From assembly GCF_943736985.1 (NCBI RefSeq), contig NZ_CALSFS010000005.1, forward strand, positions 62,001-126,000: a stretch of 64,000 nt of DNA. Direction: 5' to 3'. How positions within the stretch are numbered: the stretch's first letter is position 1; each line of letters starts with the position of its first letter. A model generated the notes under the pieces. It was not told the origin of the DNA, did no database searches, and saw only the letters and a list, made by a program, of their open reading frames with translations. The DNA comes from Clostridium sp. Marseille-Q2269 (GTDB lineage Bacteria > Bacillota > Clostridia > Clostridiales > Clostridiaceae). The position numbers were made by a program, and so were the translations under genes. Below, piece by piece: positions 1 to 64,000 of this stretch.

Positions 1-824
1 TTTAGCCCTTCTCTCCTTAGTGCATATTCTACAGTTGCTTCTAAAAATCCCAATTTATCACCAACATCATATCTTCTACCTTGAAAATTATAAGCATACA
101 TTGCTTCTTTATTAATTAAGGTTTTTAATGCATCTGTAAGCTGTATTTCTCCACCTTTCCCTGGTTTTGTATTCTCTAATATATTAAATATAGCAGGACT
201 TATAATATATCTTCCTAATATAGCCATATTAGATGGTGCTTCTTCTTTAGGTGGTTTTTCTACTAAATCTTTTATTTTGTATACTCTATCTTCTATAAAC
301 ATTCCTTTTACAATACCATATTTATCTACATCTTGTTCCGGTACTTCTTGGACACCAACTATTGTTGTTTGATATTCATTATAGCATTTTATAAGTTGTT
401 TTAAACATGGTTCTTTACTATAAACCACATCGTCTCCAAGCATTACTGCAAAGGGTTCATTCCCAACAAAAGTTTTGGCACAACTTATGGCATGCCCTAA
501 TCCTTTAGGTTCCTTTTGTCTTATATAATATATTTCAGCCATATTAGATATATCCTTAACCATAGAAAGCATTTCAGATCTATCTTTTTCTTCTAATTCT
601 TTTTCTAATTCTACAGACTTATCAAAATGATCCTCTATAGCTCTTTTATTTCTGCCTGTTATTATTAATATTTGCTCTATACCTGATTTTACAGCTTCCT
701 CTATTATATATTGTATAGTTGGTTTATCAACTATTGGTAGCATTTCTTTTGGTTGAGCTTTAGTTGCAGGTAAAAATCTTGTTCCCAACCCTGCTGCAGG
801 AATTATAGCCTTTTTAACTTTCAT
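1..824 (-). CDS. galU: UTP-glucose-1-phosphate uridylyltransferase, 3' end cut by window
   Basis: Makes UDP-glucose from UTP and glucose-1-phosphate in the cytoplasm, feeding glycolipid, cell-wall and capsule synthesis. About 274 residues are visible, starting [17 protein letters not shown] and carrying the nucleotidyltransferase signature [19 protein letters not shown], the metal-site segment MLGDDV and the GEIQLTDAL segment. The stop codon lies beyond the left edge, and only the last 15-30 residues of a typical GalU should be missing. The ATG at 822-824 follows an AAAGGGG-type SD. It is the last visible gene of a minus-strand set with the TPR protein and phosphoglucomutase; the latter supplies its substrate. 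Family is certain; the neighbouring-pathway link is inference. Confidence 0.95.
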
Positions 825-863
825 ATGTATTCCCCTTTCTTTAAATAAATATAGTATTAAAAC

Positions 864-1940
864 TTATTCATGTTTTGATAAATATTTTTCGATATCTTTT
901 AGTATTTCATCTTCTGGATCAATCTTCTTAGCAATATCTATATGATTTTGAGCTTGCTTTAGATCTCCTTTATTTAAATAACACATTATAAGATTAGTAC
1001 ATATTTCTATAGATTTTTCCACCTCAAAAGCTTTTCTTAAATATTTTATAGCAACATCATAATTTTCTAAAGCCGCATAATTTATTGCCAATTCATTTAC
1101 TGCATCAATTAACCCATTATCTATTTCTAATGCCTTATTTAAATAGTATATAGCCTTATCATAATTTTCCATCATCCTATAAGCTACAGCTATATAGTAA
1201 TATATTGTAGGATTATCCTCTAGCTTATTCATAATTGGTATTAATTTTTTTAAGGCTTCCTTAGGATCTTTACCTACTAATTCTTTTCCTTCTTCAAAAT
1301 CTAATATATCCTTTAATGAATTTTTATACTCTATAACATCTGTAGTTTGCTCTCCACCCATTGATATATATTTATCTAATGCATTCCATGCTAGTTTAAA
1401 ATCATTATCTTCTTTTCTTATTATAGACTCATATAAATATGGCTTTTCATAATTTTTTATTTTTTTAGCTTTTTCTATGATATTAAGTTCTTCTTCTTTA
1501 TACATTTTATCTTTTTGTCTTAAATTTTCTAATATTAATATTAACTTATTATAGATATCTTTACTTTCTTCTAATAATAATAAACCTTTTAATAATATAT
1601 AAGCATCCTCATAATTTTCTCTCTTTACTTCTTCAAATATTCTCCCCTTAATATATTCCTGACTTTTGGGTATATTATCCAACATATCTTTATATTCACT
1701 ATTAAATCTGAAGTTTTTATCTGACCCTAATACATAAAACATTCCCTCTACAAAAAATATAATAGGTATATTATCAAGATTATCACCTTGTTTTATTTCT
1801 TCTATTAAATTTTTAGATTTCAAAGGTACATATATATTTTGATCCACATGTACTTTAAATACTTCTAATATCTTTTCTTTTTTTATTTCTAAAAACAACA
1901 TTTTAGATAGCTTTTCAGCAAAATATGATTTTATTTCCAT
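864..1940 (-). CDS. TPR-repeat protein
   Basis: A soluble 358-residue protein with no signal peptide or membrane segment. The last third (about residues 243-343) has three consecutive tetratricopeptide-like repeats with the typical alternation of A/Y/A and N-Y-D-K-A-I positions (for example ENYDKAIYYLNKALEID and ENYDVAIKYLRKAFEVE). The first 240 residues are charged and helical with no motif I recognise. TPRs mediate protein-protein contact, so the role cannot be named from sequence. It lies 39 bp upstream of galU on the same strand and is probably co-transcribed. SD AGGTGA precedes the ATG. Confidence 0.75.
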   Translation of the reverse strand: MEIKSYFAEKLSKMLFLEIKKEKILEVFKVHVDQNIYVPLKSKNLIEEIKQGDNLDNIPIIFFVEGMFYVLGSDKNFRFNSEYKDMLDNIPKSQEYIKGRIFEEVKRENYEDAYILLKGLLLLEESKDIYNKLILILENLRQKDKMYKEEELNIIEKAKKIKNYEKPYLYESIIRKEDNDFKLAWNALDKYISMGGEQTTDVIEYKNSLKDILDFEEGKELVGKDPKEALKKLIPIMNKLEDNPTIYYYIAVAYRMMENYDKAIYYLNKALEIDNGLIDAVNELAINYAALENYDVAIKYLRKAFEVEKSIEICTNLIMCYLNKGDLKQAQNHIDIAKKIDPEDEILKDIEKYLSKHE

Positions 1941-2038
1941 CTATATCACCTACATCACATATATTATATTCATATTAATTCTATAATAATATACATAATT
2001 AAACAATGAAAATACGAAAATATTTAAATAATACATAA

Positions 2039-2078
2039 CTAATGCATAGATTAATCTAAAAGATAATCTATGCATTAG
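2039..2078 (-). terminator. Hairpin after phosphoglucomutase
   Basis: Perfect 15-bp inverted repeat (arms 2039-2053 and 2064-2078, 10-nt loop) 18 bp past the phosphoglucomutase stop. The following sequence is AT-rich but has only a weak T-run, so termination may be partial. Confidence 0.6.
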
Positions 2079-2095
2079 TTTAAATAAATTTAATT

Positions 2096-3823
2096 TTAAA
2101 ATTTCTTTATTATATTTACTATATTTTCTTGTAGATTTCTTATCTTATTATGGGCTCCTTCACGTGTATCATCCACCGATGATAAATATATTTTTATTTT
2201 AGGTTCTGTTCCCGAAGGTCTAACTACAAAACTAGTATTATTATTTAAACAAAATTTCAAAACATTTGATTTAGGAAGTTTAATAGTATATTCTTTATTT
2301 TTATCAATATTTATCTTTATACCCTTTTTATAATCTTCTTTTATCAATATTTTTTCGTTAAACATATTCTTATAATGGTATGTTCTTAAATAATCCATTA
2401 TATTTTCTATCTTATGTTTCCCTTCTTCACCTATGAACTCCATAGATACTAATTTTTCTTTATAATATCCATATTTATCATATAAATCTTTCAAAACCTC
2501 AACTAAATTTTTATTTTGTGACTTATAATATAAAGCCATTTCACATATCAGTACAGAACTTATTATTCCATCCTTATCTCTAACAAAATCTCCAAATAAG
2601 TATCCATAACTTTCCTCAAATCCAAATATAAATTTATTTTGTCCAGTTTTATTAAATTCTTCTATTTTTTCTCCTATATATTTAAATCCTGTTAGAACTT
2701 CTTGTACACTTACATTATAATCTTCACATATATTTTTTACCATATCTGTAGTAACTATAGTTTTTAAAATCACTGAGTTGGCCGGTATTCTTCCTGTTTC
2801 TTTTAATGAACTTAATATATAATTCGTAAGAATTATTCCTAATTCGTTTCCATTTAAAGCTATATATTTTCCAATATAATCTCTAACCATTACCCCCACT
2901 CTATCACAATCAGGATCTGTAGCTATTATTATATCTGGCTTTAAACTTTTAGCTTGCTTTAAAGCAGAATCAAAGGCTCTCTTATCTTCTGGATTAGGAT
3001 ATTTTACCGTTGGGAAATTTCCATCTGGTTTTTCTTGATCTTTAACTACAAAAACATTATCATATCCAACTTCACATAAAGCTCTTCTAACAGGAACATT
3101 ACCGGTTCCATGTAATGGCGTATATAATATTTTAAGGTCATCAGCATGTTTTTCTATAATATTACTTCTTAAAGTTAATGTCTTTACATTATAAAAATAT
3201 TTATTTAATAGATCTATAGGAACATATTTATAAAAATTCTCTCTCTTTGCATCCCCTATATTCATATATTGTATGGTAGACAAATCTTTAACTTCATCTA
3301 TATATGTGGATATATTTTTTGCTTCCTCATCTGTTATTTGATTCCCACTATGATTATACACTTTATATCCATTATACTCTTTACTATTGTGTGATGCTGT
3401 TATAACTATTCCTGCTTTACATTTTAATTCTCTAACTGCATACGATAATATGGGAGTACACATTATGTCACTAAAAATATACACTTTAATTCCATTTGAA
3501 CATAATACTTCACTAGCTTTTTGGGCAAAGTCTAAAGAACCATTTCTGGAATCATAAGCTATTGCAACAGCTATAGATTGTTCTTTAAACTCATTAACTA
3601 AATACTTTGCCAATCCTTCTGTAGCCTTAGCTATAGTATAATTATTTATTCTATTTGTTCCCAATCCAACTATTCCCCTAATACCACCCGTTCCAAAACT
3701 TAAACTTTTATAAAACCTATCCTTTATCTCTTCATCATTGTCTATATCTTTTAGTTCTTCTTTCTCTTCTTCTTTTAACACTGAAGAACATAACCATGAC
3801 TTGTAAATATCCTTATAACTCAT
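2096..3823 (-). CDS. pgcA: Phosphoglucomutase/phosphomannomutase family (alpha-phosphoglucomutase)
   Basis: Interconverts glucose-6-phosphate and glucose-1-phosphate, the substrate of the nearby GalU. At 575 residues it has the full length of the PgcA type. Four signature loops are visible in order: active-site phosphoserine loop TASHNSKEYNG (Ser about 144), metal loop DPDCDRVG (about 306), sugar-specificity loop FGFEESYGY (about 405) and phosphate-binding loop RPSGTEPKIKIY near the C-terminus. ATG at 3823 has SD GGAGG at good spacing. No signal peptide. Strong match; whether mannose phosphates are also used cannot be read from sequence. Confidence 0.93.
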   Translation of the reverse strand: MSYKDIYKSWLCSSVLKEEEKEELKDIDNDEEIKDRFYKSLSFGTGGIRGIVGLGTNRINNYTIAKATEGLAKYLVNEFKEQSIAVAIAYDSRNGSLDFAQKASEVLCSNGIKVYIFSDIMCTPILSYAVRELKCKAGIVITASHNSKEYNGYKVYNHSGNQITDEEAKNISTYIDEVKDLSTIQYMNIGDAKRENFYKYVPIDLLNKYFYNVKTLTLRSNIIEKHADDLKILYTPLHGTGNVPVRRALCEVGYDNVFVVKDQEKPDGNFPTVKYPNPEDKRAFDSALKQAKSLKPDIIIATDPDCDRVGVMVRDYIGKYIALNGNELGIILTNYILSSLKETGRIPANSVILKTIVTTDMVKNICEDYNVSVQEVLTGFKYIGEKIEEFNKTGQNKFIFGFEESYGYLFGDFVRDKDGIISSVLICEMALYYKSQNKNLVEVLKDLYDKYGYYKEKLVSMEFIGEEGKHKIENIMDYLRTYHYKNMFNEKILIKEDYKKGIKINIDKNKEYTIKLPKSNVLKFCLNNNTSFVVRPSGTEPKIKIYLSSVDDTREGAHNKIRNLQENIVNIIKKF

Positions 3824-4109
3824 TTACTACCTCCAATAAAATTACATACTACATTATATTGAAAAACATCAACAATTGTACTACTTCATAAAAAATCATA
3901 TTTAAAAATAAAATTTTTATGAGGTGAATTATGTAATTGTAAGCACGCTAACTACATAATATAAATCACAGTGGTATATGCATTAATTGGAAGTAATGAT
4001 TCTAAAGTAAAATTTTTATTTAAAAAATTATTATAATAAAACTTAATTTTAAAATACTTTTATAATAGTTATTATATAATCTTTATCCCCTAATCTTTTC
4101 TTATTTTTA

Positions 4110-4645
4110 TTATCCAAAAAATATTGAGGCTATAGTACTATCCAAGCTATCCATAAATGTTATATCTTCTCCTAGTTCTAAATCTGATATTCTAAGGGTC
4201 TTCCCAATATCATGTTTAGATAAATCTATTTTTATATTATTAGGAAGTTTTTTTCTCTACATCTTACTTTGACACTATTCTTTTCTTTTTGTATAATCCC
4301 ACCTTTTTTCATAATTAATTCATCACCTGAAAAAAGTATAGGCACTTCTACATTAATTAAATTAGAGGTATTTGTAATCTTTTTCAAATCTATATGTATC
4401 ACATTCTTTTTTACTGGATCTCTTTGAACTTCTTTCATAAGAACTTTATAATCTTGCTCCTCACAATTTACATCTATTACTCCATGTTGACCTACATCTG
4501 AAATAATGCTGTTTAATTCTATTTGTCCAACTTGAAACATCACATTATTTAAATTTCTGCCATATATTACACCTGACACCTTACCTTCTTTCCTTATTTT
4601 ATTAGTATCATTACTTTGTCTTTTTTGTATAAATAATTCTTCCAT
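4110..4645 (-). pseudogene. rplY: Ribosomal protein L25/Ctc gene with one-base frameshift
   Basis: L25/Ctc binds 5S rRNA in the large subunit or acts as a general-stress protein. From an ATG at 4645 (SD GGAAGG) the frame reads MEELFIQKRQ...GVIYGR and a typical L25 core of about 130 residues, then diverges after VRCRE into KNFLII and stops at 4232. The missing C-terminal domain (KLPNNIKIDLSKHDIG... to stop at 4110) lies in another frame. The switch is at a run of seven A (seven T on the plus strand, 4248-4254); eight would restore one frame of about 178 residues, the family's usual size. Either a real mutation or a homopolymer sequencing error. Confidence 0.8.
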
Positions 4646-4782
4646 ATTCATCCTTCCACCTCTCATATTATTTAAAACCGCCTATGTATTTATACAATGA
4701 AAAAAGCATATAATAAATTTTATATACCTGTTGCATTTGAATAGCATTTAACTTATAATAGTATTGTTTTAAGTAAAGAATC

Positions 4783-4855
4783 CACGGGAACCATTGAGCT
4801 TTCATAGTTTCACGGGAGTATTATTATGAAAGAAGGTGCATATTACAGTGTATAA
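4783..4855 (+). promoter_or_regulatory. Candidate leader peptide and repeat before the decarboxylase
   Basis: Two direct copies of CACGGGA lie at 4783-4789 and 4811-4817. The second overlaps a good SD (GGGAG) spaced 7 nt from an ATG at 4826, which opens a 9-codon frame (MKEGAYYSV) ending in TAA at 4853-4855. That stop overlaps the likely GTG start (4848) of the decarboxylase, an arrangement that would allow translational coupling. Function is inference. Confidence 0.3.
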
Positions 4856-6308
4856 ATTAAATCAAAATGAAACCCCAGTTTTTGACGCTTTAATGGAGTA
4901 TGTTAATAGAAATACAATTCCTTTTCATGTTCCTGGTCACAAAAAAGGGGAAGGAATGGATAAAGAATTTAAAAATTTTATAGGAGAAAATCCTTTTAAA
5001 ATTGATGTAACTGTCTTTAAATTAGTTGATAGTTTACATCATCCCACTGGTGCTATTAAAAAAGCACAAGAATTAGCAGCTGATGCTTATGGAGCAGATG
5101 CAGCATTCTTTTCAATCCATGGTACTTCAGGTGCCATACAAGCCATGATTTTATCTACAGTTGGTGATGGAGATAAAATTATAATTCCAAGAAACGTTCA
5201 TAAATCTGTTACTGCAGGTATTATATTAAGTGGGTCAGTACCTGTCTATATGCAACCTGAGCTAGATAAAAAAGTAGGAATAGCTCACAATGTTACACCT
5301 GAAACTGTTGAAGAAACTTTAAAAGAAAACCCTGATGCAAAAGCAGTTTTAATCATAAATCCTACTTATTACGGAGTATCTACAGATATAAAAAAAATTG
5401 CAGAAATTGTTCACAACTATAATATTCCTTTAATTGTGGATGAAGCTCATGGTCCACACCTTGGTTTTAATGATAGATTACCTATATCCGCTATGAAAGC
5501 TGGAGCTGATATGTGTGCTCAAAGTACTCACAAGATAATAGGTGCTTTAACTCAGTGTTCATTACTTCAAGTGAAATCCAAAAGAATAGACATAAATAGA
5601 GTTCAGCAAGTACTAAGTTTACTTCAAACTACATCTCCCTCTTATATATTGATGGCTTCTTTAGATTGTTCTAGAAGACAAATAGCCCTAAATGGTAAAG
5701 AACTTTTAGATAAAGCTATAGATCTAGCAACATATGCCAGAGATGAAATTAATAAAATTCCTGGTTTTTATTGTTTTGGGAAAGAATTATTAGGAAAGCC
5801 TGGAGTATATGCTTTGGATCCTACTAAGATTACTATTAATTGTAGAGATTTGGGTATTACTGGTTATGATTTAGATATGCTATTATGTGAAAAATATCAT
5901 ATTCAAGTTGAATTATCTGACTTATATAATGTACTTGCTGTGGGTTCATTTGGAGATACTAAAGAATCTATAAACTCCCTAATAAATTCATTAAAAGAAA
6001 TTAGCCAAGAATATTATGGCAAAGGCACAAAACAAAATAGTTTTATAGATGTTCCTGAAATACCAGAGAACACAGCAGCTCCAAGAAAAGCATTTAATGG
6101 TATTAAAGAGTGTGTTCTTTTAAAAGACAGTGTTGGGAAAGTAAGTGGTGAATTTTTAATGGCTTACCCTCCAGGAATTCCAGTATTATGTCCAGGAGAA
6201 ATAATAACTCAAGAAATTGTGGATTATGTAGAGAGATTAAAAGAAACAGGATTGTATGTCCAAGGTACAGAAGATCCTGAAGTTGAATATATAAAAATCG
6301 TAAGATAA
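4848..6308 (+). CDS. speA: Orn/Lys/Arg decarboxylase, probably arginine decarboxylase
   Basis: PLP-dependent group III-type decarboxylase that removes CO2 from a basic amino acid, supporting polyamine synthesis or acid resistance. Visible features are the N-terminal FHVPGHKKG, FSIHGTSGA, the cofactor aspartate in VDEAHGPHLG (about residue 198), the PLP lysine in QSTHKIIGALTQ (about 229), and a C-terminal domain with YPPGIPVLCPGE. At about 486 residues it matches the short SpeA/YaaO-like proteins, not the 700-residue forms. Start: no ATG fits. GTG 4848 has SD AGAAGG 11 nt upstream; GTG 4836 is an alternative without a spaced SD. Lysine versus arginine specificity cannot be decided here. Confidence 0.88.
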   Translation: MYKLNQNETPVFDALMEYVNRNTIPFHVPGHKKGEGMDKEFKNFIGENPFKIDVTVFKLVDSLHHPTGAIKKAQELAADAYGADAAFFSIHGTSGAIQAMILSTVGDGDKIIIPRNVHKSVTAGIILSGSVPVYMQPELDKKVGIAHNVTPETVEETLKENPDAKAVLIINPTYYGVSTDIKKIAEIVHNYNIPLIVDEAHGPHLGFNDRLPISAMKAGADMCAQSTHKIIGALTQCSLLQVKSKRIDINRVQQVLSLLQTTSPSYILMASLDCSRRQIALNGKELLDKAIDLATYARDEINKIPGFYCFGKELLGKPGVYALDPTKITINCRDLGITGYDLDMLLCEKYHIQVELSDLYNVLAVGSFGDTKESINSLINSLKEISQEYYGKGTKQNSFIDVPEIPENTAAPRKAFNGIKECVLLKDSVGKVSGEFLMAYPPGIPVLCPGEIITQEIVDYVERLKETGLYVQGTEDPEVEYIKIVR

Positions 6309-6315
6309 AATGGAC

Positions 6316-6347
6316 AAAACCTCAGATTAAAATTAATCTGAGGTTTT
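6316..6347 (+). terminator. Terminator after decarboxylase
   Basis: Perfect 15-bp inverted repeat (6316-6330 / 6333-6347) containing CCTCAGATTAA, followed by a T-run, 8 nt past the decarboxylase stop. Classic intrinsic terminator. Confidence 0.92.
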
Positions 6348-6395
6348 TATATTGTAAACTTTGCATTATAATTATATTCTATTAATGTCTGTTTT

Positions 6396-6668
6396 TTAAA
6401 ATTGTGAATAAACATAAGTATATTCGCTGGAAAAAACAATACTTATTATTAATATAGCAAATAATATTATAAAGTGAAATATAGAATTAAAAATAATACT
6501 ACTTCTTATAATGATAGGTTTTTTATTTTCTTTTAATTGGTCAAAAAAATAACAAGCTAATGCATCTGATTTCTGCTTTAGCTCTTTATAAGTCAATTTA
6601 TCATGTCCATAAATTTGAGCAACTCTATCCGTTTCTGCATAACTGTCTATTCTCGACAAAAAATCCAT
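6396..6668 (-). pseudogene. N-terminal remnant of D-alanine-activating enzyme DltA
   Basis: The first 50 or so residues (MDFLSRIDSYAETDR..., LTYKELKQKSDALACYFF, KENKKPIII) look like the start of DltA, the AMP-binding ligase that loads D-alanine for teichoic-acid modification. A whole DltA has about 500 residues; this frame stops after 90. The last 35 residues are hydrophobic and isoleucine-rich, unlike any AMP-binding protein, so the gene has been broken by deletion or rearrangement. A good SD (GGAGG) still precedes the ATG. No dltB, dltC or dltD is nearby. A functional short membrane protein is possible but less likely. Confidence 0.65.
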
Positions 6669-6886
6669 AGTTAAAATCCTCCTTCAGCTTCTATATTAAC
6701 ATTTTACTTTTTACATTATTTATGTCAAATATACAAGCATTATTTCTTATACACATATTATCATATATAACTCTATGTTTAATAATATGTATTATTAAAC
6801 CATTCAATATATTCTCGCATTATAAGATTATATTTAAATGAAATTCATTAAAGTTATATTTAAACTTAATATTAAAATATTTAGTT

Positions 6887-7789
6887 TTATTTATTACAGG
6901 ATAATGCACCTAGGGCTATAGAATATAACTTAGTTTTTGCTGTATCCGCTCTTGACACTAAAACTATAGGACATTTAGCTCCAACAACTATTCCAGCATT
7001 TTCCGCTTTAGCTAAATACCCCATAGATTTTGCAAGAAAATTTCCTGATTCCATACTTGGAACTAAAAGTATATCTACATCCCCTGCTACATCACTTTTT
7101 ATTCCTTTATGTTCCGCCGCTTCTTTAGATATAGCATTATCTAAAGCTAATGGCCCATCTACGACGCACCCTTTTAATTGTCCTCTTTTATTCATCTGAG
7201 TTAATGCTGCTGCATCTATGGTAGATTGCATATTAGGGTTTACCACTTCTACCGCACAAATTGGTGCTACTTTAGGGTTTTGTATTTCTAAAGAATTTGT
7301 AACTTTTACTGCATTTTTTAAAATAGCTATTTTATCATTTAGTTGAGGGTAAGGTACAATCCCCCCATCTGTTAAGAATAATAATTTATGATAAGTTGGT
7401 ACATCATATATCATAACATGAGACAATAAATTTTCCCCTCTTAATCCTGCTTCTTTATTTAATATAGCCTTTAATATTTCTCCTGTTCCAATCATTCCTT
7501 TCATTATAAAATCTGCTTTTCCAAGAGTTATTAATTTCACTGCACTAGCAGCGGCTTGCTTCTTATTTTTTTCATCTATTATTTTTATATCATTTATATC
7601 TAAATTTTCTTCTTTTGATATAGCTTTTATTTTATCTATATCACCTACTAAAATCGCATGGACAATTCCAAGATTTACTGCCTTAACTACAGATATAAGA
7701 ACCTCTTTGTCTTCCGCCACTGCTACAGATAAAACTTTCTTTTCTTTTTCTTTAGCTAACTTTATAATATCTTTAAGTGATTTTATCAT
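6887..7789 (-). CDS. ptb: Phosphate butyryltransferase-type acyltransferase
   Basis: Transfers an acyl group from acyl-CoA to phosphate (butyryl-CoA to butyryl-phosphate in the butyrate pathway); related to phosphate acetyltransferase. The protein of about 300 residues has the PTA/PTB segments FIMKGMIGTGEILKAIL, LLFLTDGGIVPYPQL and ILLVPSMESGNFLAKSM. A 305-residue frame begins at 7804, but the SD GGAGG sits inside it and selects the ATG at 7789 (8-nt spacing). In many clostridia ptb is followed by butyrate kinase; here none is next to it, so the partner kinase must be elsewhere. Substrate chain length is inference. Confidence 0.85.
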   Translation of the reverse strand: MIKSLKDIIKLAKEKEKKVLSVAVAEDKEVLISVVKAVNLGIVHAILVGDIDKIKAISKEENLDINDIKIIDEKNKKQAAASAVKLITLGKADFIMKGMIGTGEILKAILNKEAGLRGENLLSHVMIYDVPTYHKLLFLTDGGIVPYPQLNDKIAILKNAVKVTNSLEIQNPKVAPICAVEVVNPNMQSTIDAAALTQMNKRGQLKGCVVDGPLALDNAISKEAAEHKGIKSDVAGDVDILLVPSMESGNFLAKSMGYLAKAENAGIVVGAKCPIVLVSRADTAKTKLYSIALGALSCNK

Positions 7790-7879
7790 AGCTAAATCCT
7801 CCATTTTAATTTATTAGTAAACCATTACAAAATCTATTATTTATATATGCTAACAAATCAATTGACATATTATAAAATA

Positions 7880-7931
7880 AAGGTTCAAATGAAGTTTTTT
7901 ATTTAAAAATACTTGTCCTCATCTGAACCTT
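7880..7931 (-). terminator. Terminator after hydroxy-acid dehydrogenase
   Basis: 13-bp inverted repeat with one mismatch (7880-7892 / 7919-7931), with TTATTTTAT following in the minus direction. It lies about 130 bp past the stop of the 8059-9072 gene. Confidence 0.6.
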
Positions 7932-8058
7932 ATAAAGTTCTATAATATTGCATAGATGTTTTTTTAAGATGACCTCACTATAGACATGTAGTTTCATCTT
8001 ATTGAAAATTAGATAGCTATTAATTATATAAAATATTACTATTAAAATATCTCTTTAT

Positions 8059-9072
8059 CTAGTATATTATCTTTCCATCTATATCTTTTATACTGCCACA
8101 TCCGGTTAATATCATAGCTGATTTCAATTCACTTTTTAGATTTTCAACGTATGTTTTTACTCCTTCTCTTTCTCCTCCAAAAGAAGCTGTTACAAAAGGT
8201 CTTCCTATTAAAACTGCATCTGCTCCTAAAGCTATCATTTTCAATATATCCACTCCAGTTCTTACACCACCATCTGCTAATATTGTCACCTTTCCTTTAA
8301 CAGCTTCTGCAATTTCAGGTAATACATCTGCTACACCTGGAGTTTGATCTAAAACTCTACCACCATGATTTGATACTACAATAGCATCTACTCCTGCTTC
8401 TACAGCTAATTTAGCATCTTCAACTGTCATTATACCTTTTAATATAAATGGTAATTTAGTACTTTCTACTATCTCCTTTATTTCTTCCACAGTTTTAGGT
8501 CCTACTGGCTTTCCATGAAGAGCCAACGTTATAAGTCCTGCTGCATCTATATCCATACCAACAGCATAAGCTCCTGCTTGTTCTGCTAATCTTATTTTAT
8601 TTATTACATTATTGTTTTCCCAAGGCTTTATTATAGCAATTCCTTCTCCATTAAATTTTTTAAGTTGCTCTAAATTTGTAATTAAAAAAGAGTCTATTGC
8701 AGTATCTCCTACCATTGGATATATACCTGAATCTCTACATCCACCAATTACCCAAGATATGTACTGTTCCTCTGTAAATTTACCTCCCATATTTAAAGTA
8801 GTTCCTGATACTGGTGCCGCAAAAATAGGCATATCCATTTTCTTCCCAAATAGTTCTATACTTGTATCAGAATTTTTTGCATCATGAATCAATCTCATGT
8901 TTAACTTATATGAATCTAATGCATCTATATTTATAGTAAAGGCATCTCCTGTCCCTTTACCACCCATACCAGGCACTTCACCACTACAGGCTTTCCCATT
9001 ACATACTTTGCAAACTCTACAACTTCCATTTAAGTTTTCACGTGCATTTTTTAATACATCCTTATATTTCAT
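8059..9072 (-). CDS. FMN-dependent alpha-hydroxy-acid dehydrogenase/oxidase
   Basis: TIM-barrel flavoprotein of the lactate oxidase / glycolate oxidase / L-lactate dehydrogenase family. C-terminal active-site motifs are intact: substrate-binding His/Arg in VVSNHGGRVLDQTPG (about residues 233-247), and FMN-phosphate segments ILADGGVRTGVDILK and ALGADAVLIGRPF. The N-terminus has an unusual Cys-rich patch (CRVCKVCNGKACSGE, about residues 19-33), typical of the clostridial subgroup and suggestive of a metal or Fe-S site. At 337 residues it is shorter than the 360-380 usual for oxidases. It stands alone between ptb and a 340-bp gap. The physiological substrate is unknown. Confidence 0.82.
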   Translation of the reverse strand: MKYKDVLKNARENLNGSCRVCKVCNGKACSGEVPGMGGKGTGDAFTINIDALDSYKLNMRLIHDAKNSDTSIELFGKKMDMPIFAAPVSGTTLNMGGKFTEEQYISWVIGGCRDSGIYPMVGDTAIDSFLITNLEQLKKFNGEGIAIIKPWENNNVINKIRLAEQAGAYAVGMDIDAAGLITLALHGKPVGPKTVEEIKEIVESTKLPFILKGIMTVEDAKLAVEAGVDAIVVSNHGGRVLDQTPGVADVLPEIAEAVKGKVTILADGGVRTGVDILKMIALGADAVLIGRPFVTASFGGEREGVKTYVENLKSELKSAMILTGCGSIKDIDGKIIY

Positions 9073-9414
9073 TTTTTATCCCCCTTAAAAAATACATAAT
9101 ATCTTTAACACTATCCATTGTATCCTTATCATAATTTAATTATAATTTATATCTATCTTAAAGTACAAATAATTTATTGAAATTTTAGTGAACAATCCTT
9201 AAAATATAAATCTATGAAATTATAACCCACTTACTTATAATTTAGTTATTATCTTTTTTATAGCATACATTTCTTCATAATTAATGGTTTATTTTAAATC
9301 TCATATTTCAATTTTTATATTTATTATTATAATATTTAAGTCATATAAATATATTTTATAATAAAACCATCTTCTATTCTTTTACTGAACATACAATGTA
9401 TAAAAGCTAATATT
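9073..9414. other. Intergenic region, nothing coding seen
   Basis: About 340 bp, very AT-rich, with stops in every frame. It contains the SD of the 9072 gene and presumably that gene's promoter. I see no RNA, repeat or strong hairpin. Confidence 0.5.
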
Positions 9415-9651
9415 TTATAAAAATTTTGAGATAACTATTTGAGATATATAATTAACTATTAAATTATATATAATTGCAGTAATACAACAGACTACCAAAA
9501 TCTTTAACGCTTTCTTATTTTTTTCTTCTATATTACTCCTATATAATTTTATAGTCTTATATGCTCCTATACCGCCAATACACCAACATACCAATCCTTC
9601 CACCGATAATATTGGTATCATAAGATAAATTAAAAGTAATATCCATACCAT
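9415..9651 (-). CDS. Small two-helix membrane protein
   Basis: A 78-residue protein with two predicted membrane helices (about residues 2-28 and 48-75) joined by a basic loop (KLYRSNIEEKNKKALK). No family recognised. It starts 2 bp after the stop of the LtaS-like gene, and its SD (GGGAGG) lies within the end of that gene, so the two are translationally linked. A helper role for the LtaS-like enzyme is inference from position only. Confidence 0.65.
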   Translation of the reverse strand: MVWILLLIYLMIPILSVEGLVCWCIGGIGAYKTIKLYRSNIEEKNKKALKILVVCCITAIIYNLIVNYISQIVISKFL

Positions 9652-9653
9652 GT

Positions 9654-11486
9654 CTAATACCTCCCTTTAAAATAATTAGCTTTTATCATATTGTTAGAAG
9701 TGTTTATTATATCAATAAATTTTTTCTTTTCTTCATCCGGAACATGTTTACCTCTATAAGTTTTATTTGTTAAAACAGTGTAATCTAAATTTGTATTTAA
9801 AAGATTTCTTCCTAAAGCCGTATTTATATATTTATCTTCACTTATGCCCATAAGGTAACTTATAGTTGGAAGAAAATCTACCTGACCTCCATTTGTTCTA
9901 ATTTCTTCTCCTTTTATATTTTTTGAGTAAATTATTAAAGGAACTCTTCTATCGTTGTTTCTCCATTTTTCTGGTATACCCTTAAGAGTACCAGTTTCTT
10001 CACTAAAGAACTTATGAAGTCCTTCATGATCACCATAAAGTGCTATAACTGTATCTTCCATCATACCTTTTTTATCAAGTTCTTTTATAAACCTTCCCAA
10101 CATTTCATCTGTATAATGTGCAGCTTCTATAAAAGCCCCTGTCTTTGTATCTTTTAATTCTTTGGGTATTTTAATCTTCACCTTATCTCTAGGAATATTA
10201 AATGGGCTATGACTACTTGCTGTTATCATAAATGTATAATATGGTTTTTTCTGAACTTCTATTTTTTTTACTGCTTGTGATAGAAAACTTTCATCACTTA
10301 AACATAATCCTAATATCTCATCTTTATTAAATTTTGATATATCTAAACATGTGTCAAATCCCATATGTCTTTCAGAAGTCATCCAATTCCAATAATTACC
10401 TTTTTCTCCATGCATGGAATATGTATTATATTTTTCATTTTTAAAAAGTTTTGGCAATGAATTATAATCATTATAAGGATAAGTGAATGCACTAGTACCT
10501 GCTATTGGTGGATACATGGAATTATTTGAAACAAAAACTCCATCAGAAGTTGTACCACTAAAGGTATGTTCATGGTAATTAGAAAAATATATTGAATTAC
10601 CAAGTAACTTATTTAAATTAGGGGTTATTTCTTCTCCATTTATCTTTTCATTTATAATAAAATTTTCAAAAGACTCTAATTGTATAGTGATTAAATTCTT
10701 ACCCTTAAAAATACCACTATAATTATTTTTAGAAAGTTTTTTTTCTTTTGAATTAAAATAAGTTTTTATTTCATTTTTCTCTTCTTCTGATAGATTATAA
10801 ACCTTCTTATCTTCTCTATAGTTATAAAAATCAAATAAATGATAACCTAGTGGTGATAAGTTATACATTACTAAATTTTGAGACCAAGTTTTTTTAAACA
10901 GAGTCTGACAAATATATCCTCTACCAAGCTTGTCTATTTTTATGTGTGCATATCCTATATATAACACAGGTAATATAAGTAACAAAGCAAACTTTTGTAG
11001 GCTTTTTTTATAACTTTTACATTGTAATTCTTTTATAGATAAAATTATTAATATTATTGGATTTATAAAAAATATTAAGTCTACTATTCTAAACATAGCT
11101 AATATACTTGAAGATAAACCATCTAAGTTATTTACCATATCGAACATATAAAAATTTAAAAATGAACTATAGCTTCTGTAATACCATAAATCTAATATTA
11201 AAAGCATAGAAATCATTATATTAATTATTATTATAAAAACTTTTTGCCCTATACCATTAAATATAAAAGCAAAAGAATATGGTATTAAAGTAAAAGCTAC
11301 ATATATTAATATGGTAGGTACCCCTAAGAAAGCACTTCTAAAATCTATACTAACTGCATTACCATCTGACAAAAGCAATACAAATAAATAATACTCTATA
11401 AAAGTGCCTATTATTGCTGTAAAAAAAAAATTATTTTTTAAAAGTTCTTTTATATTTTTTTCTAAAGAACATAGTATCTTTTCCAT
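9654..11486 (-). CDS. Lipoteichoic-acid synthase-like membrane sulfatase
   Basis: LtaS-family enzyme (alkaline phosphatase superfamily): N-terminal membrane domain of about five helices (residues 20-185), then an extracytoplasmic sulfatase domain. Catalytic features: LITIQLESFENF (metal Glu, about 271), HTFSGTTSDGVF (nucleophile Thr, about 312), MHGEKGNYWN, and ALYGDHEGLH (Asp-His metal pair). It should transfer glycerol-phosphate from phosphatidylglycerol to a glycolipid or polymer. The longest frame begins at 11540, but SD AAGGAG selects the ATG at 11486 (9-nt spacing), giving 610 residues. Exact polymer unknown. Confidence 0.88.
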   Translation of the reverse strand: MEKILCSLEKNIKELLKNNFFFTAIIGTFIEYYLFVLLLSDGNAVSIDFRSAFLGVPTILIYVAFTLIPYSFAFIFNGIGQKVFIIIINIMISMLLILDLWYYRSYSSFLNFYMFDMVNNLDGLSSSILAMFRIVDLIFFINPIILIILSIKELQCKSYKKSLQKFALLLILPVLYIGYAHIKIDKLGRGYICQTLFKKTWSQNLVMYNLSPLGYHLFDFYNYREDKKVYNLSEEEKNEIKTYFNSKEKKLSKNNYSGIFKGKNLITIQLESFENFIINEKINGEEITPNLNKLLGNSIYFSNYHEHTFSGTTSDGVFVSNNSMYPPIAGTSAFTYPYNDYNSLPKLFKNEKYNTYSMHGEKGNYWNWMTSERHMGFDTCLDISKFNKDEILGLCLSDESFLSQAVKKIEVQKKPYYTFMITASSHSPFNIPRDKVKIKIPKELKDTKTGAFIEAAHYTDEMLGRFIKELDKKGMMEDTVIALYGDHEGLHKFFSEETGTLKGIPEKWRNNDRRVPLIIYSKNIKGEEIRTNGGQVDFLPTISYLMGISEDKYINTALGRNLLNTNLDYTVLTNKTYRGKHVPDEEKKKFIDIINTSNNMIKANYFKGRY

Positions 11487-11911
11487 ACATAAAATCTCCT
11501 TAATTATAAATGTATTATTATAATAATTACTAAAGTTCATGTCCTAAAAAGTTTTTTATAATAAAAAACCATTTGAGTTTTTTTATTTATATAAAATACA
11601 GCTCCCCCTTTACCAATATTACTTAAATCATAATACCAAATCTATAATCAATTCTAAAGAAAGTCTTAAAAAATACTTAATATGAAATATATTTAAATAT
11701 TATAAAATTATTCCTTATATTGTTACACGTTATCTATGTTTAATAATTATGTTAAGTTAATCTAGGTCTATTTTTATGGATAATTCATTACTGTATACAA
11801 TAATTTACATTAATCTTGTTATAATGTAAATGCTCTACTATTATACTTCAAAAGAAATTAAGGATATAAATCTATCATAAAACTAATAGACCCATATCCT
11901 TAACCTATTAA
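11487..11911. other. Intergenic region with one terminator
   Basis: About 425 bp, AT-rich, no reading frame with an SD on either strand. Apart from the hairpin at 11858-11903 I see only the upstream (promoter) region of the LtaS-like gene. Confidence 0.5.
11858..11903 (-). terminator. Terminator after DUF523 gene
   Basis: Outer 10-bp inverted repeat TTAAGGATAT/ATATCCTTAA (11858-11867 / 11894-11903) with an inner 5-bp stem (TCTAT/ATAGA), just past the DUF523 stop and followed by T-rich sequence on the minus strand. Confidence 0.65.
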
Positions 11912-12370
11912 TTACAATTTATCTATGAAATCATCATCCTCTGTATAAACCTTTATGCCATTTCTATTTAAAAGCTCTGCTGTTACCCCATTTCCAGATT
12001 TTTTATTACCTAAAAAAGTACCATCATATATAGTACCAAAACCACAAGACGGACTTCTAGCTTTTAATATAGCTACTTTCGCATCACATTCTTTTGCTAT
12101 TTTTAAAGTTTCATAAGCTCCCTTCAAAAATTCTTTGGTAGAATCTTCTCCATCCGGTCCTATAACCTTAGCTTTTCCATTTAGTACATCTGCTCCAGTA
12201 GCGTTATTTATTTCATGAGCTGGTCTTGGAGTTTGCTGCCCTCCTAATTGTTCTGGACAGACTAAAACGGCTTTTCCCTCTTTAAATAACTTTAATACTT
12301 TCTCATTCATATTATTTCCGCCACTATATTTGCAATTAACTCCACAAAGGCAAGCACTTATTAATATCAT
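11912..12370 (-). CDS. DUF523 family protein
   Basis: A 152-residue cytoplasmic protein of the DUF523 (YbbK-like) family. Typical conserved features are visible: N-terminal ISACLCGVNCKYSGG, VLVCPEQLGGQQTPRPA, and LKARSPSCGFG. The conserved cysteines suggest a metal or redox site, but no biochemical function is established for this group as far as I know. A frame opens at 12391; SD AAAGGAGG instead selects the ATG at 12370. Monocistronic, followed by a hairpin. Confidence 0.85.
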   Translation of the reverse strand: MILISACLCGVNCKYSGGNNMNEKVLKLFKEGKAVLVCPEQLGGQQTPRPAHEINNATGADVLNGKAKVIGPDGEDSTKEFLKGAYETLKIAKECDAKVAILKARSPSCGFGTIYDGTFLGNKKSGNGVTAELLNRNGIKVYTEDDDFIDKL

Positions 12371-12501
12371 ATAGCTCCTCCTTTTACCCATAAACCTATT
12401 TACTACACAAATCTTTAATAAACTATTTATTATTAAATTTCTATGACTATTCTTAAAAGTTCAATGAAATATATTTATAAATTTAATATATATATGAATA
12501 T

Positions 12502-14868
12502 CTATTTTAGTTCCACTACTGTAACACCAGTTCCACCTTCACCATATTCACCTAATCTATGCTTTTTAACATGAGGATGGCCTTTTAACATATCCATAAT
12601 TGTTTTTCTTAAGACTCCAGTCCCTTTTCCATGCACTATAGTGACTTCTCTTAAACCACCTAAATAAGCCTCATCTAAATATTTGTCTACAGTATACATA
12701 GCCTCTTCTGAATCCATACCTCTAAGATCTACAGAAGATTCTACTTTTCTTAGGTTTAAATTAAGTTTTTTAGATTTTTTAGTTTTTGAATAATTACTAT
12801 TAGAATTACTTCCTTTAGCAGCTCTTAAATCTTTCATATTAGCTGTTATTTTCATAATTCCAGCTTGAACTAATACATCACCTTTATTGTCTGGTTTAGA
12901 TAATACTATTACCTTTTGATTTATTGAAGCTAACAGAACTTCGTCTCCTTCTTTTACATTCTTTAAAGCTTCTCCTTTATGAACAGCTTTTATTTCCTTC
13001 TCTTCAATGGAATCTAATTTATCTTTTAATTTTTTTCTTTCCTCTTCTAATTTACGTCTCGCATCTGAAGAGTAACCCATTCTTTCTAATTGTCTAATAT
13101 CTTTTAATATTTTATCCGCCTCTTCTTTTGCTTCTTTTATTATGTTTTTAGCTTCTCTTCTTGCTTCTATCAATGCATTATCTCTTACTTTTTGAAGTCC
13201 TTCTAATTTTTCTTGATATTTTCTCTTCTCTTTATCTCTTTCTAACTTAAGATTTTCTGCCAGTCTAGCATCTTCTTGAGCCTTTATACTTTTTTCTTGT
13301 AAATTTTGAATTAATTCTTCAAATCTTATGTTTTCATTTGATATATTTTGTCTTGCAAAATCTATTACATAGTCTGGTAAACCTAGCCTTTTAGATATTT
13401 CAAAAGCATTTGATTTACCAGGTACACCTATTAGCAATCTATATGTGGGTCTCAATGTTTCCACATCAAACTCAACGGAAGCATTTTCTACCCCTTCTCT
13501 TTTTAATGCATAAGCCTTTAATTCACTATAATGAGTTGTGGCAATTATCTTACATCCTCTTTCTCTCAAGTTTTCTAATATAGAAATAGCTAAGGCTGCC
13601 CCTTCTGTTGGATCCGTCCCTGCTCCTAATTCATCAAACAATACCAAAGAATTTTCATCTGCCTTATCCATAATATCTACTATATTTTTCATATGAGATG
13701 AAAAAGTAGACAAACTCTGCTCTATACTTTGCTCATCCCCTATATCTGCAAAAACATTATGAAAATAACCTACTACAGAATTTTCTCTAGCTGGAATCAT
13801 AAGTCCGCTCATAGCCATTAAATGTATTAAACCTACAGTCTTTAAAGTTACAGTTTTACCTCCTGTATTAGGTCCTGTTATTATTAGAGATGTAAAATCT
13901 CCCCCTAGCTTAACACTTATAGGTACTACTTTTTTTCTATCTATAAGAGGATGTCTTCCCTCTATAATATCCACAGTACCTTCATCATCAATAATTGGAC
14001 ATGTACAATTATATTCGCTAGCAAATTTAGCCTTTGCAAATATAAAGTCTAATTCCCATACTATACTAGCATCTGTCTTTACCCCTGTTATATTAGAATT
14101 TATTCTTTGAGACAAGACGCTTAGTATCCTTTCTATTTCTGCCTTTTCTTTTAACATGAGCTCTTTTATTTCATTATTTAAATTTACCAAGCTCATAGGT
14201 TCTATAAAAAGAGTAGCTCCTGTGGAGCTTTGATCATGTACAAGCCCTGGTACTGCACCTTTATGTTCTGATTTTACTGGTAAAACATATCTATCTCCTC
14301 TAACTGTATATATATTTTCTTGAAGATAAGAGGAGTAACTTCTAACCAAAGAATTTATTTTATCTCTTACAGAATAATTCTTTTCCTTTAAAGATCTCCT
14401 TATATTATAAAGAGTAGAACTAGCTCTATCTGCTATTTCATCTTCTCCTTCTATGGCACTAAATATTTCTTCTTCTATTTTAGGTAAAGAAAAAATGCCT
14501 TCACATATATCCTCTAAAACTCTATAGCTTTCTTCTTCTTCCTTATGATTTATATATTCCTTAAATCTTCTTGCACATCTTAAAACCGCTGCTATTTTTA
14601 ACAACTGACCTGGCAATAATGTGGATCCTTTTTCTGCTAAAGAAATTCCATTTCTTACATCATACACCCCTTCAAATGGTGGTGCTCCCTTTGTAACTAA
14701 TAATTTAAATGCCTCTTTTGTTTCTTGTAGATGTTCTGTTACTTCATATACACTATCATAAGGTCTTAAATCTTCTATTATATCCTTTGCAGCTTTTGTA
14801 CAAGTATAATTTTTTAAAAACTCCTGTATCTTATTAAATTCTAAAACCTTAATGGATTTATTTTTCAC
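12502..14868 (-). CDS. mutS2: Endonuclease/ribosome-rescue ATPase MutS2
   Basis: MutS-family ATPase lacking the mismatch-recognition domain; implicated in recombination control and, in Firmicutes, in splitting collided ribosomes. Walker A GPNTGGKTVTLK (residues 332-343), Walker B SLVLFDELGAGTDPTEG (about 408) and a long coiled coil (about 510-640). The C-terminal Smr domain (about 710-788) has VDLRGM and HGKGTGVLRK, the nuclease-type signature. Full length at 788 residues. It closes a minus-strand block pheST-zapA-U32-mutS2, an order I recognise from other clostridia. Confidence 0.95.
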   Translation of the reverse strand: MKNKSIKVLEFNKIQEFLKNYTCTKAAKDIIEDLRPYDSVYEVTEHLQETKEAFKLLVTKGAPPFEGVYDVRNGISLAEKGSTLLPGQLLKIAAVLRCARRFKEYINHKEEEESYRVLEDICEGIFSLPKIEEEIFSAIEGEDEIADRASSTLYNIRRSLKEKNYSVRDKINSLVRSYSSYLQENIYTVRGDRYVLPVKSEHKGAVPGLVHDQSSTGATLFIEPMSLVNLNNEIKELMLKEKAEIERILSVLSQRINSNITGVKTDASIVWELDFIFAKAKFASEYNCTCPIIDDEGTVDIIEGRHPLIDRKKVVPISVKLGGDFTSLIITGPNTGGKTVTLKTVGLIHLMAMSGLMIPARENSVVGYFHNVFADIGDEQSIEQSLSTFSSHMKNIVDIMDKADENSLVLFDELGAGTDPTEGAALAISILENLRERGCKIIATTHYSELKAYALKREGVENASVEFDVETLRPTYRLLIGVPGKSNAFEISKRLGLPDYVIDFARQNISNENIRFEELIQNLQEKSIKAQEDARLAENLKLERDKEKRKYQEKLEGLQKVRDNALIEARREAKNIIKEAKEEADKILKDIRQLERMGYSSDARRKLEEERKKLKDKLDSIEEKEIKAVHKGEALKNVKEGDEVLLASINQKVIVLSKPDNKGDVLVQAGIMKITANMKDLRAAKGSNSNSNYSKTKKSKKLNLNLRKVESSVDLRGMDSEEAMYTVDKYLDEAYLGGLREVTIVHGKGTGVLRKTIMDMLKGHPHVKKHRLGEYGEGGTGVTVVELK

Positions 14869-14969
14869 TTTATTACACCCCTTTAAAAATTCCTACTAAA
14901 TTCTATATTTAAGCTTAATTACATTTTTATATAGCACCTATAGTTTAAGTTATAAATAATATTATTAAA

Positions 14970-17336
14970 CTATTCTACTCCCCTTTTATAATGTCCCCTA
15001 GTATAATTTTTAAAATCTCTATTCCATTTTTCCTCTTTAAGAGATCTTAGTATATATTGGCACTCTTCATAACTTTCATCAGAAAAATCTAATCTAAAAC
15101 TATCAATACCAAGTGTTTTTATTTCTTCTATATTACCTATTAAATTAATATCTGAATTATTATATATGTAACTTCTACAAAATATATCAGTATTAACTCT
15201 AAATTTAGCATCCATTCTGTCCTTTAATATATAACTTCCTCGCTCACAAGCTTTATTACAGGAATGACAACTATCTTTCCCTCCAAATATACTGCCTATA
15301 GGACAATATTCACTAACCATATTTTCTATTTTACCATATATAATCATTTGACTCTGTAATTGCATATGTTTCACTATAGATTTAATATCTCTTTTATTAA
15401 GCTCTACACTTAAACAGCTTCCTTTTATAAATTTATTATAAAAATCACCTGCAAAACTATTAAATATATTAAGCTTATAGTCCCCTATTATGTCTGTTCT
15501 GTCATTAAATTTACTTATTATACCTAAATTTGAAGTCACTATACCCTTTATTTTATGTAAATTATCTTTTATTATCTTTTCTACATAATTAAATTCACTT
15601 TTTATAATATTAGGAGCTTTTAGATGTATATTTAAATTTTCATATTGAGCATATATTTTATCTAGGCTTAATGATTGGCTCATAAATAAATCTATTATTA
15701 TATTGTTAAATCCATTATCCACTATAGCTTGCAATTGTTCATAAGTATATACTGAAAAAATATAATTAGGTAATTTGTTATCTCTTATTTTATTTATATT
15801 TCTATATATATTATCCACATTCACTGCATTTATTTTTCTACAGTATGGACATTTTTGTAATATTTTTTCTTCTATGGAATTTATAAGTATTCTACGGCAA
15901 TTATTTATTTCAGAAACAGGTAAAAATCCTTCTTCATAGGAATTAAACATAATTTTATTTATCTTAAAAGGAGTTTCCCCACTTTTCATTAGATTTTCTT
16001 CTATTTTTTCCATAGATAAAGGTTTTTTTAGTGCCTTTTCTATTTCTTTCCCTTCTACGGAATACTCTTCTCCATTATATATACAACTTAATTTTATTTT
16101 TTCTCCTACTTTAAAATCTAAATTAGCTTCTAAATAAATTTTTCTATTAAATTTATCTTCATATATTTTACCTAAGGATTGTAAAAGTTCTATATCTGAG
16201 GTTTTATATAATTCATCTTTAAATTTATAATTTAAAGGTTTTATTTTTACTAGGTCTCCTCTGTAGGCTTTTTCTACTTCCTTATTGTTTTTAATTATAC
16301 TAGATACTATAAAGCCTCTATCACCATTTCTTATACCATCTTTTATTTTTAAATTTTCTTCTAATTTTATACTTTTATCCTTATTTACTTTTCCTAAAGA
16401 TAATCCTGTATTTTTGGGAAAAGAATATGCCATCATATCTTTACCTTTGTTTCCGTAAATGTATGCCTTTGAAAAACCTTCTCTATTAAATAACTGCATT
16501 AACTGTTTTTTATTCTCTTCTTGTTTAAAATCTTGCTTATTTATAACTGCATCTATAGCTTTTCTGTAACTTCTAACTACACCAGCCACATATTCTGGTC
16601 TTTTCATTCTTCCTTCTATTTTAAAAGATGTGGCACCAGCATTTATTAGATCCTCCATGTTATCTATGTTGCACATATCCTTAGGACTTAATAAGTATCC
16701 CTTTTTTTCCTGACCATTTTCCTCATTTATTAATGTATAAGGCAATCTGCATGGTTGAGCACATCTACCTCTGTTTCCACTTCTTCCACCTAATATACTA
16801 CTCATCAAACATTGTCCTGAATAACAAATACAAAGAGCTCCATGTATAAATATTTCTGTTTCTATGCCTAAGGTTTTTGAAATATGCTCTATCTCTTCTA
16901 ATGAAAGCTCTCTTGATAAAACTATCCTTTTAAATCCTAGTTCTTTCAAGAACTTAGCTCCTTCTCCATTATGTACTGTCATTTGAGTAGACGCATGAAT
17001 TTCAAAATCAATAAAATTCTCTTTTATCAATTTTGCTATTCCAGTATCCTGTATTATTAAAGCATCTACTGCTATGGAATATAAAAATCCTATGTATTCT
17101 AAGGCTTCTCTTATTTCCGTTTCCTTTATTAATGTATTAACTGTAATATATACTTTAACGCCATATAAATGGCAATAATTTATAGCTTCCTTTAATTGCT
17201 GTTCATTAAAATTACTAGCATAGGCTCTAGCAGAAAATTTGCTTCCTCCCATATATACTGCATCTGCTCCTGCTTCTACTGCCGCATATAAACTTTCCAT
17301 GCTTCCTGCTGGAGCTAACAATTCTATATTATACAT
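14970..17336 (-). CDS. U32 family peptidase / RlhA-like protein with DUF3656
   Basis: Peptidase U32-type protein of 788 residues. The N-terminal TIM-barrel-like half contains LLAPAGSMESLYAAVEAGADAVY, IFIHGALCICYSGQC and RGRCAQPCRLPY. These clustered cysteines ligate an Fe-S cluster in relatives such as RlhA, which hydroxylates 23S rRNA C2501. The C-terminal extension (DUF3656-like) has more cysteines (KCPYCRK, CHSCNKACERG). A true protease role is doubtful; RNA modification is the better-supported role for the family. Located between mutS2 and zapA. Confidence 0.88.
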   Translation of the reverse strand: MYNIELLAPAGSMESLYAAVEAGADAVYMGGSKFSARAYASNFNEQQLKEAINYCHLYGVKVYITVNTLIKETEIREALEYIGFLYSIAVDALIIQDTGIAKLIKENFIDFEIHASTQMTVHNGEGAKFLKELGFKRIVLSRELSLEEIEHISKTLGIETEIFIHGALCICYSGQCLMSSILGGRSGNRGRCAQPCRLPYTLINEENGQEKKGYLLSPKDMCNIDNMEDLINAGATSFKIEGRMKRPEYVAGVVRSYRKAIDAVINKQDFKQEENKKQLMQLFNREGFSKAYIYGNKGKDMMAYSFPKNTGLSLGKVNKDKSIKLEENLKIKDGIRNGDRGFIVSSIIKNNKEVEKAYRGDLVKIKPLNYKFKDELYKTSDIELLQSLGKIYEDKFNRKIYLEANLDFKVGEKIKLSCIYNGEEYSVEGKEIEKALKKPLSMEKIEENLMKSGETPFKINKIMFNSYEEGFLPVSEINNCRRILINSIEEKILQKCPYCRKINAVNVDNIYRNINKIRDNKLPNYIFSVYTYEQLQAIVDNGFNNIIIDLFMSQSLSLDKIYAQYENLNIHLKAPNIIKSEFNYVEKIIKDNLHKIKGIVTSNLGIISKFNDRTDIIGDYKLNIFNSFAGDFYNKFIKGSCLSVELNKRDIKSIVKHMQLQSQMIIYGKIENMVSEYCPIGSIFGGKDSCHSCNKACERGSYILKDRMDAKFRVNTDIFCRSYIYNNSDINLIGNIEEIKTLGIDSFRLDFSDESYEECQYILRSLKEEKWNRDFKNYTRGHYKRGVE

Positions 17337-17540
17337 ACAAAACCTCTTTCCTAAATATTTTACTAAATTATATTATACACTAAATAATGTTTAAAAAGAA
17401 TTAAACATATATTACATATTCATATACTATATATTAAAAATTCAATATGTTATAATATTCTTATATGTTGTACTTGAAGTATAACTCTATAGATAATAAT
17501 AAATTAAAAAATTATTTTTATTATTAGAACACAATAAAAA

Positions 17541-17580
17541 ATAGTAAAGGGCTTTTCCAAACGGAAAAGCCTTTTACTAT
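17541..17580 (-). terminator. Terminator overlapping zapA stop
   Basis: 18-bp stem with one mismatch (17541-17558 / 17563-17580), loop AAAC; the zapA TAG is inside one arm. Flanked by A/T runs on both sides, so it could work in both directions. Confidence 0.9.
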
Positions 17581-18170
17581 TTTTTTATTTGTAACGGATT
17601 ATTTTTTTTCTTTTCTTTAACTAAATTTAATTGACTATCCATTAATTTTTTTTCTAAATCCAAAATTTTATATTTAGAAGATTGTAGTTGAAATTTCAAC
17701 TCTTTATTTTGAATCTTAGACTTATTACTCTCTTCCATGTATTTCTGTGCTGTCTTTTCCATAAGACTCATTTGCTCTTCTAACTTATCTATCTTTTCTT
17801 TATTCTCTTTTAATGGATCTTCTATGTCTTTAAATTCTACATTATGCTCTAATTCTTTGTTTTTTTCTTTTTGTTCTTCTAACAGTTTTCTCATTTCTTC
17901 TAATTTTAAGTTTTGATGATGTTGAATTTCCTCTAGTTTATCTACTTGTAGTTGTAATTTTTCTATGTCATCATCCTTTTTTAACCCATCATCTACAGCA
18001 TTTATTGCTGTTAATATAGCAGCTGAAGAAGTACTCAATTTAGGATTATTATCTAATATATGAGATATCTTTTTATCCACATATCTAGCTACTTTATGAA
18101 GATAATCCTCTTGTTCTTCTCCCTTTAAATTATACTCAACTCCATTTATTTTAACCGTTATAATATTCAT
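17577..18170 (-). CDS. zapA: Cell-division protein ZapA, long form
   Basis: ZapA binds and bundles FtsZ at the division site. The N-terminal 75 residues show the ZapA fold signature (VKINGVEYNLKGEEQEDYL, ARYVDKKISHIL, AAILTAINAVDD). The rest, about residues 78-190, is a long charged coiled coil. At 197 residues it is about twice the length of B. subtilis ZapA (85 residues), as in some other clostridial versions. Lies between pheT and the U32 gene. Confidence 0.9.
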   Translation of the reverse strand: MNIITVKINGVEYNLKGEEQEDYLHKVARYVDKKISHILDNNPKLSTSSAAILTAINAVDDGLKKDDDIEKLQLQVDKLEEIQHHQNLKLEEMRKLLEEQKEKNKELEHNVEFKDIEDPLKENKEKIDKLEEQMSLMEKTAQKYMEESNKSKIQNKELKFQLQSSKYKILDLEKKLMDSQLNLVKEKKKNNPLQIKK

Positions 18171-18375
18171 GAATACACCCTCTTAGATATTCCTATTATA
18201 AATGTTATTTATACTACTGTTTACTAAAATAGGATTTATTATTTTATCTTTAAATCTTATTATAATTAACTACCTTTTGTAATAATCAAAAGCTATATAA
18301 ATATATGATAATTTTCATAATCTTCTATAATAATTCTATCATAAAATATACATTTATAAAACAGAATTTTGTGTT

Positions 18376-20760
18376 TTAATCTCTAAGTTGTGCTCCTAAT
18401 TTATGTTCTAAAGTTCTTACTATTTTATCATGAACTTTATTTACTTCTGAATCTTTAAGAGTTCTTTCTGCATTTCTATAAACTATAGAATATGCCACAC
18501 TCTTCTTTCCTTCTGGTATTTGCTTACCCTTATAAACATCAAACAGTTTCATACTTTCAAATATATTTCCGCCACCATTTTTAATTATATTTTCTATTTC
18601 TTGTACTAACACTGTATCATCTACAATAACTGCTATATCTCTAGTTACTGCTGGGAATTTTGGTAAATGTCTATATTCCTTTTTAACATTAGCATGTTTA
18701 TATAAAACATCTAAGTTTAACTCTGCAATATAGCATCTTTCATCCATATCATAATTATCTTGTACATCTGGATGTATTTCTCCTAAAGTACCAACATAAT
18801 TTTTGTTTATATAAAGTTCTGCTGTTCTTCCAGGATGGAATGCATAGTTTTCCTCTTGTCTTTTTAATTTCCAATTATCTATACCTAATGCATTTAATAT
18901 ATTTTCTGCTATACCTTTTAGATTGAAATAATCCACATTACCGTATAATCCAATAGTAACAATATTTTTTTCTTCTGGAAGTTCTGTAGGATCCTCTGTA
19001 GGAATATATATCTTTCCAATTTCAAACAAAGAAGCATAATCATTATTTCTTGAATAGTTTCTACTTAAAGCTTCCATCATAGAAGGTATTGTGGTAGTTC
19101 TCATTATACTAAAATCTTCACCTAAAGGATTTTTTATTTTAACTACTTTTCTTAAAACACTATCTTCTTTTAGATTAATTTTATCAAATACTTTTGGGCT
19201 AGCAAAAGAATAACTTATGGATTGATTTAATCCGCTTGCCATTAATGCTTCTATAACTTTGTCATCTAAACGTTGCTTTTCATTTTTTCCGGCTTGCATA
19301 GTAACACTTTTTATTGTAGTTATTGGAACATTATTGTACCCATATATTCTTGCTATTTCTTCTGCTATATCTTCTTTTATATTCAAATCACTTCTAAACG
19401 TTGGAACATGTATTTCTAAAATATCTCCATTTATTTCTGTATTAACATCTAATCTATCTAAGCACTCTTGCATAATTTCTTTTGATATATCTGTACCTAA
19501 AAATTTATTTATCCATTTACTATCTACTTCTAATGTATGAGGTTCTACTTTGTTTTCATATACATCTACAGAACCTTCCATTACTTCTCCTGCATCTAAT
19601 TCTTGAACTAATTTACAAGCTCTATCCATAGCTAATTCTACTAAATTAGGATCTATATCTTTTTCAAATCTAGAAGAAGCTTCTGTTCTTAAACCTAACT
19701 TGTTAGCTGATATTCTTATATTAGTTCCATCAAAATTAGCACATTCAAATATTATTTCTTTTGTATCTTCTTTTACTTCTGAGTTTAATCCTCCCATTAT
19801 ACCAGCAAGGCCTACAGTTCTATCTCCATCTCTTATATTAAGTGTATCTACATTTAATTCTCTTTCTATTTCATCTAATGTAGTAAATTTTTCTCCATCC
19901 TTAGCTCTCTCTACAACTATAGTATTAGTTCTGATTTCTCTTCTATCAAATGCATGCATTGGCTGACCTAGTTCTAACATTACAAAGTTAGTTATATCTA
20001 CTATATTATTTATAGGTCTAACACCTGCTTCTAATAATCTCTCCTGCATCCAACCAGGTGATTGCTCTACCTTAACATTTTTAATTCCTCTTGCCATATA
20101 TCTTCTACAAAGACTATCTCTTACTTCTACTTTTAAAGAATCATTTATATTTTCATTACATTTTGGAGAAAATTCTACTATTGGAATAGTATATTTTTTA
20201 TCTAATGTAGCAGCAGCTTCTCTAGCTATCCCTATTATACTTAAACAATCTGGTCTATTAGATGTAATTTCAAAATCTATAATAGAACTTTCCATCTTTA
20301 ATACTTTTTTTATGTCTTCTCCTATAGGTGTATCTTCTGGTAAAATCATAAGTCCATATACAGGTTCATCTCCTGCCATGCCTAACTCTTCTTCGGAACA
20401 AAACATTCCATTAGATACTTCTCCTCTTAGTTTTCCCTTCTTAATTTTTAGTCCACCATGTAATGTAGATCCATGAAGTGCTACAGGAATTATATCCATT
20501 TCTTTCATATTTTTAGCCGCTGTAACTATTTGAATATTTTCTTTTGTACCTATATCAACTTGGCAAATAGAAAGCTTATCAGCATCAGGATGTTTTGTTA
20601 TTTCCATTAATTTTCCTGTAACTACATTTTGTATTTCATCCCCTGTAATAATAACTTCTTCTACCTTTGATCCTGATAATGTAAGTCTATCTCCTAATTC
20701 CTTTGGAGAAATATCATCTATATCTATATAATCATTTAACCATTTAACTGGAACTTTCAT
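18376..20760 (-). CDS. pheT: Phenylalanyl-tRNA synthetase beta subunit
   Basis: Beta subunit of the alpha2-beta2 PheRS that charges tRNA-Phe. Full length (794 residues) with the N-terminal EMAP-like tRNA-binding domain (about 40-150, [16 protein letters not shown]), the B3/B4 editing region ([15 protein letters not shown]), the B5 domain, a catalytic-like core, and a C-terminal ferredoxin-like anticodon-binding domain ending in ...GAQLRD. It follows pheS by 53 bp and shares its T-box control. Confidence 0.96.
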
Positions 20761-20813
20761 TTATTCTGCCTCCCTATTTATTTTTTATATATTTTAAAAA
20801 TCATTCTTAAATC

Positions 20814-21833
20814 TTAGAATTGGTTTAAGAATCTCATATCACTTTCATATAATAGTCTTATATCATCTATACCATATTTCATCATAACCATTCTATCTAC
20901 TCCAAATCCAAATGCAAAGCCACTATAAACTTCTGGATCTATATTACAATTTCTAAGTACTTCAGGATGAACCATTCCGCAACCTAGAAGTTCAATCCAT
21001 CCACTTCCTTTACATACTCTACATCCTTCTCCATTACATACAAAGCATGTAGCATCCATTTCAGCTGAAGGTTCTGTAAATGGGAAATGATGTGGTCTGA
21101 ATTTAGTTTTAACCTTATCCCCAAACATCCTTTTTGCAAATAGTTCCAATGTACCTTTTAAGTCTGAGAAAGTTATTCCCTTATCAACTACTAAACCTTC
21201 CATCTGATAAAATATTGGTGAATGAGTAGCATCCACTGAATCTGAACGATAAACTTTTCCTGGAGCTATCATCTTAATAGGCGGTTTTTCATTTTCCATA
21301 GTTCTTATTTGTATTGGTGATGTTTGAGTTCTTAAAACTACATTATCATTTATATAAAAAGTGTCTTGTTCTCCCCTTGCCGGATGATTTTTAGGTATAT
21401 TTAACGCCTCAAAATTATATCTATCAAACTCAACTTCTGGACCTTCTTCAATTGTGAATCCCATAGATATAAATATGTCTTTCATGCTTTCTAATGTTAA
21501 ATCTAAAGGATGTCTTTTCCCAACTACTTGTTTTTTTCCTGGCATAGTTATATCTATAATTTCATTTTCTAATCTCATAGATTTTTCTTTATTTTTTATT
21601 TCAGAGAAGGCTTCTTTTATAGTATCCTCTATATATAATCTTATCTCATTAGCAATTTTACCTATAACAGGTCTTTCCTCCTGAGATAAGGCTCCCATAC
21701 CTCTTAATATTTGTGTGAGTTCACCTTTTTTTCCTAAGTATTTTACTCTTATATTTTCTAATTCATCTTTGCTTAAAGCTGTTTTCAATTCATTTATTGC
21801 ACTATTTTTAATATCTTCTAATTTTTGTCGCAT
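20814..21833 (-). CDS. pheS: Phenylalanyl-tRNA synthetase alpha subunit
   Basis: Catalytic alpha subunit of PheRS. Class II motifs visible: motif 2 region ([21 protein letters not shown]) and motif 3 ([22 protein letters not shown]), plus an N-terminal coiled coil. A frame opens at 21857, but SD AAAGGAG spaced 7 nt selects the ATG at 21833, giving 339 residues, a normal PheS length. Preceded by a T-box leader with a Phe specifier. Confidence 0.96.
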
Positions 21834-21881
21834 AACGGTGCTCCTTTCTATTTTCATGTTTAATGTATAAATTTTTATAAT

Positions 21882-22125
21882 AAAAAAAGCTCATCCCATA
21901 GAAGGGACGAACTAAATCCGCGGTGCCACCCTAATTAATATAAATAAAATTTATATTCTCTTAGTCAGTGTTATCGATACTGTATCGCTAAAAACTACTA
22001 CTATTTCACTTTTAGAACTCAGAAGTGAACTTCAGTATAAAATATTTTAGGGGTTCACAGCCTACCACCCACATTCTCTTAAAAATATTTTAAACTTACT
22101 CTCTTCATCATAGTTTAATATTTAT
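21882..22125 (-). promoter_or_regulatory. T-box leader, Phe specifier (UUC)
   Basis: Reading on the minus strand: stem I with an AGUA-type GAGTAAG, the specifier codon TTC (22029-22027) in context TGAAG-TTC-AC, the conserved T-box AGGGTGGCACCGCG (21932-21919), and a GC-rich terminator stem with a run of T (GTCCCTTCTATGGGAT, about 21906-21882). Uncharged tRNA-Phe should favour the antiterminator and switch on pheST. Confidence 0.95.
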
Positions 22126-22178
22126 TATTTTTATCCTTTTTCATAATTTTACATACTGTTTAGTTTTTTGTCAACTGT

Positions 22179-22958
22179 CTATTTACCAAATTGTCTTATT
22201 CTCTCAAACGTCATTATAGAACATGCCACTGCCACATTTAAAGATTCTGCACCTCCAGGCATAGGAATTTTCACCTTTATATCGCTAAGCTCATTTAAAT
22301 CTTTACTTATTCCGTTACCTTCGTTTCCTACAGCAATTATAATGTTTTCTTTCATGTCTATATCATAAAAATTACTGTTTGTATCTAGAGAACTAACTAA
22401 TAATTTAAAGCCTTGGCTTTGAAGTAATTTTACTTTTTCTAAATTTTCATCTTCCATTACAAGCATGTAAAAAATTGATCCCATAGTAGATCTTAATGTT
22501 TTTTCATTGTATATATCTACTGTTCCTTTGGTTGTTATAATACCCAAAGCTCCTGCAGCATGAGCAGTCCTTATTATTGTGCCCATATTACCAGGATCTT
22601 GAACTTTATCTGCTAAAATATAAAACCCATTTTCATGATTAAAACTATTTTTATTAAAATAGTTTATTACTGCTACTACACCTTGAGGATTTTCTGTATT
22701 ACTTATACTTTTTAAAACAGAAGAATTAACCGCATAAGTGTCTATATTATCATTTACATTATATGTTTTGTATAACTGTTCTAATTTATTCAAACTGTTT
22801 TCTTCTATAAAAACTTTATTTATATTACTGTTAGATTTTAATGCTTCTTCAAAAAATCTAAAACCCTCTACAATAAAACTCTTACTTTTTTCTCTATATT
22901 TTTTTTCTTTTAACTTTCTTACTTCCTTTATTAGCTGGTTATCTTTACTAGAAATCAT
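22179..22958 (-). CDS. TrmH/SpoU-family RNA 2'-O-methyltransferase
   Basis: SPOUT methyltransferase with an N-terminal substrate-binding domain (ISSKDNQLIKEVRKLKEKKYR, FIVEGFRFFEEAL) and a C-terminal knotted domain with the three SpoU motifs: KVQDPGNMGTIIRTA, IIIAVGNEGNGIS and IKIPMPGGAESLNVAVA-like VKIPMPGGAESLNVAVA. It methylates a ribose in rRNA or tRNA; the target is unknown. Starts at 22979 and 22958 are both possible; neither has a strong SD. Sits between ktrA and the pheS T-box. Confidence 0.88.
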   Translation of the reverse strand: MISSKDNQLIKEVRKLKEKKYREKSKSFIVEGFRFFEEALKSNSNINKVFIEENSLNKLEQLYKTYNVNDNIDTYAVNSSVLKSISNTENPQGVVAVINYFNKNSFNHENGFYILADKVQDPGNMGTIIRTAHAAGALGIITTKGTVDIYNEKTLRSTMGSIFYMLVMEDENLEKVKLLQSQGFKLLVSSLDTNSNFYDIDMKENIIIAVGNEGNGISKDLNELSDIKVKIPMPGGAESLNVAVACSIMTFERIRQFGK

Positions 22959-23007
22959 TTTTTCTATAATACACCCCATTTTAGTATAGTAAACTTGAAG
23001 TTATTTA

Positions 23008-23670
23008 TTAGTCTACATTCATAATTTCAACCTTAGTAAGATCCTCTTCACTACCTATGGCAACTATTATATCTCCTGACTCTACTGTATCTTCTGCAAC
23101 TGGTGACACATTAATTTCTTCTCCTCTTTTTAGCGCAACTACATTAATACCATAATTAGCTCTTATATTTAATTCATTTAGAGTTTTACCATGCCATAAT
23201 TTTGGAGTTAATATTTCCGCTATACTATAGTTAGGAGATAATTCTATATAATCTAATATATTAGTGGAAACTAAATTATGAGCAACTCTAACTCCCATAT
23301 CTCTCTCTGGGAATACTACTCTATCTGCTCCTATTTTATATAATACTTTAGCATGGATTTCAGTATTAGCTTTAGCTATTATATATTTTACTCCCATTTC
23401 TTTTACTAGTAATGTAGCCATAGTACTAGCTTGTATATCTGATCCTATAGTTATAACAGCAACATCAAAATTTCTTATACCCAACGCTCTTAAACTATTC
23501 TCATCAGCAGCATCTATTTGTACTGAATGAGTAACACTTTCTGATATACTTTGGACAATATCTTCACTTGAATCAATAGCTAATACCTCATTCCCTAAAG
23601 TATACAAAGTTTTTGCTACTGAAGTACCAAATCTTCCAAGTCCTATAACAACAAATTGCTTTTTTCCCAT
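23008..23670 (-). CDS. ktrA: Potassium-uptake regulatory subunit KtrA
   Basis: Cytoplasmic gating ring of the Ktr K+ channel. An N-terminal RCK Rossmann domain with the nucleotide-binding glycine motif VIGLGRFGTSVAKTL (about residues 8-22) and acidic ribose-binding AIDSSED is followed by a TrkA-C domain (about 135-215). The 220-residue length is typical. Starts 10 bp after the ktrB stop, so they form a two-gene operon. Confidence 0.93.
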   Translation of the reverse strand: MGKKQFVVIGLGRFGTSVAKTLYTLGNEVLAIDSSEDIVQSISESVTHSVQIDAADENSLRALGIRNFDVAVITIGSDIQASTMATLLVKEMGVKYIIAKANTEIHAKVLYKIGADRVVFPERDMGVRVAHNLVSTNILDYIELSPNYSIAEILTPKLWHGKTLNELNIRANYGINVVALKRGEEINVSPVAEDTVESGDIIVAIGSEEDLTKVEIMNVD

Positions 23671-23680
23671 AATAACACCT

Positions 23681-25024
23681 CTAACCTACTAATATTTTTT
23701 CTTCAGGATATTTAATAGAACTATTTCTTAATCTTTTGGCAAAAGCCATAGCTAAAGTCAATGGTCCAACTCTTCCTGCATACATGGTTAATAATATAAC
23801 TACTTTACCAACAGCTGTTAATTTAGTAGTTAAGCCTAAAGTTAAACCTACTGTAGCAAAAGCCGATGTTGCTTCATACAAATAGTATTCAAAAGGAACC
23901 TTAACCTCTGTTATTGATAATATCATAGTGACTGTAATAACCAACGTCAAAGCTATGATAGTTATAGCTAAAGCTCTATATACAATTTCTTTACTTATTC
24001 TCTTTTTATTTATTTCCGTATCTTGTTTTCCTCTCACTACAGAAACTACAGTCATTATAAGTACTCCTGCAGTTGTAACCTTTATCCCTCCAGCAGTAGA
24101 GCCTGAAGCTCCTCCTATAAACATTAAAATTATAGTCAAAAAGATTCCTGCCATAGTCATATCAGATGTTGATATTGAATTAAATCCTGCAGTTCTTGGA
24201 GTAACAGCAGCAAAAAATGATGACAATACTTTATTACCAAAAGTCATGTTAGCCATAGTTGCTGGATTTCTACTTTCAAATATGAACATTAATATAGTTC
24301 CTATAATTACCAATAAAGCTGTAGCAGAAAGAACTAATTTAGCATGAGTAGATAACCTTCTATGACCTTTATAATGATATATCTCATACCACACATAGAA
24401 GCCTATTCCACCTATTATTATTAAAAATGCTATAACTAAAATTATAACAGGATTATTATAAACACCAGTTAAACTGCTAAAATTACCGAACAAATCAAAT
24501 CCTGCATTACAAAAAGCGGACACAGAATGAAACACACCATAATATAGCCCTTTTGCTAATCCATATTTAGGGATAAATTGTGTTGATAATAATAGTGCTC
24601 CTGCTCCTTGTATAGAAAACGTAAATATTAACACATATCTAGCCATCTTAACTAGACCTTGTATATTAAAGGTATTTAATGCTTCTTGCATAACAAGTCT
24701 TTCTTTTAATGTTATTTTTTTACCTAAAACTAATGCAAGTAAAGTTGCAAAGGACATAAATCCTAGTCCTCCTATTTCTATAAGCATCATAATAACCGTT
24801 TTGCCAAAATAAGTCCAATATGTTCCTGTATCAACTACAACTAACCCAGTAACACAAACAGCAGATGTAGCTGTAAATAAACAATCTAAAAAAGATGTCC
24901 TCTGACCACTTTGTGATGATATAGGTAAACTAAGTAATATTGCTCCTATAACTATTACTGCAGCAAATCCAAGACATAATATTTGAACAGGTGTAAATCT
25001 TTTATGAATATGTAGCATCTTCAT
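23681..25024 (-). CDS. ktrB: Potassium-uptake channel subunit KtrB
   Basis: TrkH/KtrB-type K+ (or Na+-dependent K+) channel. The 447 residues are almost entirely hydrophobic with four M1-P-M2 repeats; selectivity-filter segments such as TSAVCVTGLVV, VSAFCNAGFDLF, TPRTAGFNS and TSAFATVGLTLG are visible. Partner KtrA follows immediately. Upstream SD GGGAGG. Confidence 0.93.
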   Translation of the reverse strand: MKMLHIHKRFTPVQILCLGFAAVIVIGAILLSLPISSQSGQRTSFLDCLFTATSAVCVTGLVVVDTGTYWTYFGKTVIMMLIEIGGLGFMSFATLLALVLGKKITLKERLVMQEALNTFNIQGLVKMARYVLIFTFSIQGAGALLLSTQFIPKYGLAKGLYYGVFHSVSAFCNAGFDLFGNFSSLTGVYNNPVIILVIAFLIIIGGIGFYVWYEIYHYKGHRRLSTHAKLVLSATALLVIIGTILMFIFESRNPATMANMTFGNKVLSSFFAAVTPRTAGFNSISTSDMTMAGIFLTIILMFIGGASGSTAGGIKVTTAGVLIMTVVSVVRGKQDTEINKKRISKEIVYRALAITIIALTLVITVTMILSITEVKVPFEYYLYEATSAFATVGLTLGLTTKLTAVGKVVILLTMYAGRVGPLTLAMAFAKRLRNSSIKYPEEKILVG

Positions 25025-25106
25025 TTAGCTTTATTCCTCCCCACCTAAAAGATAAATTCATTATAACATTCACTATTATTTTGTCAATTCACAAAAATAT
25101 TAAAAA

Positions 25107-25127
25107 ATACGGCTATATAAGCCGTAT
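25107..25127 (-). terminator. Terminator after rplT
   Basis: 8-bp GC-containing stem ATACGGCT/AGCCGTAT (25107-25114 / 25120-25127) followed on the minus strand by a T-run, 19 bp past the rplT stop. Confidence 0.92.
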
Positions 25128-25145
25128 AATTTTCATATTTAAGTA

Positions 25146-25505
25146 TTATGCATTTAATTGTTTTTTAGCTACATCTACTAATTCAGAAAATGCTTTTGGA
25201 TCATTTATAGCTATTTCTGAAAGCATTTTTCTGTTTATATCGATTCCTGCAGTTTTTATTCCATTCATGAATTTAGAGTATGAAAGTCCATTCATTCTTG
25301 TAGCAGCGTTTATTCTTGCTATCCATAACTTTCTATAATCTCTTTTCTTTAATTTTCTTCCCACGTAAGCATTTCTTAATGCTCTTATAACTGATTCATT
25401 TGCTGTTTTAAATAACTTGCTCTTTCCACCGTAGTATCCCTTTGCAAGTTTTAATATTTTCTTATGACGTTTACGAGCGTTCATTGCTCTTTTTACTCTT
25501 GCCAT
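25146..25505 (-). CDS. rplT: 50S ribosomal protein L20
   Basis: Full-length (119 residues) L20 with the basic N-terminal tail [19 protein letters not shown] and conserved [18 protein letters not shown]. Needed for early 50S assembly, and the autogenous repressor of the infC-rpmI-rplT operon. Last gene of that operon, closed by a terminator. Confidence 0.98.
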
Positions 25506-25534
25506 TTTAAACTACCTCCTTTGTGCTCCTATAA

Positions 25535-25732
25535 TTATAGGTATGGTAATACTTTCTTCATTACTTTTTCTTGACTTTCTGAAACGTATCCAGCTTTTCT
25601 TAAGTTTCTTTTAGTCTTTCTACTTTTCTTTGTTAATATATGACTTTTAAAAGCTTTAGCTCTCTTTAATTTACCTGTTCCAGTTACTTTAAATCTTTTT
25701 GCTGCAGCCCTTTTTGTTTTCATTTTTGGCAT
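25535..25732 (-). CDS. rpmI: 50S ribosomal protein L35
   Basis: 65-residue L35: [20 protein letters not shown] and [15 protein letters not shown] are diagnostic. Middle gene of the infC operon, 18 bp after infC; SD GGGGAGG. Confidence 0.98.
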
Positions 25733-25750
25733 TGCGATTTCCTCCCCTCG

Positions 25751-26266
25751 TTATTGCGCTTTTCTTGGCGCTAATATCATTATCATATTTCTTCCTTCTA
25801 ATTTAGGTGATTTTTCTATAACACCATCTTCTTCTATTTTTTCATAAAAGGATTTTAATATTTTATTTCCTTTAAAGGAATAATCAGCTTCTCTACCTCT
25901 AAATCTAACAGTTACTTTAACTTTATTTCCTGCATTTAAAAACTTCTTAGCATTGTTAGCTTTAATCTCAACATCATGTGTATCTATTGTTGGACTTAAT
26001 CTAACTTCTTTTAAGTTTATAACCTTTTGATTCTTTTTAGCTTCCTTTTCTTTTTTAGTTTGTTCATATAAGAATTTACCATAATTCATTATTTTACAAA
26101 CTGGTGGTTTTGCAGTTGGAGCTATAAGTACTAAATCTAGTTCTTTCTCATCTGCAAGTTTTTGTGCCTCACTTGAAGATACTACTCCTAGTTGTTCTCC
26201 TTCGCTGCCTACAAGTCTTACTTCTTTTTCACGGATTTTTTCATTCATAAGATAGTTTTTGTTAAT
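25751..26266 (-). CDS. infC: Translation initiation factor IF-3, probable AUU start
   Basis: IF-3 binds the 30S subunit and checks initiator tRNA pairing. The core is intact ([45 protein letters not shown]). An ATG-initiated frame begins at 26314, but its first 16 codons lie upstream of a perfect SD (GGAGGTG). The codon 8 nt after GGAGG is ATT (26266), and the next in-frame ATG is about 26 nt away. An ATT start is the well-known autoregulatory feature of infC in other bacteria, so I choose it (171-172 residues). Confidence 0.93.
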
Positions 26267-26326
26267 AATCTTCACCTCCAAAATATTAGACCGAAAACAC
26301 TTAACAATTTTCATGTATAATAAATA

Positions 26327-26434
26327 AAAGACGGCTTAAAGCCGTCTTTATAAACAATAATAAAAATTAATTTTATATACTCTAACCTTACTAGCAATGC
26401 CGTAAGGTGAGAAACGGCCTGTTTCTGCTTACAT
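26327..26434 (-). promoter_or_regulatory. L20-type leader with attenuator
   Basis: On the minus strand the leader contains GCAGAAACAGGCCGTTTCTC, then ACCTTACGGC, which match my memory of the Firmicute L20 leader, followed by a terminator-like stem AAAGACGGC/GCCGTCTTT (26327-26335 / 26341-26349) and a T-rich stretch. L20 binding should promote termination and so balance ribosomal-protein output. Confidence 0.85.
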
Positions 26435-26554
26435 AAAATATTATTAAGTTATAATTAACCCACTGGTTAATCAACAAATAATATTATACTATGGATGTAT
26501 TAACAAGTCAATATTTTTTATAGAATTTTTTTATTCTTATATATCAATTTATTA

Positions 26555-28462
26555 TTAGTTAGTCTTCTCACTAATTTCACACTTTATTTTTTCTATAAAT
26601 TCTTCTAATGATACAGCTCCTAAATCTCCATGTTTTCTACTTCTTACAGCTACTTTTCCTGCTTCTACTTCTTTATCTCCAAGTATTAGCATGTATGGTA
26701 CCTTTTGAAGTTGTGCTTCTCTTATCTTATATCCTATTTTTTCATTTCTTGTATCAATTTCTACTCTTATATCGTTCTCTTTAAGAGCTTCTTCAACTTT
26801 CTTTAAATAATCATATTGAGAATCTGTTATATTCATCAATTTAACTTGTACTGGAGCAAGCCATGCTGGGAATGCACCTGCATATTGTTCTATTAATATA
26901 CCTATAAATCTTTCAACACTTCCATATATAGTTCTATGAACCATAACAGGTCTATGTTTTTCTCCATCTGCTCCTATATATGATAGATCGAATCTTTCTG
27001 GCATTTGGAAATCAAGTTGAATAGTTCCACATTGCCATGTTCTTCCTATGCAATCTTTCAAGTGGAAGTCTATCTTTGGACCATAGAAAGCACCATCACC
27101 TTCATTTACTCTATATTCTTTTCCTATAGAATCTAAAGCTTCTCTTAATCCATTAGTTGCTATTTCCCAATCTTCATCACTACCCATAGAGTCTTCTGGT
27201 CTTGTTGAAAGCTCTACAAAATATTCAAAACCAAATATTTTATAAAATTTGTCTATTAATTTAATTACTCCTACTATTTCTTCTTTTATTTGGTCTTTTG
27301 TCATATATAAATGAGCATCATCTTGAGTAAAACATCTTACTCTCATAAGTCCATGTAGTGCTCCAGATAATTCATGCCTATGAACTATTCCTAGTTCTGA
27401 AAGTCTTAATGGAAGATCTCTATAAGAATGCATAGAATTTTTATAAACTAATATTCCACCTGGACAATTCATAGGTTTTATTGCATAATCACCATTATCT
27501 ATATTAGTAAAATACATATTTTCCTTATAATGATCCCAATGACCTGATTGATGCCATAATGCTTCATTTAATATTAAAGGTGTTCTTATTTCTTGATATC
27601 CTGCTTTTGTATGCTCTTCTCTCCAGAAATTTTCAAGAATATTTCTTACAACCATTCCCTTAGGATGGAAGAATGGAAATCCTGGTCCTTCTTCATGTAT
27701 ACTAAATAAATCTAATTCTTTACCTAATTTTCTGTGATCTCTTTTTTTGGCTTCTTCAAGCATATTTAAATATTCATCTAATTGGCTCTTTTTAGTAAAA
27801 GCTGTACCGTATATTCTTTGAAGCATTTTATTGTTTTCATCGCCTCTCCAATAGGCTCCAGCTAAAGATAATAATTTTACTGCTTTAACCTTTCCTGTAG
27901 AAGGTACGTGAGGACCTGCACATAAATCTGTGAAATCTCCTTGCTTATAAAAAGATATAACCTCATCTTCTGGTAGATCTTCTATAAGCTCAACTTTATA
28001 ATCTTCATTTTTTTCTTTCATAAGCTTTATGGCTTCTTCTCTTGGCAATTCAAATTTTTGTAATTTATGATCTTCTTTTATTATTTTCTTAATTTCTGAC
28101 TCTATTTTTTCTAGCATTTCTGGTGTAAAAGTAAAATCTGCTTCAAAATCATAGTAGAATCCATTATCTATAGCAGGTCCTATAGCTAATTTTACATCTG
28201 GATATAATCTTTTAACTGCTTGAGCTAACATATGTGATCCAGTATGTCTTAAAGCCCATTTTCCCATTTCATCTTCAAATGTTAAAATTTCCAAACTGCT
28301 ATCTTTATCTAATTTAGTCATTAAATCTACTGTTTCTCCATCAACTTTAGCGGCTAGAGCCTTTTTATAAAGTGCTGGACTAATTTTCATAGCAATATCA
28401 GATATTTTTATTTCTTCTTGAAATTCCATTATTTTACCGTCTTTTAATGTTATTTTTATCAT
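26555..28462 (-). CDS. thrS: Threonyl-tRNA synthetase
   Basis: Charges tRNA-Thr. Domain order: TGS (1-60), N2 editing domain with HTGSHMLAQAVKRL and the downstream GDFTDLCAGPHVP, class II core with MNCPGG and RHELSGALHGLMRVR, and a C-terminal anticodon-binding domain (VQVKLMNITDSQ). A frame opens at 28543, but those extra codons translate the T-box terminator; SD GGAGGA selects the ATG at 28462, giving 635 residues, normal for ThrRS. Confidence 0.97.
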   Translation of the reverse strand: MIKITLKDGKIMEFQEEIKISDIAMKISPALYKKALAAKVDGETVDLMTKLDKDSSLEILTFEDEMGKWALRHTGSHMLAQAVKRLYPDVKLAIGPAIDNGFYYDFEADFTFTPEMLEKIESEIKKIIKEDHKLQKFELPREEAIKLMKEKNEDYKVELIEDLPEDEVISFYKQGDFTDLCAGPHVPSTGKVKAVKLLSLAGAYWRGDENNKMLQRIYGTAFTKKSQLDEYLNMLEEAKKRDHRKLGKELDLFSIHEEGPGFPFFHPKGMVVRNILENFWREEHTKAGYQEIRTPLILNEALWHQSGHWDHYKENMYFTNIDNGDYAIKPMNCPGGILVYKNSMHSYRDLPLRLSELGIVHRHELSGALHGLMRVRCFTQDDAHLYMTKDQIKEEIVGVIKLIDKFYKIFGFEYFVELSTRPEDSMGSDEDWEIATNGLREALDSIGKEYRVNEGDGAFYGPKIDFHLKDCIGRTWQCGTIQLDFQMPERFDLSYIGADGEKHRPVMVHRTIYGSVERFIGILIEQYAGAFPAWLAPVQVKLMNITDSQYDYLKKVEEALKENDIRVEIDTRNEKIGYKIREAQLQKVPYMLILGDKEVEAGKVAVRSRKHGDLGAVSLEEFIEKIKCEISEKTN

Positions 28463-28493
28463 AAAATTGTCCTCCTTCAAATAAAAATTAATA

Positions 28494-28735
28494 TAAAAAA
28501 ACCCGTCCCAACACATGGGACGAGTGTATTTTCGTGGTTCCACCCAATTTAATAGCAGCGCACTACTATTATCTCTTTACCCTTTAACGCAGGAAACGGT
28601 TATACTTACTTAGTTCAGTATACAACTCTAAGGTGGTTTTCAATAGAACTTATACAGAAAATCTTTCAGCCCAAGGATTCTCTTCTCTTTGAATAGTACT
28701 CTATTTACTCTTCCTTTTCATAGTTTATAAATTTA
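28494..28735 (-). promoter_or_regulatory. T-box leader, Thr specifier (ACC)
   Basis: Minus strand shows an AGTA-type stem I (AAGAGTAAATAG), specifier ACC (28637-28635) in context TGAAA-ACC-AC, T-box GGGTGGAACCACG (28545-28533), and terminator stem CGTCCCATGTGTTGGGACG with a T-run. Controls thrS by tRNA-Thr charging. Confidence 0.95.
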
Positions 28736-28807
28736 TTTTAATTTAGGTATATTATATTAGCTATAACTAAAAATGTCAATACTATTATACCTTTTTTATT
28801 AATTTCA

Positions 28808-29707
28808 TTAAATTTTATTGTAAGTATGTTTTAATTTTATAGGTTTATCTCCATCATAGATACTTACTCTTTCTTCAAAAACATTTTGTATAGTATTAAT
28901 CAATTCCTTATTTGTACAATTCTCTATATTATATATATTAATTCTTTTTGGTACATTAGTTATAAGCCAGCTTATAAGCATGTCATCTACAGATATACTT
29001 TCTACATGTTTAATATCTGAAACTTCTATATAAATTTCACTGGTTAAATCATTACCTTCAGAATCTTTTAATGTATATTTACCGCTGGGATCTATTAATA
29101 TATTAACTTTATTCAATTTACTTTCCTCTATCTCCACAAAATATTTTAACAGTTTTATAAATTCATTATATTCTTTATCTACCATATATTTTTCTACTAT
29201 TTTATCTACTATACCTTTTATATCTGTAAATATTTCTCTACTTCTAAAAGTTAAAAATCCATCTATATTTATTTCATTGTTCTCATCAATACATTTATCT
29301 ATTTTTTTTATTATTTCATTTTTTTTATTTAAGCAGTATATTGAATCTTCTATATACCGTTTATCCTTATCCTTCAAACCATCTGAAATTTTTTTAAATA
29401 AATCTTGTATTTCTTCTTTCTTTAAGAAAAAATAAGAATCTGATATAAATTTATTGAGTTCTGTTTTTGTAAATTTATCTATAGCTATATAATACAATAT
29501 ATTAACTAAACCATCATTAATTAAATTTATAACTTTTTTATCTAAAAATTTTTCTTCACAGTATATCTTTATGAAGTGAGTTCTATCTTCTATATTTTCT
29601 GATAATCCAATTACCACATCTTTTGATTGAAAATATTCCTTTAATTCTACTAATTTATCAATCAATTTTTCTCTTTCATTATTATAAACCAATGTAAATA
29701 ATAACAT
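28808..29707 (-). CDS. ytxC: YtxC-like sporulation protein
   Basis: A 299-residue protein with a charged, helical N-terminal half and a C-terminal YtxC-like region (FLTFRSREIFTDIKGIVDKIVEKYMVDKEYNEF split here as FLTFRSREIF and DKEYNEFIKLLKYF). It lies directly upstream of thrS in the same orientation, a conserved clostridial placement. YtxC is known as a sporulation-associated protein of unclear biochemical role. ATG preceded by SD AAAGGAG. Confidence 0.8.
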   Translation of the reverse strand: MLLFTLVYNNEREKLIDKLVELKEYFQSKDVVIGLSENIEDRTHFIKIYCEEKFLDKKVINLINDGLVNILYYIAIDKFTKTELNKFISDSYFFLKKEEIQDLFKKISDGLKDKDKRYIEDSIYCLNKKNEIIKKIDKCIDENNEINIDGFLTFRSREIFTDIKGIVDKIVEKYMVDKEYNEFIKLLKYFVEIEESKLNKVNILIDPSGKYTLKDSEGNDLTSEIYIEVSDIKHVESISVDDMLISWLITNVPKRINIYNIENCTNKELINTIQNVFEERVSIYDGDKPIKLKHTYNKI

Positions 29708-29862
29708 AATCTCACTCCTTTCCTTAAAAATAGTATGCGTCTAAAATAAATTCATATACTAAACAATTATAAAAAAATATCGACATATTACTTAATATAT
29801 TGAAATTTTTCTCAAATAAAATTACTATATTCTTTAGTATATATTTTTAAGGAGAATTATTT

Positions 29863-30570
29863 ATGAAAATAGCTTTAGTAGATAGTAGAATTTCTAATGA
29901 AGAAAAAGACAATTTAGAAAAGAAGAATATTAGGGTAATTGGCTGCCCTTGTAGCAATGTTTTATATCCCGCTGTATGTGGTCATCCTGATATGTTATTA
30001 AACGTAATAGATAATAAAAATATTGTTTTACACAAAGATATGAATAAAAATTTTGTAGAATATTTAGGCACTTTAGGAATAAACATACTAAAATCCGCCA
30101 AATCATTACAAGATAAGTATCCTAACGATATAATATTAAATGCATTAAATCTTGAAAATATATTTATGCATAAATTAAACAACACAGATCCTAATCTACT
30201 TTCTTTGGTAAAGCATAAAAAATTATTGAATATCAACCAAGGATATTCAAAGTGTTCTACTGCTGTAGTTTCCCAAAATGCCATAATAACTAATGATCTA
30301 AAAATAGGAGAGATTCTTAAAGATAATGATATAGATATACTTTTATTACCTCCTGGAGACATACTTTTACCTGGTTTAGACTATGGTTTTATAGGAGGTA
30401 CTTGTGGACTTATAGATAATAACGCCTTGGCTTTTTATGGTAACCTAACTCTATATAAATATGGGGATAAAGTTTTAAAATTTCTAAAAAAACACAATGT
30501 AAAGCCTGTATTTTTGAGCAACGACAAATTAATAGATAGGGGCAGTATTTTTTGTATAGATATTAAGTAA
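29863..30570 (+). CDS. DUF6873-type protein, possible GME (pentein) fold
   Basis: A 235-residue soluble protein I associate with the DUF6873 family, thought to share the fold of guanidino-group-modifying enzymes. Conserved-looking segments: GCPCSNVLYPAVCGHPDML, NINQGYSKCSTAVV and YGFIGGTCGLIDN. The last places a Cys after a Gly-rich turn, as in the catalytic Cys of that fold. Several other cysteines are present. No reaction is known. It stands alone on the plus strand with SD AAGGAG. Confidence 0.65.
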   Translation: MKIALVDSRISNEEKDNLEKKNIRVIGCPCSNVLYPAVCGHPDMLLNVIDNKNIVLHKDMNKNFVEYLGTLGINILKSAKSLQDKYPNDIILNALNLENIFMHKLNNTDPNLLSLVKHKKLLNINQGYSKCSTAVVSQNAIITNDLKIGEILKDNDIDILLLPPGDILLPGLDYGFIGGTCGLIDNNALAFYGNLTLYKYGDKVLKFLKKHNVKPVFLSNDKLIDRGSIFCIDIK

Positions 30571-30767
30571 TTCGGAAATTTATAATAAACTTATCCATAT
30601 CATCATTTATTATTACTTATTTAACTATTAAGGTATTGGTAACAATAAATAATAAATACGAACAAACTTATTTTGCCCTTAAATGACATTTATAAAAACA
30701 ATATTAATATAGTTATCTAATCTTCCAAAATGTATTCTAAATAAATATTATCTTAAATATAAAAAAT

Positions 30768-30807
30768 AAAAATGCACTTTATAAATTGATTTGTAAAGTG
30801 CACTTTT
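30768..30807. terminator. Bidirectional terminator
   Basis: Imperfect stem (AAATGCACTTTATA with TGTAAAGTGCACTTTT) between the convergent 29863-30570 gene and the ABC permease, with A/T runs at both ends. Confidence 0.7.
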
Positions 30808-30846
30808 TACCTTTATAGTATTTAAATTTAATCAAATTCCATTTGT

Positions 30847-32415
30847 CTATTTCATTTCTATTTTTTCAAATATTTTTCTAGATAATAATATTCCTATAAA
30901 ACTAATAAGACAATTATATACTATCATAGAAAAATACATAAGAAATGTTCCTACTGGTGCTTTATAATTTAAAGAAACAACTACAGATATTATTATTCCA
31001 GGCAATATAACTATTATTAATAATATAAATTTTATTGTAGATTCAATAACTCTACTAATATTTCCTCCAACGATTCTTCGTAAAACTAAATCAACGTATA
31101 TAAATATAGCTCCAAAACTTACATAAGTTAGTGTTGCTAACAATATAACTACTGGATTAGTTTTAAATATAATACCACAAATCAAAAATAGAACTAATCC
31201 ATCTACAAAATTCTTAACATGATTAGCAAGAGTAGCATAGAAAATTTTAACTCCTGAGCTTTCTGGTATTAAGTATATATAAGGTTTAGAAAGTTCTTCT
31301 GACCATTTACCCTTAAAGGTAAATATTAATAACATATATATGGCAAAATACATAATTGTATTTATACCAGCATTTTTATTATTAGTAAAAAATCCAAAGG
31401 CTAAAGAGCTTGCTCCCATTATTAATGTCATTTTGTCCACAAAGAAAAATCCACTTCTCTTATACTCTAAAACTTGTCTTTCAAATATTATTTTCGCTCC
31501 TTGTGATTTTAAACCTCCAATAATATTTCTTCTTTTTATAGGTTTATTTAAATCTATATTCCCCTTACCCTTTTTAGCTTTCTCTAATTTTTTTTCACTA
31601 ACTTCTGTAACCGATATAGCATCTTCATAGTAATCTGTTTTTAAAATATATACTATATATATTATAAAAATTATAGATAAAATCACACCCAATAAACTTA
31701 TATAAAACGTAGTATTTATACCGTTTATAGCAGCCTTGAATACATTTATATTCCATCCTATAAATGGAATCTTACTAAAGATATCTGATGCTAAAAATGT
31801 TGTAAATGCGAATTTTATAGATTTAACTTTAAATAATGTCTGCATAAACCCTATGCCAACCAATGCCAATAATAAATTTATAATTTTTTTTATTAAAGTT
31901 CTATATTTATCTTTTTTAGCAGCTATGGAATAAATAAGCACAGCTATAGCTGAATAAGAAAGCATTAACATAAGTATACCTAGTATAACCGGTATAGCTC
32001 CATGCTTCTTTATAGGAAATAAATTATATAGATTAGGTATTTGGAACAAAAGGAATACTATAAGAACTAAACTTTTATATAATTCTTTTAAGAATCCATA
32101 AAGCAGTACTCTTTGTGGTGGTATAGGAGCTGTAAATAAAAAATTTACATCGCTTAATCTAAACAGACTCTTTCCTTTTTTAGTAGCGGTATTAGCAGCG
32201 CTATACACTGTATATAAAGTTGCTATAGTAACTATAGCATTGAAAAATTCTCTTCCGTTTTTTATCATTCTATTACTACTTGATTTTGGTGACAATAACA
32301 TCAACACTAAAAGAGCTACAAAAAAAATATATAATATTATTTTACCTGGTTTGTTCTTTAGTTGTCTAAAATAATTCTTTACGCTTTTTCTAACTATGTA
32401 ACTAAGTGATCCCAT
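30847..32415 (-). CDS. ABC exporter permease
   Basis: A 522-residue membrane protein with about 12 hydrophobic segments and a basic cytoplasmic stretch near residues 275-300 (EKKLEKAKKGKGN). It resembles the Firmicute putative ABC exporter permeases (YtrC/EcsB-like size). Its ATPase ends 2 bp upstream, so the pair forms one transporter. Substrate unknown. Confidence 0.78.
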   Translation of the reverse strand: MGSLSYIVRKSVKNYFRQLKNKPGKIILYIFFVALLVLMLLSPKSSSNRMIKNGREFFNAIVTIATLYTVYSAANTATKKGKSLFRLSDVNFLFTAPIPPQRVLLYGFLKELYKSLVLIVFLLFQIPNLYNLFPIKKHGAIPVILGILMLMLSYSAIAVLIYSIAAKKDKYRTLIKKIINLLLALVGIGFMQTLFKVKSIKFAFTTFLASDIFSKIPFIGWNINVFKAAINGINTTFYISLLGVILSIIFIIYIVYILKTDYYEDAISVTEVSEKKLEKAKKGKGNIDLNKPIKRRNIIGGLKSQGAKIIFERQVLEYKRSGFFFVDKMTLIMGASSLAFGFFTNNKNAGINTIMYFAIYMLLIFTFKGKWSEELSKPYIYLIPESSGVKIFYATLANHVKNFVDGLVLFLICGIIFKTNPVVILLATLTYVSFGAIFIYVDLVLRRIVGGNISRVIESTIKFILLIIVILPGIIISVVVSLNYKAPVGTFLMYFSMIVYNCLISFIGILLSRKIFEKIEMK

Positions 32416-32416
32416 A

Positions 32417-33112
32417 TTATCCCTCCGTTACTTCAAAGAATATTTGTTCTAATGATTCATTTTTATCTATTAATTCCTGCTTAGTTCTAGCAAAAACTAT
32501 ATTTCCTTCTTTCATTATTAATGCTTTGTCCCATATTTCTGATACACTATCTATTATATGAGTACTTATAATAACTGCAGCACCTTCTTGTTTTAGTTCT
32601 ACAAAAACTTTCTTTAATTCCTTTATAGCTTTAGGATCTAACCCAACCATAGGTTCATCAAACAGTATAACCTTAGGATTGGTGATTAAAGCTGCACATA
32701 TACTAACCTTTTGCTGCATACCTTTTGACAATTCTGCCCCTAGCTTATCTTTCTTATCCCATAGTTCAAATCTTTTTAACATATTTTCTAGTTTCTCTTT
32801 ATAGTCCTTTATCTTATATGCGTTGGCCATATATTCAATATGCTCATAAACAGTTAGTAATTCATATAAAGCAGGTACTTCTGGTACATAAGCAAACTTA
32901 GATTTAGCCTCTAAACTTTTGTTATCTTTACCACAAATACTTATTTCTCCTTGAAATTTCAAAAGGCCTGCAATAGCTTTTATACTTGTACTTTTTCCCG
33001 CTCCATTCGGGCCTAAAAGTACTGCTATTTCACCTCCATTAACCTCAAAAGAAACATTATTTACCGCTTTAGATTTATTATAATTTTTGCTTAATCCCTT
33101 TACAATAATCAT
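32417..33112 (-). CDS. ABC transporter ATP-binding protein
   Basis: 231-residue ABC ATPase: Walker A LLGPNGAGKSTS (about residues 33-44), Q-loop region YVPEVPALY, signature LSKGMQQKVS (a variant of LSGGQ), Walker B ILFDEPMVGLDP and a switch His in ISTHI. Drives the permease encoded next. The class is that of multidrug/natrium-type exporters (CcmA-like); substrate unknown. Confidence 0.88.
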   Translation of the reverse strand: MIIVKGLSKNYNKSKAVNNVSFEVNGGEIAVLLGPNGAGKSTSIKAIAGLLKFQGEISICGKDNKSLEAKSKFAYVPEVPALYELLTVYEHIEYMANAYKIKDYKEKLENMLKRFELWDKKDKLGAELSKGMQQKVSICAALITNPKVILFDEPMVGLDPKAIKELKKVFVELKQEGAAVIISTHIIDSVSEIWDKALIMKEGNIVFARTKQELIDKNESLEQIFFEVTEG

Positions 33113-33370
33113 TGCTCTTCCCCCTGAAAATTATTTCTAATCTATACATATTAATTATAATACATTAAATGTATCTACCATGATTTATAATATTGTTATC
33201 ATAAATCATAATAGTACTTATTGTTAAATATATTATAATTTTATTTAACCTGTCAAGTAACATACATAAATATATAAGTAAAATAATTCTACCTATAAAA
33301 ACATAATAATATTTAATAATTGGTTAATATATAATACTATCTATTTATTTTTTATTATTTAAGATAAAAA

Positions 33371-33403
33371 AAGAGATATAATATTAAAAATATTATATCT
33401 CTT
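33371..33403 (-). terminator. Terminator of the tRNA cluster
   Basis: 13-bp stem AAGAGATATAATA/TATTATATCTCTT (33371-33383 / 33391-33403) directly after tRNA-Cys, followed by a T-run on the minus strand. Confidence 0.9.
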
Positions 33404-33477
33404 TGGAGGCGCCACCCAGATTTGAACTGGGGATAAAGGCTTTGCAGGCCTCTGCCTTACCACTTGGCTATAGCGCC
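33404..33477 (-). tRNA. tRNA-Cys (GCA)
   Basis: 74 nt with CCA encoded. Acceptor GGCGCTA pairs with TGGCGCC; anticodon loop CTGCAAA gives GCA; T-arm GTTCAAATC. Last gene of a five-tRNA cluster. Confidence 0.96.
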
Positions 33478-33485
33478 AAAAATTA

Positions 33486-33560
33486 TGGAGCGGAAGACGA
33501 GATTCGAACTCGCGACGTTCACCTTGGCAAGGTGACGCTCTACCACTGAGCCACTCCCGC
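33486..33560 (-). tRNA. tRNA-Gly (GCC)
   Basis: 75 nt with CCA encoded. Starts GCGGGAGTGGCTCAG; anticodon loop TTGCCAA gives GCC; T-arm GTTCGAATC. Separated from tRNA-Cys by 8 nt. Confidence 0.96.
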
Positions 33561-33564
33561 ATTC

Positions 33565-33640
<76 letters not shown>

Positions 33641-33643
33641 ATA

Positions 33644-33720
33644 TGGCGACCCAGAAGGGGCTCGAACCCTCGACCTCCGGCGTGACAGGCCGGCACTCTA
33701 ACCAACTGAGCCACTGGGCC
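33644..33720 (-). tRNA. tRNA-Asp (GTC)
   Basis: 77 nt with CCA encoded. Starts GGCCCAGTGGCTCAG; anticodon loop CTGTCAC gives GTC; T-arm GTTCGAGCC. Confidence 0.96.
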
Positions 33721-33725
33721 GTATT

Positions 33726-33801
33726 TGGTGGGCACAACAGGGCTCGAACCTGTGACCCCCTGCTTGTAAGGCAGATGCTCTCCCAGCTGAGCTATGCGCC
33801 C
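33726..33801 (-). tRNA. tRNA-Val (TAC)
   Basis: 76 nt with CCA encoded. Starts GGGCGCATAGCTCAG; anticodon loop CTTACAA gives TAC; T-arm GTTCGAGCC. First gene of the cluster in transcription order. Confidence 0.96.
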
Positions 33802-33860
33802 ACACCAATTACAACAATAATTATATTATAATTTAAAGCTAATGTCAACTAATATTAATA

Positions 33861-34751
33861 TTATTTTCCATCATAATAATTTTTTAAAATGTTACTAATT
33901 TCATCATTGCTAAAAGTATAAGATTTATTGCAAAAATGACATTTTAATTCTTCTTGTTTATTTTCATCATATATTTCTCTTAGATCCTTCTTTCCTATAC
34001 TTGCTAAAGCTCTTTCTACTTTTTCTCTTGAACAATCACATCTATACTCTGGTACCATACTTTCTAATATCTTTAAATCCATATCTTCAAATATATATTC
34101 TAATATTTCTTCTATAGTCATTCCTCTTGAAATCATTTCTGTAATTGAAGGTATTTCCTCTAATCTATAGCTTATTAAATCTGCTAACATTTCATCAGCA
34201 TCAGGCATCATTTGTATTATAAATCCACCTGCTGACTTTATAGATAGATCCTTATCTACTAGTACTCCTAAACCAACTGCTGAAGGTGTTTGTTCTGATA
34301 CTGTATAATAGTAAGCTAAATCTTCTCCTATTTCTCCAGTATATATAGGCACCTGCCCTATATATGGTTCTTTTAATCCCATATCTCTTATAACTAATAA
34401 ATTTCCATTTTTCCCTATAATACCACTTACATCTAATTTCCCTTTGCTATTTTCTTCTATATCTGCCGATGGATTACCTATATAACCTTTAACATGAGCA
34501 TCTGCATAGGATGTAACAACAACTCCTTTAGCCATTCCACCACCATGTATTTGCAAAGTCAAAGTATCTTTTTCTGATTTTAATGTACTTCCCATTAGCA
34601 CACCTGCTGTAAGCATTCTTCCCAAAGCAGCAGCTGCTGTTGGAGCACAATCATGTAATTTTACTCCCTCATTAACTAACTCTGTTGTTATAGCTCCTAT
34701 TATTCTTACCTGTCCGTCCTTAGCAATAGCCTTAACTAATTTATCTTTCAT
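33861..34751 (-). CDS. hslO: Redox-regulated chaperone Hsp33
   Basis: Hsp33 holds unfolded proteins during oxidative stress. The 296-residue protein has the N-terminal substrate domain ([33 protein letters not shown]) and the C-terminal zinc switch formed by CDC (about 238-240) and CHFC (about 271-274), the four cysteines expected. Lies upstream of nothing obvious; the methyltransferase gene ends 36 bp before its start codon on the same strand. Confidence 0.95.
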
Positions 34752-34787
34752 GTAAATTCACCTAACTTTCATAATTGTAACTTAAAA

Positions 34788-35528
34788 CTATTTAGTTAAT
34801 ATATACACTATTCTTTGTGTTTTTTCTTCAATTTTCTTATCTTCGTAACTATCTGAAACTTTTAATATTTTAAATCCATTATTTATTATAACTTCTTCTA
34901 TTTCCTCTTCTTTATAAGCTCTTTCTTTATGTTCTTCATCAAATCTTATATAATTATTTTCATCTTCTCTTATAAAGAATGTAATATCCATATTTGCAAT
35001 ATTATCTTTTATAGTATTTCTCCATACATATGTAATATCCTCATCATCATAACTAAAAAGATTATTTCCTAGAATATTTTTTAGTTTATAGTAAGAATTT
35101 ATATCAAATATAAATAATCCATCCTCTTTTAAATGTTTATATACATTTTTAAATAGATTATTTAATGATTTTTTATCCAATATATAGTTTATACCATCTA
35201 AACAGCATGTTATTAAATTGAATGTTTTATTTAATTTTAAATCACATATATTTTGACACACTAATTTACCTTTTATATTTTCTTCTCTAAACTTATTTTC
35301 CGCTTCTGTTAACATATCATAAGAAATATCTACAGCCCATATATTCTTAAAGTGTGGTGCTATTTGTAATGTTAAGTTTCCAGTACCACAAGCTAGATCT
35401 AAATAATCCATCTTACTTACTTTAAATTCATCACATATGCTTGTTATAGCTTTAGCCCACTTTTCATAGTCTATATCCTCATTTATAAGTTCATCATATA
35501 TATGGGCAAATTCTCTATAACAATCCAT
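34788..35528 (-). CDS. SAM-dependent methyltransferase
   Basis: Class I methyltransferase of about 246 residues. Motif I LDLACGTGNLTLQIA (about 43-57) binds SAM; motif II acidic residue in IWAVDISYDML; later ITCCLDGINYI and DGLFIFDINSYYKL. Substrate unknown. A frame opens at 35552; SD AAGGAG favours the ATG at 35528. Probably transcribed with hslO. Confidence 0.85.
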   Translation of the reverse strand: MDCYREFAHIYDELINEDIDYEKWAKAITSICDEFKVSKMDYLDLACGTGNLTLQIAPHFKNIWAVDISYDMLTEAENKFREENIKGKLVCQNICDLKLNKTFNLITCCLDGINYILDKKSLNNLFKNVYKHLKEDGLFIFDINSYYKLKNILGNNLFSYDDEDITYVWRNTIKDNIANMDITFFIREDENNYIRFDEEHKERAYKEEEIEEVIINNGFKILKVSDSYEDKKIEEKTQRIVYILTK

Positions 35529-35560
35529 AACTAAAACTCTCCTTAACTTCATAAAAATAT

Positions 35561-35599
35561 ACTTACCTAATAAATATTATATATTTTTATTAGGTAAGT
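35561..35599 (-). terminator. Hairpin between SASP and methyltransferase
   Basis: Perfect 14-bp arms ACTTACCTAATAAA/TTTATTAGGTAAGT (35561-35574 / 35586-35599) past the spore-protein stop, followed on the minus strand by ATATTTTTA. Likely ends the spore-protein transcript. Confidence 0.75.
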
Positions 35600-35615
35600 C
35601 AATAGATTACTATGT

Positions 35616-35888
35616 TTATTGCATGCTATTTTTAATTTCACTCATCATCAATATTTCTTCATTTTTAGGGAGTTTAAGTTCTTTTTTTCTCCTGGTCATT
35701 ATCCCACCTATTCTTCCCGTTTCTTCTGATGTTAATCCACCCCATCCTAATTCATCTACTTTATCTTGTAATCCCAGTTCAGTGGCTATCTCATATTTCA
35801 TTTTCTCTCTTAATTTTTCCTCTTTAGTAAGCTCCTTATTAGCTTTAAGTTTAGATTTTATTACCTTTTTTAAAGGAGTTTTTGTCAT
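35616..35888 (-). CDS. Alpha/beta-type small acid-soluble spore protein, divergent
   Basis: Coats and protects spore DNA. About 90 residues; the core has the germination-protease site region MKYEIATELGL (cleavage expected in YEIA) and the DNA-binding segment WGGLTSEETGRIGGIMTRRKK. It differs from common SASPs in a basic N-terminal tail (KKVIKSKLKANKELTKEEK) and a C-terminal extension. SD GGAGG selects the ATG at 35888 rather than 35903. Transcription by a forespore sigma factor is expected but I could not fix a promoter. Confidence 0.85.
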   Translation of the reverse strand: MTKTPLKKVIKSKLKANKELTKEEKLREKMKYEIATELGLQDKVDELGWGGLTSEETGRIGGIMTRRKKELKLPKNEEILMMSEIKNSMQ

Positions 35889-36018
35889 TATAAATCCCTC
35901 CATACAAATATTTTATTATTACTATTATTTGCCTGGCAGGGGGAATTTTATACTATCTTAAATTATAAATCTAAATTTCAACAGATTAGTTTATTAAAAC
36001 ATTTCACAAAAATATATA

Positions 36019-36046
36019 ACCCCCTAATCTAAGAATATTAGGAGGT
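36019..36046 (-). terminator. Terminator of opp operon
   Basis: 10-bp stem with one mismatch (ACCCCCTAAT / ATTAGGAGGT) 35 bp past oppF, then T/A-rich sequence on the minus strand. Confidence 0.75.
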
Positions 36047-36080
36047 CTTAAAATTTATTATTACAATCTATGAAGTATTC

Positions 36081-37040
36081 TTAATAGAACAAATAGCATG
36101 CAACAAAATGATCCTTTTCTATTTCCTTAAATTTTGGAATCTCAGTTCTACAGAGGTCCTTAGCATATTTACATCTTTCTGCAAACTTGCAACCGGGTTT
36201 AGGGTTTATAGGACTTGGTACCTCTCCTTGAAGCGTGATTATTTCTCTTTGTTTTCCTTTATCAGGATCTGGAATAGGTATGGCAGATAATAAAGCTTTT
36301 GTATATGGATGAAGTGGATTTTCATATAGCTCTTGACTTTTGGATAATTCCACCAAATTGCCTAAATACATCACTCCTACTCTATCTGATATGTGGCGCA
36401 CCATAGATAAATCATGAGCTATAAATAGATAAGTAAGCCCCAGCTTATTTTGAAGATCTATAAGTAAGTTTACAACTTGAGCTTGTATAGATACATCTAG
36501 GGCTGATATAGGCTCATCACACACTATAAATTTAGGCTCTATAGCCAAAGCTCTTGCTATTCCAATTCTCTGCCTCTGTCCACCTGAAAATTCATGGGGA
36601 AATCTAGAAGCATGCTCCTTATTTAATCCAACTAAACTCAATAACTCGTATATCTTATCTAATCTCTCTTTTCCCGTATAAATATTGTGAATATCTATTC
36701 CTTCTCCTACTATATCTGCAACTGTCATTCTTGGATTTAATGAAGCATATGGATCTTGAAAAATTATTTGTGCCTCTTTGGTGAATTCCCTTTTTTCTTT
36801 ATTGTTTAGTTTATTAATATTTGTCCCTTTAAATTTAACTTCTCCATCTGTAGCTTCATATAATCCTAATATAGTTCTTCCACAAGTAGTTTTTCCACAT
36901 CCTGATTCTCCAACTAAGCCTAATGTTTCACCTTTTTTTATGTCAAAACTTACCCCATCCACTGCTTTTAAAATAGCATTTTTTCCAACTTTAAAATACT
37001 TCTTTAAATTTCTTACTTCTATTAAGTTTTCACTTTCCAT
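36081..37040 (-). CDS. oppF: Oligopeptide ABC importer ATPase OppF
   Basis: 319-residue ATPase with Walker A LVGESGCGKTTCGR, signature FSGGQRQRIGIARAL, Walker B FIVCDEPISALDVS, and a C-terminal oligopeptide-transporter domain with a Cys cluster (CKFAERCKYAKDLC) typical of Opp/Dpp ATPases. Starts within the OppD stop (1-nt overlap), so translation is coupled. Confidence 0.95.
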   Translation of the reverse strand: MESENLIEVRNLKKYFKVGKNAILKAVDGVSFDIKKGETLGLVGESGCGKTTCGRTILGLYEATDGEVKFKGTNINKLNNKEKREFTKEAQIIFQDPYASLNPRMTVADIVGEGIDIHNIYTGKERLDKIYELLSLVGLNKEHASRFPHEFSGGQRQRIGIARALAIEPKFIVCDEPISALDVSIQAQVVNLLIDLQNKLGLTYLFIAHDLSMVRHISDRVGVMYLGNLVELSKSQELYENPLHPYTKALLSAIPIPDPDKGKQREIITLQGEVPSPINPKPGCKFAERCKYAKDLCRTEIPKFKEIEKDHFVACYLFY

Positions 37041-38059
37041 TATTTATCACCTCCAGATAAAAAAGAATTATTCATCTTCTGTGCCATAGGATGCTGTAAC
37101 CAACATAAAACTTCATGAGTTTCTGTTAATTTTGTTAAATCTGGTATCTGTTCTTTACATATTTTCATGCAATACTCACATCTTGATGCAAAGGGACATC
37201 CTTTTGGCGGTTTAATTAAATCTGGCGGAGTTCCTTCTAAAGAATATAGTTCTCCTTTATGCTTTGTATCTAATCTTGGCACTGATTTAAGTAATGCTAA
37301 AGTGTATGGATGCTTTGGTTCACAAAATATTTCATTTGTAGTTCCTCTTTCCACAATTTTACCTGCATACATAACTTGTATTCTATGAGCCACATTAGCA
37401 ACTACTCCCAAGTCATGAGTTATCATTATAACTGCTGTATTCATTTTTTGTTGCAGATCTTTTATAAGCTCCATTATCTGTGCTTGAATGGTTACATCCA
37501 ATGCCGTAGTGGGCTCATCTGCTATAAGTATTTTAGGATCACAAGCCAAAGCTATTGCTATCATAACTCTTTGTCTCATACCACCTGAAAACTCATAGGG
37601 ATATTGGTTAATCCTTTTTTCAGCATTAGGTATATTAACTAATTTCAATATATTAACAACTTCCTTCAAAGCATCTGATTTACTTATTTTTTTATGGATA
37701 ATCAAACTTTCCGCTATTTGATTTCCAATTTTCATGGTAGGATTAAGAGAAGTCATGGGATCTTGGAATATCATACTTATATCAGCTCCTCTTAATTCTC
37801 TTAACTCTTTTTCTTTCATATCCAATATATTTTTACCATTAAAAATTATTTCTGATCCTTTTTTAATTTCTCCTGGTGGTTCTTGTATTAATCTCATTAT
37901 GGATTTAGCTGTTACAGTTTTTCCACATCCTGATTCTCCAACTATAGCAAGAGTTTCTCCTTTATTAATATAGAAGTTTACATTTCTAACAGATTGTACT
38001 TCTCCTGCATAAGTATGATAAGAAACTCTTAAGTTCTTTACTTCTAAAACTCTTTCCAC
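37040..38059 (-). CDS. oppD: Oligopeptide ABC importer ATPase OppD
   Basis: About 339 residues, with Walker A IVGESGCGKTVTAK, signature FSGGMRQRVMIAIAL, Walker B ILIADEPTTALDVT and the C-terminal Cys cluster CPFASRCEYCMKIC. A frame opens at 38101 inside oppC, but SD GGGAGGGG points to a GTG at 38059. Forms the ATPase heterodimer with OppF. Confidence 0.95.
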   Translation of the reverse strand: MERVLEVKNLRVSYHTYAGEVQSVRNVNFYINKGETLAIVGESGCGKTVTAKSIMRLIQEPPGEIKKGSEIIFNGKNILDMKEKELRELRGADISMIFQDPMTSLNPTMKIGNQIAESLIIHKKISKSDALKEVVNILKLVNIPNAEKRINQYPYEFSGGMRQRVMIAIALACDPKILIADEPTTALDVTIQAQIMELIKDLQQKMNTAVIMITHDLGVVANVAHRIQVMYAGKIVERGTTNEIFCEPKHPYTLALLKSVPRLDTKHKGELYSLEGTPPDLIKPPKGCPFASRCEYCMKICKEQIPDLTKLTETHEVLCWLQHPMAQKMNNSFLSGGDK

Positions 38060-38072
38060 AATATCCCCTCCC

Positions 38073-38990
38073 TTATTGACGCATTTTAGGATCAAGAGCA
38101 TCCCTTAAACCATCACCAAGCAAATTAAATGATAACATAGTCAAACTTATGAATAAAGCAGGAAAAAACAGCTGATAAGCATAAAACATTAAATTGGGCT
38201 GTGCAGTTGCTGCCAAAGAACCCCAACTAGTATTTGGTGATTGTATACCTAATCCTATAAAACTTAAAAAAGCTTCTCCAAATATAAATGATGGAACATC
38301 TAAAGTAATATTAACAATTAATATTCCCATAATATTAGGTAGTAAATGTTTCTTTATTATTCTTGAAGGCTTAGCACCAAGTGCTTTAGCTGCTAATACA
38401 TACTCTTGCTCTCTTATTTGCAAAACTTGTCCCCTTACTATTCTAGCCATTCCACACCAGCCAGTTATAGTCATAGCTATTATTAAAGATATAACACCTT
38501 TTCCTAATATAAGAGAAATTATAATAACAACTATTAAATATGGAACGCTTAACAATATTTCTACTATTCTCATCATTGCATCATCAACTATTCCACCAAA
38601 ATAACCAGATATTCCACCATATATGACTCCAATTGTAATTTCTATAATAGTTCCTAAAATTCCTATTATTATAGAAACTCTCCCCCCCTTCCAAACTCTA
38701 GAAAATAGATCTCTACCTAAAGAATCTGTTCCAAACCAATGATTAGAGTTTGGAGCCATGTTTACACTATTAGAATCTGTAACCCAATATTTATGTGGCG
38801 TTAAATATGGTCCTATTACTGTCATTAAAGTTATTAGTATAAGTAATATTAGCGAAGCCATTGCTACCTTATTTTTCTTTAATCTTCTCCATGAATCCTG
38901 CCAATAGGTTATATTAGGTCTATTCATCTGATTAAATTCATCTTTATTTATTCCTATTACTTGAAATTTATCCTTGCTTATTTCAGACAT
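38073..38990 (-). CDS. oppC: Oligopeptide ABC importer permease OppC
   Basis: 305-residue permease with a long cytoplasmic N-terminus, then six membrane helices and the EAA loop VLAAKALGAKPSRIIKKHLLPN that contacts the ATPases (here cited in pieces: AAKALGAKPSR, KKHLLPN). Pairs with OppB. SD GGGAGG. Confidence 0.94.
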   Translation of the reverse strand: MSEISKDKFQVIGINKDEFNQMNRPNITYWQDSWRRLKKNKVAMASLILLILITLMTVIGPYLTPHKYWVTDSNSVNMAPNSNHWFGTDSLGRDLFSRVWKGGRVSIIIGILGTIIEITIGVIYGGISGYFGGIVDDAMMRIVEILLSVPYLIVVIIISLILGKGVISLIIAMTITGWCGMARIVRGQVLQIREQEYVLAAKALGAKPSRIIKKHLLPNIMGILIVNITLDVPSFIFGEAFLSFIGLGIQSPNTSWGSLAATAQPNLMFYAYQLFFPALFISLTMLSFNLLGDGLRDALDPKMRQ

Positions 38991-39005
38991 TTTCCTACCT
39001 CCCTA

Positions 39006-39935
39006 TTATTTTGAATTTGTAAGTCTAATTCTTGGATCTATAATTCCATATAGTATATCTACAACTAACAATGAGAATATATAGATAGCAGCCATAAATA
39101 CAGTAAGCCCCATGATCATAGAATAGTCCATATTATTCACAGCTCCTACAAAGGAATTCCCTAATCCTGGTATACCAAATATACTTTCAATAACAAATGA
39201 ACCTGTTAAGATGGTGGCTATTTGAGGTCCTAATATAGTTATGCTAGGAAGAATAGAATTTCTTATTACATGTTTTCTAACTAAAGAAAATTTTGATACT
39301 CCTTTTGCTTTTGCAGTTAATATATAATCTTGTCCTAGAACATCCAAACACTCATTCCTCATATATCTTGCATATATAGCTAAAGGACTGAGACTTAAAG
39401 CTATTGTAGGCAATATAGTATACTTTAAGCTACCCCACCCAGTAGTTGGTAATATCATGAATTTTACTGTAAATATATACTGAAGTAGCGCTGCAAAAAC
39501 AAAGCTTGGTATAGAAACACCAAGTAATGCTAAAAACATTACAATATAATCTGGCCACTTATTCCTTTTAAATGCTGCAACTGTACCCAATATTATTCCT
39601 AATAAAAAACCTACAACTACTGCTTGAACACCTATTTGTGACGATGCTGGCAATCCATCTTCTATAACCGTATTTACACTTCTTCCTGCAAAAGCTAAAG
39701 AATCCCCTAAATCCCCTTTTAATAAATTTTTCATATATATACTATATTGTGTTGTTAATGGTTTATCCAATCCATATTTAGCATAATAATTAGCTCTTAT
39801 TTGTGGTGGCAATCTTTTAGCACTAGACGCTAGCGGATCTCCTGGTATGGTATGCATTAATACAAAAGTGATAGTTATTACTATCCATAAAGTAACTAAC
39901 ATATATGCTAATCTCTTTAAGATATATTTAAACAT
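39006..39935 (-). CDS. oppB: Oligopeptide ABC importer permease OppB
   Basis: 309-residue permease starting MFKYILKRLAYML, with the conserved ITFVLMHTIPGDP near the first helix and the EAA loop YILTAKAKGVSKFSLVRKH. A frame opens at 40064 inside oppA; SD AGGAGG selects the ATG at 39935. Six helices predicted. Confidence 0.94.
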   Translation of the reverse strand: MFKYILKRLAYMLVTLWIVITITFVLMHTIPGDPLASSAKRLPPQIRANYYAKYGLDKPLTTQYSIYMKNLLKGDLGDSLAFAGRSVNTVIEDGLPASSQIGVQAVVVGFLLGIILGTVAAFKRNKWPDYIVMFLALLGVSIPSFVFAALLQYIFTVKFMILPTTGWGSLKYTILPTIALSLSPLAIYARYMRNECLDVLGQDYILTAKAKGVSKFSLVRKHVIRNSILPSITILGPQIATILTGSFVIESIFGIPGLGNSFVGAVNNMDYSMIMGLTVFMAAIYIFSLLVVDILYGIIDPRIRLTNSK

Positions 39936-39973
39936 CTTTATTCCTCCTAAACATATTTTCATATAAACTACAA

Positions 39974-40000
39974 CAGCAGAGCCATTAAAAGCATCTGCTG
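39974..40000 (-). repeat. Hairpin between oppA and oppB
   Basis: Inverted repeat with a 7-bp core, CAGCAGA/TCTGCTG (39974-39980 / 39994-40000), in the 79-bp gap. No T-run follows, so it looks more like an mRNA stability or processing element that keeps oppA above the permeases than a full terminator. Confidence 0.45.
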
Positions 40001-40014
40001 CAATAGTTAGATTA

Positions 40015-41697
40015 TTACTTTCTACCTTCAGTATAGGCATATTTAATATCATATAAGGATCCAAATTGAGAAATCATTATTCCCTTCACATAATTTCTTT
40101 CATAAACATTTCTAGCTCTATATACTACTGGTGCTATTACCGTATCTTTATATAACAATATATCTTCAGCTTCTTTGAACAACTTCATTCTTTCTTCATT
40201 TTTTTCTTCTGGCAATGATGCTGCTTTCTTTATTAACTCATCATATTTAGGATTTGACCAATTAGTCGGAACTATATTAGCCCCTGTCATCCATAAATCA
40301 AAATCTGTCATTGGATCATTATAATCACCTGACCAAGCCATACCAGATATTTCATATTGCCCATTATTCATTCTCTTCATATATACTGGCCATTGAGTAT
40401 ATTCTATTTTGACTTTTATCCCCAAGGCTTTTTGATACATTTCTTGATAAAACTCAGATATTTCTTTTTGTTTATCTCCTGTTGATGCTGCTAAATAGGT
40501 TATTGTTACTTTACTTGGATCTGGATCCATTCCTAATTCTTTTAATCCTTCAACTAAAAGTTTCTTTGGATCTTTATTTTCGTCTTTCAATTTTTTCACC
40601 GGTTCTTCTCCAGCTTCTTTTCTATACTCTTTATCCCCTATTTGTAGTGAAGGAGGTACAAAGCCATATGCTGGTGTAAAATCATTTTTAAATAAAGTCT
40701 TAGAAATCTCTTCTCTATTAACAGCTAAAGAAAATGCTTTTCTAACCTTATTATTACTAAACAATTTTATCTTTTGATTGTAAAACTCATAATTTGTTGA
40801 TGGATCAACAATTTTTTTAACTTGGAAATTGCCAGTTTTCCCAAGTTTATCTTTCCACTCAGGTTGTTGAACATTAGCAAAATCTACTCCTCCATTTAGA
40901 AGCTCTTGCATTGCAGATGCTTGATTATTTATAATTTTCATATGAACATTATTCAATTTAACAGATTTAGCATCCCAATATTTTTCATTTTTAACTAACT
41001 CTATCTTATTCCCATGTACCCATTCTTTTATTTTGAAAGGTCCAGAGAATATCATATTAGAAGCCTCAGTTCCAAATTTCTCCCCATGTTTTTCAACTAT
41101 ATCTTTTCTTTGTGGCATCATAACCTTAAAATATGTAGTTTTTAAAAAGTATGCACAAGGACCCTTTAAAGTTATTTCTAAAGTTTTATCATCTAATGCT
41201 TTTACTCCAACATCCTCGGCTTTTGCTTTTCCCCCATTATATTCATTAGCATTTTTTATTGGAGATAATAAATATGCATATTGTGATGCAGTTTTAGGAT
41301 CTAGAGTTCTCTTTATACCATACTCATAATCCTTTGCAGTAACTTTCTTTCCATCAGACCACTCATAATCTCTTAAATGAAAAGTCCATTTAAGTCCATC
41401 TTTAGAAACATCCCACTTTTCTGCTCCTGCTGGTTTAACAACATCCTTACCTTTGTCATCCACTTCAATTCTTGTTAACCCCTCATTAATTTCAGAAATT
41501 ACCTGTGAAGAATATAAGTCTTCTGATTTAGATGGATCTAAATTTTTAGGTTCTTCCTGCAAAACCATATTTAGATATTGTTCCTTATCTGCACCTTTTC
41601 CACCTGATGCACTTTTTTTTCCTCCACAGCCTACTAATGCTACTGATGCTAAAAGCATACATGATACTAGCGTTGATACTAATCTTTTGCTTTTCAA
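40015..41697 (-). CDS. oppA: Oligopeptide-binding lipoprotein OppA
   Basis: Extracellular solute-binding protein (SBP family 5) that captures peptides. Lipoprotein signal: basic MKSKR, hydrophobic core, lipobox LVGC with acylated Cys24. Mature part has family segments EPKNLDPSKSEDLYS, KDGLKWTFHLRDYEWSDGK (given as WTFHLRDYEWSDGK) and SGDYNDPMTDFDLW. 560 residues. First gene of the opp operon, preceded by a 480-bp divergent intergenic region. Confidence 0.95.
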   Translation of the reverse strand: MKSKRLVSTLVSCMLLASVALVGCGGKKSASGGKGADKEQYLNMVLQEEPKNLDPSKSEDLYSSQVISEINEGLTRIEVDDKGKDVVKPAGAEKWDVSKDGLKWTFHLRDYEWSDGKKVTAKDYEYGIKRTLDPKTASQYAYLLSPIKNANEYNGGKAKAEDVGVKALDDKTLEITLKGPCAYFLKTTYFKVMMPQRKDIVEKHGEKFGTEASNMIFSGPFKIKEWVHGNKIELVKNEKYWDAKSVKLNNVHMKIINNQASAMQELLNGGVDFANVQQPEWKDKLGKTGNFQVKKIVDPSTNYEFYNQKIKLFSNNKVRKAFSLAVNREEISKTLFKNDFTPAYGFVPPSLQIGDKEYRKEAGEEPVKKLKDENKDPKKLLVEGLKELGMDPDPSKVTITYLAASTGDKQKEISEFYQEMYQKALGIKVKIEYTQWPVYMKRMNNGQYEISGMAWSGDYNDPMTDFDLWMTGANIVPTNWSNPKYDELIKKAASLPEEKNEERMKLFKEAEDILLYKDTVIAPVVYRARNVYERNYVKGIMISQFGSLYDIKYAYTEGRK

Positions 41698-42179
41698 TTA
41701 AAACCCTCCTTTTCATTGATTATATTTTCATTAAAAACATATAAACATTAAAATAATTTGAATATTTATGTGTTTTTATAAAATATATATATAATTTTTT
41801 ATTAAACACACTTTTAGATATTTTCTTAAAATTCAATAAATTGCATTGAATTATATATTTGAATTATATTATCATGTTTATTTTTTGATGTCAATGTATA
41901 ATAATTCAAATTATATATGATATTTACACCTATATATCAATCATATACTTATAATTATGCTTATATAGTGTATTTTAAAAATCTTCAGTTAATTGCATGT
42001 TTACATTTACATATGTTTAAATTGGTGTAATTTTTATCAAATATTAAAGATAAATTCACTAATAAACTTTTATTGATTTTCATATAGTAAAATACTATAT
42101 ATTTTTTATGTAATCAGTTATATAATATTATTAACTACAATATTAATGATTGTTTAATATTCATTTGGGAGGTTATATT
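41698..42179. other. Divergent intergenic region oppA / asd
   Basis: About 480 bp, extremely AT-rich, no coding frame. It must hold the promoters of oppA (minus) and asd (plus). The one recognisable site is a CodY-like box at 41819-41833. I find no lysine riboswitch. Confidence 0.55.
41819..41833. promoter_or_regulatory. CodY-like box upstream of oppA
   Basis: TATTTTCTTAAAATT matches 13 of 15 positions of the CodY consensus AATTTTCWGAAAATT, 122 bp upstream of oppA. Peptide importers are usual CodY targets, but in DNA this AT-rich chance matches are common. Confidence 0.35.
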
Positions 42180-43172
42180 ATGAATTACAATGTAGCAGTA
42201 GTAGGAGCTACTGGAATGGTAGGAAGGAAATTCATGGAAATTTTAGAGAGTAGAAACTTTCCTATAGAAAATATTTACTTTTTTGCGTCTAAAAAATCCG
42301 CAGGAAAGATATTACAATTTAAAAATGCTGAAGTGTCAGTTGAGGAACTAAAAGAAGATAATATAAAAAATAAAAAAATAGACTTTGCTCTATTCTCTGC
42401 TGGTGGAGATACTAGTAAAGACTTTGCACCTGTTTTTGTTAAATATGGGGCTACAGTAATTGATAATAGCAGTGCTTGGAGAATGGATCCTGAAGTTCCT
42501 TTAGTTGTTCCAGAAGTAAATCCTGAAGATATAAAATGGAATAAAGGTATAATTGCAAATCCAAATTGTTCAACTATACAAGCTTTAGTGGCCTTAAAAC
42601 CACTTCATGATAAATATAAAATTAAAAGAATAGTATACTCAACTTATCAAGCTGTATCTGGAGCTGGACTTAGTGGTTTTAATGATCTTAAAAATGGTTA
42701 CTCTGGAGAAACTCCAAAGAAATTTCCTTATGCTATTGCAGGAAATATATTACCACACATAGATGTATTTTTAGAAAATGGATACACAAAAGAAGAAATG
42801 AAAATGATTAATGAAACTAAAAAAATGCTTCATGATGATAGTTTAAAAATAACAGCCACTACTGCTAGAGTTCCTGTTTTTCATGGACATAGTGAAAGTA
42901 TAAATGTAGAGCTTGAAAAACCTTTTGAATTAGATGATATATTTGAAATGTATAAGAATTTTCAAGGTATCGTTCTTACAGATGATGTTGAAAATTTAGT
43001 TTATCCTATGCCTGTTGATGTAGCTGGTCACGATGAAGTATATGTAGGAAGAATAAGAAGAGACTTTAGTGTAGACAACGGCTTAAATTTATGGGTAGTA
43101 GCAGATAATATTAGAAAAGGTGCTGCTTTAAACGCAATTCAAATAGCTGAGCATATAATAAAAAGTAAGTAA
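42180..43172 (+). CDS. asd: Aspartate-semialdehyde dehydrogenase
   Basis: Reduces aspartyl-phosphate to aspartate semialdehyde, the entry to lysine/DAP, threonine and methionine synthesis. NADP-binding VVGATGMVGRKF (7-18), catalytic Cys130 in ANPNCSTIQ, and substrate-binding RVPVFHGHSES. 330 residues. A frame opens at 42150; SD GGGAGG selects the ATG at 42180. dapA follows 22 bp downstream. Confidence 0.96.
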   Translation: MNYNVAVVGATGMVGRKFMEILESRNFPIENIYFFASKKSAGKILQFKNAEVSVEELKEDNIKNKKIDFALFSAGGDTSKDFAPVFVKYGATVIDNSSAWRMDPEVPLVVPEVNPEDIKWNKGIIANPNCSTIQALVALKPLHDKYKIKRIVYSTYQAVSGAGLSGFNDLKNGYSGETPKKFPYAIAGNILPHIDVFLENGYTKEEMKMINETKKMLHDDSLKITATTARVPVFHGHSESINVELEKPFELDDIFEMYKNFQGIVLTDDVENLVYPMPVDVAGHDEVYVGRIRRDFSVDNGLNLWVVADNIRKGAALNAIQIAEHIIKSK

Positions 43173-43194
43173 GTAAAATTTAGGAGGTATTTTT

Positions 43195-44073
43195 ATGAGC
43201 ATTTTTAAAGGTTGTGGAGTGGCTATAATAACTCCTTTCACTGAAACAGGAATAGATTTTGACAAACTTTCTGATCTAATAGAATGGCACATAAAATCTA
43301 AAACCGATGCTATAGTAGTTTGTGGAACTACAGGTGAAGCAACCACTATGACAGAAACAGAAAAAAAGGAAACCATAAAATTTGTAGTAGATAAAGTAAA
43401 TAAGAGAATACCTGTTATAGCTGGTACAGGCAGTAACAATACTTCAGCTGCCATAGCCATGAGCCAATGGGCAGAGAGCATAGGCATAGATGGGTTACTA
43501 GTAATAACCCCATATTATAATAAAACAACTCAAAAAGGATTAATTAAGCATTTTAAAGCGGTTTCTAATGCTGTTAATACTCCTATAATCATATACAACG
43601 TGCCTGGAAGAACAGGTCTTAATATAACTCCTAGTACGTTGAATAAACTATGTGATGATAAAAACATAGTAGCTGTAAAAGAAGCTAGTGGCAATATAAG
43701 CCAAATAGCTAAAATTGAAGCTTTATGTGGTGATAGATTAGATATATATTCTGGTAATGATGATCAAATAATTCCTATATTATCCCTTGGAGGAATAGGT
43801 GTCATTTCTGTATTAGCTAATATAATTCCAGAAGATGTTCACAATATGTGTGAATTATATTTAAATGGAAAAGTTAATGAGGCTTTAAAAATTCAATTAG
43901 ACTCTTTAGCTCTTACTAATTCTTTATTTATAGAAACAAACCCTATACCAGTAAAAACAGCAATGAATCTTATGGACATGAAGGTTGGCAATTTAAGACT
44001 TCCTTTATGTGAAATGGATGAAATTAATTTAGAAATATTGAAAAAAGAATTAAAAGATTATAAACTAATTTAA
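43195..44073 (+). CDS. dapA: 4-hydroxy-tetrahydrodipicolinate synthase
   Basis: Condenses pyruvate with aspartate semialdehyde. (beta/alpha)8 barrel of 292 residues with all catalytic residues: Thr45-Thr46 in CGTTGEAT, Tyr134 in [10 protein letters not shown], and the Schiff-base Lys162 in [16 protein letters not shown]. Between asd and dapB. Confidence 0.97.
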
Positions 44074-44075
44074 TG

Positions 44076-44105
44076 TAAAGTGTAGAGTTATATCTCTACA
44101 CTTTA
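44076..44105 (+). terminator. Terminator between dapA and dapB
   Basis: Perfect 12-bp stem TAAAGTGTAGAG/CTCTACACTTTA (44076-44087 / 44094-44105) 2 bp after the dapA stop, then TTATT. It should reduce read-through into dapB, which has its own 88-bp leader. Confidence 0.8.
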
Positions 44106-44161
44106 TTATTAAAATATCTAATAAAATAAATTTATATTATAATTTCAAAGGAGGACTTTCA

Positions 44162-44917
44162 ATGGTAAGAGTTATATTAAATGGTTGTAATGGTAAAATG
44201 GGTAAAGTTATATGCAATCTATCAAAAAATTATTCTAATTTAGAAATTGTAGCAGGAATAGATAAAGGTGAAGCAACCTCTTCTTTCCCTGTTTTTACTG
44301 ATATAGATAAATGTGATGTAGAAGCTGATGTTATAGTAGATTTTTCAAGACCTGACGCATTAAGTGGTTTACTAAACTTTGCATCCTTAAAAAATATGCC
44401 TATTATAATATGCACTACAGGCTTTTCTGATGAACAAATAAAACTTATAGAAGATACTTCTAAAAAAGTACCTATTTTTAGATCTGCTAATATGTCTATA
44501 GGTATTAATATAGTAAATAATATACTAAAAAATATAAGTGCTTTTATGTATAAAAACTTTGATATAGAAATAATAGAAAAACATCATAATCAAAAAGTAG
44601 ACGCCCCAAGCGGAACTGCTATCCTTCTAGGAGACACTATAAGAGATTCTATAAAAGAAGATACCAAATATACTTACGGAAGAGAAGGAAGCTCTAAAAG
44701 AATTCACGATGAAATAGGTATGCATGCTATAAGAGGTGGTACTATAGTTGGTGAACATGATGTTATATTCGCTGGTTCTGGGGAAACCATAGAAATTAAA
44801 CACACAGCTTTATCTAGAGAAGTATTTGCTACAGGTGCATTAAACGCTTGCTTATTTATGAAAGGTAAAGAATCTGGATTATACAACATGGATGATGTAA
44901 TACAGGCAGCTTTATAG
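44162..44917 (+). CDS. dapB: 4-hydroxy-tetrahydrodipicolinate reductase
   Basis: NAD(P)H-dependent second step after DapA. Nucleotide-binding [11 protein letters not shown] at the N-terminus, catalytic segment [18 protein letters not shown] (His/Lys and substrate-binding loop) and [14 protein letters not shown]. 251 residues, full length. SD GGAGGA. Confidence 0.97.
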
Positions 44918-44935
44918 TAATATTTTAATAAAATT

Positions 44936-44969
44936 AAGACGTAACAAACTTTAAAGTCTGTTACGTCTT
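44936..44969. terminator. Bidirectional terminator dapB / aminotransferase
   Basis: Long stem AAGACGTAACA...TGTTACGTCTT (44936-44969) with A-run before and T-run after, between convergent genes. Confidence 0.92.
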
Positions 44970-44976
44970 AATTTTA

Positions 44977-46146
44977 TTATATAGTGATTTTGTTTAGCCA
45001 TGCTTCCATTCTGTTTAATCCTTCATTTAACTCTTCCATACTGTAAGCATAAGATATTCTAATATGTCCTTCTCCCATTTCTCCAAATGCTGATCCTGGC
45101 ACGATAGCAACTTTAGCTTCCTTCAAAAGTCTCTCGCAAAATTCCTCACTTTTCATATTGTATTTTTTTATGCAAGGAAATATATAAAATGCTCCCATTG
45201 GAAGATAAGTGTCTATTCCCATATATTTTAATCTATTATATATAAAATCTCTTCTTTTTATAAACTCCTCTTTCATGTGAACCACATCTTCCATACAATG
45301 TTTCAGTCCTGCATATGCTCCCCATTGACATATGGATGGTGCACAAGACACATTATATTGATGTACCTTTATTATAGAATTTATAAATTCATCTTTTGCA
45401 CAAACATAACCTATTCTAAGACCTGTCATAGAAAACATTTTTGAAAATCCACTAACTAGTATGATCTTATCCTTTATATCCTCATATTGAGCTATAGAAT
45501 AATATTTTTTCTCAAAACATAAGGAACTATATATCTCATCACTTATTACTACAATATTATTTTCTTTTATTATTTTATATAATTCATCCCTTTCTTCTTT
45601 AGAAAGTATGGCTCCTGTAGGATTAGAAGGATATGATAATACCATAACCTTAGGATGTTCCTTCTTTATAATATCTTGTAAAACTGAAAAATCTATAGAG
45701 AAGTTATCCTTCAATTTATAGTTTAATATTTCTCCACCTAATAATTTTACACAACTTTCATAAGCTGGATAAGCTGGTGATGGTATCAAGACCTTATCCC
45801 CTTCATTTAACAATGCAGAAAATACACACATTAATCCCTCACTGCCACCTACAGTTATACATATTTCTTCTGAATCATAATTAATATTCATAGTTTTAAG
45901 ATATTTTTCTATCTCTAATCTTAATTCTTTTAATCCAGCATTAGAAGTATATGTTGTTTTATCTTCTTCTATAGATTTTATCAATTGGTCTTTTATTTTC
46001 CTTGGCACCTTAAAATCTGGCTGGCCTAATGTCAAAGAAATAACATCATCATAATTTGAAACCTTATTAAAAAATCTTCTTATACCTGAGATTTCTATAT
46101 TCTGAACTTTTTTAGAAATAATTGTTTGATTTTTTATATAATCCAT
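44977..46146 (-). CDS. patA: PLP-dependent aminotransferase, candidate N-acetyl-DAP aminotransferase
   Basis: Class I/II fold-type I aminotransferase of 389 residues. PLP lysine in VSGFSKMFSMTGLRIGY (about residue 235), with upstream SYPSNPTGA and the cofactor Asp/Tyr in VISDEIYSSL. The sequence resembles PatA/aspartate-type enzymes. Placement between dapB and divergent dapH suggests it supplies the transamination step of the acetylated DAP route (inference); an aromatic or alanine aminotransferase is possible. Confidence 0.82.
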   Translation of the reverse strand: MDYIKNQTIISKKVQNIEISGIRRFFNKVSNYDDVISLTLGQPDFKVPRKIKDQLIKSIEEDKTTYTSNAGLKELRLEIEKYLKTMNINYDSEEICITVGGSEGLMCVFSALLNEGDKVLIPSPAYPAYESCVKLLGGEILNYKLKDNFSIDFSVLQDIIKKEHPKVMVLSYPSNPTGAILSKEERDELYKIIKENNIVVISDEIYSSLCFEKKYYSIAQYEDIKDKIILVSGFSKMFSMTGLRIGYVCAKDEFINSIIKVHQYNVSCAPSICQWGAYAGLKHCMEDVVHMKEEFIKRRDFIYNRLKYMGIDTYLPMGAFYIFPCIKKYNMKSEEFCERLLKEAKVAIVPGSAFGEMGEGHIRISYAYSMEELNEGLNRMEAWLNKITI

Positions 46147-46269
46147 TAAATAATCACCACCTTTATTTTTACTTATTATACTATTATTTTACCTTGTATT
46201 AAATCCCCCCTTTATTTAAATATCAATATTTATTATAATAGTGTTATTATAAAATAAGGAGGAACTAAA

Positions 46270-46980
46270 ATGAGTTATAATTTAACAGATCCATATGAAA
46301 TAGCCAGATACATAAAAGAAGCAAAAAAATCAACTCCTATAAAGGCCTACATAGAAGGAGATCTTTCAAACTGTGATTTCACACACATAGAAAAATTTAA
46401 TAGCAATGATCTATATATATTATTTGGCGAATCAGAGGAAATATTAACCATAATAGAAGAAAACAAAGATAAAATAAAAACTTGTAGAATAGAACAAGAT
46501 AGAAGAAAATCTGCAATTCCTTTACTTGATATGCTTAAAGTAAATGCTAGAATAGAACCAGGTGCCATAATCAGAGATAAAGTTGTAATAGGTGAAAATG
46601 CTGTTATTATGATGGGTGCTGTTATAAATATAGGTGCTGAAATAGGTGAAGGATCTATGGTTGATATGAACGCTGTAGTTGGTGCTAGAGGCAAGCTTGG
46701 TAAAAATGTACACCTTGGAGCTGGTTCTGTAGTAGCTGGCGTTTTAGAACCACCTAGTAGCGATCCTTGCACTATTGAAGATAATGTTCTTATAGGAGCA
46801 AACTCTGTTATATTAGAAGGTGTAAAAATTGGTAAAGGTTCTGTAGTAGCAGCTGGTTCTGTAGTTACTATGGATGTACCAGAAAATGTAGTTGTAGCAG
46901 GAACTCCAGCTAAAATAATAAAAGAAGTAGATGTAAAAACTAAAGATAAAACTAAACTTTTAGACGATTTAAGAAAATAA
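46270..46980 (+). CDS. dapH: Tetrahydrodipicolinate N-acetyltransferase
   Basis: Adds acetyl (acetylase branch of DAP synthesis) to tetrahydrodipicolinate. A 236-residue protein with an N-terminal alpha/beta domain and a left-handed beta-helix of hexapeptide repeats ([20 protein letters not shown] in part; [29 protein letters not shown]). SD AAGGAGG. Completes a lysine set: asd, dapA, dapB, aminotransferase, dapH. Confidence 0.95.
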
Positions 46981-46999
46981 CTTTATATTTTAGTTTAAA

Positions 47000-47034
47000 A
47001 AAGTATGTACAACTTTTAATGTTGTACATACTTT
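47000..47034. terminator. Bidirectional terminator dapH / SSB-like
   Basis: 14-bp perfect stem AAAGTATGTACAAC/GTTGTACATACTTT (47000-47013 / 47021-47034), A-rich before and T-rich after, between convergent genes. Confidence 0.92.
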
Positions 47035-47037
47035 CTT

Positions 47038-47739
47038 TTATGCATGTTTTTCTTTTATATTCTCCATAAAATTCTTATCTTCATAACTTTCTTCATAATC
47101 ATTATCTGTTACTTGTTCATCTCCAACTCTCTCCATTTTTGATATAGAAACTTCATAAGCTACTTTAGTAATAGTCTTTTCTTCTGATATTCTCTTTTGA
47201 TAATATCTACTTTGCAATCTTCCCCATACTCTTATATTATCTCCAACTTCTAAGCTCTTACAGAATCTAGCATTTCTTCCCCATGCTATATTAGGAATAT
47301 AATCTGACTTATTATAAGGTCTGTTTACCGCTATCAATAAATCAGCAATTTCCCTCCCAAAAGGAGTTGTCCTATATATAGGTTCTTTACATATATATCC
47401 ATCTAAGAATATTTCATTAGGATTTTTACTTCTTTCTATACAATAATCTATGTTTCTAGCAAATACTGTTAATATGAGTCGATTACTTCCATCTACAAAT
47501 TTATTATAAGACCTTAGTTGTCCATCTACTGTAATATCCATACCTACTTTTAGTTCCATATCTGATATTAATCTTTCAGATACAGTTACATTCAATATGT
47601 CTGATACATCACTTAGTCTTGCAACTTCCATTTTAAAATTATAAAATCCTTCTCCGTACATTTCGTGGCTGAACTCTAACTCCTCAACCACTGTTCCCTC
47701 TAAATAAATTTTATTGTTTAACATTAAATTGTCCATCAT
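47038..47739 (-). CDS. Single-stranded DNA-binding protein-like, two OB folds
   Basis: About 233 residues that I relate to clostridial SSB-type proteins. Two OB-like halves can be seen: NNKIYLEGTVVEELEFSHE ... VGMDITVDGQLRSYNK and EIFLDGYICKEPIYRTTPFGRE ... VGDNIRVWGRLQSRYYQK. The second is closest to SSB/PriB. The acidic C-terminal tail (TDNDYEESYEDKNFMENIK) recalls the SSB tail but lacks the usual end motif. Start: 47772 opens the frame; SD AGAGGGG suggests the ATG pair at 47739/47736. Confidence 0.75.
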   Translation of the reverse strand: MMDNLMLNNKIYLEGTVVEELEFSHEMYGEGFYNFKMEVARLSDVSDILNVTVSERLISDMELKVGMDITVDGQLRSYNKFVDGSNRLILTVFARNIDYCIERSKNPNEIFLDGYICKEPIYRTTPFGREIADLLIAVNRPYNKSDYIPNIAWGRNARFCKSLEVGDNIRVWGRLQSRYYQKRISEEKTITKVAYEVSISKMERVGDEQVTDNDYEESYEDKNFMENIKEKHA

Positions 47740-47816
47740 AACCCCTCTTTCCCTTAGTTTCAATTCATTCATACAACATATACTTATTATTTATATATCT
47801 AAAATATTCCATAAAA

Positions 47817-48314
47817 TTAAAATTTATTTGCTGAATTAATTATTTTTTTCTCTATATTAGAAATATGTTCTCCTTGTATTAGTACAATAGTTATAATAAC
47901 CATATATGCATAAAGATAGCTCTCATCTCTATAATAAATATTTAATGGTATTTCTTGTGGTTCTATTATATTTTTATTACATGTGTTTATATATCTTTGA
48001 ACACAGTAAACAATTCCTATACTTTCTTGTTCCAAACTAGACAAAGTTATAGTATTTTTATTTCCTAATCCATAAGTTACAACTATACCTTTTATGTCTA
48101 TATTTTTATTTTTGAACAAATCCATATTTATAAAACAATATTCACATTCTATTGAATTACATTTAAAATCAATATCTCTATCTATTACTATATATTGACT
48201 ATTAGTTATAGAATTTTCACTTGATAAATCCAAATTTAAATTTAATATTCTTATCATATTATGAACATGCTCTACGAAATTTTTATTTTCTGAATATATA
48301 CATATTTTTTTCAT
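47817..48314 (-). CDS. Hypothetical protein
   Basis: About 165 residues, starting MKKICIYSENKNFVEHVHNMI, with no family I recognise. The beginning resembles the first strand and helix of a response-receiver or Rossmann-like domain, and KGIVVTYGLGNKNTITLSS could be a nucleotide-type loop; a hydrophobic stretch lies near residue 138 (YLYAYMVIITIVLI). Start ATG at 48314, SD AGGAG, next to a strong hairpin. Confidence 0.55.
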   Translation of the reverse strand: MKKICIYSENKNFVEHVHNMIRILNLNLDLSSENSITNSQYIVIDRDIDFKCNSIECEYCFINMDLFKNKNIDIKGIVVTYGLGNKNTITLSSLEQESIGIVYCVQRYINTCNKNIIEPQEIPLNIYYRDESYLYAYMVIITIVLIQGEHISNIEKKIINSANKF

Positions 48315-48325
48315 TACACACACTC

Positions 48326-48361
48326 CTGAAGAAAATAACTATTTTTAGTTATTTTCTTCAG
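48326..48361 (-). repeat. Perfect 15-bp hairpin abutting the SD of the hypothetical gene
   Basis: Arms 48326-48340 and 48347-48361 (CTGAAGAAAATAACT and its complement), loop 6 nt. On the minus strand the 3' arm ends in CAG, overlapping the AGGAG SD of the 48314 gene. No T-run follows. Confidence 0.75.
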
Positions 48362-48511
48362 TTTACAATATTTTATTCTCATGTAATTTTATTATTTATT
48401 TATCATAATTTTATATCTTTTGTATATAAATCACCTTCTTTAGTAAAATATTACACCTATACTACATTTTCTATATTTTTTTAGATATTCCTTCATTTTA
48501 TAGTTCAAACT

Positions 48512-49264
48512 TTAATTCTTTTTTTGAACTCCTGCTGAATCTATATAATAATTATCCTTATATATCAAATCTCCTATCTTAACAAATTCAAATCCATCTT
48601 CCTTTAGTTCTTTGATTATTCTTGGTAAATTATCTGGAGTATATTTAGCTGTATTATGGAAAAGCAATATGGAACCAGGTTTAGTTTTTTTCATAATTCT
48701 TTTATATTCTAAATCAGCTCCTTGTTCTTTCCAATCAATGCTGTCTACATCCCATTGAACACAATATAATCCCATTTCATTTATTGTATCCACTGCTGTG
48801 TCATTATAATCTCCTCCTGGGAATCTAAATAATTTGGTACCCTGTCCAGTTATTTTTCTTATATTAGCATCATTTATATTAACATCCTTTATTATTTTTT
48901 CCTTAGATATTCTACTCATATTAGGATGACTATGAGAATGATTTCCTATTTCATGACCTTTATCATAAATTTCTTTTACCTTGTCTGGATTTTGTTCTAT
49001 CCAATCTCCTACTAAAAAAAATGTACTCTTAATACTATTTTTATCTAATATATCTAAAATTTTATCTATATTTTCATCTCCTCTACTTACATCAAAAGTG
49101 AGAGATATTTTATTTTCTTTTGTATCAACTCTATATATTGGCACTTTTTTTCTAATATCTAAGGAAACTTTTTCTCCTCTTCCATTGATAAAAACAGATA
49201 AACTTATAGCTAGTACCAAAAGTAATAAAGAAAATACAATTCTCTTTTTAAATTTATCCTTCAT
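48512..49264 (-). CDS. PdaB-like polysaccharide deacetylase
   Basis: NodB-domain protein with one N-terminal membrane anchor (about residues 8-24), so it acts outside the membrane. Motif 1 TFDVSRGDEN has one Asp where most deacetylases have TFDDG, as in sporulation protein PdaB (TFDISWG). Motif 2 HSHSHPNMS, motif 3 RFPGGDYND and motif 5 LLFHNTA are present. SD GGAGG selects the ATG at 49264. Probable role in spore cortex or wall modification; substrate uncertain. Confidence 0.83.
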   Translation of the reverse strand: MKDKFKKRIVFSLLLLVLAISLSVFINGRGEKVSLDIRKKVPIYRVDTKENKISLTFDVSRGDENIDKILDILDKNSIKSTFFLVGDWIEQNPDKVKEIYDKGHEIGNHSHSHPNMSRISKEKIIKDVNINDANIRKITGQGTKLFRFPGGDYNDTAVDTINEMGLYCVQWDVDSIDWKEQGADLEYKRIMKKTKPGSILLFHNTAKYTPDNLPRIIKELKEDGFEFVKIGDLIYKDNYYIDSAGVQKKN

Positions 49265-49426
49265 TTTCTTCCTCCATACTAAATATTTCCTCATGCTTAT
49301 TTATATAAAATATATATTTTTATATGCATTAAATAATTATTTTTATTTATTAAAGTAATTAATATTTAATTTTTATGATATAATTATATATAAATTATTT
49401 TAACTAAACTTTGGGGAGGAAATTTG

Positions 49427-49951
49427 ATGTTTGATGATGCTTTAGAATTAGCTGAAAATAAGTTGCTGATTCTTTATGTATTTAATAGATTAGACCTTTC
49501 TATCTCTAATAATAAAATAACCGAAATTATACTACAAAATAATCTAATTAATTATTTTACTTTGCAGCAATATTTATCAGAACTTATGTCTTCTGGTTTT
49601 ATTAAAAATACAGATCAGCATAAAGTAATAATAACTGAAAAAGGTAAAAAGGTTCTTTCAATGTTTATAGATAGAATTAATGAAGATAAAATAGAATCTA
49701 TAAATAATTATCTAGATTCTAGATTAAATTCAATAAAAAAAGAAGTTAATATCATGGCTGATTACACTTTAGAAAATAAAGATACATTCCTAGTAAGTTT
49801 AAAAGCCTCTGAAAATAACTTCTTACTAATGGATATAAAACTATCTGTGAATTCAAATAAAGAAGCAAAAGAAATCTGCTCTAATTGGAAAGAGAATTCT
49901 AATGCAATGTATACAAAAATATTAAATGTTTTAACAACAAATGAGAGTTAA
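49427..49951 (+). CDS. DUF4364 family winged-helix-like protein
   Basis: A 175-residue protein I match to DUF4364. The N-terminal 90 residues look like a winged-helix domain (NKLLILYVFNRLDLSISNN, FTLQQYLSELMSSGFI, HKVIITEKGKKVL), suggesting a transcription factor; the second half is a conserved domain of unknown role. SD GGGGAGG, ATG at 49427. Confidence 0.75.
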   Translation: MFDDALELAENKLLILYVFNRLDLSISNNKITEIILQNNLINYFTLQQYLSELMSSGFIKNTDQHKVIITEKGKKVLSMFIDRINEDKIESINNYLDSRLNSIKKEVNIMADYTLENKDTFLVSLKASENNFLLMDIKLSVNSNKEAKEICSNWKENSNAMYTKILNVLTTNES

Positions 49952-49953
49952 CA

Positions 49954-50838
49954 TTATAACACTAAAATACCTGTAGGTTCTCCACCTATAGGTATAGATT
50001 CTTTGTTATTAGTTCTCATGTTTATTCTTAAAAATAAATTCTTATAGTTATCTCCTACATAGATATTATTTTTTATTTTACACACTCCTCTTGGCATACC
50101 ACCAACAATTATATCTTTTATTTTTTCATAATAATTTATATCAATTAAACTAAGGGTGCCATCTCCAAAATTTGAAACTACACAAAACTTCTCATCAATA
50201 CACATATCAACGGGTGAGTTGCCTACAGGAATCCTATATAAAAGCTTATAGTTCTTTCTAGATATTATACTTATACTCCCTTTATAATCAGATCCTAGAT
50301 TACTTTCACATACTAATATATATTTGCCATCTACCGTAAAAACAGCTTTTGTTGGGTAAGATCCAACTCTTATATTTTTTACCCTATTTTCTCCCTTACA
50401 ATCTATTAATGTTATATTATCCGTACCCATATTGGATATCATTAATATTTCGTTTTGTTTATCAATAACTATGCTATGTGGTAAATCTCCACAAGGTATT
50501 TGTTTTATAACCTTCTTTTTACTCATGTCGAACACAGTTACGTTATTTAAATCACCACAAATAACATAGGCTTTATCTCTATATGCAACTACATCATTAC
50601 AATGCATTCCTATAAAATAATTTTCAACTTCTCTCCCTAGCTTTCCATCTACTATAGATAAAGAATTACTATAACTATTAGCTACTAATAATTTATCATT
50701 ATATGAACATATACCATGAGGCCCTATTCTATCTGACATTTCGTTATTTAGGGTTATCTTGTTTTCTTCCTTAAAATTTTCTATAGAAACTTTAGAAATG
50801 CAATCTGTAGATGTATTGCATACATAAACATACCTCAT
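49954..50838 (-). CDS. YVTN-type beta-propeller protein
   Basis: A 294-residue protein made of about seven 40-residue blades with the recurring NxxSNSLSIVDG, NNVTVFDMSKKKV, TDNITLIDCKG and DGTLSLIDINYYEK patterns of surface beta-propellers. No signal peptide is evident, so it may be cytoplasmic. Ligand unknown. Convergent with DUF4364, 2 bp apart. Confidence 0.75.
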   Translation of the reverse strand: MRYVYVCNTSTDCISKVSIENFKEENKITLNNEMSDRIGPHGICSYNDKLLVANSYSNSLSIVDGKLGREVENYFIGMHCNDVVAYRDKAYVICGDLNNVTVFDMSKKKVIKQIPCGDLPHSIVIDKQNEILMISNMGTDNITLIDCKGENRVKNIRVGSYPTKAVFTVDGKYILVCESNLGSDYKGSISIISRKNYKLLYRIPVGNSPVDMCIDEKFCVVSNFGDGTLSLIDINYYEKIKDIIVGGMPRGVCKIKNNIYVGDNYKNLFLRINMRTNNKESIPIGGEPTGILVL

Positions 50839-50977
50839 TTTATCACCCCTCGCTTTATAATATAATATGTGAAAAATAACTAATTTGGTGATAAATCTTT
50901 TGCATTGAGTAATAAAGTTTTATATTATATAATTATATGTAAGTTATTTAACATTTTGATTAAAAGGAGGACTAAAT

Positions 50978-51223
50978 ATGTACACTTATTCACCTAGTGG
51001 TGTCTGTTCAAAAAAAATAACTTTTGATATTATAGATAATAAAGTTGTAAAAGTTGACTTTTTAGGCGGATGTGATGGTAATCTTAAGGGATTATCAAAT
51101 TTAATAGAAGGTATGGATATTGATGATGCTATAGAAAGATTAAAAGGTATCACTTGTGGTTCTAAAAGCACTTCTTGTCCTGATCAACTATCTAAAGCTC
51201 TACAGGAAGCAAAACAAAAATAA
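50978..51223 (+). CDS. TSCPD domain protein
   Basis: An 81-residue protein with the TSCPD motif near the end (KSTSCPDQLSKALQ), as in the TIGR03905-type stand-alone domain; other cysteines in SGVCSKK and GGCDGNLKG may bind metal. The same domain occurs at the ends of ribonucleotide reductases. Function unknown. SD AAGGAGG. Confidence 0.85.
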   Translation: MYTYSPSGVCSKKITFDIIDNKVVKVDFLGGCDGNLKGLSNLIEGMDIDDAIERLKGITCGSKSTSCPDQLSKALQEAKQK

Positions 51224-51247
51224 GGAAAGGCTACTAAAGCACTTTCC

Positions 51248-52537
51248 CTATCTTATTAATTTTCTCATATCTCCTACCATATATAATGATCCAGAAATTA
51301 AAATCATGTCACCATTTTCACTATAATATTTTGCTTTATCATAGCATTCTTTATAACTCTTAAAATATTCACAATTTTTATTATATTTATCCACAATGTG
51401 CATTAATTCTTCTGAACTTTCCCCTCTATCATTGTGAGGAGTTACTGTTAATACCCTATGTGCTAATGGTGTTAATATTTTTATCATGTCTTCTACTTGT
51501 TTGTCTTTTAGTATGCCTAATATTAAAATAAGTTTGTTGTATGTAAAATACTTATCCACATTATTTTTTAAACTTTCAATACCACCTATATTGTGTGCTC
51601 CATCTATTACTGTTAGAGGATTTTTACTTATTATTTCTAGCCTAGCTGGCCATTTTACTTTTTTAAGAGCAACTATTATATGTGATTTTTCTATATTTAC
51701 TCCTAATCTTATTAATTCTTCCAAAGCCAATATAACTGTAGCACAATTTTTTATTTGATGTTCTCCTAATAAAGATAAACATATATCATAAAAATTTTCT
51801 CTAGTTTGTAATTTAAAACTTTGATATTCTCTATTTTTTTCTATGTCATCTATTTTTAAATTTGTTATGTTATTCTCTACTTTTATAAGGTTACATTTTT
51901 TTTCTTTACACACTTCTTCTATAATTTTTTCTGCTTCTTTATTTTGGGGATACATTATAACAGGGGCATTTTTTATTATTCCTGCTTTTTCATAAGCTAT
52001 CTTTCCTAAAGTATCACCTAAAATTTTCATATGATCATAACTTATAGAAGTTATGATACTTAAAATAGGATTTAATACATTAGTAGAATCTAATTTTCCA
52101 CCCAATCCCACTTCTATTACTGCAAAATCTACTTTTTTTACACAAAAATAATAAAACATTGCAACTGTTATGATTTCAAACTCTGTTGGATTTTCATATC
52201 CCATATTTTCTACTTGTTCTACTACACTAGATACTTTAGTTATAATATGACTTAAATCATCCTTACATATATTGTTACCGTTTATTTGTATCCTTTCTTC
52301 AAACTCTTCTATATATGGTGAAGTATACATTCCAACAGTGTATCCTGATTCTTTTAATACCTCTACAATCATTGCAGTAGTGGACCCTTTTCCATTTGTA
52401 CCTGCTATATGTATACATTTTAAAGTCTTATGAGGATTTCCCAAAAGCTCTAAAAGCTTTTCTGTTCTCTCTAACCCTAAATTACTACCAAATTTAGCTT
52501 TTGATTGTATATATTCTCTAGCCTCTTTATAATTCAT
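51248..52537 (-). CDS. folC: Folylpolyglutamate synthase / dihydrofolate synthase
   Basis: Mur-ligase-family enzyme that adds glutamate to folates and can also make dihydrofolate. ATP-binding loop IAGTNGKGSTTAM (about 43-55), VGLGGKLDSTNV, and C-terminal VIDGAHNIGGIESLK. 429 residues. Downstream of valS on the same strand but 276 bp away with a terminator between. Confidence 0.95.
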   Translation of the reverse strand: MNYKEAREYIQSKAKFGSNLGLERTEKLLELLGNPHKTLKCIHIAGTNGKGSTTAMIVEVLKESGYTVGMYTSPYIEEFEERIQINGNNICKDDLSHIITKVSSVVEQVENMGYENPTEFEIITVAMFYYFCVKKVDFAVIEVGLGGKLDSTNVLNPILSIITSISYDHMKILGDTLGKIAYEKAGIIKNAPVIMYPQNKEAEKIIEEVCKEKKCNLIKVENNITNLKIDDIEKNREYQSFKLQTRENFYDICLSLLGEHQIKNCATVILALEELIRLGVNIEKSHIIVALKKVKWPARLEIISKNPLTVIDGAHNIGGIESLKNNVDKYFTYNKLILILGILKDKQVEDMIKILTPLAHRVLTVTPHNDRGESSEELMHIVDKYNKNCEYFKSYKECYDKAKYYSENGDMILISGSLYMVGDMRKLIR

Positions 52538-52691
52538 ATAATCACTTCCTATGTATATATGTTTCTTTAAAATTTATTTATGATTTATAGCTTTCCCTTT
52601 TCATAATAAAAATTATAATTGATTTTATTAATTATTAATAGAGTATTAACAAGGAAATTTATGTATTATTTTTAATATACCTTATATAATA

Positions 52692-52726
52692 AATACAGGA
52701 GAGCTACAAAGTAACTTTCCTGTATT
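52692..52726 (-). terminator. Terminator after valS
   Basis: Stem AATACAGGA/TCCTGTATT (52692-52700 / 52718-52726) followed on the minus strand by TTATTATAT, 88 bp past valS. Confidence 0.7.
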
Positions 52727-52813
52727 GCTACTATTTTATATTATATTTATAATTTAATATGAAACTTATTAATAAAATTTAAAGATAGTAATATAATTAG
52801 CTTAAAATAAATA

Positions 52814-55459
52814 TTATTTTAATGATTGTAAACTTTCAAGTACAGATTTAAGCATTTCCTTATATTTTTCTCCCTTTTCTCTTTCTTCATTAACTACGGC
52901 TTCTGGAGCTTTAGAAACAAATTTTTCATTAGATAATTTTTTTTCTACTCTATCTATCTCTTTTTCTAGTTTTTCTTTTTCTTTATTTAATCTTTCTAAT
53001 TCTTTTTCTATATCAACTAATTCTAATAATGGTATAAATATTTCTGCTCCTCTTGTAACTACACATACTTCTTTATCTGATGAATTTTTATTTTCTAAGA
53101 AGCTAACTTCTGAAGCTGAAGCTAGTTTTTGGAAATAACCTTCTCCTTGTTTAAAAGATGTTTCTGCCTGATTTTCTGTTAGATATATCATTAATTTAGC
53201 TTTTCTAGAAGGTGGAACATTCATTTCTGTTCTAACATTTCTTATACATTTTATAGCTTCTATAATATATTCCATGTCTTTTTCTGATTTTCCATCATTT
53301 AAACTATCTTCATATTCTGGCCATTTTGATATAACTATTGATTCATATTCTGTATATAGGTGACTGTATATTTCTTCTGTTATAAATGGCATTATAGGAT
53401 GTAATAATTGTAATGAAGTGGCTAATACCTTGTGAAGTACATTAAAAGCTATACCCTTTGATTCTTCATCTTCTCCATATAAAACTGGTTTTACAAGTTC
53501 TATATACCAATCACAGAATTCTCCCCATATAAAGTCATAAATCTTTTGTGAAGCAATTCCAAGCTCAAATTTTTCTATATTTTCTGTAACCTCTTTAACT
53601 ACAGTATTTAATCTTGATAATATCCATTTATCAGCTATAGTATAATTTTTGTTATCTTTATATTTATCCATTAAGTCTTTGTCTAAATTCATAAGAACAA
53701 ATCTAGATGCATTCCATATCTTATTAGCAAAATTTCTAGCAGCTTCTACTCTTTCAGGATAATATCTTATATCATTTCCTGGAGCATTTCCTGTTACTAA
53801 TGCAAATCTTAATGCATCTGCACCATAGTCATCAATTACTTCTATTGGATCTACACCATTTCCTAAGGATTTAGACATTTTTCTTCCGTCTGAATCTCTA
53901 ACTATACCGTGAATTAATACTGTATCAAATGGAATATCATCCATACAATAAAGTCCTGAGAATACCATTCTAGCCACCCAAAAGAATATAATATCATACC
54001 CTGTTACTAATGTATTATTTGGATAAAAATATTTTAAATCTGGTGTTTTATCTGGCCAGCCTAAAGTTGAGAAAGGCCATAGAGCTGAACTAAACCAAGT
54101 ATCTAAAACATCATTATCTTGCTGTAGTTTTTCACTATTACATTTTGGACACTTTGTTGGTTCTTCAGTAGCTACTATAACTTCACCACAATCTTTACAA
54201 TACCAAACAGGAATTCTATGTCCCCACCACAATTGTCTTGATATGCACCAATCCTGAATATTTTCCATCCAGTTAAAATAAGTTTTATCAAATCTTTCTG
54301 GTACAAATTTAACCTTCTTATTTTTTACCACTTCTATAGCTGGTTTTGCAAGTGGTTCCATTTTTACAAACCATTGTTTTGAAATTATAGGCTCTATTAC
54401 TGTATTACATCTATCATGACAACTTACATTATGAGTATGATCTTTTATTTTTACTAAAAAACCTTCATTTCCTAAATCTTCTACTATAGCTTTTCTAGCT
54501 TCATATCTATCCATTTCATGATATCTAGTTTCTTCATAATTAATTCTTCCATCATCAAACATTACATTAATTTCTGGTAAGTTGTGTCTTTTGCCTACTT
54601 GATAATCATTAGGATCATGAGCTGGGGTTATTTTAACTGCTCCTGTACCAAATTCCATATCTACATAATCATCTGCCACTATAGGAATTTCTCTATTAAC
54701 TAATGGTAGCATAAGAGTTTTTCCTACTAAATGAGCATATCTTTCATCATTTGGATTAACAGCTACTGCTGTATCTCCAAGCATTGTTTCCGGTCTTGTA
54801 GTAGCTATTTCTAAATATTCATCACTACCTACTACTGGATATTTTATGTGCCAGAAATGTCCTTCCTGTTCACTATATTCTATTTCTGCATCAGACAATG
54901 CAGTTTTACATTTTGGACACCAATTTGTTATTCTATTTCCTTGATAAATTAGCCCTTCATTATATAATTTTACAAAGAAATGTTTTACTGCTTTATCTAG
55001 TTTATCATCCATAGTAAATCTTTCTCTTGTAAAATCTAAAGAACAACCCAATTTTTTAACTTGGTTTCTTATTTTATTTCTATATTCATCTGTCCATTCC
55101 CATACTTTTTCAAGAAATGCTTCTCTTCCTATTTCTTTTTTTACTATGCCATCTTTTAATAATTCATTTTCAACTTTAACTTCTGTGGCAATACTAGCAT
55201 GATCTTGTCCTGGTAACCATAAAGTACTATATCCTTGCATTCTCTTGATTCTTATTAATATATCTTGTAATGTATCATCTAGCGCATGGCCTAAATGAAG
55301 TTTTCCTGTTATATTTGGTGGAGGTAATACTATAGTATATGGTGTTTTATTTTCATCCACCTGTGGTGTAAAATAAGATTTTTCTTCCCAATTTTTATAA
55401 ATTCTTTCTTCAAACTCTTTAGGATCATAAGTTTTTGCCATTTCTCTTGTTTCTGACAT
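52814..55459 (-). CDS. valS: Valyl-tRNA synthetase
   Basis: 881 residues with HIGH-type [10 protein letters not shown] (about 53-62), CP1 editing domain ([18 protein letters not shown]), KMSKS motif [15 protein letters not shown], anticodon domain and the C-terminal coiled coil ([17 protein letters not shown]...). SD AGGAGG, ATG 55459. Controlled by an upstream T-box with Val specifier. Confidence 0.97.
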
Positions 55460-55562
55460 TTAAATTCCTCCTCTTATAGTTATATATGTTTATATCTTGC
55501 CATTATATATTCATCGGCATATCTACCATTTTTAATAGCACCATACTTTTTTTCTTAAGAAA

Positions 55563-55805
55563 TAAAAAGAGGCCTTTCATCCATAAAAGGACGAAAAACC
55601 TCGCGTTACCACCTTTTTTCCTGCAAAATTACAGGCTCTTGTATATTTAACGAATAAGAAATCCGTCTTTACTTACTAAACTCAGTAAAGAAGCTCCAAA
55701 GCTACCTTCAAGATAAACTATGTATAAAAAACCTTTCAGCCGATGAGTTTTCCTCTCTTAATACTTTTTTACCTTTACTCCTCTTTTTCAAAGCTTTATT
55801 TTATA
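55563..55805 (-). promoter_or_regulatory. T-box leader, Val specifier (GUA)
   Basis: Minus strand shows stem I with AGAGGAGTAAAGG, specifier GTA (55705-55703) in context TGAAG-GTA-GC, T-box AGGTGGTAACGCG (55614-55602) and terminator stem (CGTCCTTTTATGGATG...) with T-run. Same layout as the Phe and Thr leaders. Confidence 0.94.
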
Positions 55806-56007
55806 TTTTAATTTTATTATTAGTCATTTTATTAATTATATAACTGTTATCAATATAATGTCAATAACATAATTTATAAATCTTTTGTTCTTTGTTACAA
55901 TGTAATATAATATAATTGAAATACCACTGGATAAATCCAATTGATAATAAATAATAGCATAAGAATTCCTTTCTTTTATAAACACACTGTATATCATAAA
56001 TTATATA

Positions 56008-57482
56008 TTATAACTTTAGTTAGGCAATTTCAAAAGCTAAATTACCTATTGAGACGATATTATACTTATTATGATATATTATCCATATAATATGAAAACA
56101 CTTGCCCAATTTTATATGATGAATTTTTAAAAACTCTAAGGGATTTTTAGCTCAGATAAAATATCTTTTAGTTCAATATTCTGTTTTGATTTTTCATATA
56201 TAAAGCACACAAGTGCTTTTGCCGTCAGGCTGTTTAGATATTTCTGAGTTTCACCTATAGTCTTAAAATCTCCGTGGTTGGAACTAACTCTAAATAATTC
56301 TAAAAAATTATAGATTAAGAATACTATAAGAAAATATCGTTCTATAGACAAAATGCTACGCATTCTATATTTATCAAAAGCTAAATTGCTTTTTAAATAT
56401 TTATATGAAGTTTCTATAGTCCATCTGTGAGAATAATATTTAATTATAGTTTCTGCATTTAATAAGATGTCGGTAGACAGCAAATATACTGGGTTCTTGA
56501 ATCCATCATGGGTGACTTCATAGCAAATAAGTATTTTAGCATAAGGGAATTTAGAAACATTACCTTCATAGGTATATACTCTATAGTCCTTACCTTCAAC
56601 TGTAACAAGGTCTAAGGTGTTAGGACTAAGGAATTTTTCAAATTTTGATAACTGCATTGAAATTCCTAATGGAGATATTTTTCTGTTAGATTTAATTGCT
56701 CCTATTAGGTGGTAGCCCTTTGCTAAAGATGCTTCTATTAAATTATTATTTGTATACCATGAATCCATAAGACAATACATTTTTTCACAATTAGATGGAG
56801 TTTTAAAAGAAGTTATAAAATTTTTTGCAATATCAATCTTAGATTTAAAATTTTTATTTAAATCTTTGCAAAATTCCTTTTTATAGTAAGGTTTATATTG
56901 TAAAGGAATAGATTTATCATTTACAACAAAATTTGAAGTAACCACACAATGTGACCAAATATTTTTGTCTTCTGTATGAGAGTAATTATAAGATAATCCT
57001 TGCATTTTCTTTGCTGATTTCTTGGGATTTACAGTATCATCTATAATCAAAAATCCTACGGATTTAGGTTTAATATTATGCTCAAGGAAAAAGTTTAAAT
57101 AGCTAATTCTATTGTTGTTCAGAAGACTATGGTCCCATTTAGAATGGCTTAAAAATCTATAAATACAACTTTTATCTTTTGATGACAACACATTTTTAGC
57201 AATTTCAGATAAAGTTTTAGTGCCAGGTAAATTAATTAATCCATTGGCAATATTGGTTAAATGATTAAATTGAGGCTTAGACATTCCATAATTTACATCA
57301 TTTAAGTAATTGTAAAGTTCATTATTAATGGATACAATATTAGTACTTGGCATACTTCTTACCTCCTGTGTTTGTATTTGTATGGTAACTTTTATATAAC
57401 ACAGTGAGAGAAAGTATGCCATATTTATTTTTTGGTAGTTTTACCAATTTAGATTTTTATTTTGCATAACTAAAGTTATAAT
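56008..57482 (-). mobile_element. Insertion sequence, IS4/IS701-type, complete
   Basis: About 1,475 bp bounded by 21-bp inverted repeats with one mismatch: left 56008-56028 (ATTATAACTTTAGTTAGGCAA), right complement 57462-57482 (ATTATAACTTTAGTTATGCAA). The exact outer ends are uncertain by a few bases because flanks are AT-rich; I could not fix a target duplication. One intact transposase. Confidence 0.8.
56136..57353 (-). CDS. DDE transposase, IS4 superfamily (IS701-like)
   Basis: About 405 residues, intact. First Asp in FLIIDDTVNPKKS (about 97), second Asp in CLMDSWYTNN, and the Y-2-R-3-E-6-K signature in YSHRWTIETSYKYLK near residue 315. These are the catalytic DDE residues of IS4-type elements. 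A frame opens at 57422; SD AGGAGG selects the ATG at 57353. No frameshift or stop, so the element may be active. Confidence 0.92.
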   Translation of the reverse strand: MPSTNIVSINNELYNYLNDVNYGMSKPQFNHLTNIANGLINLPGTKTLSEIAKNVLSSKDKSCIYRFLSHSKWDHSLLNNNRISYLNFFLEHNIKPKSVGFLIIDDTVNPKKSAKKMQGLSYNYSHTEDKNIWSHCVVTSNFVVNDKSIPLQYKPYYKKEFCKDLNKNFKSKIDIAKNFITSFKTPSNCEKMYCLMDSWYTNNNLIEASLAKGYHLIGAIKSNRKISPLGISMQLSKFEKFLSPNTLDLVTVEGKDYRVYTYEGNVSKFPYAKILICYEVTHDGFKNPVYLLSTDILLNAETIIKYYSHRWTIETSYKYLKSNLAFDKYRMRSILSIERYFLIVFLIYNFLELFRVSSNHGDFKTIGETQKYLNSLTAKALVCFIYEKSKQNIELKDILSELKIP

Positions 57483-58231
57483 TGTTTTGTCATTCCAATA
57501 ATATGATTATAAAACTCTTCCCTTTTATATTTTTTATCAATATTCCCTATAATATTTCCATCTTTTAAAAATATTACTTTTTTGCAATAACTAGCAATTT
57601 CAGCATCATGAGTTACTATTATTATTGTCTTCTTCATATCTTTATTAATATTCATAAAACTATCTATTACAATCTGCGCAGATTTAGAATCTAAATTACC
57701 CGTTGGCTCATCTGCTAATATTAACTCTGGTTCATTAATCAACGCCCTACATATTGCTACTCGCTGTTTTTCTCCTCCAGATAATTCGTAAGCATTTTTA
57801 TTTAACAAATCACTAATTTCAAAATGCTTAGCTAGCCCTTCCGTTGCACTTAACATTTTATTAGTTTCTTCTCCATCTAGAATCATTGGGAGCATAATAT
57901 TTTCTTTCACAGTTAAACTATCCATCAGATAAAAATCTTGAAATACAAAGCCAATTTCTTTTCTTCTAATATCTGCAATTTCATCCTCACCAAACTCTCT
58001 TGTACTTTTCCCTTTGAAAATAATATCACCAGATGTAAGATTTTCAATAAAGCCAAGTAGTTTCATTAAGGTTGTTTTTCCACAGCCTGACTTACCCATA
58101 ATTGCAATAAAATCTCCTTCTTCAACAAGTAAATCTAATCCTTTTATTACCTTTACCTTATTTTGTTCTTTTAGATTGTTCCCATTTATTTCATAATTTC
58201 GAACCAAATTTTTAGCTTCTATCACTACCAT
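57476..58231 (-). CDS. ABC transporter ATPase, BceA/MacB type
   Basis: 251 residues: Walker [14 protein letters not shown] (about 44-56), signature [16 protein letters not shown], Walker [14 protein letters not shown] and switch His in IIVTHD. The type that partners FtsX-like permeases in peptide-antibiotic resistance and export. The last codons (..MTKQL-stop) lie in the right inverted repeat of the neighbouring IS, so the natural C-terminus may have been replaced by a few residues. Starts 3 bp after the permease gene stop. Confidence 0.9.
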
Positions 58232-58234
58232 AAT

Positions 58235-60730
58235 TTATTCCTCCTTATCTCCAAGCCAAATCATTATTCTCCCCATTATAAACGCTACAATTAAATTTAT
58301 AAAAACATATACTCCTACAATCCATATTTCATATTTCCAAAATTCCTGTTGCTCTATTTTGGTAAAACAACGAACTTTGAAAGTAATAAAAATATATATA
58401 ATACCGGCTACTATTGCTAATACCAACGGTATAATTATCATAACATTATTTTCAAAATTCAAAATTTTTTTATACAACCTTTTATTCATACCTAAATACT
58501 TTAATTTCTTCATTCTGGCTCGTGTGTCTAGTAATTCTGAAACCATCTTTACAATAAAAACATATAATATACTAATCAACAATAATATTATTACAAATAT
58601 GTATTCCAAGAATTTCAACATATGGGACAATAATGTGTTGTTCTGCAAAACTTTTTTTTCATATACAGGTTGAATAATAGAGTCATATTTACTATATTTC
58701 ATATGATCTTTTGCATAATCTGAAAATTGTATAGCTGCTTCCTTTTCTTTATCTTTAGTTATATTAAACAATGCCAATGTACTTGGACCATTACCAGTAG
58801 AATATACTGATTTAAAATATTCATCAGAAAAAACTACTATATTCTCCTGCATTCCTCCTGCAAGGTTCCCAATGATAATTCTACGTTCTTGTCCTATAAC
58901 CTTATAATCGGAATTAAAAATTTTATTTCTATCTGCAAAAAAATATGGTTCTGGCATTCCAATCCTCATTCTAGGACTTCCAGTTAATACTGAAAAATCT
59001 AACAAATGTGCTTTTTCTGACTTATCCTGTTGGAATGAAATGTAAATTTCTTTATTCGTAAGTCCTAATTCTTTTCCCGTCAACTTATTGTAACTGTTCT
59101 CTGAAATCCCTATATTTTGCCCTTGAAAATTTATATCCATTCTATTTCCACTATTTGCTTCACTTGCACTAACCACTGTAATTCGTAGCATAGGAAGTAT
59201 TATACTTTTCTGAGAAAATTTTTTCTGAAACTCTTGAAAAGTTTTTTCATCCTCTTTTTCTCCTATACAAACATAATCATAAGGAAACAATACTTCTCCC
59301 CTGTTAAGTGGAATAATTGCAGATATTCGTACAGAAAAATATGCAATTAATAAAAAATGAAGAATATATATCATACCAAAATTACGTGTTTGTGTCTTAA
59401 ACCGGCTATAAAATTGTTGCAAAAACAGAAGTCTTTTGTAATATGCATTGTCCTTTTTTCTATAATTTTTTAAAATCCAAGCTCCTCCTGCACTAATAAA
59501 AATATAACAGCCAACCAAGAACATAATAATAAGATAAATAGACTCCGTCCACACAGGCTTAGAAAATAAATAACTAGAAAATAACATAAATATTATTCCT
59601 ACAACACATTTGATTCTTAACCATCTACCTGGTATTTTCTCTTTTGATATAGATATTTGTTCTAAAGACCCCCATTGCATTTCAATATAAATTTCATAAT
59701 TCACAATAGTTGATACTAAAAATAGTAAAATAACTGAAAAACATACTATGAAATATGTTTTTATACTGGGAAGCTCTATTGAAATAAAAGCTGGATATAT
59801 AGAATGTAGCACAGTCTCAAATCCAACTGTCATGACACTACCCATAGATATTCCAATTAATAGCCCTATTACTAAGGTTCCTATGTACTCAATTGCAATA
59901 AAATAGTTTAACACCTTATTTGAAATTCCTAAAATAATCATTAAATTATAATCTTTGACTCTGCTTTTCACATACATCTTTAAAGAGAAAGCTAATATGA
60001 AAATAGATAGAATTCCAATCAAAATAATTGCATCCCACAATAAGATGGATAACTCATCTCCTACCACAGGGACTTGTCCCTTTTGCAAGTCAGAAAATAT
60101 TATATAAACTGCAATAGTAGTAAACAAAAAGGCACTTGAAATAATTGCTGATGTAAGTAGCAATATAGAACTTCTTATATTACTTTTATAAATTTTCCAT
60201 AGAATTTTTTTCAGATATGGATTCTTCCTGATATGCTTCATCTGATTCGTATCTTCCATTCGTTTTGCATGTTCTACTTCTCTTTCCTGTTGCTCTTCTA
60301 TTTTTCGCTGTTTATCGTTTTGCTGAAAATCCTGAAATGAATCATACATCTTGGGCAACCAATGTGCAATGAAAATGAGAGGCATTCGAATCCACGGCCA
60401 CACGGTAAATGCACTATCTACTCCCAATCCACATAATAGAAGAGAAAAAATTCCTATCACCGTAGTCAGCAAACTTAAGTATACAATGACCCTCTCATAC
60501 CTGTCAGCATGATTTATTTTAAGCAATATCATATATATTAAATACTGCATTGGTGTAAGAAACAATAAAACTGCTGGAACTTGAATAGGTATTACGGGAT
60601 CCACCGTTTTAATATTTCCTACAAACAATTGAAATATAGTATAACTTTCTCCCTTATTTACGAGAACAGGGAAGCAAGAAATTAGTATAATAGAAATGGT
60701 AATCAACATTTGCATCTTTTGTTTTTTCAT
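58235..60730 (-). CDS. FtsX-type ABC permease with extra N-terminal membrane domain
   Basis: About 831 residues. An N-terminal unit of about four membrane helices (7-122) and a charged, coiled stretch (126-165, QQNDKQRKIEEQQEREVEHAK) precede an FtsX-like pair of domains with helices around 190-335 and 715-825, and a large extracytoplasmic domain of about 200 residues (475-690). BceB-type permeases usually have about 650 residues, so the N-terminal unit is additional. SD GGAGG selects the ATG at 60730. With the ATPase it forms an exporter or resistance pump; substrate unknown, though a RiPP cluster is nearby. Confidence 0.82.
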   Translation of the reverse strand: MKKQKMQMLITISIILISCFPVLVNKGESYTIFQLFVGNIKTVDPVIPIQVPAVLLFLTPMQYLIYMILLKINHADRYERVIVYLSLLTTVIGIFSLLLCGLGVDSAFTVWPWIRMPLIFIAHWLPKMYDSFQDFQQNDKQRKIEEQQEREVEHAKRMEDTNQMKHIRKNPYLKKILWKIYKSNIRSSILLLTSAIISSAFLFTTIAVYIIFSDLQKGQVPVVGDELSILLWDAIILIGILSIFILAFSLKMYVKSRVKDYNLMIILGISNKVLNYFIAIEYIGTLVIGLLIGISMGSVMTVGFETVLHSIYPAFISIELPSIKTYFIVCFSVILLFLVSTIVNYEIYIEMQWGSLEQISISKEKIPGRWLRIKCVVGIIFMLFSSYLFSKPVWTESIYLIIMFLVGCYIFISAGGAWILKNYRKKDNAYYKRLLFLQQFYSRFKTQTRNFGMIYILHFLLIAYFSVRISAIIPLNRGEVLFPYDYVCIGEKEDEKTFQEFQKKFSQKSIILPMLRITVVSASEANSGNRMDINFQGQNIGISENSYNKLTGKELGLTNKEIYISFQQDKSEKAHLLDFSVLTGSPRMRIGMPEPYFFADRNKIFNSDYKVIGQERRIIIGNLAGGMQENIVVFSDEYFKSVYSTGNGPSTLALFNITKDKEKEAAIQFSDYAKDHMKYSKYDSIIQPVYEKKVLQNNTLLSHMLKFLEYIFVIILLLISILYVFIVKMVSELLDTRARMKKLKYLGMNKRLYKKILNFENNVMIIIPLVLAIVAGIIYIFITFKVRCFTKIEQQEFWKYEIWIVGVYVFINLIVAFIMGRIMIWLGDKEE

Positions 60731-61746
60731 AATCTTCCTCCATAAAATCACTTTTTGTTATAAATTACCTAACGATTAATAATTAAAATCTAATAAAATT
60801 TTAATACCACATTAATAGTCCTTAGAAATTTTATAAAGATACAATGTCAATACAAAGTATCAATACAAATAATCCATATAACAGTTTACTCTCTTGAGAA
60901 AAATAAGCTAAATTGTTTCTTATCATTTATGTATGAAAGTAACACTTATTCATAATAATCGTCAAATTATATTAATTATGCTTATAACAATAATAGTGTA
61001 ATAATAGTTTTCGTCTACCAAAATCTATAACTATAAAACCTTCAAATAATAATATAGAACAAAATAAGATTTTAAATTTATGGAATTCCTAATATATTGT
61101 TTTAGTATCATGAGCCATTTAGTTTATTAATAAAAATTCTAGAAAGAATTATCTCTGTGCTTACTTTTAAAAAACAATAACTTTCATAAATTTCACTAAA
61201 AAATTTTGTTGTTATTTTGAAATAAAATTTTATTATCTAATTAGTTTATTCAAGAATACTAAAAACTTTGATCTCCCCTAACTATAATTAAGGAAAAACT
61301 TACTTCTTACAATATATTAATAAAATATTAATGTATACTATCACCATAAAAATTCCATCTCTTGGCGATGATATACTAAATGATATTATTTAATTATTCA
61401 ATAAAATATTTAATATAAAGTTCTAATATATTTTTACTCCTTTAATAATGCAAATTAATTAATATATATTTACATTCTATTATAACTTTGTATGTATACA
61501 ATACCATCTCCATAGCTTATAACCTTGAAAAGTAGTTATAGCTATTTATTATTATCTAGCTTAAATCACACATTATTGATTTATCTAAATATATTTATTT
61601 TTTAAATCACATTATAAACGAGTTTGTTAACCTTTTAAATGTTAATTTCTCATATTTCTATGTAACACACAACATTAATAGTATTGGATTATTGCTTAAT
61701 TCACTCTTTCATAATTACTTAACACAAGGAAGCTTAATTTATTAAA
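60731..61746. other. 1-kb AT-rich gap between RiPP genes and ABC pair
   Basis: No frame with an SD and start codon in either orientation; I checked the SD-like AAGGAG (near 61435) and GGGGAG (near 61275) and neither leads to an ORF. It holds tandem repeats at 60847-60869, an imperfect hairpin at 61513-61545 and a TGTATGTATACA palindrome (61489-61500). It must carry the promoter of the permease gene. Confidence 0.5.
60847..60869 (-). repeat. Tandem 10-bp repeats upstream of the permease
   Basis: TCAATACAAA at 60847-60856 and 60860-60869 (period 13); on the minus strand TTTGTATTGA twice, the second running into TTGACA. Located about 120-140 bp before the permease ATG, a plausible operator; inference. 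Confidence 0.35.
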
Positions 61747-61778
61747 TTAACCCCACACAATAATTTGGGTGGGGTTAA
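61747..61778 (-). terminator. Terminator after RiPP precursor
   Basis: Perfect 10-bp GC-containing stem TTAACCCCAC/GTGGGGTTAA (61747-61756 / 61769-61778), followed on the minus strand by TTTAATA, 13 bp past the precursor stop. It isolates the precursor transcript from the ABC genes. Confidence 0.9.
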
Positions 61779-61790
61779 TTATTATAAGTT

Positions 61791-61952
61791 TTATGATGAT
61801 GGTTCAATTAATGACGCTGCTACCCATGCAGGAGCTGCATTAGATGCATTAGTAAAAATATTAATACCACATCCACACGTGCAACCGCAAAATCCTCTAG
61901 TATATATTGCATTTACTTTATGATATTGTCTTTTCCCTAATTCTTTTTTCAT
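61791..61952 (-). CDS. Cys-rich RiPP precursor peptide (Clo7bot-like)
   Basis: A 53-residue peptide. Leader-like part MKKELGKRQYHKVNAIYTRG is basic and hydrophilic. Core starts FCGCTCGCGIN with four cysteines alternating at 22, 24, 26 and 28, then a hydrophobic, Ala-rich tail NASNAAPAWVAASLIEPSS. Strong SD (GGGAGG) 8 nt before the ATG at 61952, and its own terminator. It lies downstream of a CcpM-like radical SAM enzyme, a TIGR04066-type protein and an ACP-like protein, the gene set I associate with the Clo7bot family of Cys-rich peptides (TIGR04067, from memory). No double-glycine cleavage motif. The modification and activity are unknown. Confidence 0.85.
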   Translation of the reverse strand: MKKELGKRQYHKVNAIYTRGFCGCTCGCGINIFTNASNAAPAWVAASLIEPSS

Positions 61953-62057
61953 ATTTATCGCCTCCCTATATAAATATTATTTATAACATATATATCCTTA
62001 TTAGATATATGCTACACTGGTTTAATAAAATTATACTTTAACTCTGATACATAACAT

Positions 62058-62294
62058 TTATTTACCAACACATTTTAATATATTTTCATACGTATTAAAT
62101 TTTCCCTTATTAATATAATCATGTGAAATAGATATACCCATTTCTTTTTCAATATCAAAAAGAATCAGCACTAGATCTCGAGGTTTTACTCCAATTTCTT
62201 CTCCTAATAAACAAATATTCTTCAAATGTATATTTTCTTCAAAATCAATACCTGTTCTTCGCATAAAAATTCTATTTAGAATACTACTTTTCAC
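62058..62294 (-). CDS. Acyl-carrier-protein-related maturation protein
   Basis: A 78-residue protein, helical, aligned by eye with acyl carrier proteins (GEEIGVKPRDLVLILFDIEKEMGISI against the usual LGADSL...EFGI region). The Ser of the DSL motif that carries phosphopantetheine is not present at that place (VKPRDL instead), so it is probably not a carrier. I relate it to TIGR04069 (acyl carrier-related peptide maturation protein, from memory). GTG start with SD GGAGG at 7-nt spacing, 15 bp after the TIGR04066-like gene. The precursor follows 105 bp on. Confidence 0.75.
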   Translation of the reverse strand: MKSSILNRIFMRRTGIDFEENIHLKNICLLGEEIGVKPRDLVLILFDIEKEMGISISHDYINKGKFNTYENILKCVGK

Positions 62295-62309
62295 GACTAT
62301 ACCTCCATA

Positions 62310-63389
62310 TCATATTACTTGTATCTCTCTATATGTAGAAAGTTTCTTAATAATATTATCTACTAGTCTTGATATTTCTTTATTTTCATTTAGCGCGTAT
62401 ATATTATCGTTTTTTAAGTAATCAACTTTTTCAAAAACTAGTTGATTACTTAATGTCAAAAATTGAATCTTTCTTTTTATTTCTGTATCTTCTACCTCTA
62501 TCATTCTATTGCATATATTGTAATAATCTATATCTTTACCTAATCTAACACTCGCTTCTTTGCCTATTCTTAGTAATGTTTCATAGTCATATTCTCCATA
62601 CATAACACTTAATATAACACAATCTGGCAATACCGCTTGAGAAATTTCAAATCCTAACACCCCCATATCACCTGTAAATATTCTACTTAATGGTAAAATA
62701 TTTTGTGGAATACCTAGAATTATTAAATCCGGGTTTTCTAACATTTCAATTTCCTTTACAAAATAATTAAACTTTAGTATTTTTTCAGTCTCTGTAAATG
62801 TTTTATCAAACATAAAATCAGGAATAGAATACATTCTAAATAAGTTACCTATTTTTCTAGATGTGATATTGGATACTCTATAACCTCTCTCAGTAAATTC
62901 TCTACCAACTGCAAGCTGAATATCAAATTTATCTGTGTACTCTGTAATGCCTGATACAAAAATAATTGGAACATCTATGTCATATAATTGTTGTGACATA
63001 ACATAACTACAGTCATAATAATTGTCTTTAAACAAAGAATAATTTGGAACGTTAACTTTAATAACATCTTCTTCTTTATTGATAAACTTCCTTGTATATA
63101 TTATATTTTTTCTTAAGTTATTCACCTCTTCTATCTTAGGCAATATAAATTTATTAAAATCAATATCATTTTTAGAATCCACAAACCATACTGTTTCACA
63201 CTCAGCTAGTTTTTCTGAAAAATTATCACTTATTCTTAGGGACTTATTATCATTATTTATCTCCCTTCCTGTTAAGCCCCAGCCTCTAGGACTCACTAAA
63301 GAAACAATATTTAAGCCGGTAATTAATTCTTCATATTTTACGATTGGAAGGCTTTCCATATCATATGGATAAAGCATTACTTTATTCAA
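62310..63389 (-). CDS. TIGR04066-type peptide maturation system protein
   Basis: A 359-residue soluble protein, beginning MNKVMLYPYDMESLPIVKYEEL, that I match to the TIGR04066 family found only beside CcpM radical SAM enzymes. Segments that look conserved are LVSPRGWGLTGREI, VSGITEYTDKFDIQLAVGREF and ILGIPQNILPLSR; the middle region looks like a nucleotide-binding fold but no Walker motif is complete. No enzyme activity known. Start is TTG at 63389 with SD AAGGAGG; it overlaps the radical SAM stop by 8 nt, so translation is coupled. Confidence 0.8.
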   Translation of the reverse strand: MNKVMLYPYDMESLPIVKYEELITGLNIVSLVSPRGWGLTGREINNDNKSLRISDNFSEKLAECETVWFVDSKNDIDFNKFILPKIEEVNNLRKNIIYTRKFINKEEDVIKVNVPNYSLFKDNYYDCSYVMSQQLYDIDVPIIFVSGITEYTDKFDIQLAVGREFTERGYRVSNITSRKIGNLFRMYSIPDFMFDKTFTETEKILKFNYFVKEIEMLENPDLIILGIPQNILPLSRIFTGDMGVLGFEISQAVLPDCVILSVMYGEYDYETLLRIGKEASVRLGKDIDYYNICNRMIEVEDTEIKRKIQFLTLSNQLVFEKVDYLKNDNIYALNENKEISRLVDNIIKKLSTYREIQVI

Positions 63390-64000
63390 AATTAATAATC
63401 CTCCTTTCTATGGTCCCTAATTCAAAATCATATCCTAGTTCCTTTAAAGTACAATAATCTTTAAATTGTTCCTCAATAGCCTTTCTAATTCTATTACATT
63501 TCTTTTTCAAAATCATATTTGATTTCTCTAAACACTCTCCCATTTGCATTACACATAATTCACAATATTCATACGCCCAGCAAGAATGGCATATTTTATT
63601 GTTGAAATTTTCAATATTAAGGATTTTTCTCCCTGATTCTATATTTAGTCCATGTTCCACATCACCTATACACGTAAAACTAGCTGATTCACTTACTTTT
63701 TCACAAGGAAAGAATTTTCCTTCTATGTTTAAGAATAATCTCTGAACACCCGGAATGCAGGGTCCACCATGATGCCATCTTTCTGGTAATTCTATTCTTG
63801 TTGATCCATGTTTTCCAACTCTAGCTCTTAAAGCACTGCTAAACTGTTTTTTGGCTATAATAGAAACATCATTTTCATCCAATTTGCCTAATTTTGCTAG
63901 CATAACTTTAAACTGTTCGTATCTATTTTCTTCCACAAATCTTCTTGTAATATTAATTTTTCCTTTATAATAAACATCACTAACAATTGAAGTATTGAAT
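63382..64000 (-). CDS. ccpM: CcpM-like radical SAM/SPASM peptide maturase, N-terminal part outside window
   Basis: The frame is open to the right edge (about 206 residues visible), so the GTG-started 184-residue frame is not a whole gene. Visible is the C-terminal auxiliary-cluster (SPASM) domain: C-X12-G-X4-C in CIPGVQRLF...GKFFPC, then TCIGD, then C-X2-C-X5-C-X2-C in CHSCWAYEYCELC, and further Cys in MGECLE and KKKCNR. These bind extra [4Fe-4S] clusters. The radical SAM core with CxxxCxxC must lie beyond 64000. Assigned to the CcpM (TIGR04068) type by neighbours and sequence; it should modify the Cys-rich precursor. Confidence 0.85.
   Translation of the reverse strand, partial: FNTSIVSDVYYKGKINITRRFVEENRYEQFKVMLAKLGKLDENDVSIIAKKQFSSALRARVGKHGSTRIELPERWHHGGPCIPGVQRLFLNIEGKFFPCEKVSESASFTCIGDVEHGLNIESGRKILNIENFNNKICHSCWAYEYCELCVMQMGECLEKSNMILKKKCNRIRKAIEEQFKDYCTLKELGYDFELGTIERRIINFE

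Follow-up and report, generated by a model that had tools for sequence, protein, structure and literature searches.

The closest described system is SacP23, which, according to the available part of the report, derives from an eight-gene cluster of Paenibacillus polymyxa that combines the TIGR04068, TIGR04066 and TIGR04069 protein families with a CLI_3235 precursor (PMC10731318). When the whole cluster was cloned and expressed in B. subtilis, the material purified (m/z 3404) was inhibitory to several Gram-positive species (PMC10731318). The initial annotation of the locus described here had held that no product or activity was established for this group, a view that is out of date given the antibacterial activity reported in those excerpts. 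When the mass of m/z 3404 was compared with sub-fragments of four homologous precursors, several unlike fragments fitted and none was singled out. The CcpM/TIGR04066/TIGR04069 kit had already been listed in Roseburia in 2015, as the accessible sections of that study record (PMC4573289).

Here, we analyse a locus at the edge of a 64-kb window, by which we mean the whole stretch of DNA under study, from a relative of Clostridium. Judged by its sequence, the locus is a divergent member of the known CcpM/TIGR04066/TIGR04069 RiPP system, and the gene set probably yields a small, cysteine-rich peptide that is cross-linked and antibacterial. In our main reading, to which we assign a probability of roughly 72%, the genes seen in the window form the 3'-terminal portion of a RiPP operon of the CcpM type, in which CcpM would tie the precursor, two further proteins would serve as a non-catalytic adaptor pair and the product would be antibacterial.

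Organisation of the locus

The open reading frame listing of the window returned four minus-strand ORFs at the same positions as the initial annotation, which had proposed a tight run of four genes ending in a short, cysteine-rich peptide. These encode the C-terminal, SPASM-bearing part of a radical SAM peptide maturase of the CcpM type (63382..63999, running off the window edge), a TIGR04066 peptide-maturation protein (62310..63389), a TIGR04069 acyl carrier-related protein (62058..62294) and a 53-residue precursor peptide (61791..61952). The spacing agrees with this description: the maturase and TIGR04066 genes overlap by 8 bases, 15 bases separate the TIGR04066 and TIGR04069 genes, and 105 bases precede the peptide gene, which carries a ribosome-binding site, AGGGAGG, read in the sequence at 61961..61967 on the same strand.

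The proposed assignment to a Cys-rich RiPP cluster was borne out by NCBIfam profile searches, which placed the three larger proteins in the TIGR04068, TIGR04066 and TIGR04069 families, the latter two above their curated cut-offs (341.7 bits against 200, and 81.2 bits against 70). A Pfam search of the same three proteins gave no match. The suggestion that the peptide gene has its own terminator fared less well. A strong minus-strand hairpin lies just 3' of the gene (61745..61780, -18.6 kcal/mol, z -4.1) and may act as a terminator or as a stabiliser of the mRNA end, but it lacks a T run and a terminator scan with a loop limit of 8 reported none at this position.

Precursor peptide and maturase

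The peptide starts with MKKELGKR and carries cysteines at positions 22, 24, 26 and 28 (CxCxCxC), followed by a tail of 25 residues with abundant Ala, Ser and Asn. The curated CLI_3235 model TIGR04065 (26 bits) did not match it at E-values up to 10 with the HMMER filters on, and Pfam gave a single sub-threshold match (DUF6527, 0.0094). A second profile was built from 48 precursors of such clusters, with the window peptide left out and identical peptides merged. With this profile, the peptide ranked top (E 3.3e-6) among the 388 ORFs of the window, the runner-up reaching 0.38, and none of 2000 shuffled versions equalled its score. Since the profile members were selected by an LGK-like leader pattern and at least three cysteines, part of this score reflects the LGK-like start. 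The first cysteine falls at residues 19-25 in 46 of the 48 precursors, and CxC is their commonest cysteine spacing (135/209). The leader motif T-x-x-A-Y, present in 38 of them, is poorly kept in the window peptide. Taken together, the sequence comparisons point, beyond what chance would give, to membership of the CLI_3235-like precursors in the wider sense. Thus, the curated precursor model fails to catch part of this peptide group, in which one member is reported to be antibacterial and to which the operon contributes a divergent precursor.

The maturase fragment aligns with positions 274-462 of the 462-position TIGR04068 profile (E 2.4e-59); its 201.4 bits are to be read against a whole-protein cut-off of 500 bits, as the protein is cut at the window edge and 189 profile positions are present. 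The SPASM cysteine pattern noted earlier is confirmed by a four-sequence alignment, in which all seven cysteines of the 205-residue stretch (C81, C99, C137, C140, C146, C149 and C168) are invariant. The N-terminal half lies beyond position 64000; in relatives, all 79 distinct CcpM-like ORFs of at least 430 residues carry the CxxxCxxC radical SAM core. Searched against the PDB, the CcpM alignment hits 5wgg best (E 2.4e-43), which we take to be the SCIFF maturase CteB; this match falls on the radical SAM half of the relatives and leaves out the part in the window.

The best-surviving alternative, though still an unlikely one, accepts the operon as proposed and differs in the product, which would be a ranthipeptide or another radical SAM product with a beta/gamma-thioether or C-C link instead of a sactipeptide. 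The fragment does match the NCBIfam models for the PapB ranthipeptide maturase (3.1e-08) and the SCIFF maturase (0.0013), and CxC spacing is tighter than that of classic sactipeptides. However, these matches are weaker than those to CcpM itself, to the lachnocin maturase (2.8e-16) and to the sactipeptide maturase RumMC (8.4e-14). In addition, Asp and Glu are the usual ranthipeptide acceptors, and they make up only 3.6% and 1.8% of the 1337 residues in the precursor tails.

Proposed relationship of TIGR04066 to DUF1611 proteins

The TIGR04066 protein looks like an eroded member of the DUF1611 type, with a predicted Rossmann plus P-loop fold. In hhalign, the TIGR04066 family aligns with two DUF1611 proteins across both domains (96.4%, E 1.1e-9), and of two true DUF1611 proteins, the TIGR04066 profile picks up L107 (5.2e-6) and misses L106. 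Two S8 protease fusion proteins, L123 and L124, are recognised by the DUF1611 model (37.5 and 33.9 bits, cut-off 25), and the same residues are matched by the TIGR04066 model at 71.4 and 84.6 bits, under its cut-off of 200. The Pfam model PF07755 (DUF1611) does not match the TIGR04066 protein of the window; the kinship rests on profile-profile comparison and on intermediates. Among 36 TIGR04066 members, Pfam hints of DUF1611 are weak (DUF1611_N in two, best 0.022; P-loop in three, best 0.12), the top scores belonging to DapB_N (four members, 6.8e-6). When the TIGR04066 profile was run against PDB sequences, all matches were at E 0.32 or worse. Judged by title and abstract, the papers listed for DUF1611 were unrelated, and nothing related was found among the matches listed for DgcN.

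The Walker A motif was scored in 70 TIGR04066 proteins, comprising the window protein and 69 others, after 18 repeated, truncated or N-terminally incomplete, or fused sequences and then three near-duplicates had been dropped. Its Gly is present in 1/70 and its Thr is lost in 69/70. The Lys is retained in 64/70, and some ligand binding may thus survive. At the Gly-Lys-x-Thr site, the window protein has Asp in place of both Gly and Thr and keeps the Lys.

The carrier-like partner and the protease tail

The profile of the TIGR04069 family recognises acyl carrier proteins of known structure, and the Ser that carries phosphopantetheine is present in only 1 of 46 family members; the window protein has Pro in that column. 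Both motifs are lost in 32/32 scorable loci of CcpM systems, the window included.

The C-terminal half of the leader protease is, on profile comparison, homologous to TIGR04066 (hhalign 97.3%, E 2.7e-11). The tails were drawn from 54 ORFs longer than 330 residues, of which 44 had tails of at least 150 and 35 were left after removal of near-duplicates; 16 of these exceed the HMMER inclusion threshold and 19 fall below it. The strongest match (L081, 1.9e-21) comes from a cluster of the lachnocin type; among tails of the CcpM type, the best reaches 1.1e-10. In L123 and L124, the protease is fused to a DUF1611-like domain with an intact Walker A motif, and the adjoining carrier has an intact Ser. 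No other complete fusions with an intact P-loop were found when L123 was used as query against sets of 391, 22 and 206 genomes and against viral contigs and plasmids, one of these searches giving an empty result that carries no weight by itself. Under the DUF1611 assignment, TIGR04066 and the protease tail would share their ancestry.

These comparisons suggest that the TIGR04066/ACP-like pair may act as a non-catalytic adaptor that hands the precursor from maturase to protease. More tentatively, and at somewhat less than even odds, the two may be retired enzymes: an ancestral, active DUF1611-type P-loop protein and a true ACP, of which L123 and L124 would preserve the intact motifs, would have become a substrate-handover scaffold between maturase and protease.

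Alternatively, TIGR04066 might still bind nucleotide or CoA and form, with the ACP-like protein, an acylating or ATP-using enzyme, for example for peptide capping. The retained Lys would fit such an activity, as would the match of the two true DUF1611 proteins to the model of DgcN, an N-acetyltransferase (168.2 and 245.9 bits, under the cut-off of 480), and the blocked N-terminus of SacP23 described in the available text (PMC10731318). The loss of the Walker A Gly and Thr and of the ACP Ser (45/46) argues against it, and we consider an active enzyme improbable. Still less probable is that TIGR04066 is an immunity protein, as was put forward for SacP23 from a likeness to ATPase subunits (PMC10731318, in part). 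The sensitive B. subtilis host did survive expression of the cluster, but the available excerpt gives no membrane segment for the protein (TMH 0; PMC10731318), and a homologous domain fused to the leader protease is a better fit to processing.

Genomic neighbourhood

In relatives, the gene order is conserved: CcpM adjoins TIGR04066 in 52 of 55 loci with long flanks. Counted anywhere in the fetched stretch of these loci, the ACP-like gene is present in 47 (missing in 8), an S8 protease in 38 (missing in 17) and some ABC protein in 44. The initial annotation had named absence of the precursor ORF from orthologous clusters as grounds for rejection; by a strict pattern, the ORF is found in 39/55. 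The 55 loci include two repeated clusters (L022/L023 and L017/L099), and the counting rule scores as precursor-less L023 and L099, with the same peptides as L022 and L017, and L005, with an odd leader.

In a tree of TIGR04066 proteins, the window protein sits on a long branch (1.28) outside any well-supported small group. Single-sequence scans with this protein gave no match in genome contigs, viral contigs or plasmids, and matched only three unannotated fecal scaffolds in the phage collection.

No S8 protease was matched in the final 14 kb of the window, and the sole ABC protein matched there is an ATPase (57476-58231). It belongs to a downstream ABC pair (57476-60751) that may be part of the cluster; a 1 kb gap lies between them, and the permease has no family match. 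An IS701-type transposase lies near the locus. This transposase, and the lack within the window of a protease or peptide exporter of the expected kind, would suit a decayed remnant interrupted upstream of 64000 that makes no product, but this is a poor prospect for a locus with four open, closely packed ORFs, a ribosome site before the precursor gene, and intact SPASM cysteines and precursor.

A proposed model for peptide maturation

In the CcpM-type operon that we propose, the radical SAM/SPASM maturase would recognise the conserved precursor leader, MKK-x-LGK, and link C22, C24, C26 and C28, probably through thioethers, to residues in the tail rich in Ala, Ser and Asn. Each thioether would lower the mass by 2 Da, giving an expected total shift of -8 Da. 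TIGR04066 would descend from a P-loop protein of the DUF1611 type and the ACP-like protein from an acyl carrier protein, both with eroded active-site motifs, and neither would be catalytic: the pair would present the precursor to CcpM and then deliver it to the leader protease, which carries a domain homologous to TIGR04066 as its C-terminal half. Upstream of 64000, we expect the operon to continue with genes for a peptide ABC exporter and a protease of the subtilisin type. As with SacP23, the product would most likely be an antibacterial peptide.

The retired-enzyme look of the two helper proteins offers a first testable idea of their role. With a common DUF1611 origin, the role of these two widely co-inherited and so far unexplained partners becomes accessible to binding and reconstitution assays.

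Comparison with known systems

DUF1611/DgcN-like proteins resemble TIGR04066 in the two-domain profile alignment; TIGR04066 differs in having lost both Gly and Thr of the Walker A motif. Clusters of the lachnocin type (maturase model NF038170; L125 and L126) have a related maturase and an S8 protease fused to a TIGR04066-like domain, but their precursors differ from the CcpM type and an ACP-like gene, which was looked for, was not found in them. The Roseburia intestinalis L1-82 cluster combines TIGR04068, TIGR04066 and TIGR04069 with a subtilase and an ABC transporter, and, in the accessible part of that study, its structural gene was not obvious to the authors, unlike that of the window (PMC4573289).

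With the CLI_3235 precursors (TIGR04065), the window peptide has in common the MKK-LGK start, a first cysteine near residue 20 and CxC spacing, whereas the model leaves it undetected and the kinship emerges through the profile built here. The SacP23 precursor, as given in the available text, has 61 residues and belongs to the CLI_3235 family, while that of the window has 53 residues and four cysteines and fails the model. As far as the same text describes the cluster, the window differs in the position of the precursor gene, downstream of the ACP-like gene, and none of the SacP23 protease, transporter and sigma-factor-like genes was seen within it (PMC10731318). The SacP23 cluster of P. polymyxa #23 has, in these excerpts, the same TIGR04068 maturase, TIGR04066 protein, TIGR04069 protein and short, cysteine-rich precursor as the window (PMC10731318).

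The gene cluster and its precursor peptide

The initial annotation had claimed four consecutive genes on the minus strand of 61791-64000, and reading of the ORFs bore out their order. In profile searches the first protein, which is cut by the window edge so that its radical SAM core lies outside, matched the CcpM radical SAM maturase family TIGR04068 over its C-terminal 189 positions (E 2.4e-59). It is followed by a TIGR04066 protein (341.7 bits) and a TIGR04069 acyl carrier-related protein (81.2 bits). A Pfam search gave no match for any of these three, and the 53-residue Cys-rich peptide (61791-61952) had no NCBIfam match of note. Aligned with the sequences of three fecal scaffolds (L001, L002 and L003), the window CcpM shows all seven SPASM cysteines, each of them invariant. 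Every one of these scaffolds, entered as 'Bacteriophage sp.', has a CcpM cluster of its own, the fullest being on L002, and looks like bacterial DNA. A minus-strand ORF of L003 is similar to the start of what we take to be a Bacteroidetes outer-membrane protein; given this ORF, the scaffold may be chimeric.

Relatives were retrieved with an alignment of CcpM sequences, giving 43 loci from genome_contigs and further loci from other genomes. Most of the 43 have Clostridia-type or Paenibacillus labels; labels outside these groups are Spirochaetales (L009), Gemmatimonadota (L046, a locus in which TIGR04066 was not found) and just 'bacterium' (L033, L044). Short Cys-rich ORFs near the relatives' CcpM have a common start, typically MKKLGKK...ETIEAY followed by Cys. 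A profile of 48 such precursors, from which the window was excluded, placed the window peptide at the top of 388 ORFs from the window (E 3.3e-6, against 0.38 for the runner-up), with a score reached by none of 2000 shuffles. Because selection of the 48 precursors had required an LGK-like start and three or more Cys, this score leans on the start and the Cys block. TIGR04065, the curated model for CLI_3235, detects the L001 and L002 peptides and does not recognise the window peptide. Precursors lie upstream of the nearest CcpM in 38 of 48 cases and downstream in 10, as in the window. Three tandem precursor genes (2953-3635) precede a single CcpM on the Spirochaetales-labelled contig L009, hinting at inter-phylum transfer or a misbinned contig.

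Distribution and genomic setting

Gene content was counted across the 55 loci for which long flanks were available (43 + 12). CcpM adjoins TIGR04066 in 52 of them; an ACP-like gene (47/55), an S8 protease (38/55), some ABC protein (44/55) and a pattern-matched precursor (39/55) occur anywhere within the fetched stretch. Of 391 genomes drawn from the class, 16 had a TIGR04066 hit above the cut-off, versus none of 14 control genomes. When the window TIGR04066 served as a protein query against 206 Clostridium yunnanense family genomes, 12 gave a match, the closest at 41% identity; in a tree of 70 TIGR04066 and two DUF1611 proteins its branch is long and belongs to no small group with good support.

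Within the same 206 genomes, the window ValS reaches at most 84% identity, so the window probably comes from a further member of this family, outside the 206. FolC lies near ValS, as in the window, in three relatives, one of which (L128) has a 215-residue ORF between them; CcpM and TIGR04066 had no match in the 16-19 kb read there. An IS701-family transposase (56136-57422, minus strand) separates valS from the ABC genes, and the cluster region looks acquired. These ABC genes (57476-60751, minus strand), 1 kb downstream of the precursor, encode an ATPase whose nearest model is the bacteriocin-export family TIGR03608 (218.8 bits, below the cut-off of 254.85) and an 838-residue protein without a match to any family. 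The pair could provide immunity or be unrelated to the cluster.

TIGR04066 resembles a P-loop protein

An alignment of 36 TIGR04066 proteins shows a middle region of the form PVI-V-G-x6-K-F-x-IQL, later PDVIIIGIPGG, which by sequence resembles a P-loop protein. Pfam matches among the 36 were weak: DapB_N in four (best 6.8e-6), DUF1611_N in two (best 0.022) and DUF1611 in three (best 0.12). Profile-profile comparison of the 36 with two true DUF1611 proteins (L106, L107) aligned both domains at 96.4% (E 1.1e-9); the TIGR04066 profile itself found L107 (5.2e-6) and missed L106. No gaps are needed to align the Walker A regions.

A DUF1611 search of 196 genomes returned two ORFs (in G263 and G255), both also matched by TIGR04066. 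L123, the G263 ORF (5877-7748), and L124, a further ORF from G402 (5821-7644), are fusions of an S8 protease with a DUF1611-like domain. Their C-terminal parts match DUF1611 at 37.5 and 33.9 bits (cut-off 25) and nearly the whole of TIGR04066 at 71.4 and 84.6 bits (cut-off 200). L123, L124, the fragment L127 and both DUF1611 proteins retain the Walker A glycine, lysine and threonine. Among 70 TIGR04066 proteins, one has the glycine that precedes the lysine, 64 have the lysine and one has the threonine.

In the S8 proteases of the retrieved clusters, the C-terminal part is homologous to TIGR04066 (hhalign 97.3%, E 2.7e-11). Of 35 non-redundant tails of at least 150 residues, 16 lie above the HMMER inclusion threshold and 19 below. 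The best match in a CcpM-type cluster is L019 (1.1e-10); the best overall is L081 (1.9e-21), the same protein as in the lachnocin-type locus L126. This shared domain suggests that TIGR04066 and the protease may bind a common partner.

The carrier-like protein lacks the carrier serine

A TIGR04069 profile was built from 25 sequences, including the true carrier of L043. It hits acyl carrier proteins of solved structure (best E 8.5e-7), with the carrier serine aligned to a proline. The Pfam phosphopantetheine domain matches three of the 25; searched singly, the TIGR04069 protein of the window matches no Pfam family. Among 46 TIGR04069 matches this position holds Pro in 34, Ala in nine, Thr and Gly in one each, and Ser in L043 alone, a locus in which TIGR04066 was not found. 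Walker A and carrier serine are both lost in all 32 loci scorable for both, the window included, related loci not being independent.

Comparison with known systems

We propose that CcpM would read the precursor's leader and cross-link the CxCxCxC block to the precursor tail, while TIGR04066 and the carrier-like protein may act as adaptors that hold the precursor and pass it to the protease. The L123 and L124 fusions adjoin a carrier protein with an intact serine (DSL motif), two loci being few; their maturases are nearest to the Clo7bot and TIGR04463 models, below the cut-offs. The fusions of L125 (6871-8553) and L126 (5411-7144) join S8 to a TIGR04066-like domain that has lost Walker A; the maturase there exceeds the cut-off of the lachnocin model, and a carrier gene was not found in either cluster. 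Next to these fusions are small precursors that contain a TLGCHCGC stretch and match weakly.

Full-text literature search (titles and abstract openings, few subscription journals) returned no account of TIGR04066 or TIGR04069 function. PMC4573289 and PMC7343975 also list the kit or a precursor, and CcpM is named as an annotated cluster in PMC9062424. The characterised relative is SacP23: its eight genes, the three families among them, were cloned in B. subtilis and yield a product of m/z 3404 with a blocked N-terminus that inhibits S. aureus, B. subtilis, B. cereus and E. faecalis and is inactive on L. monocytogenes, C. perfringens, L. plantarum and three Gram-negatives (PMC10731318). In that paper TIGR04066 is suggested to confer immunity and TIGR04069 to modify the precursor (PMC10731318). 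The cluster family is already known and the window holds a divergent member; what is new concerns two of its partners, TIGR04066 and the carrier-like protein, namely their probable origin and their probable inactivity.
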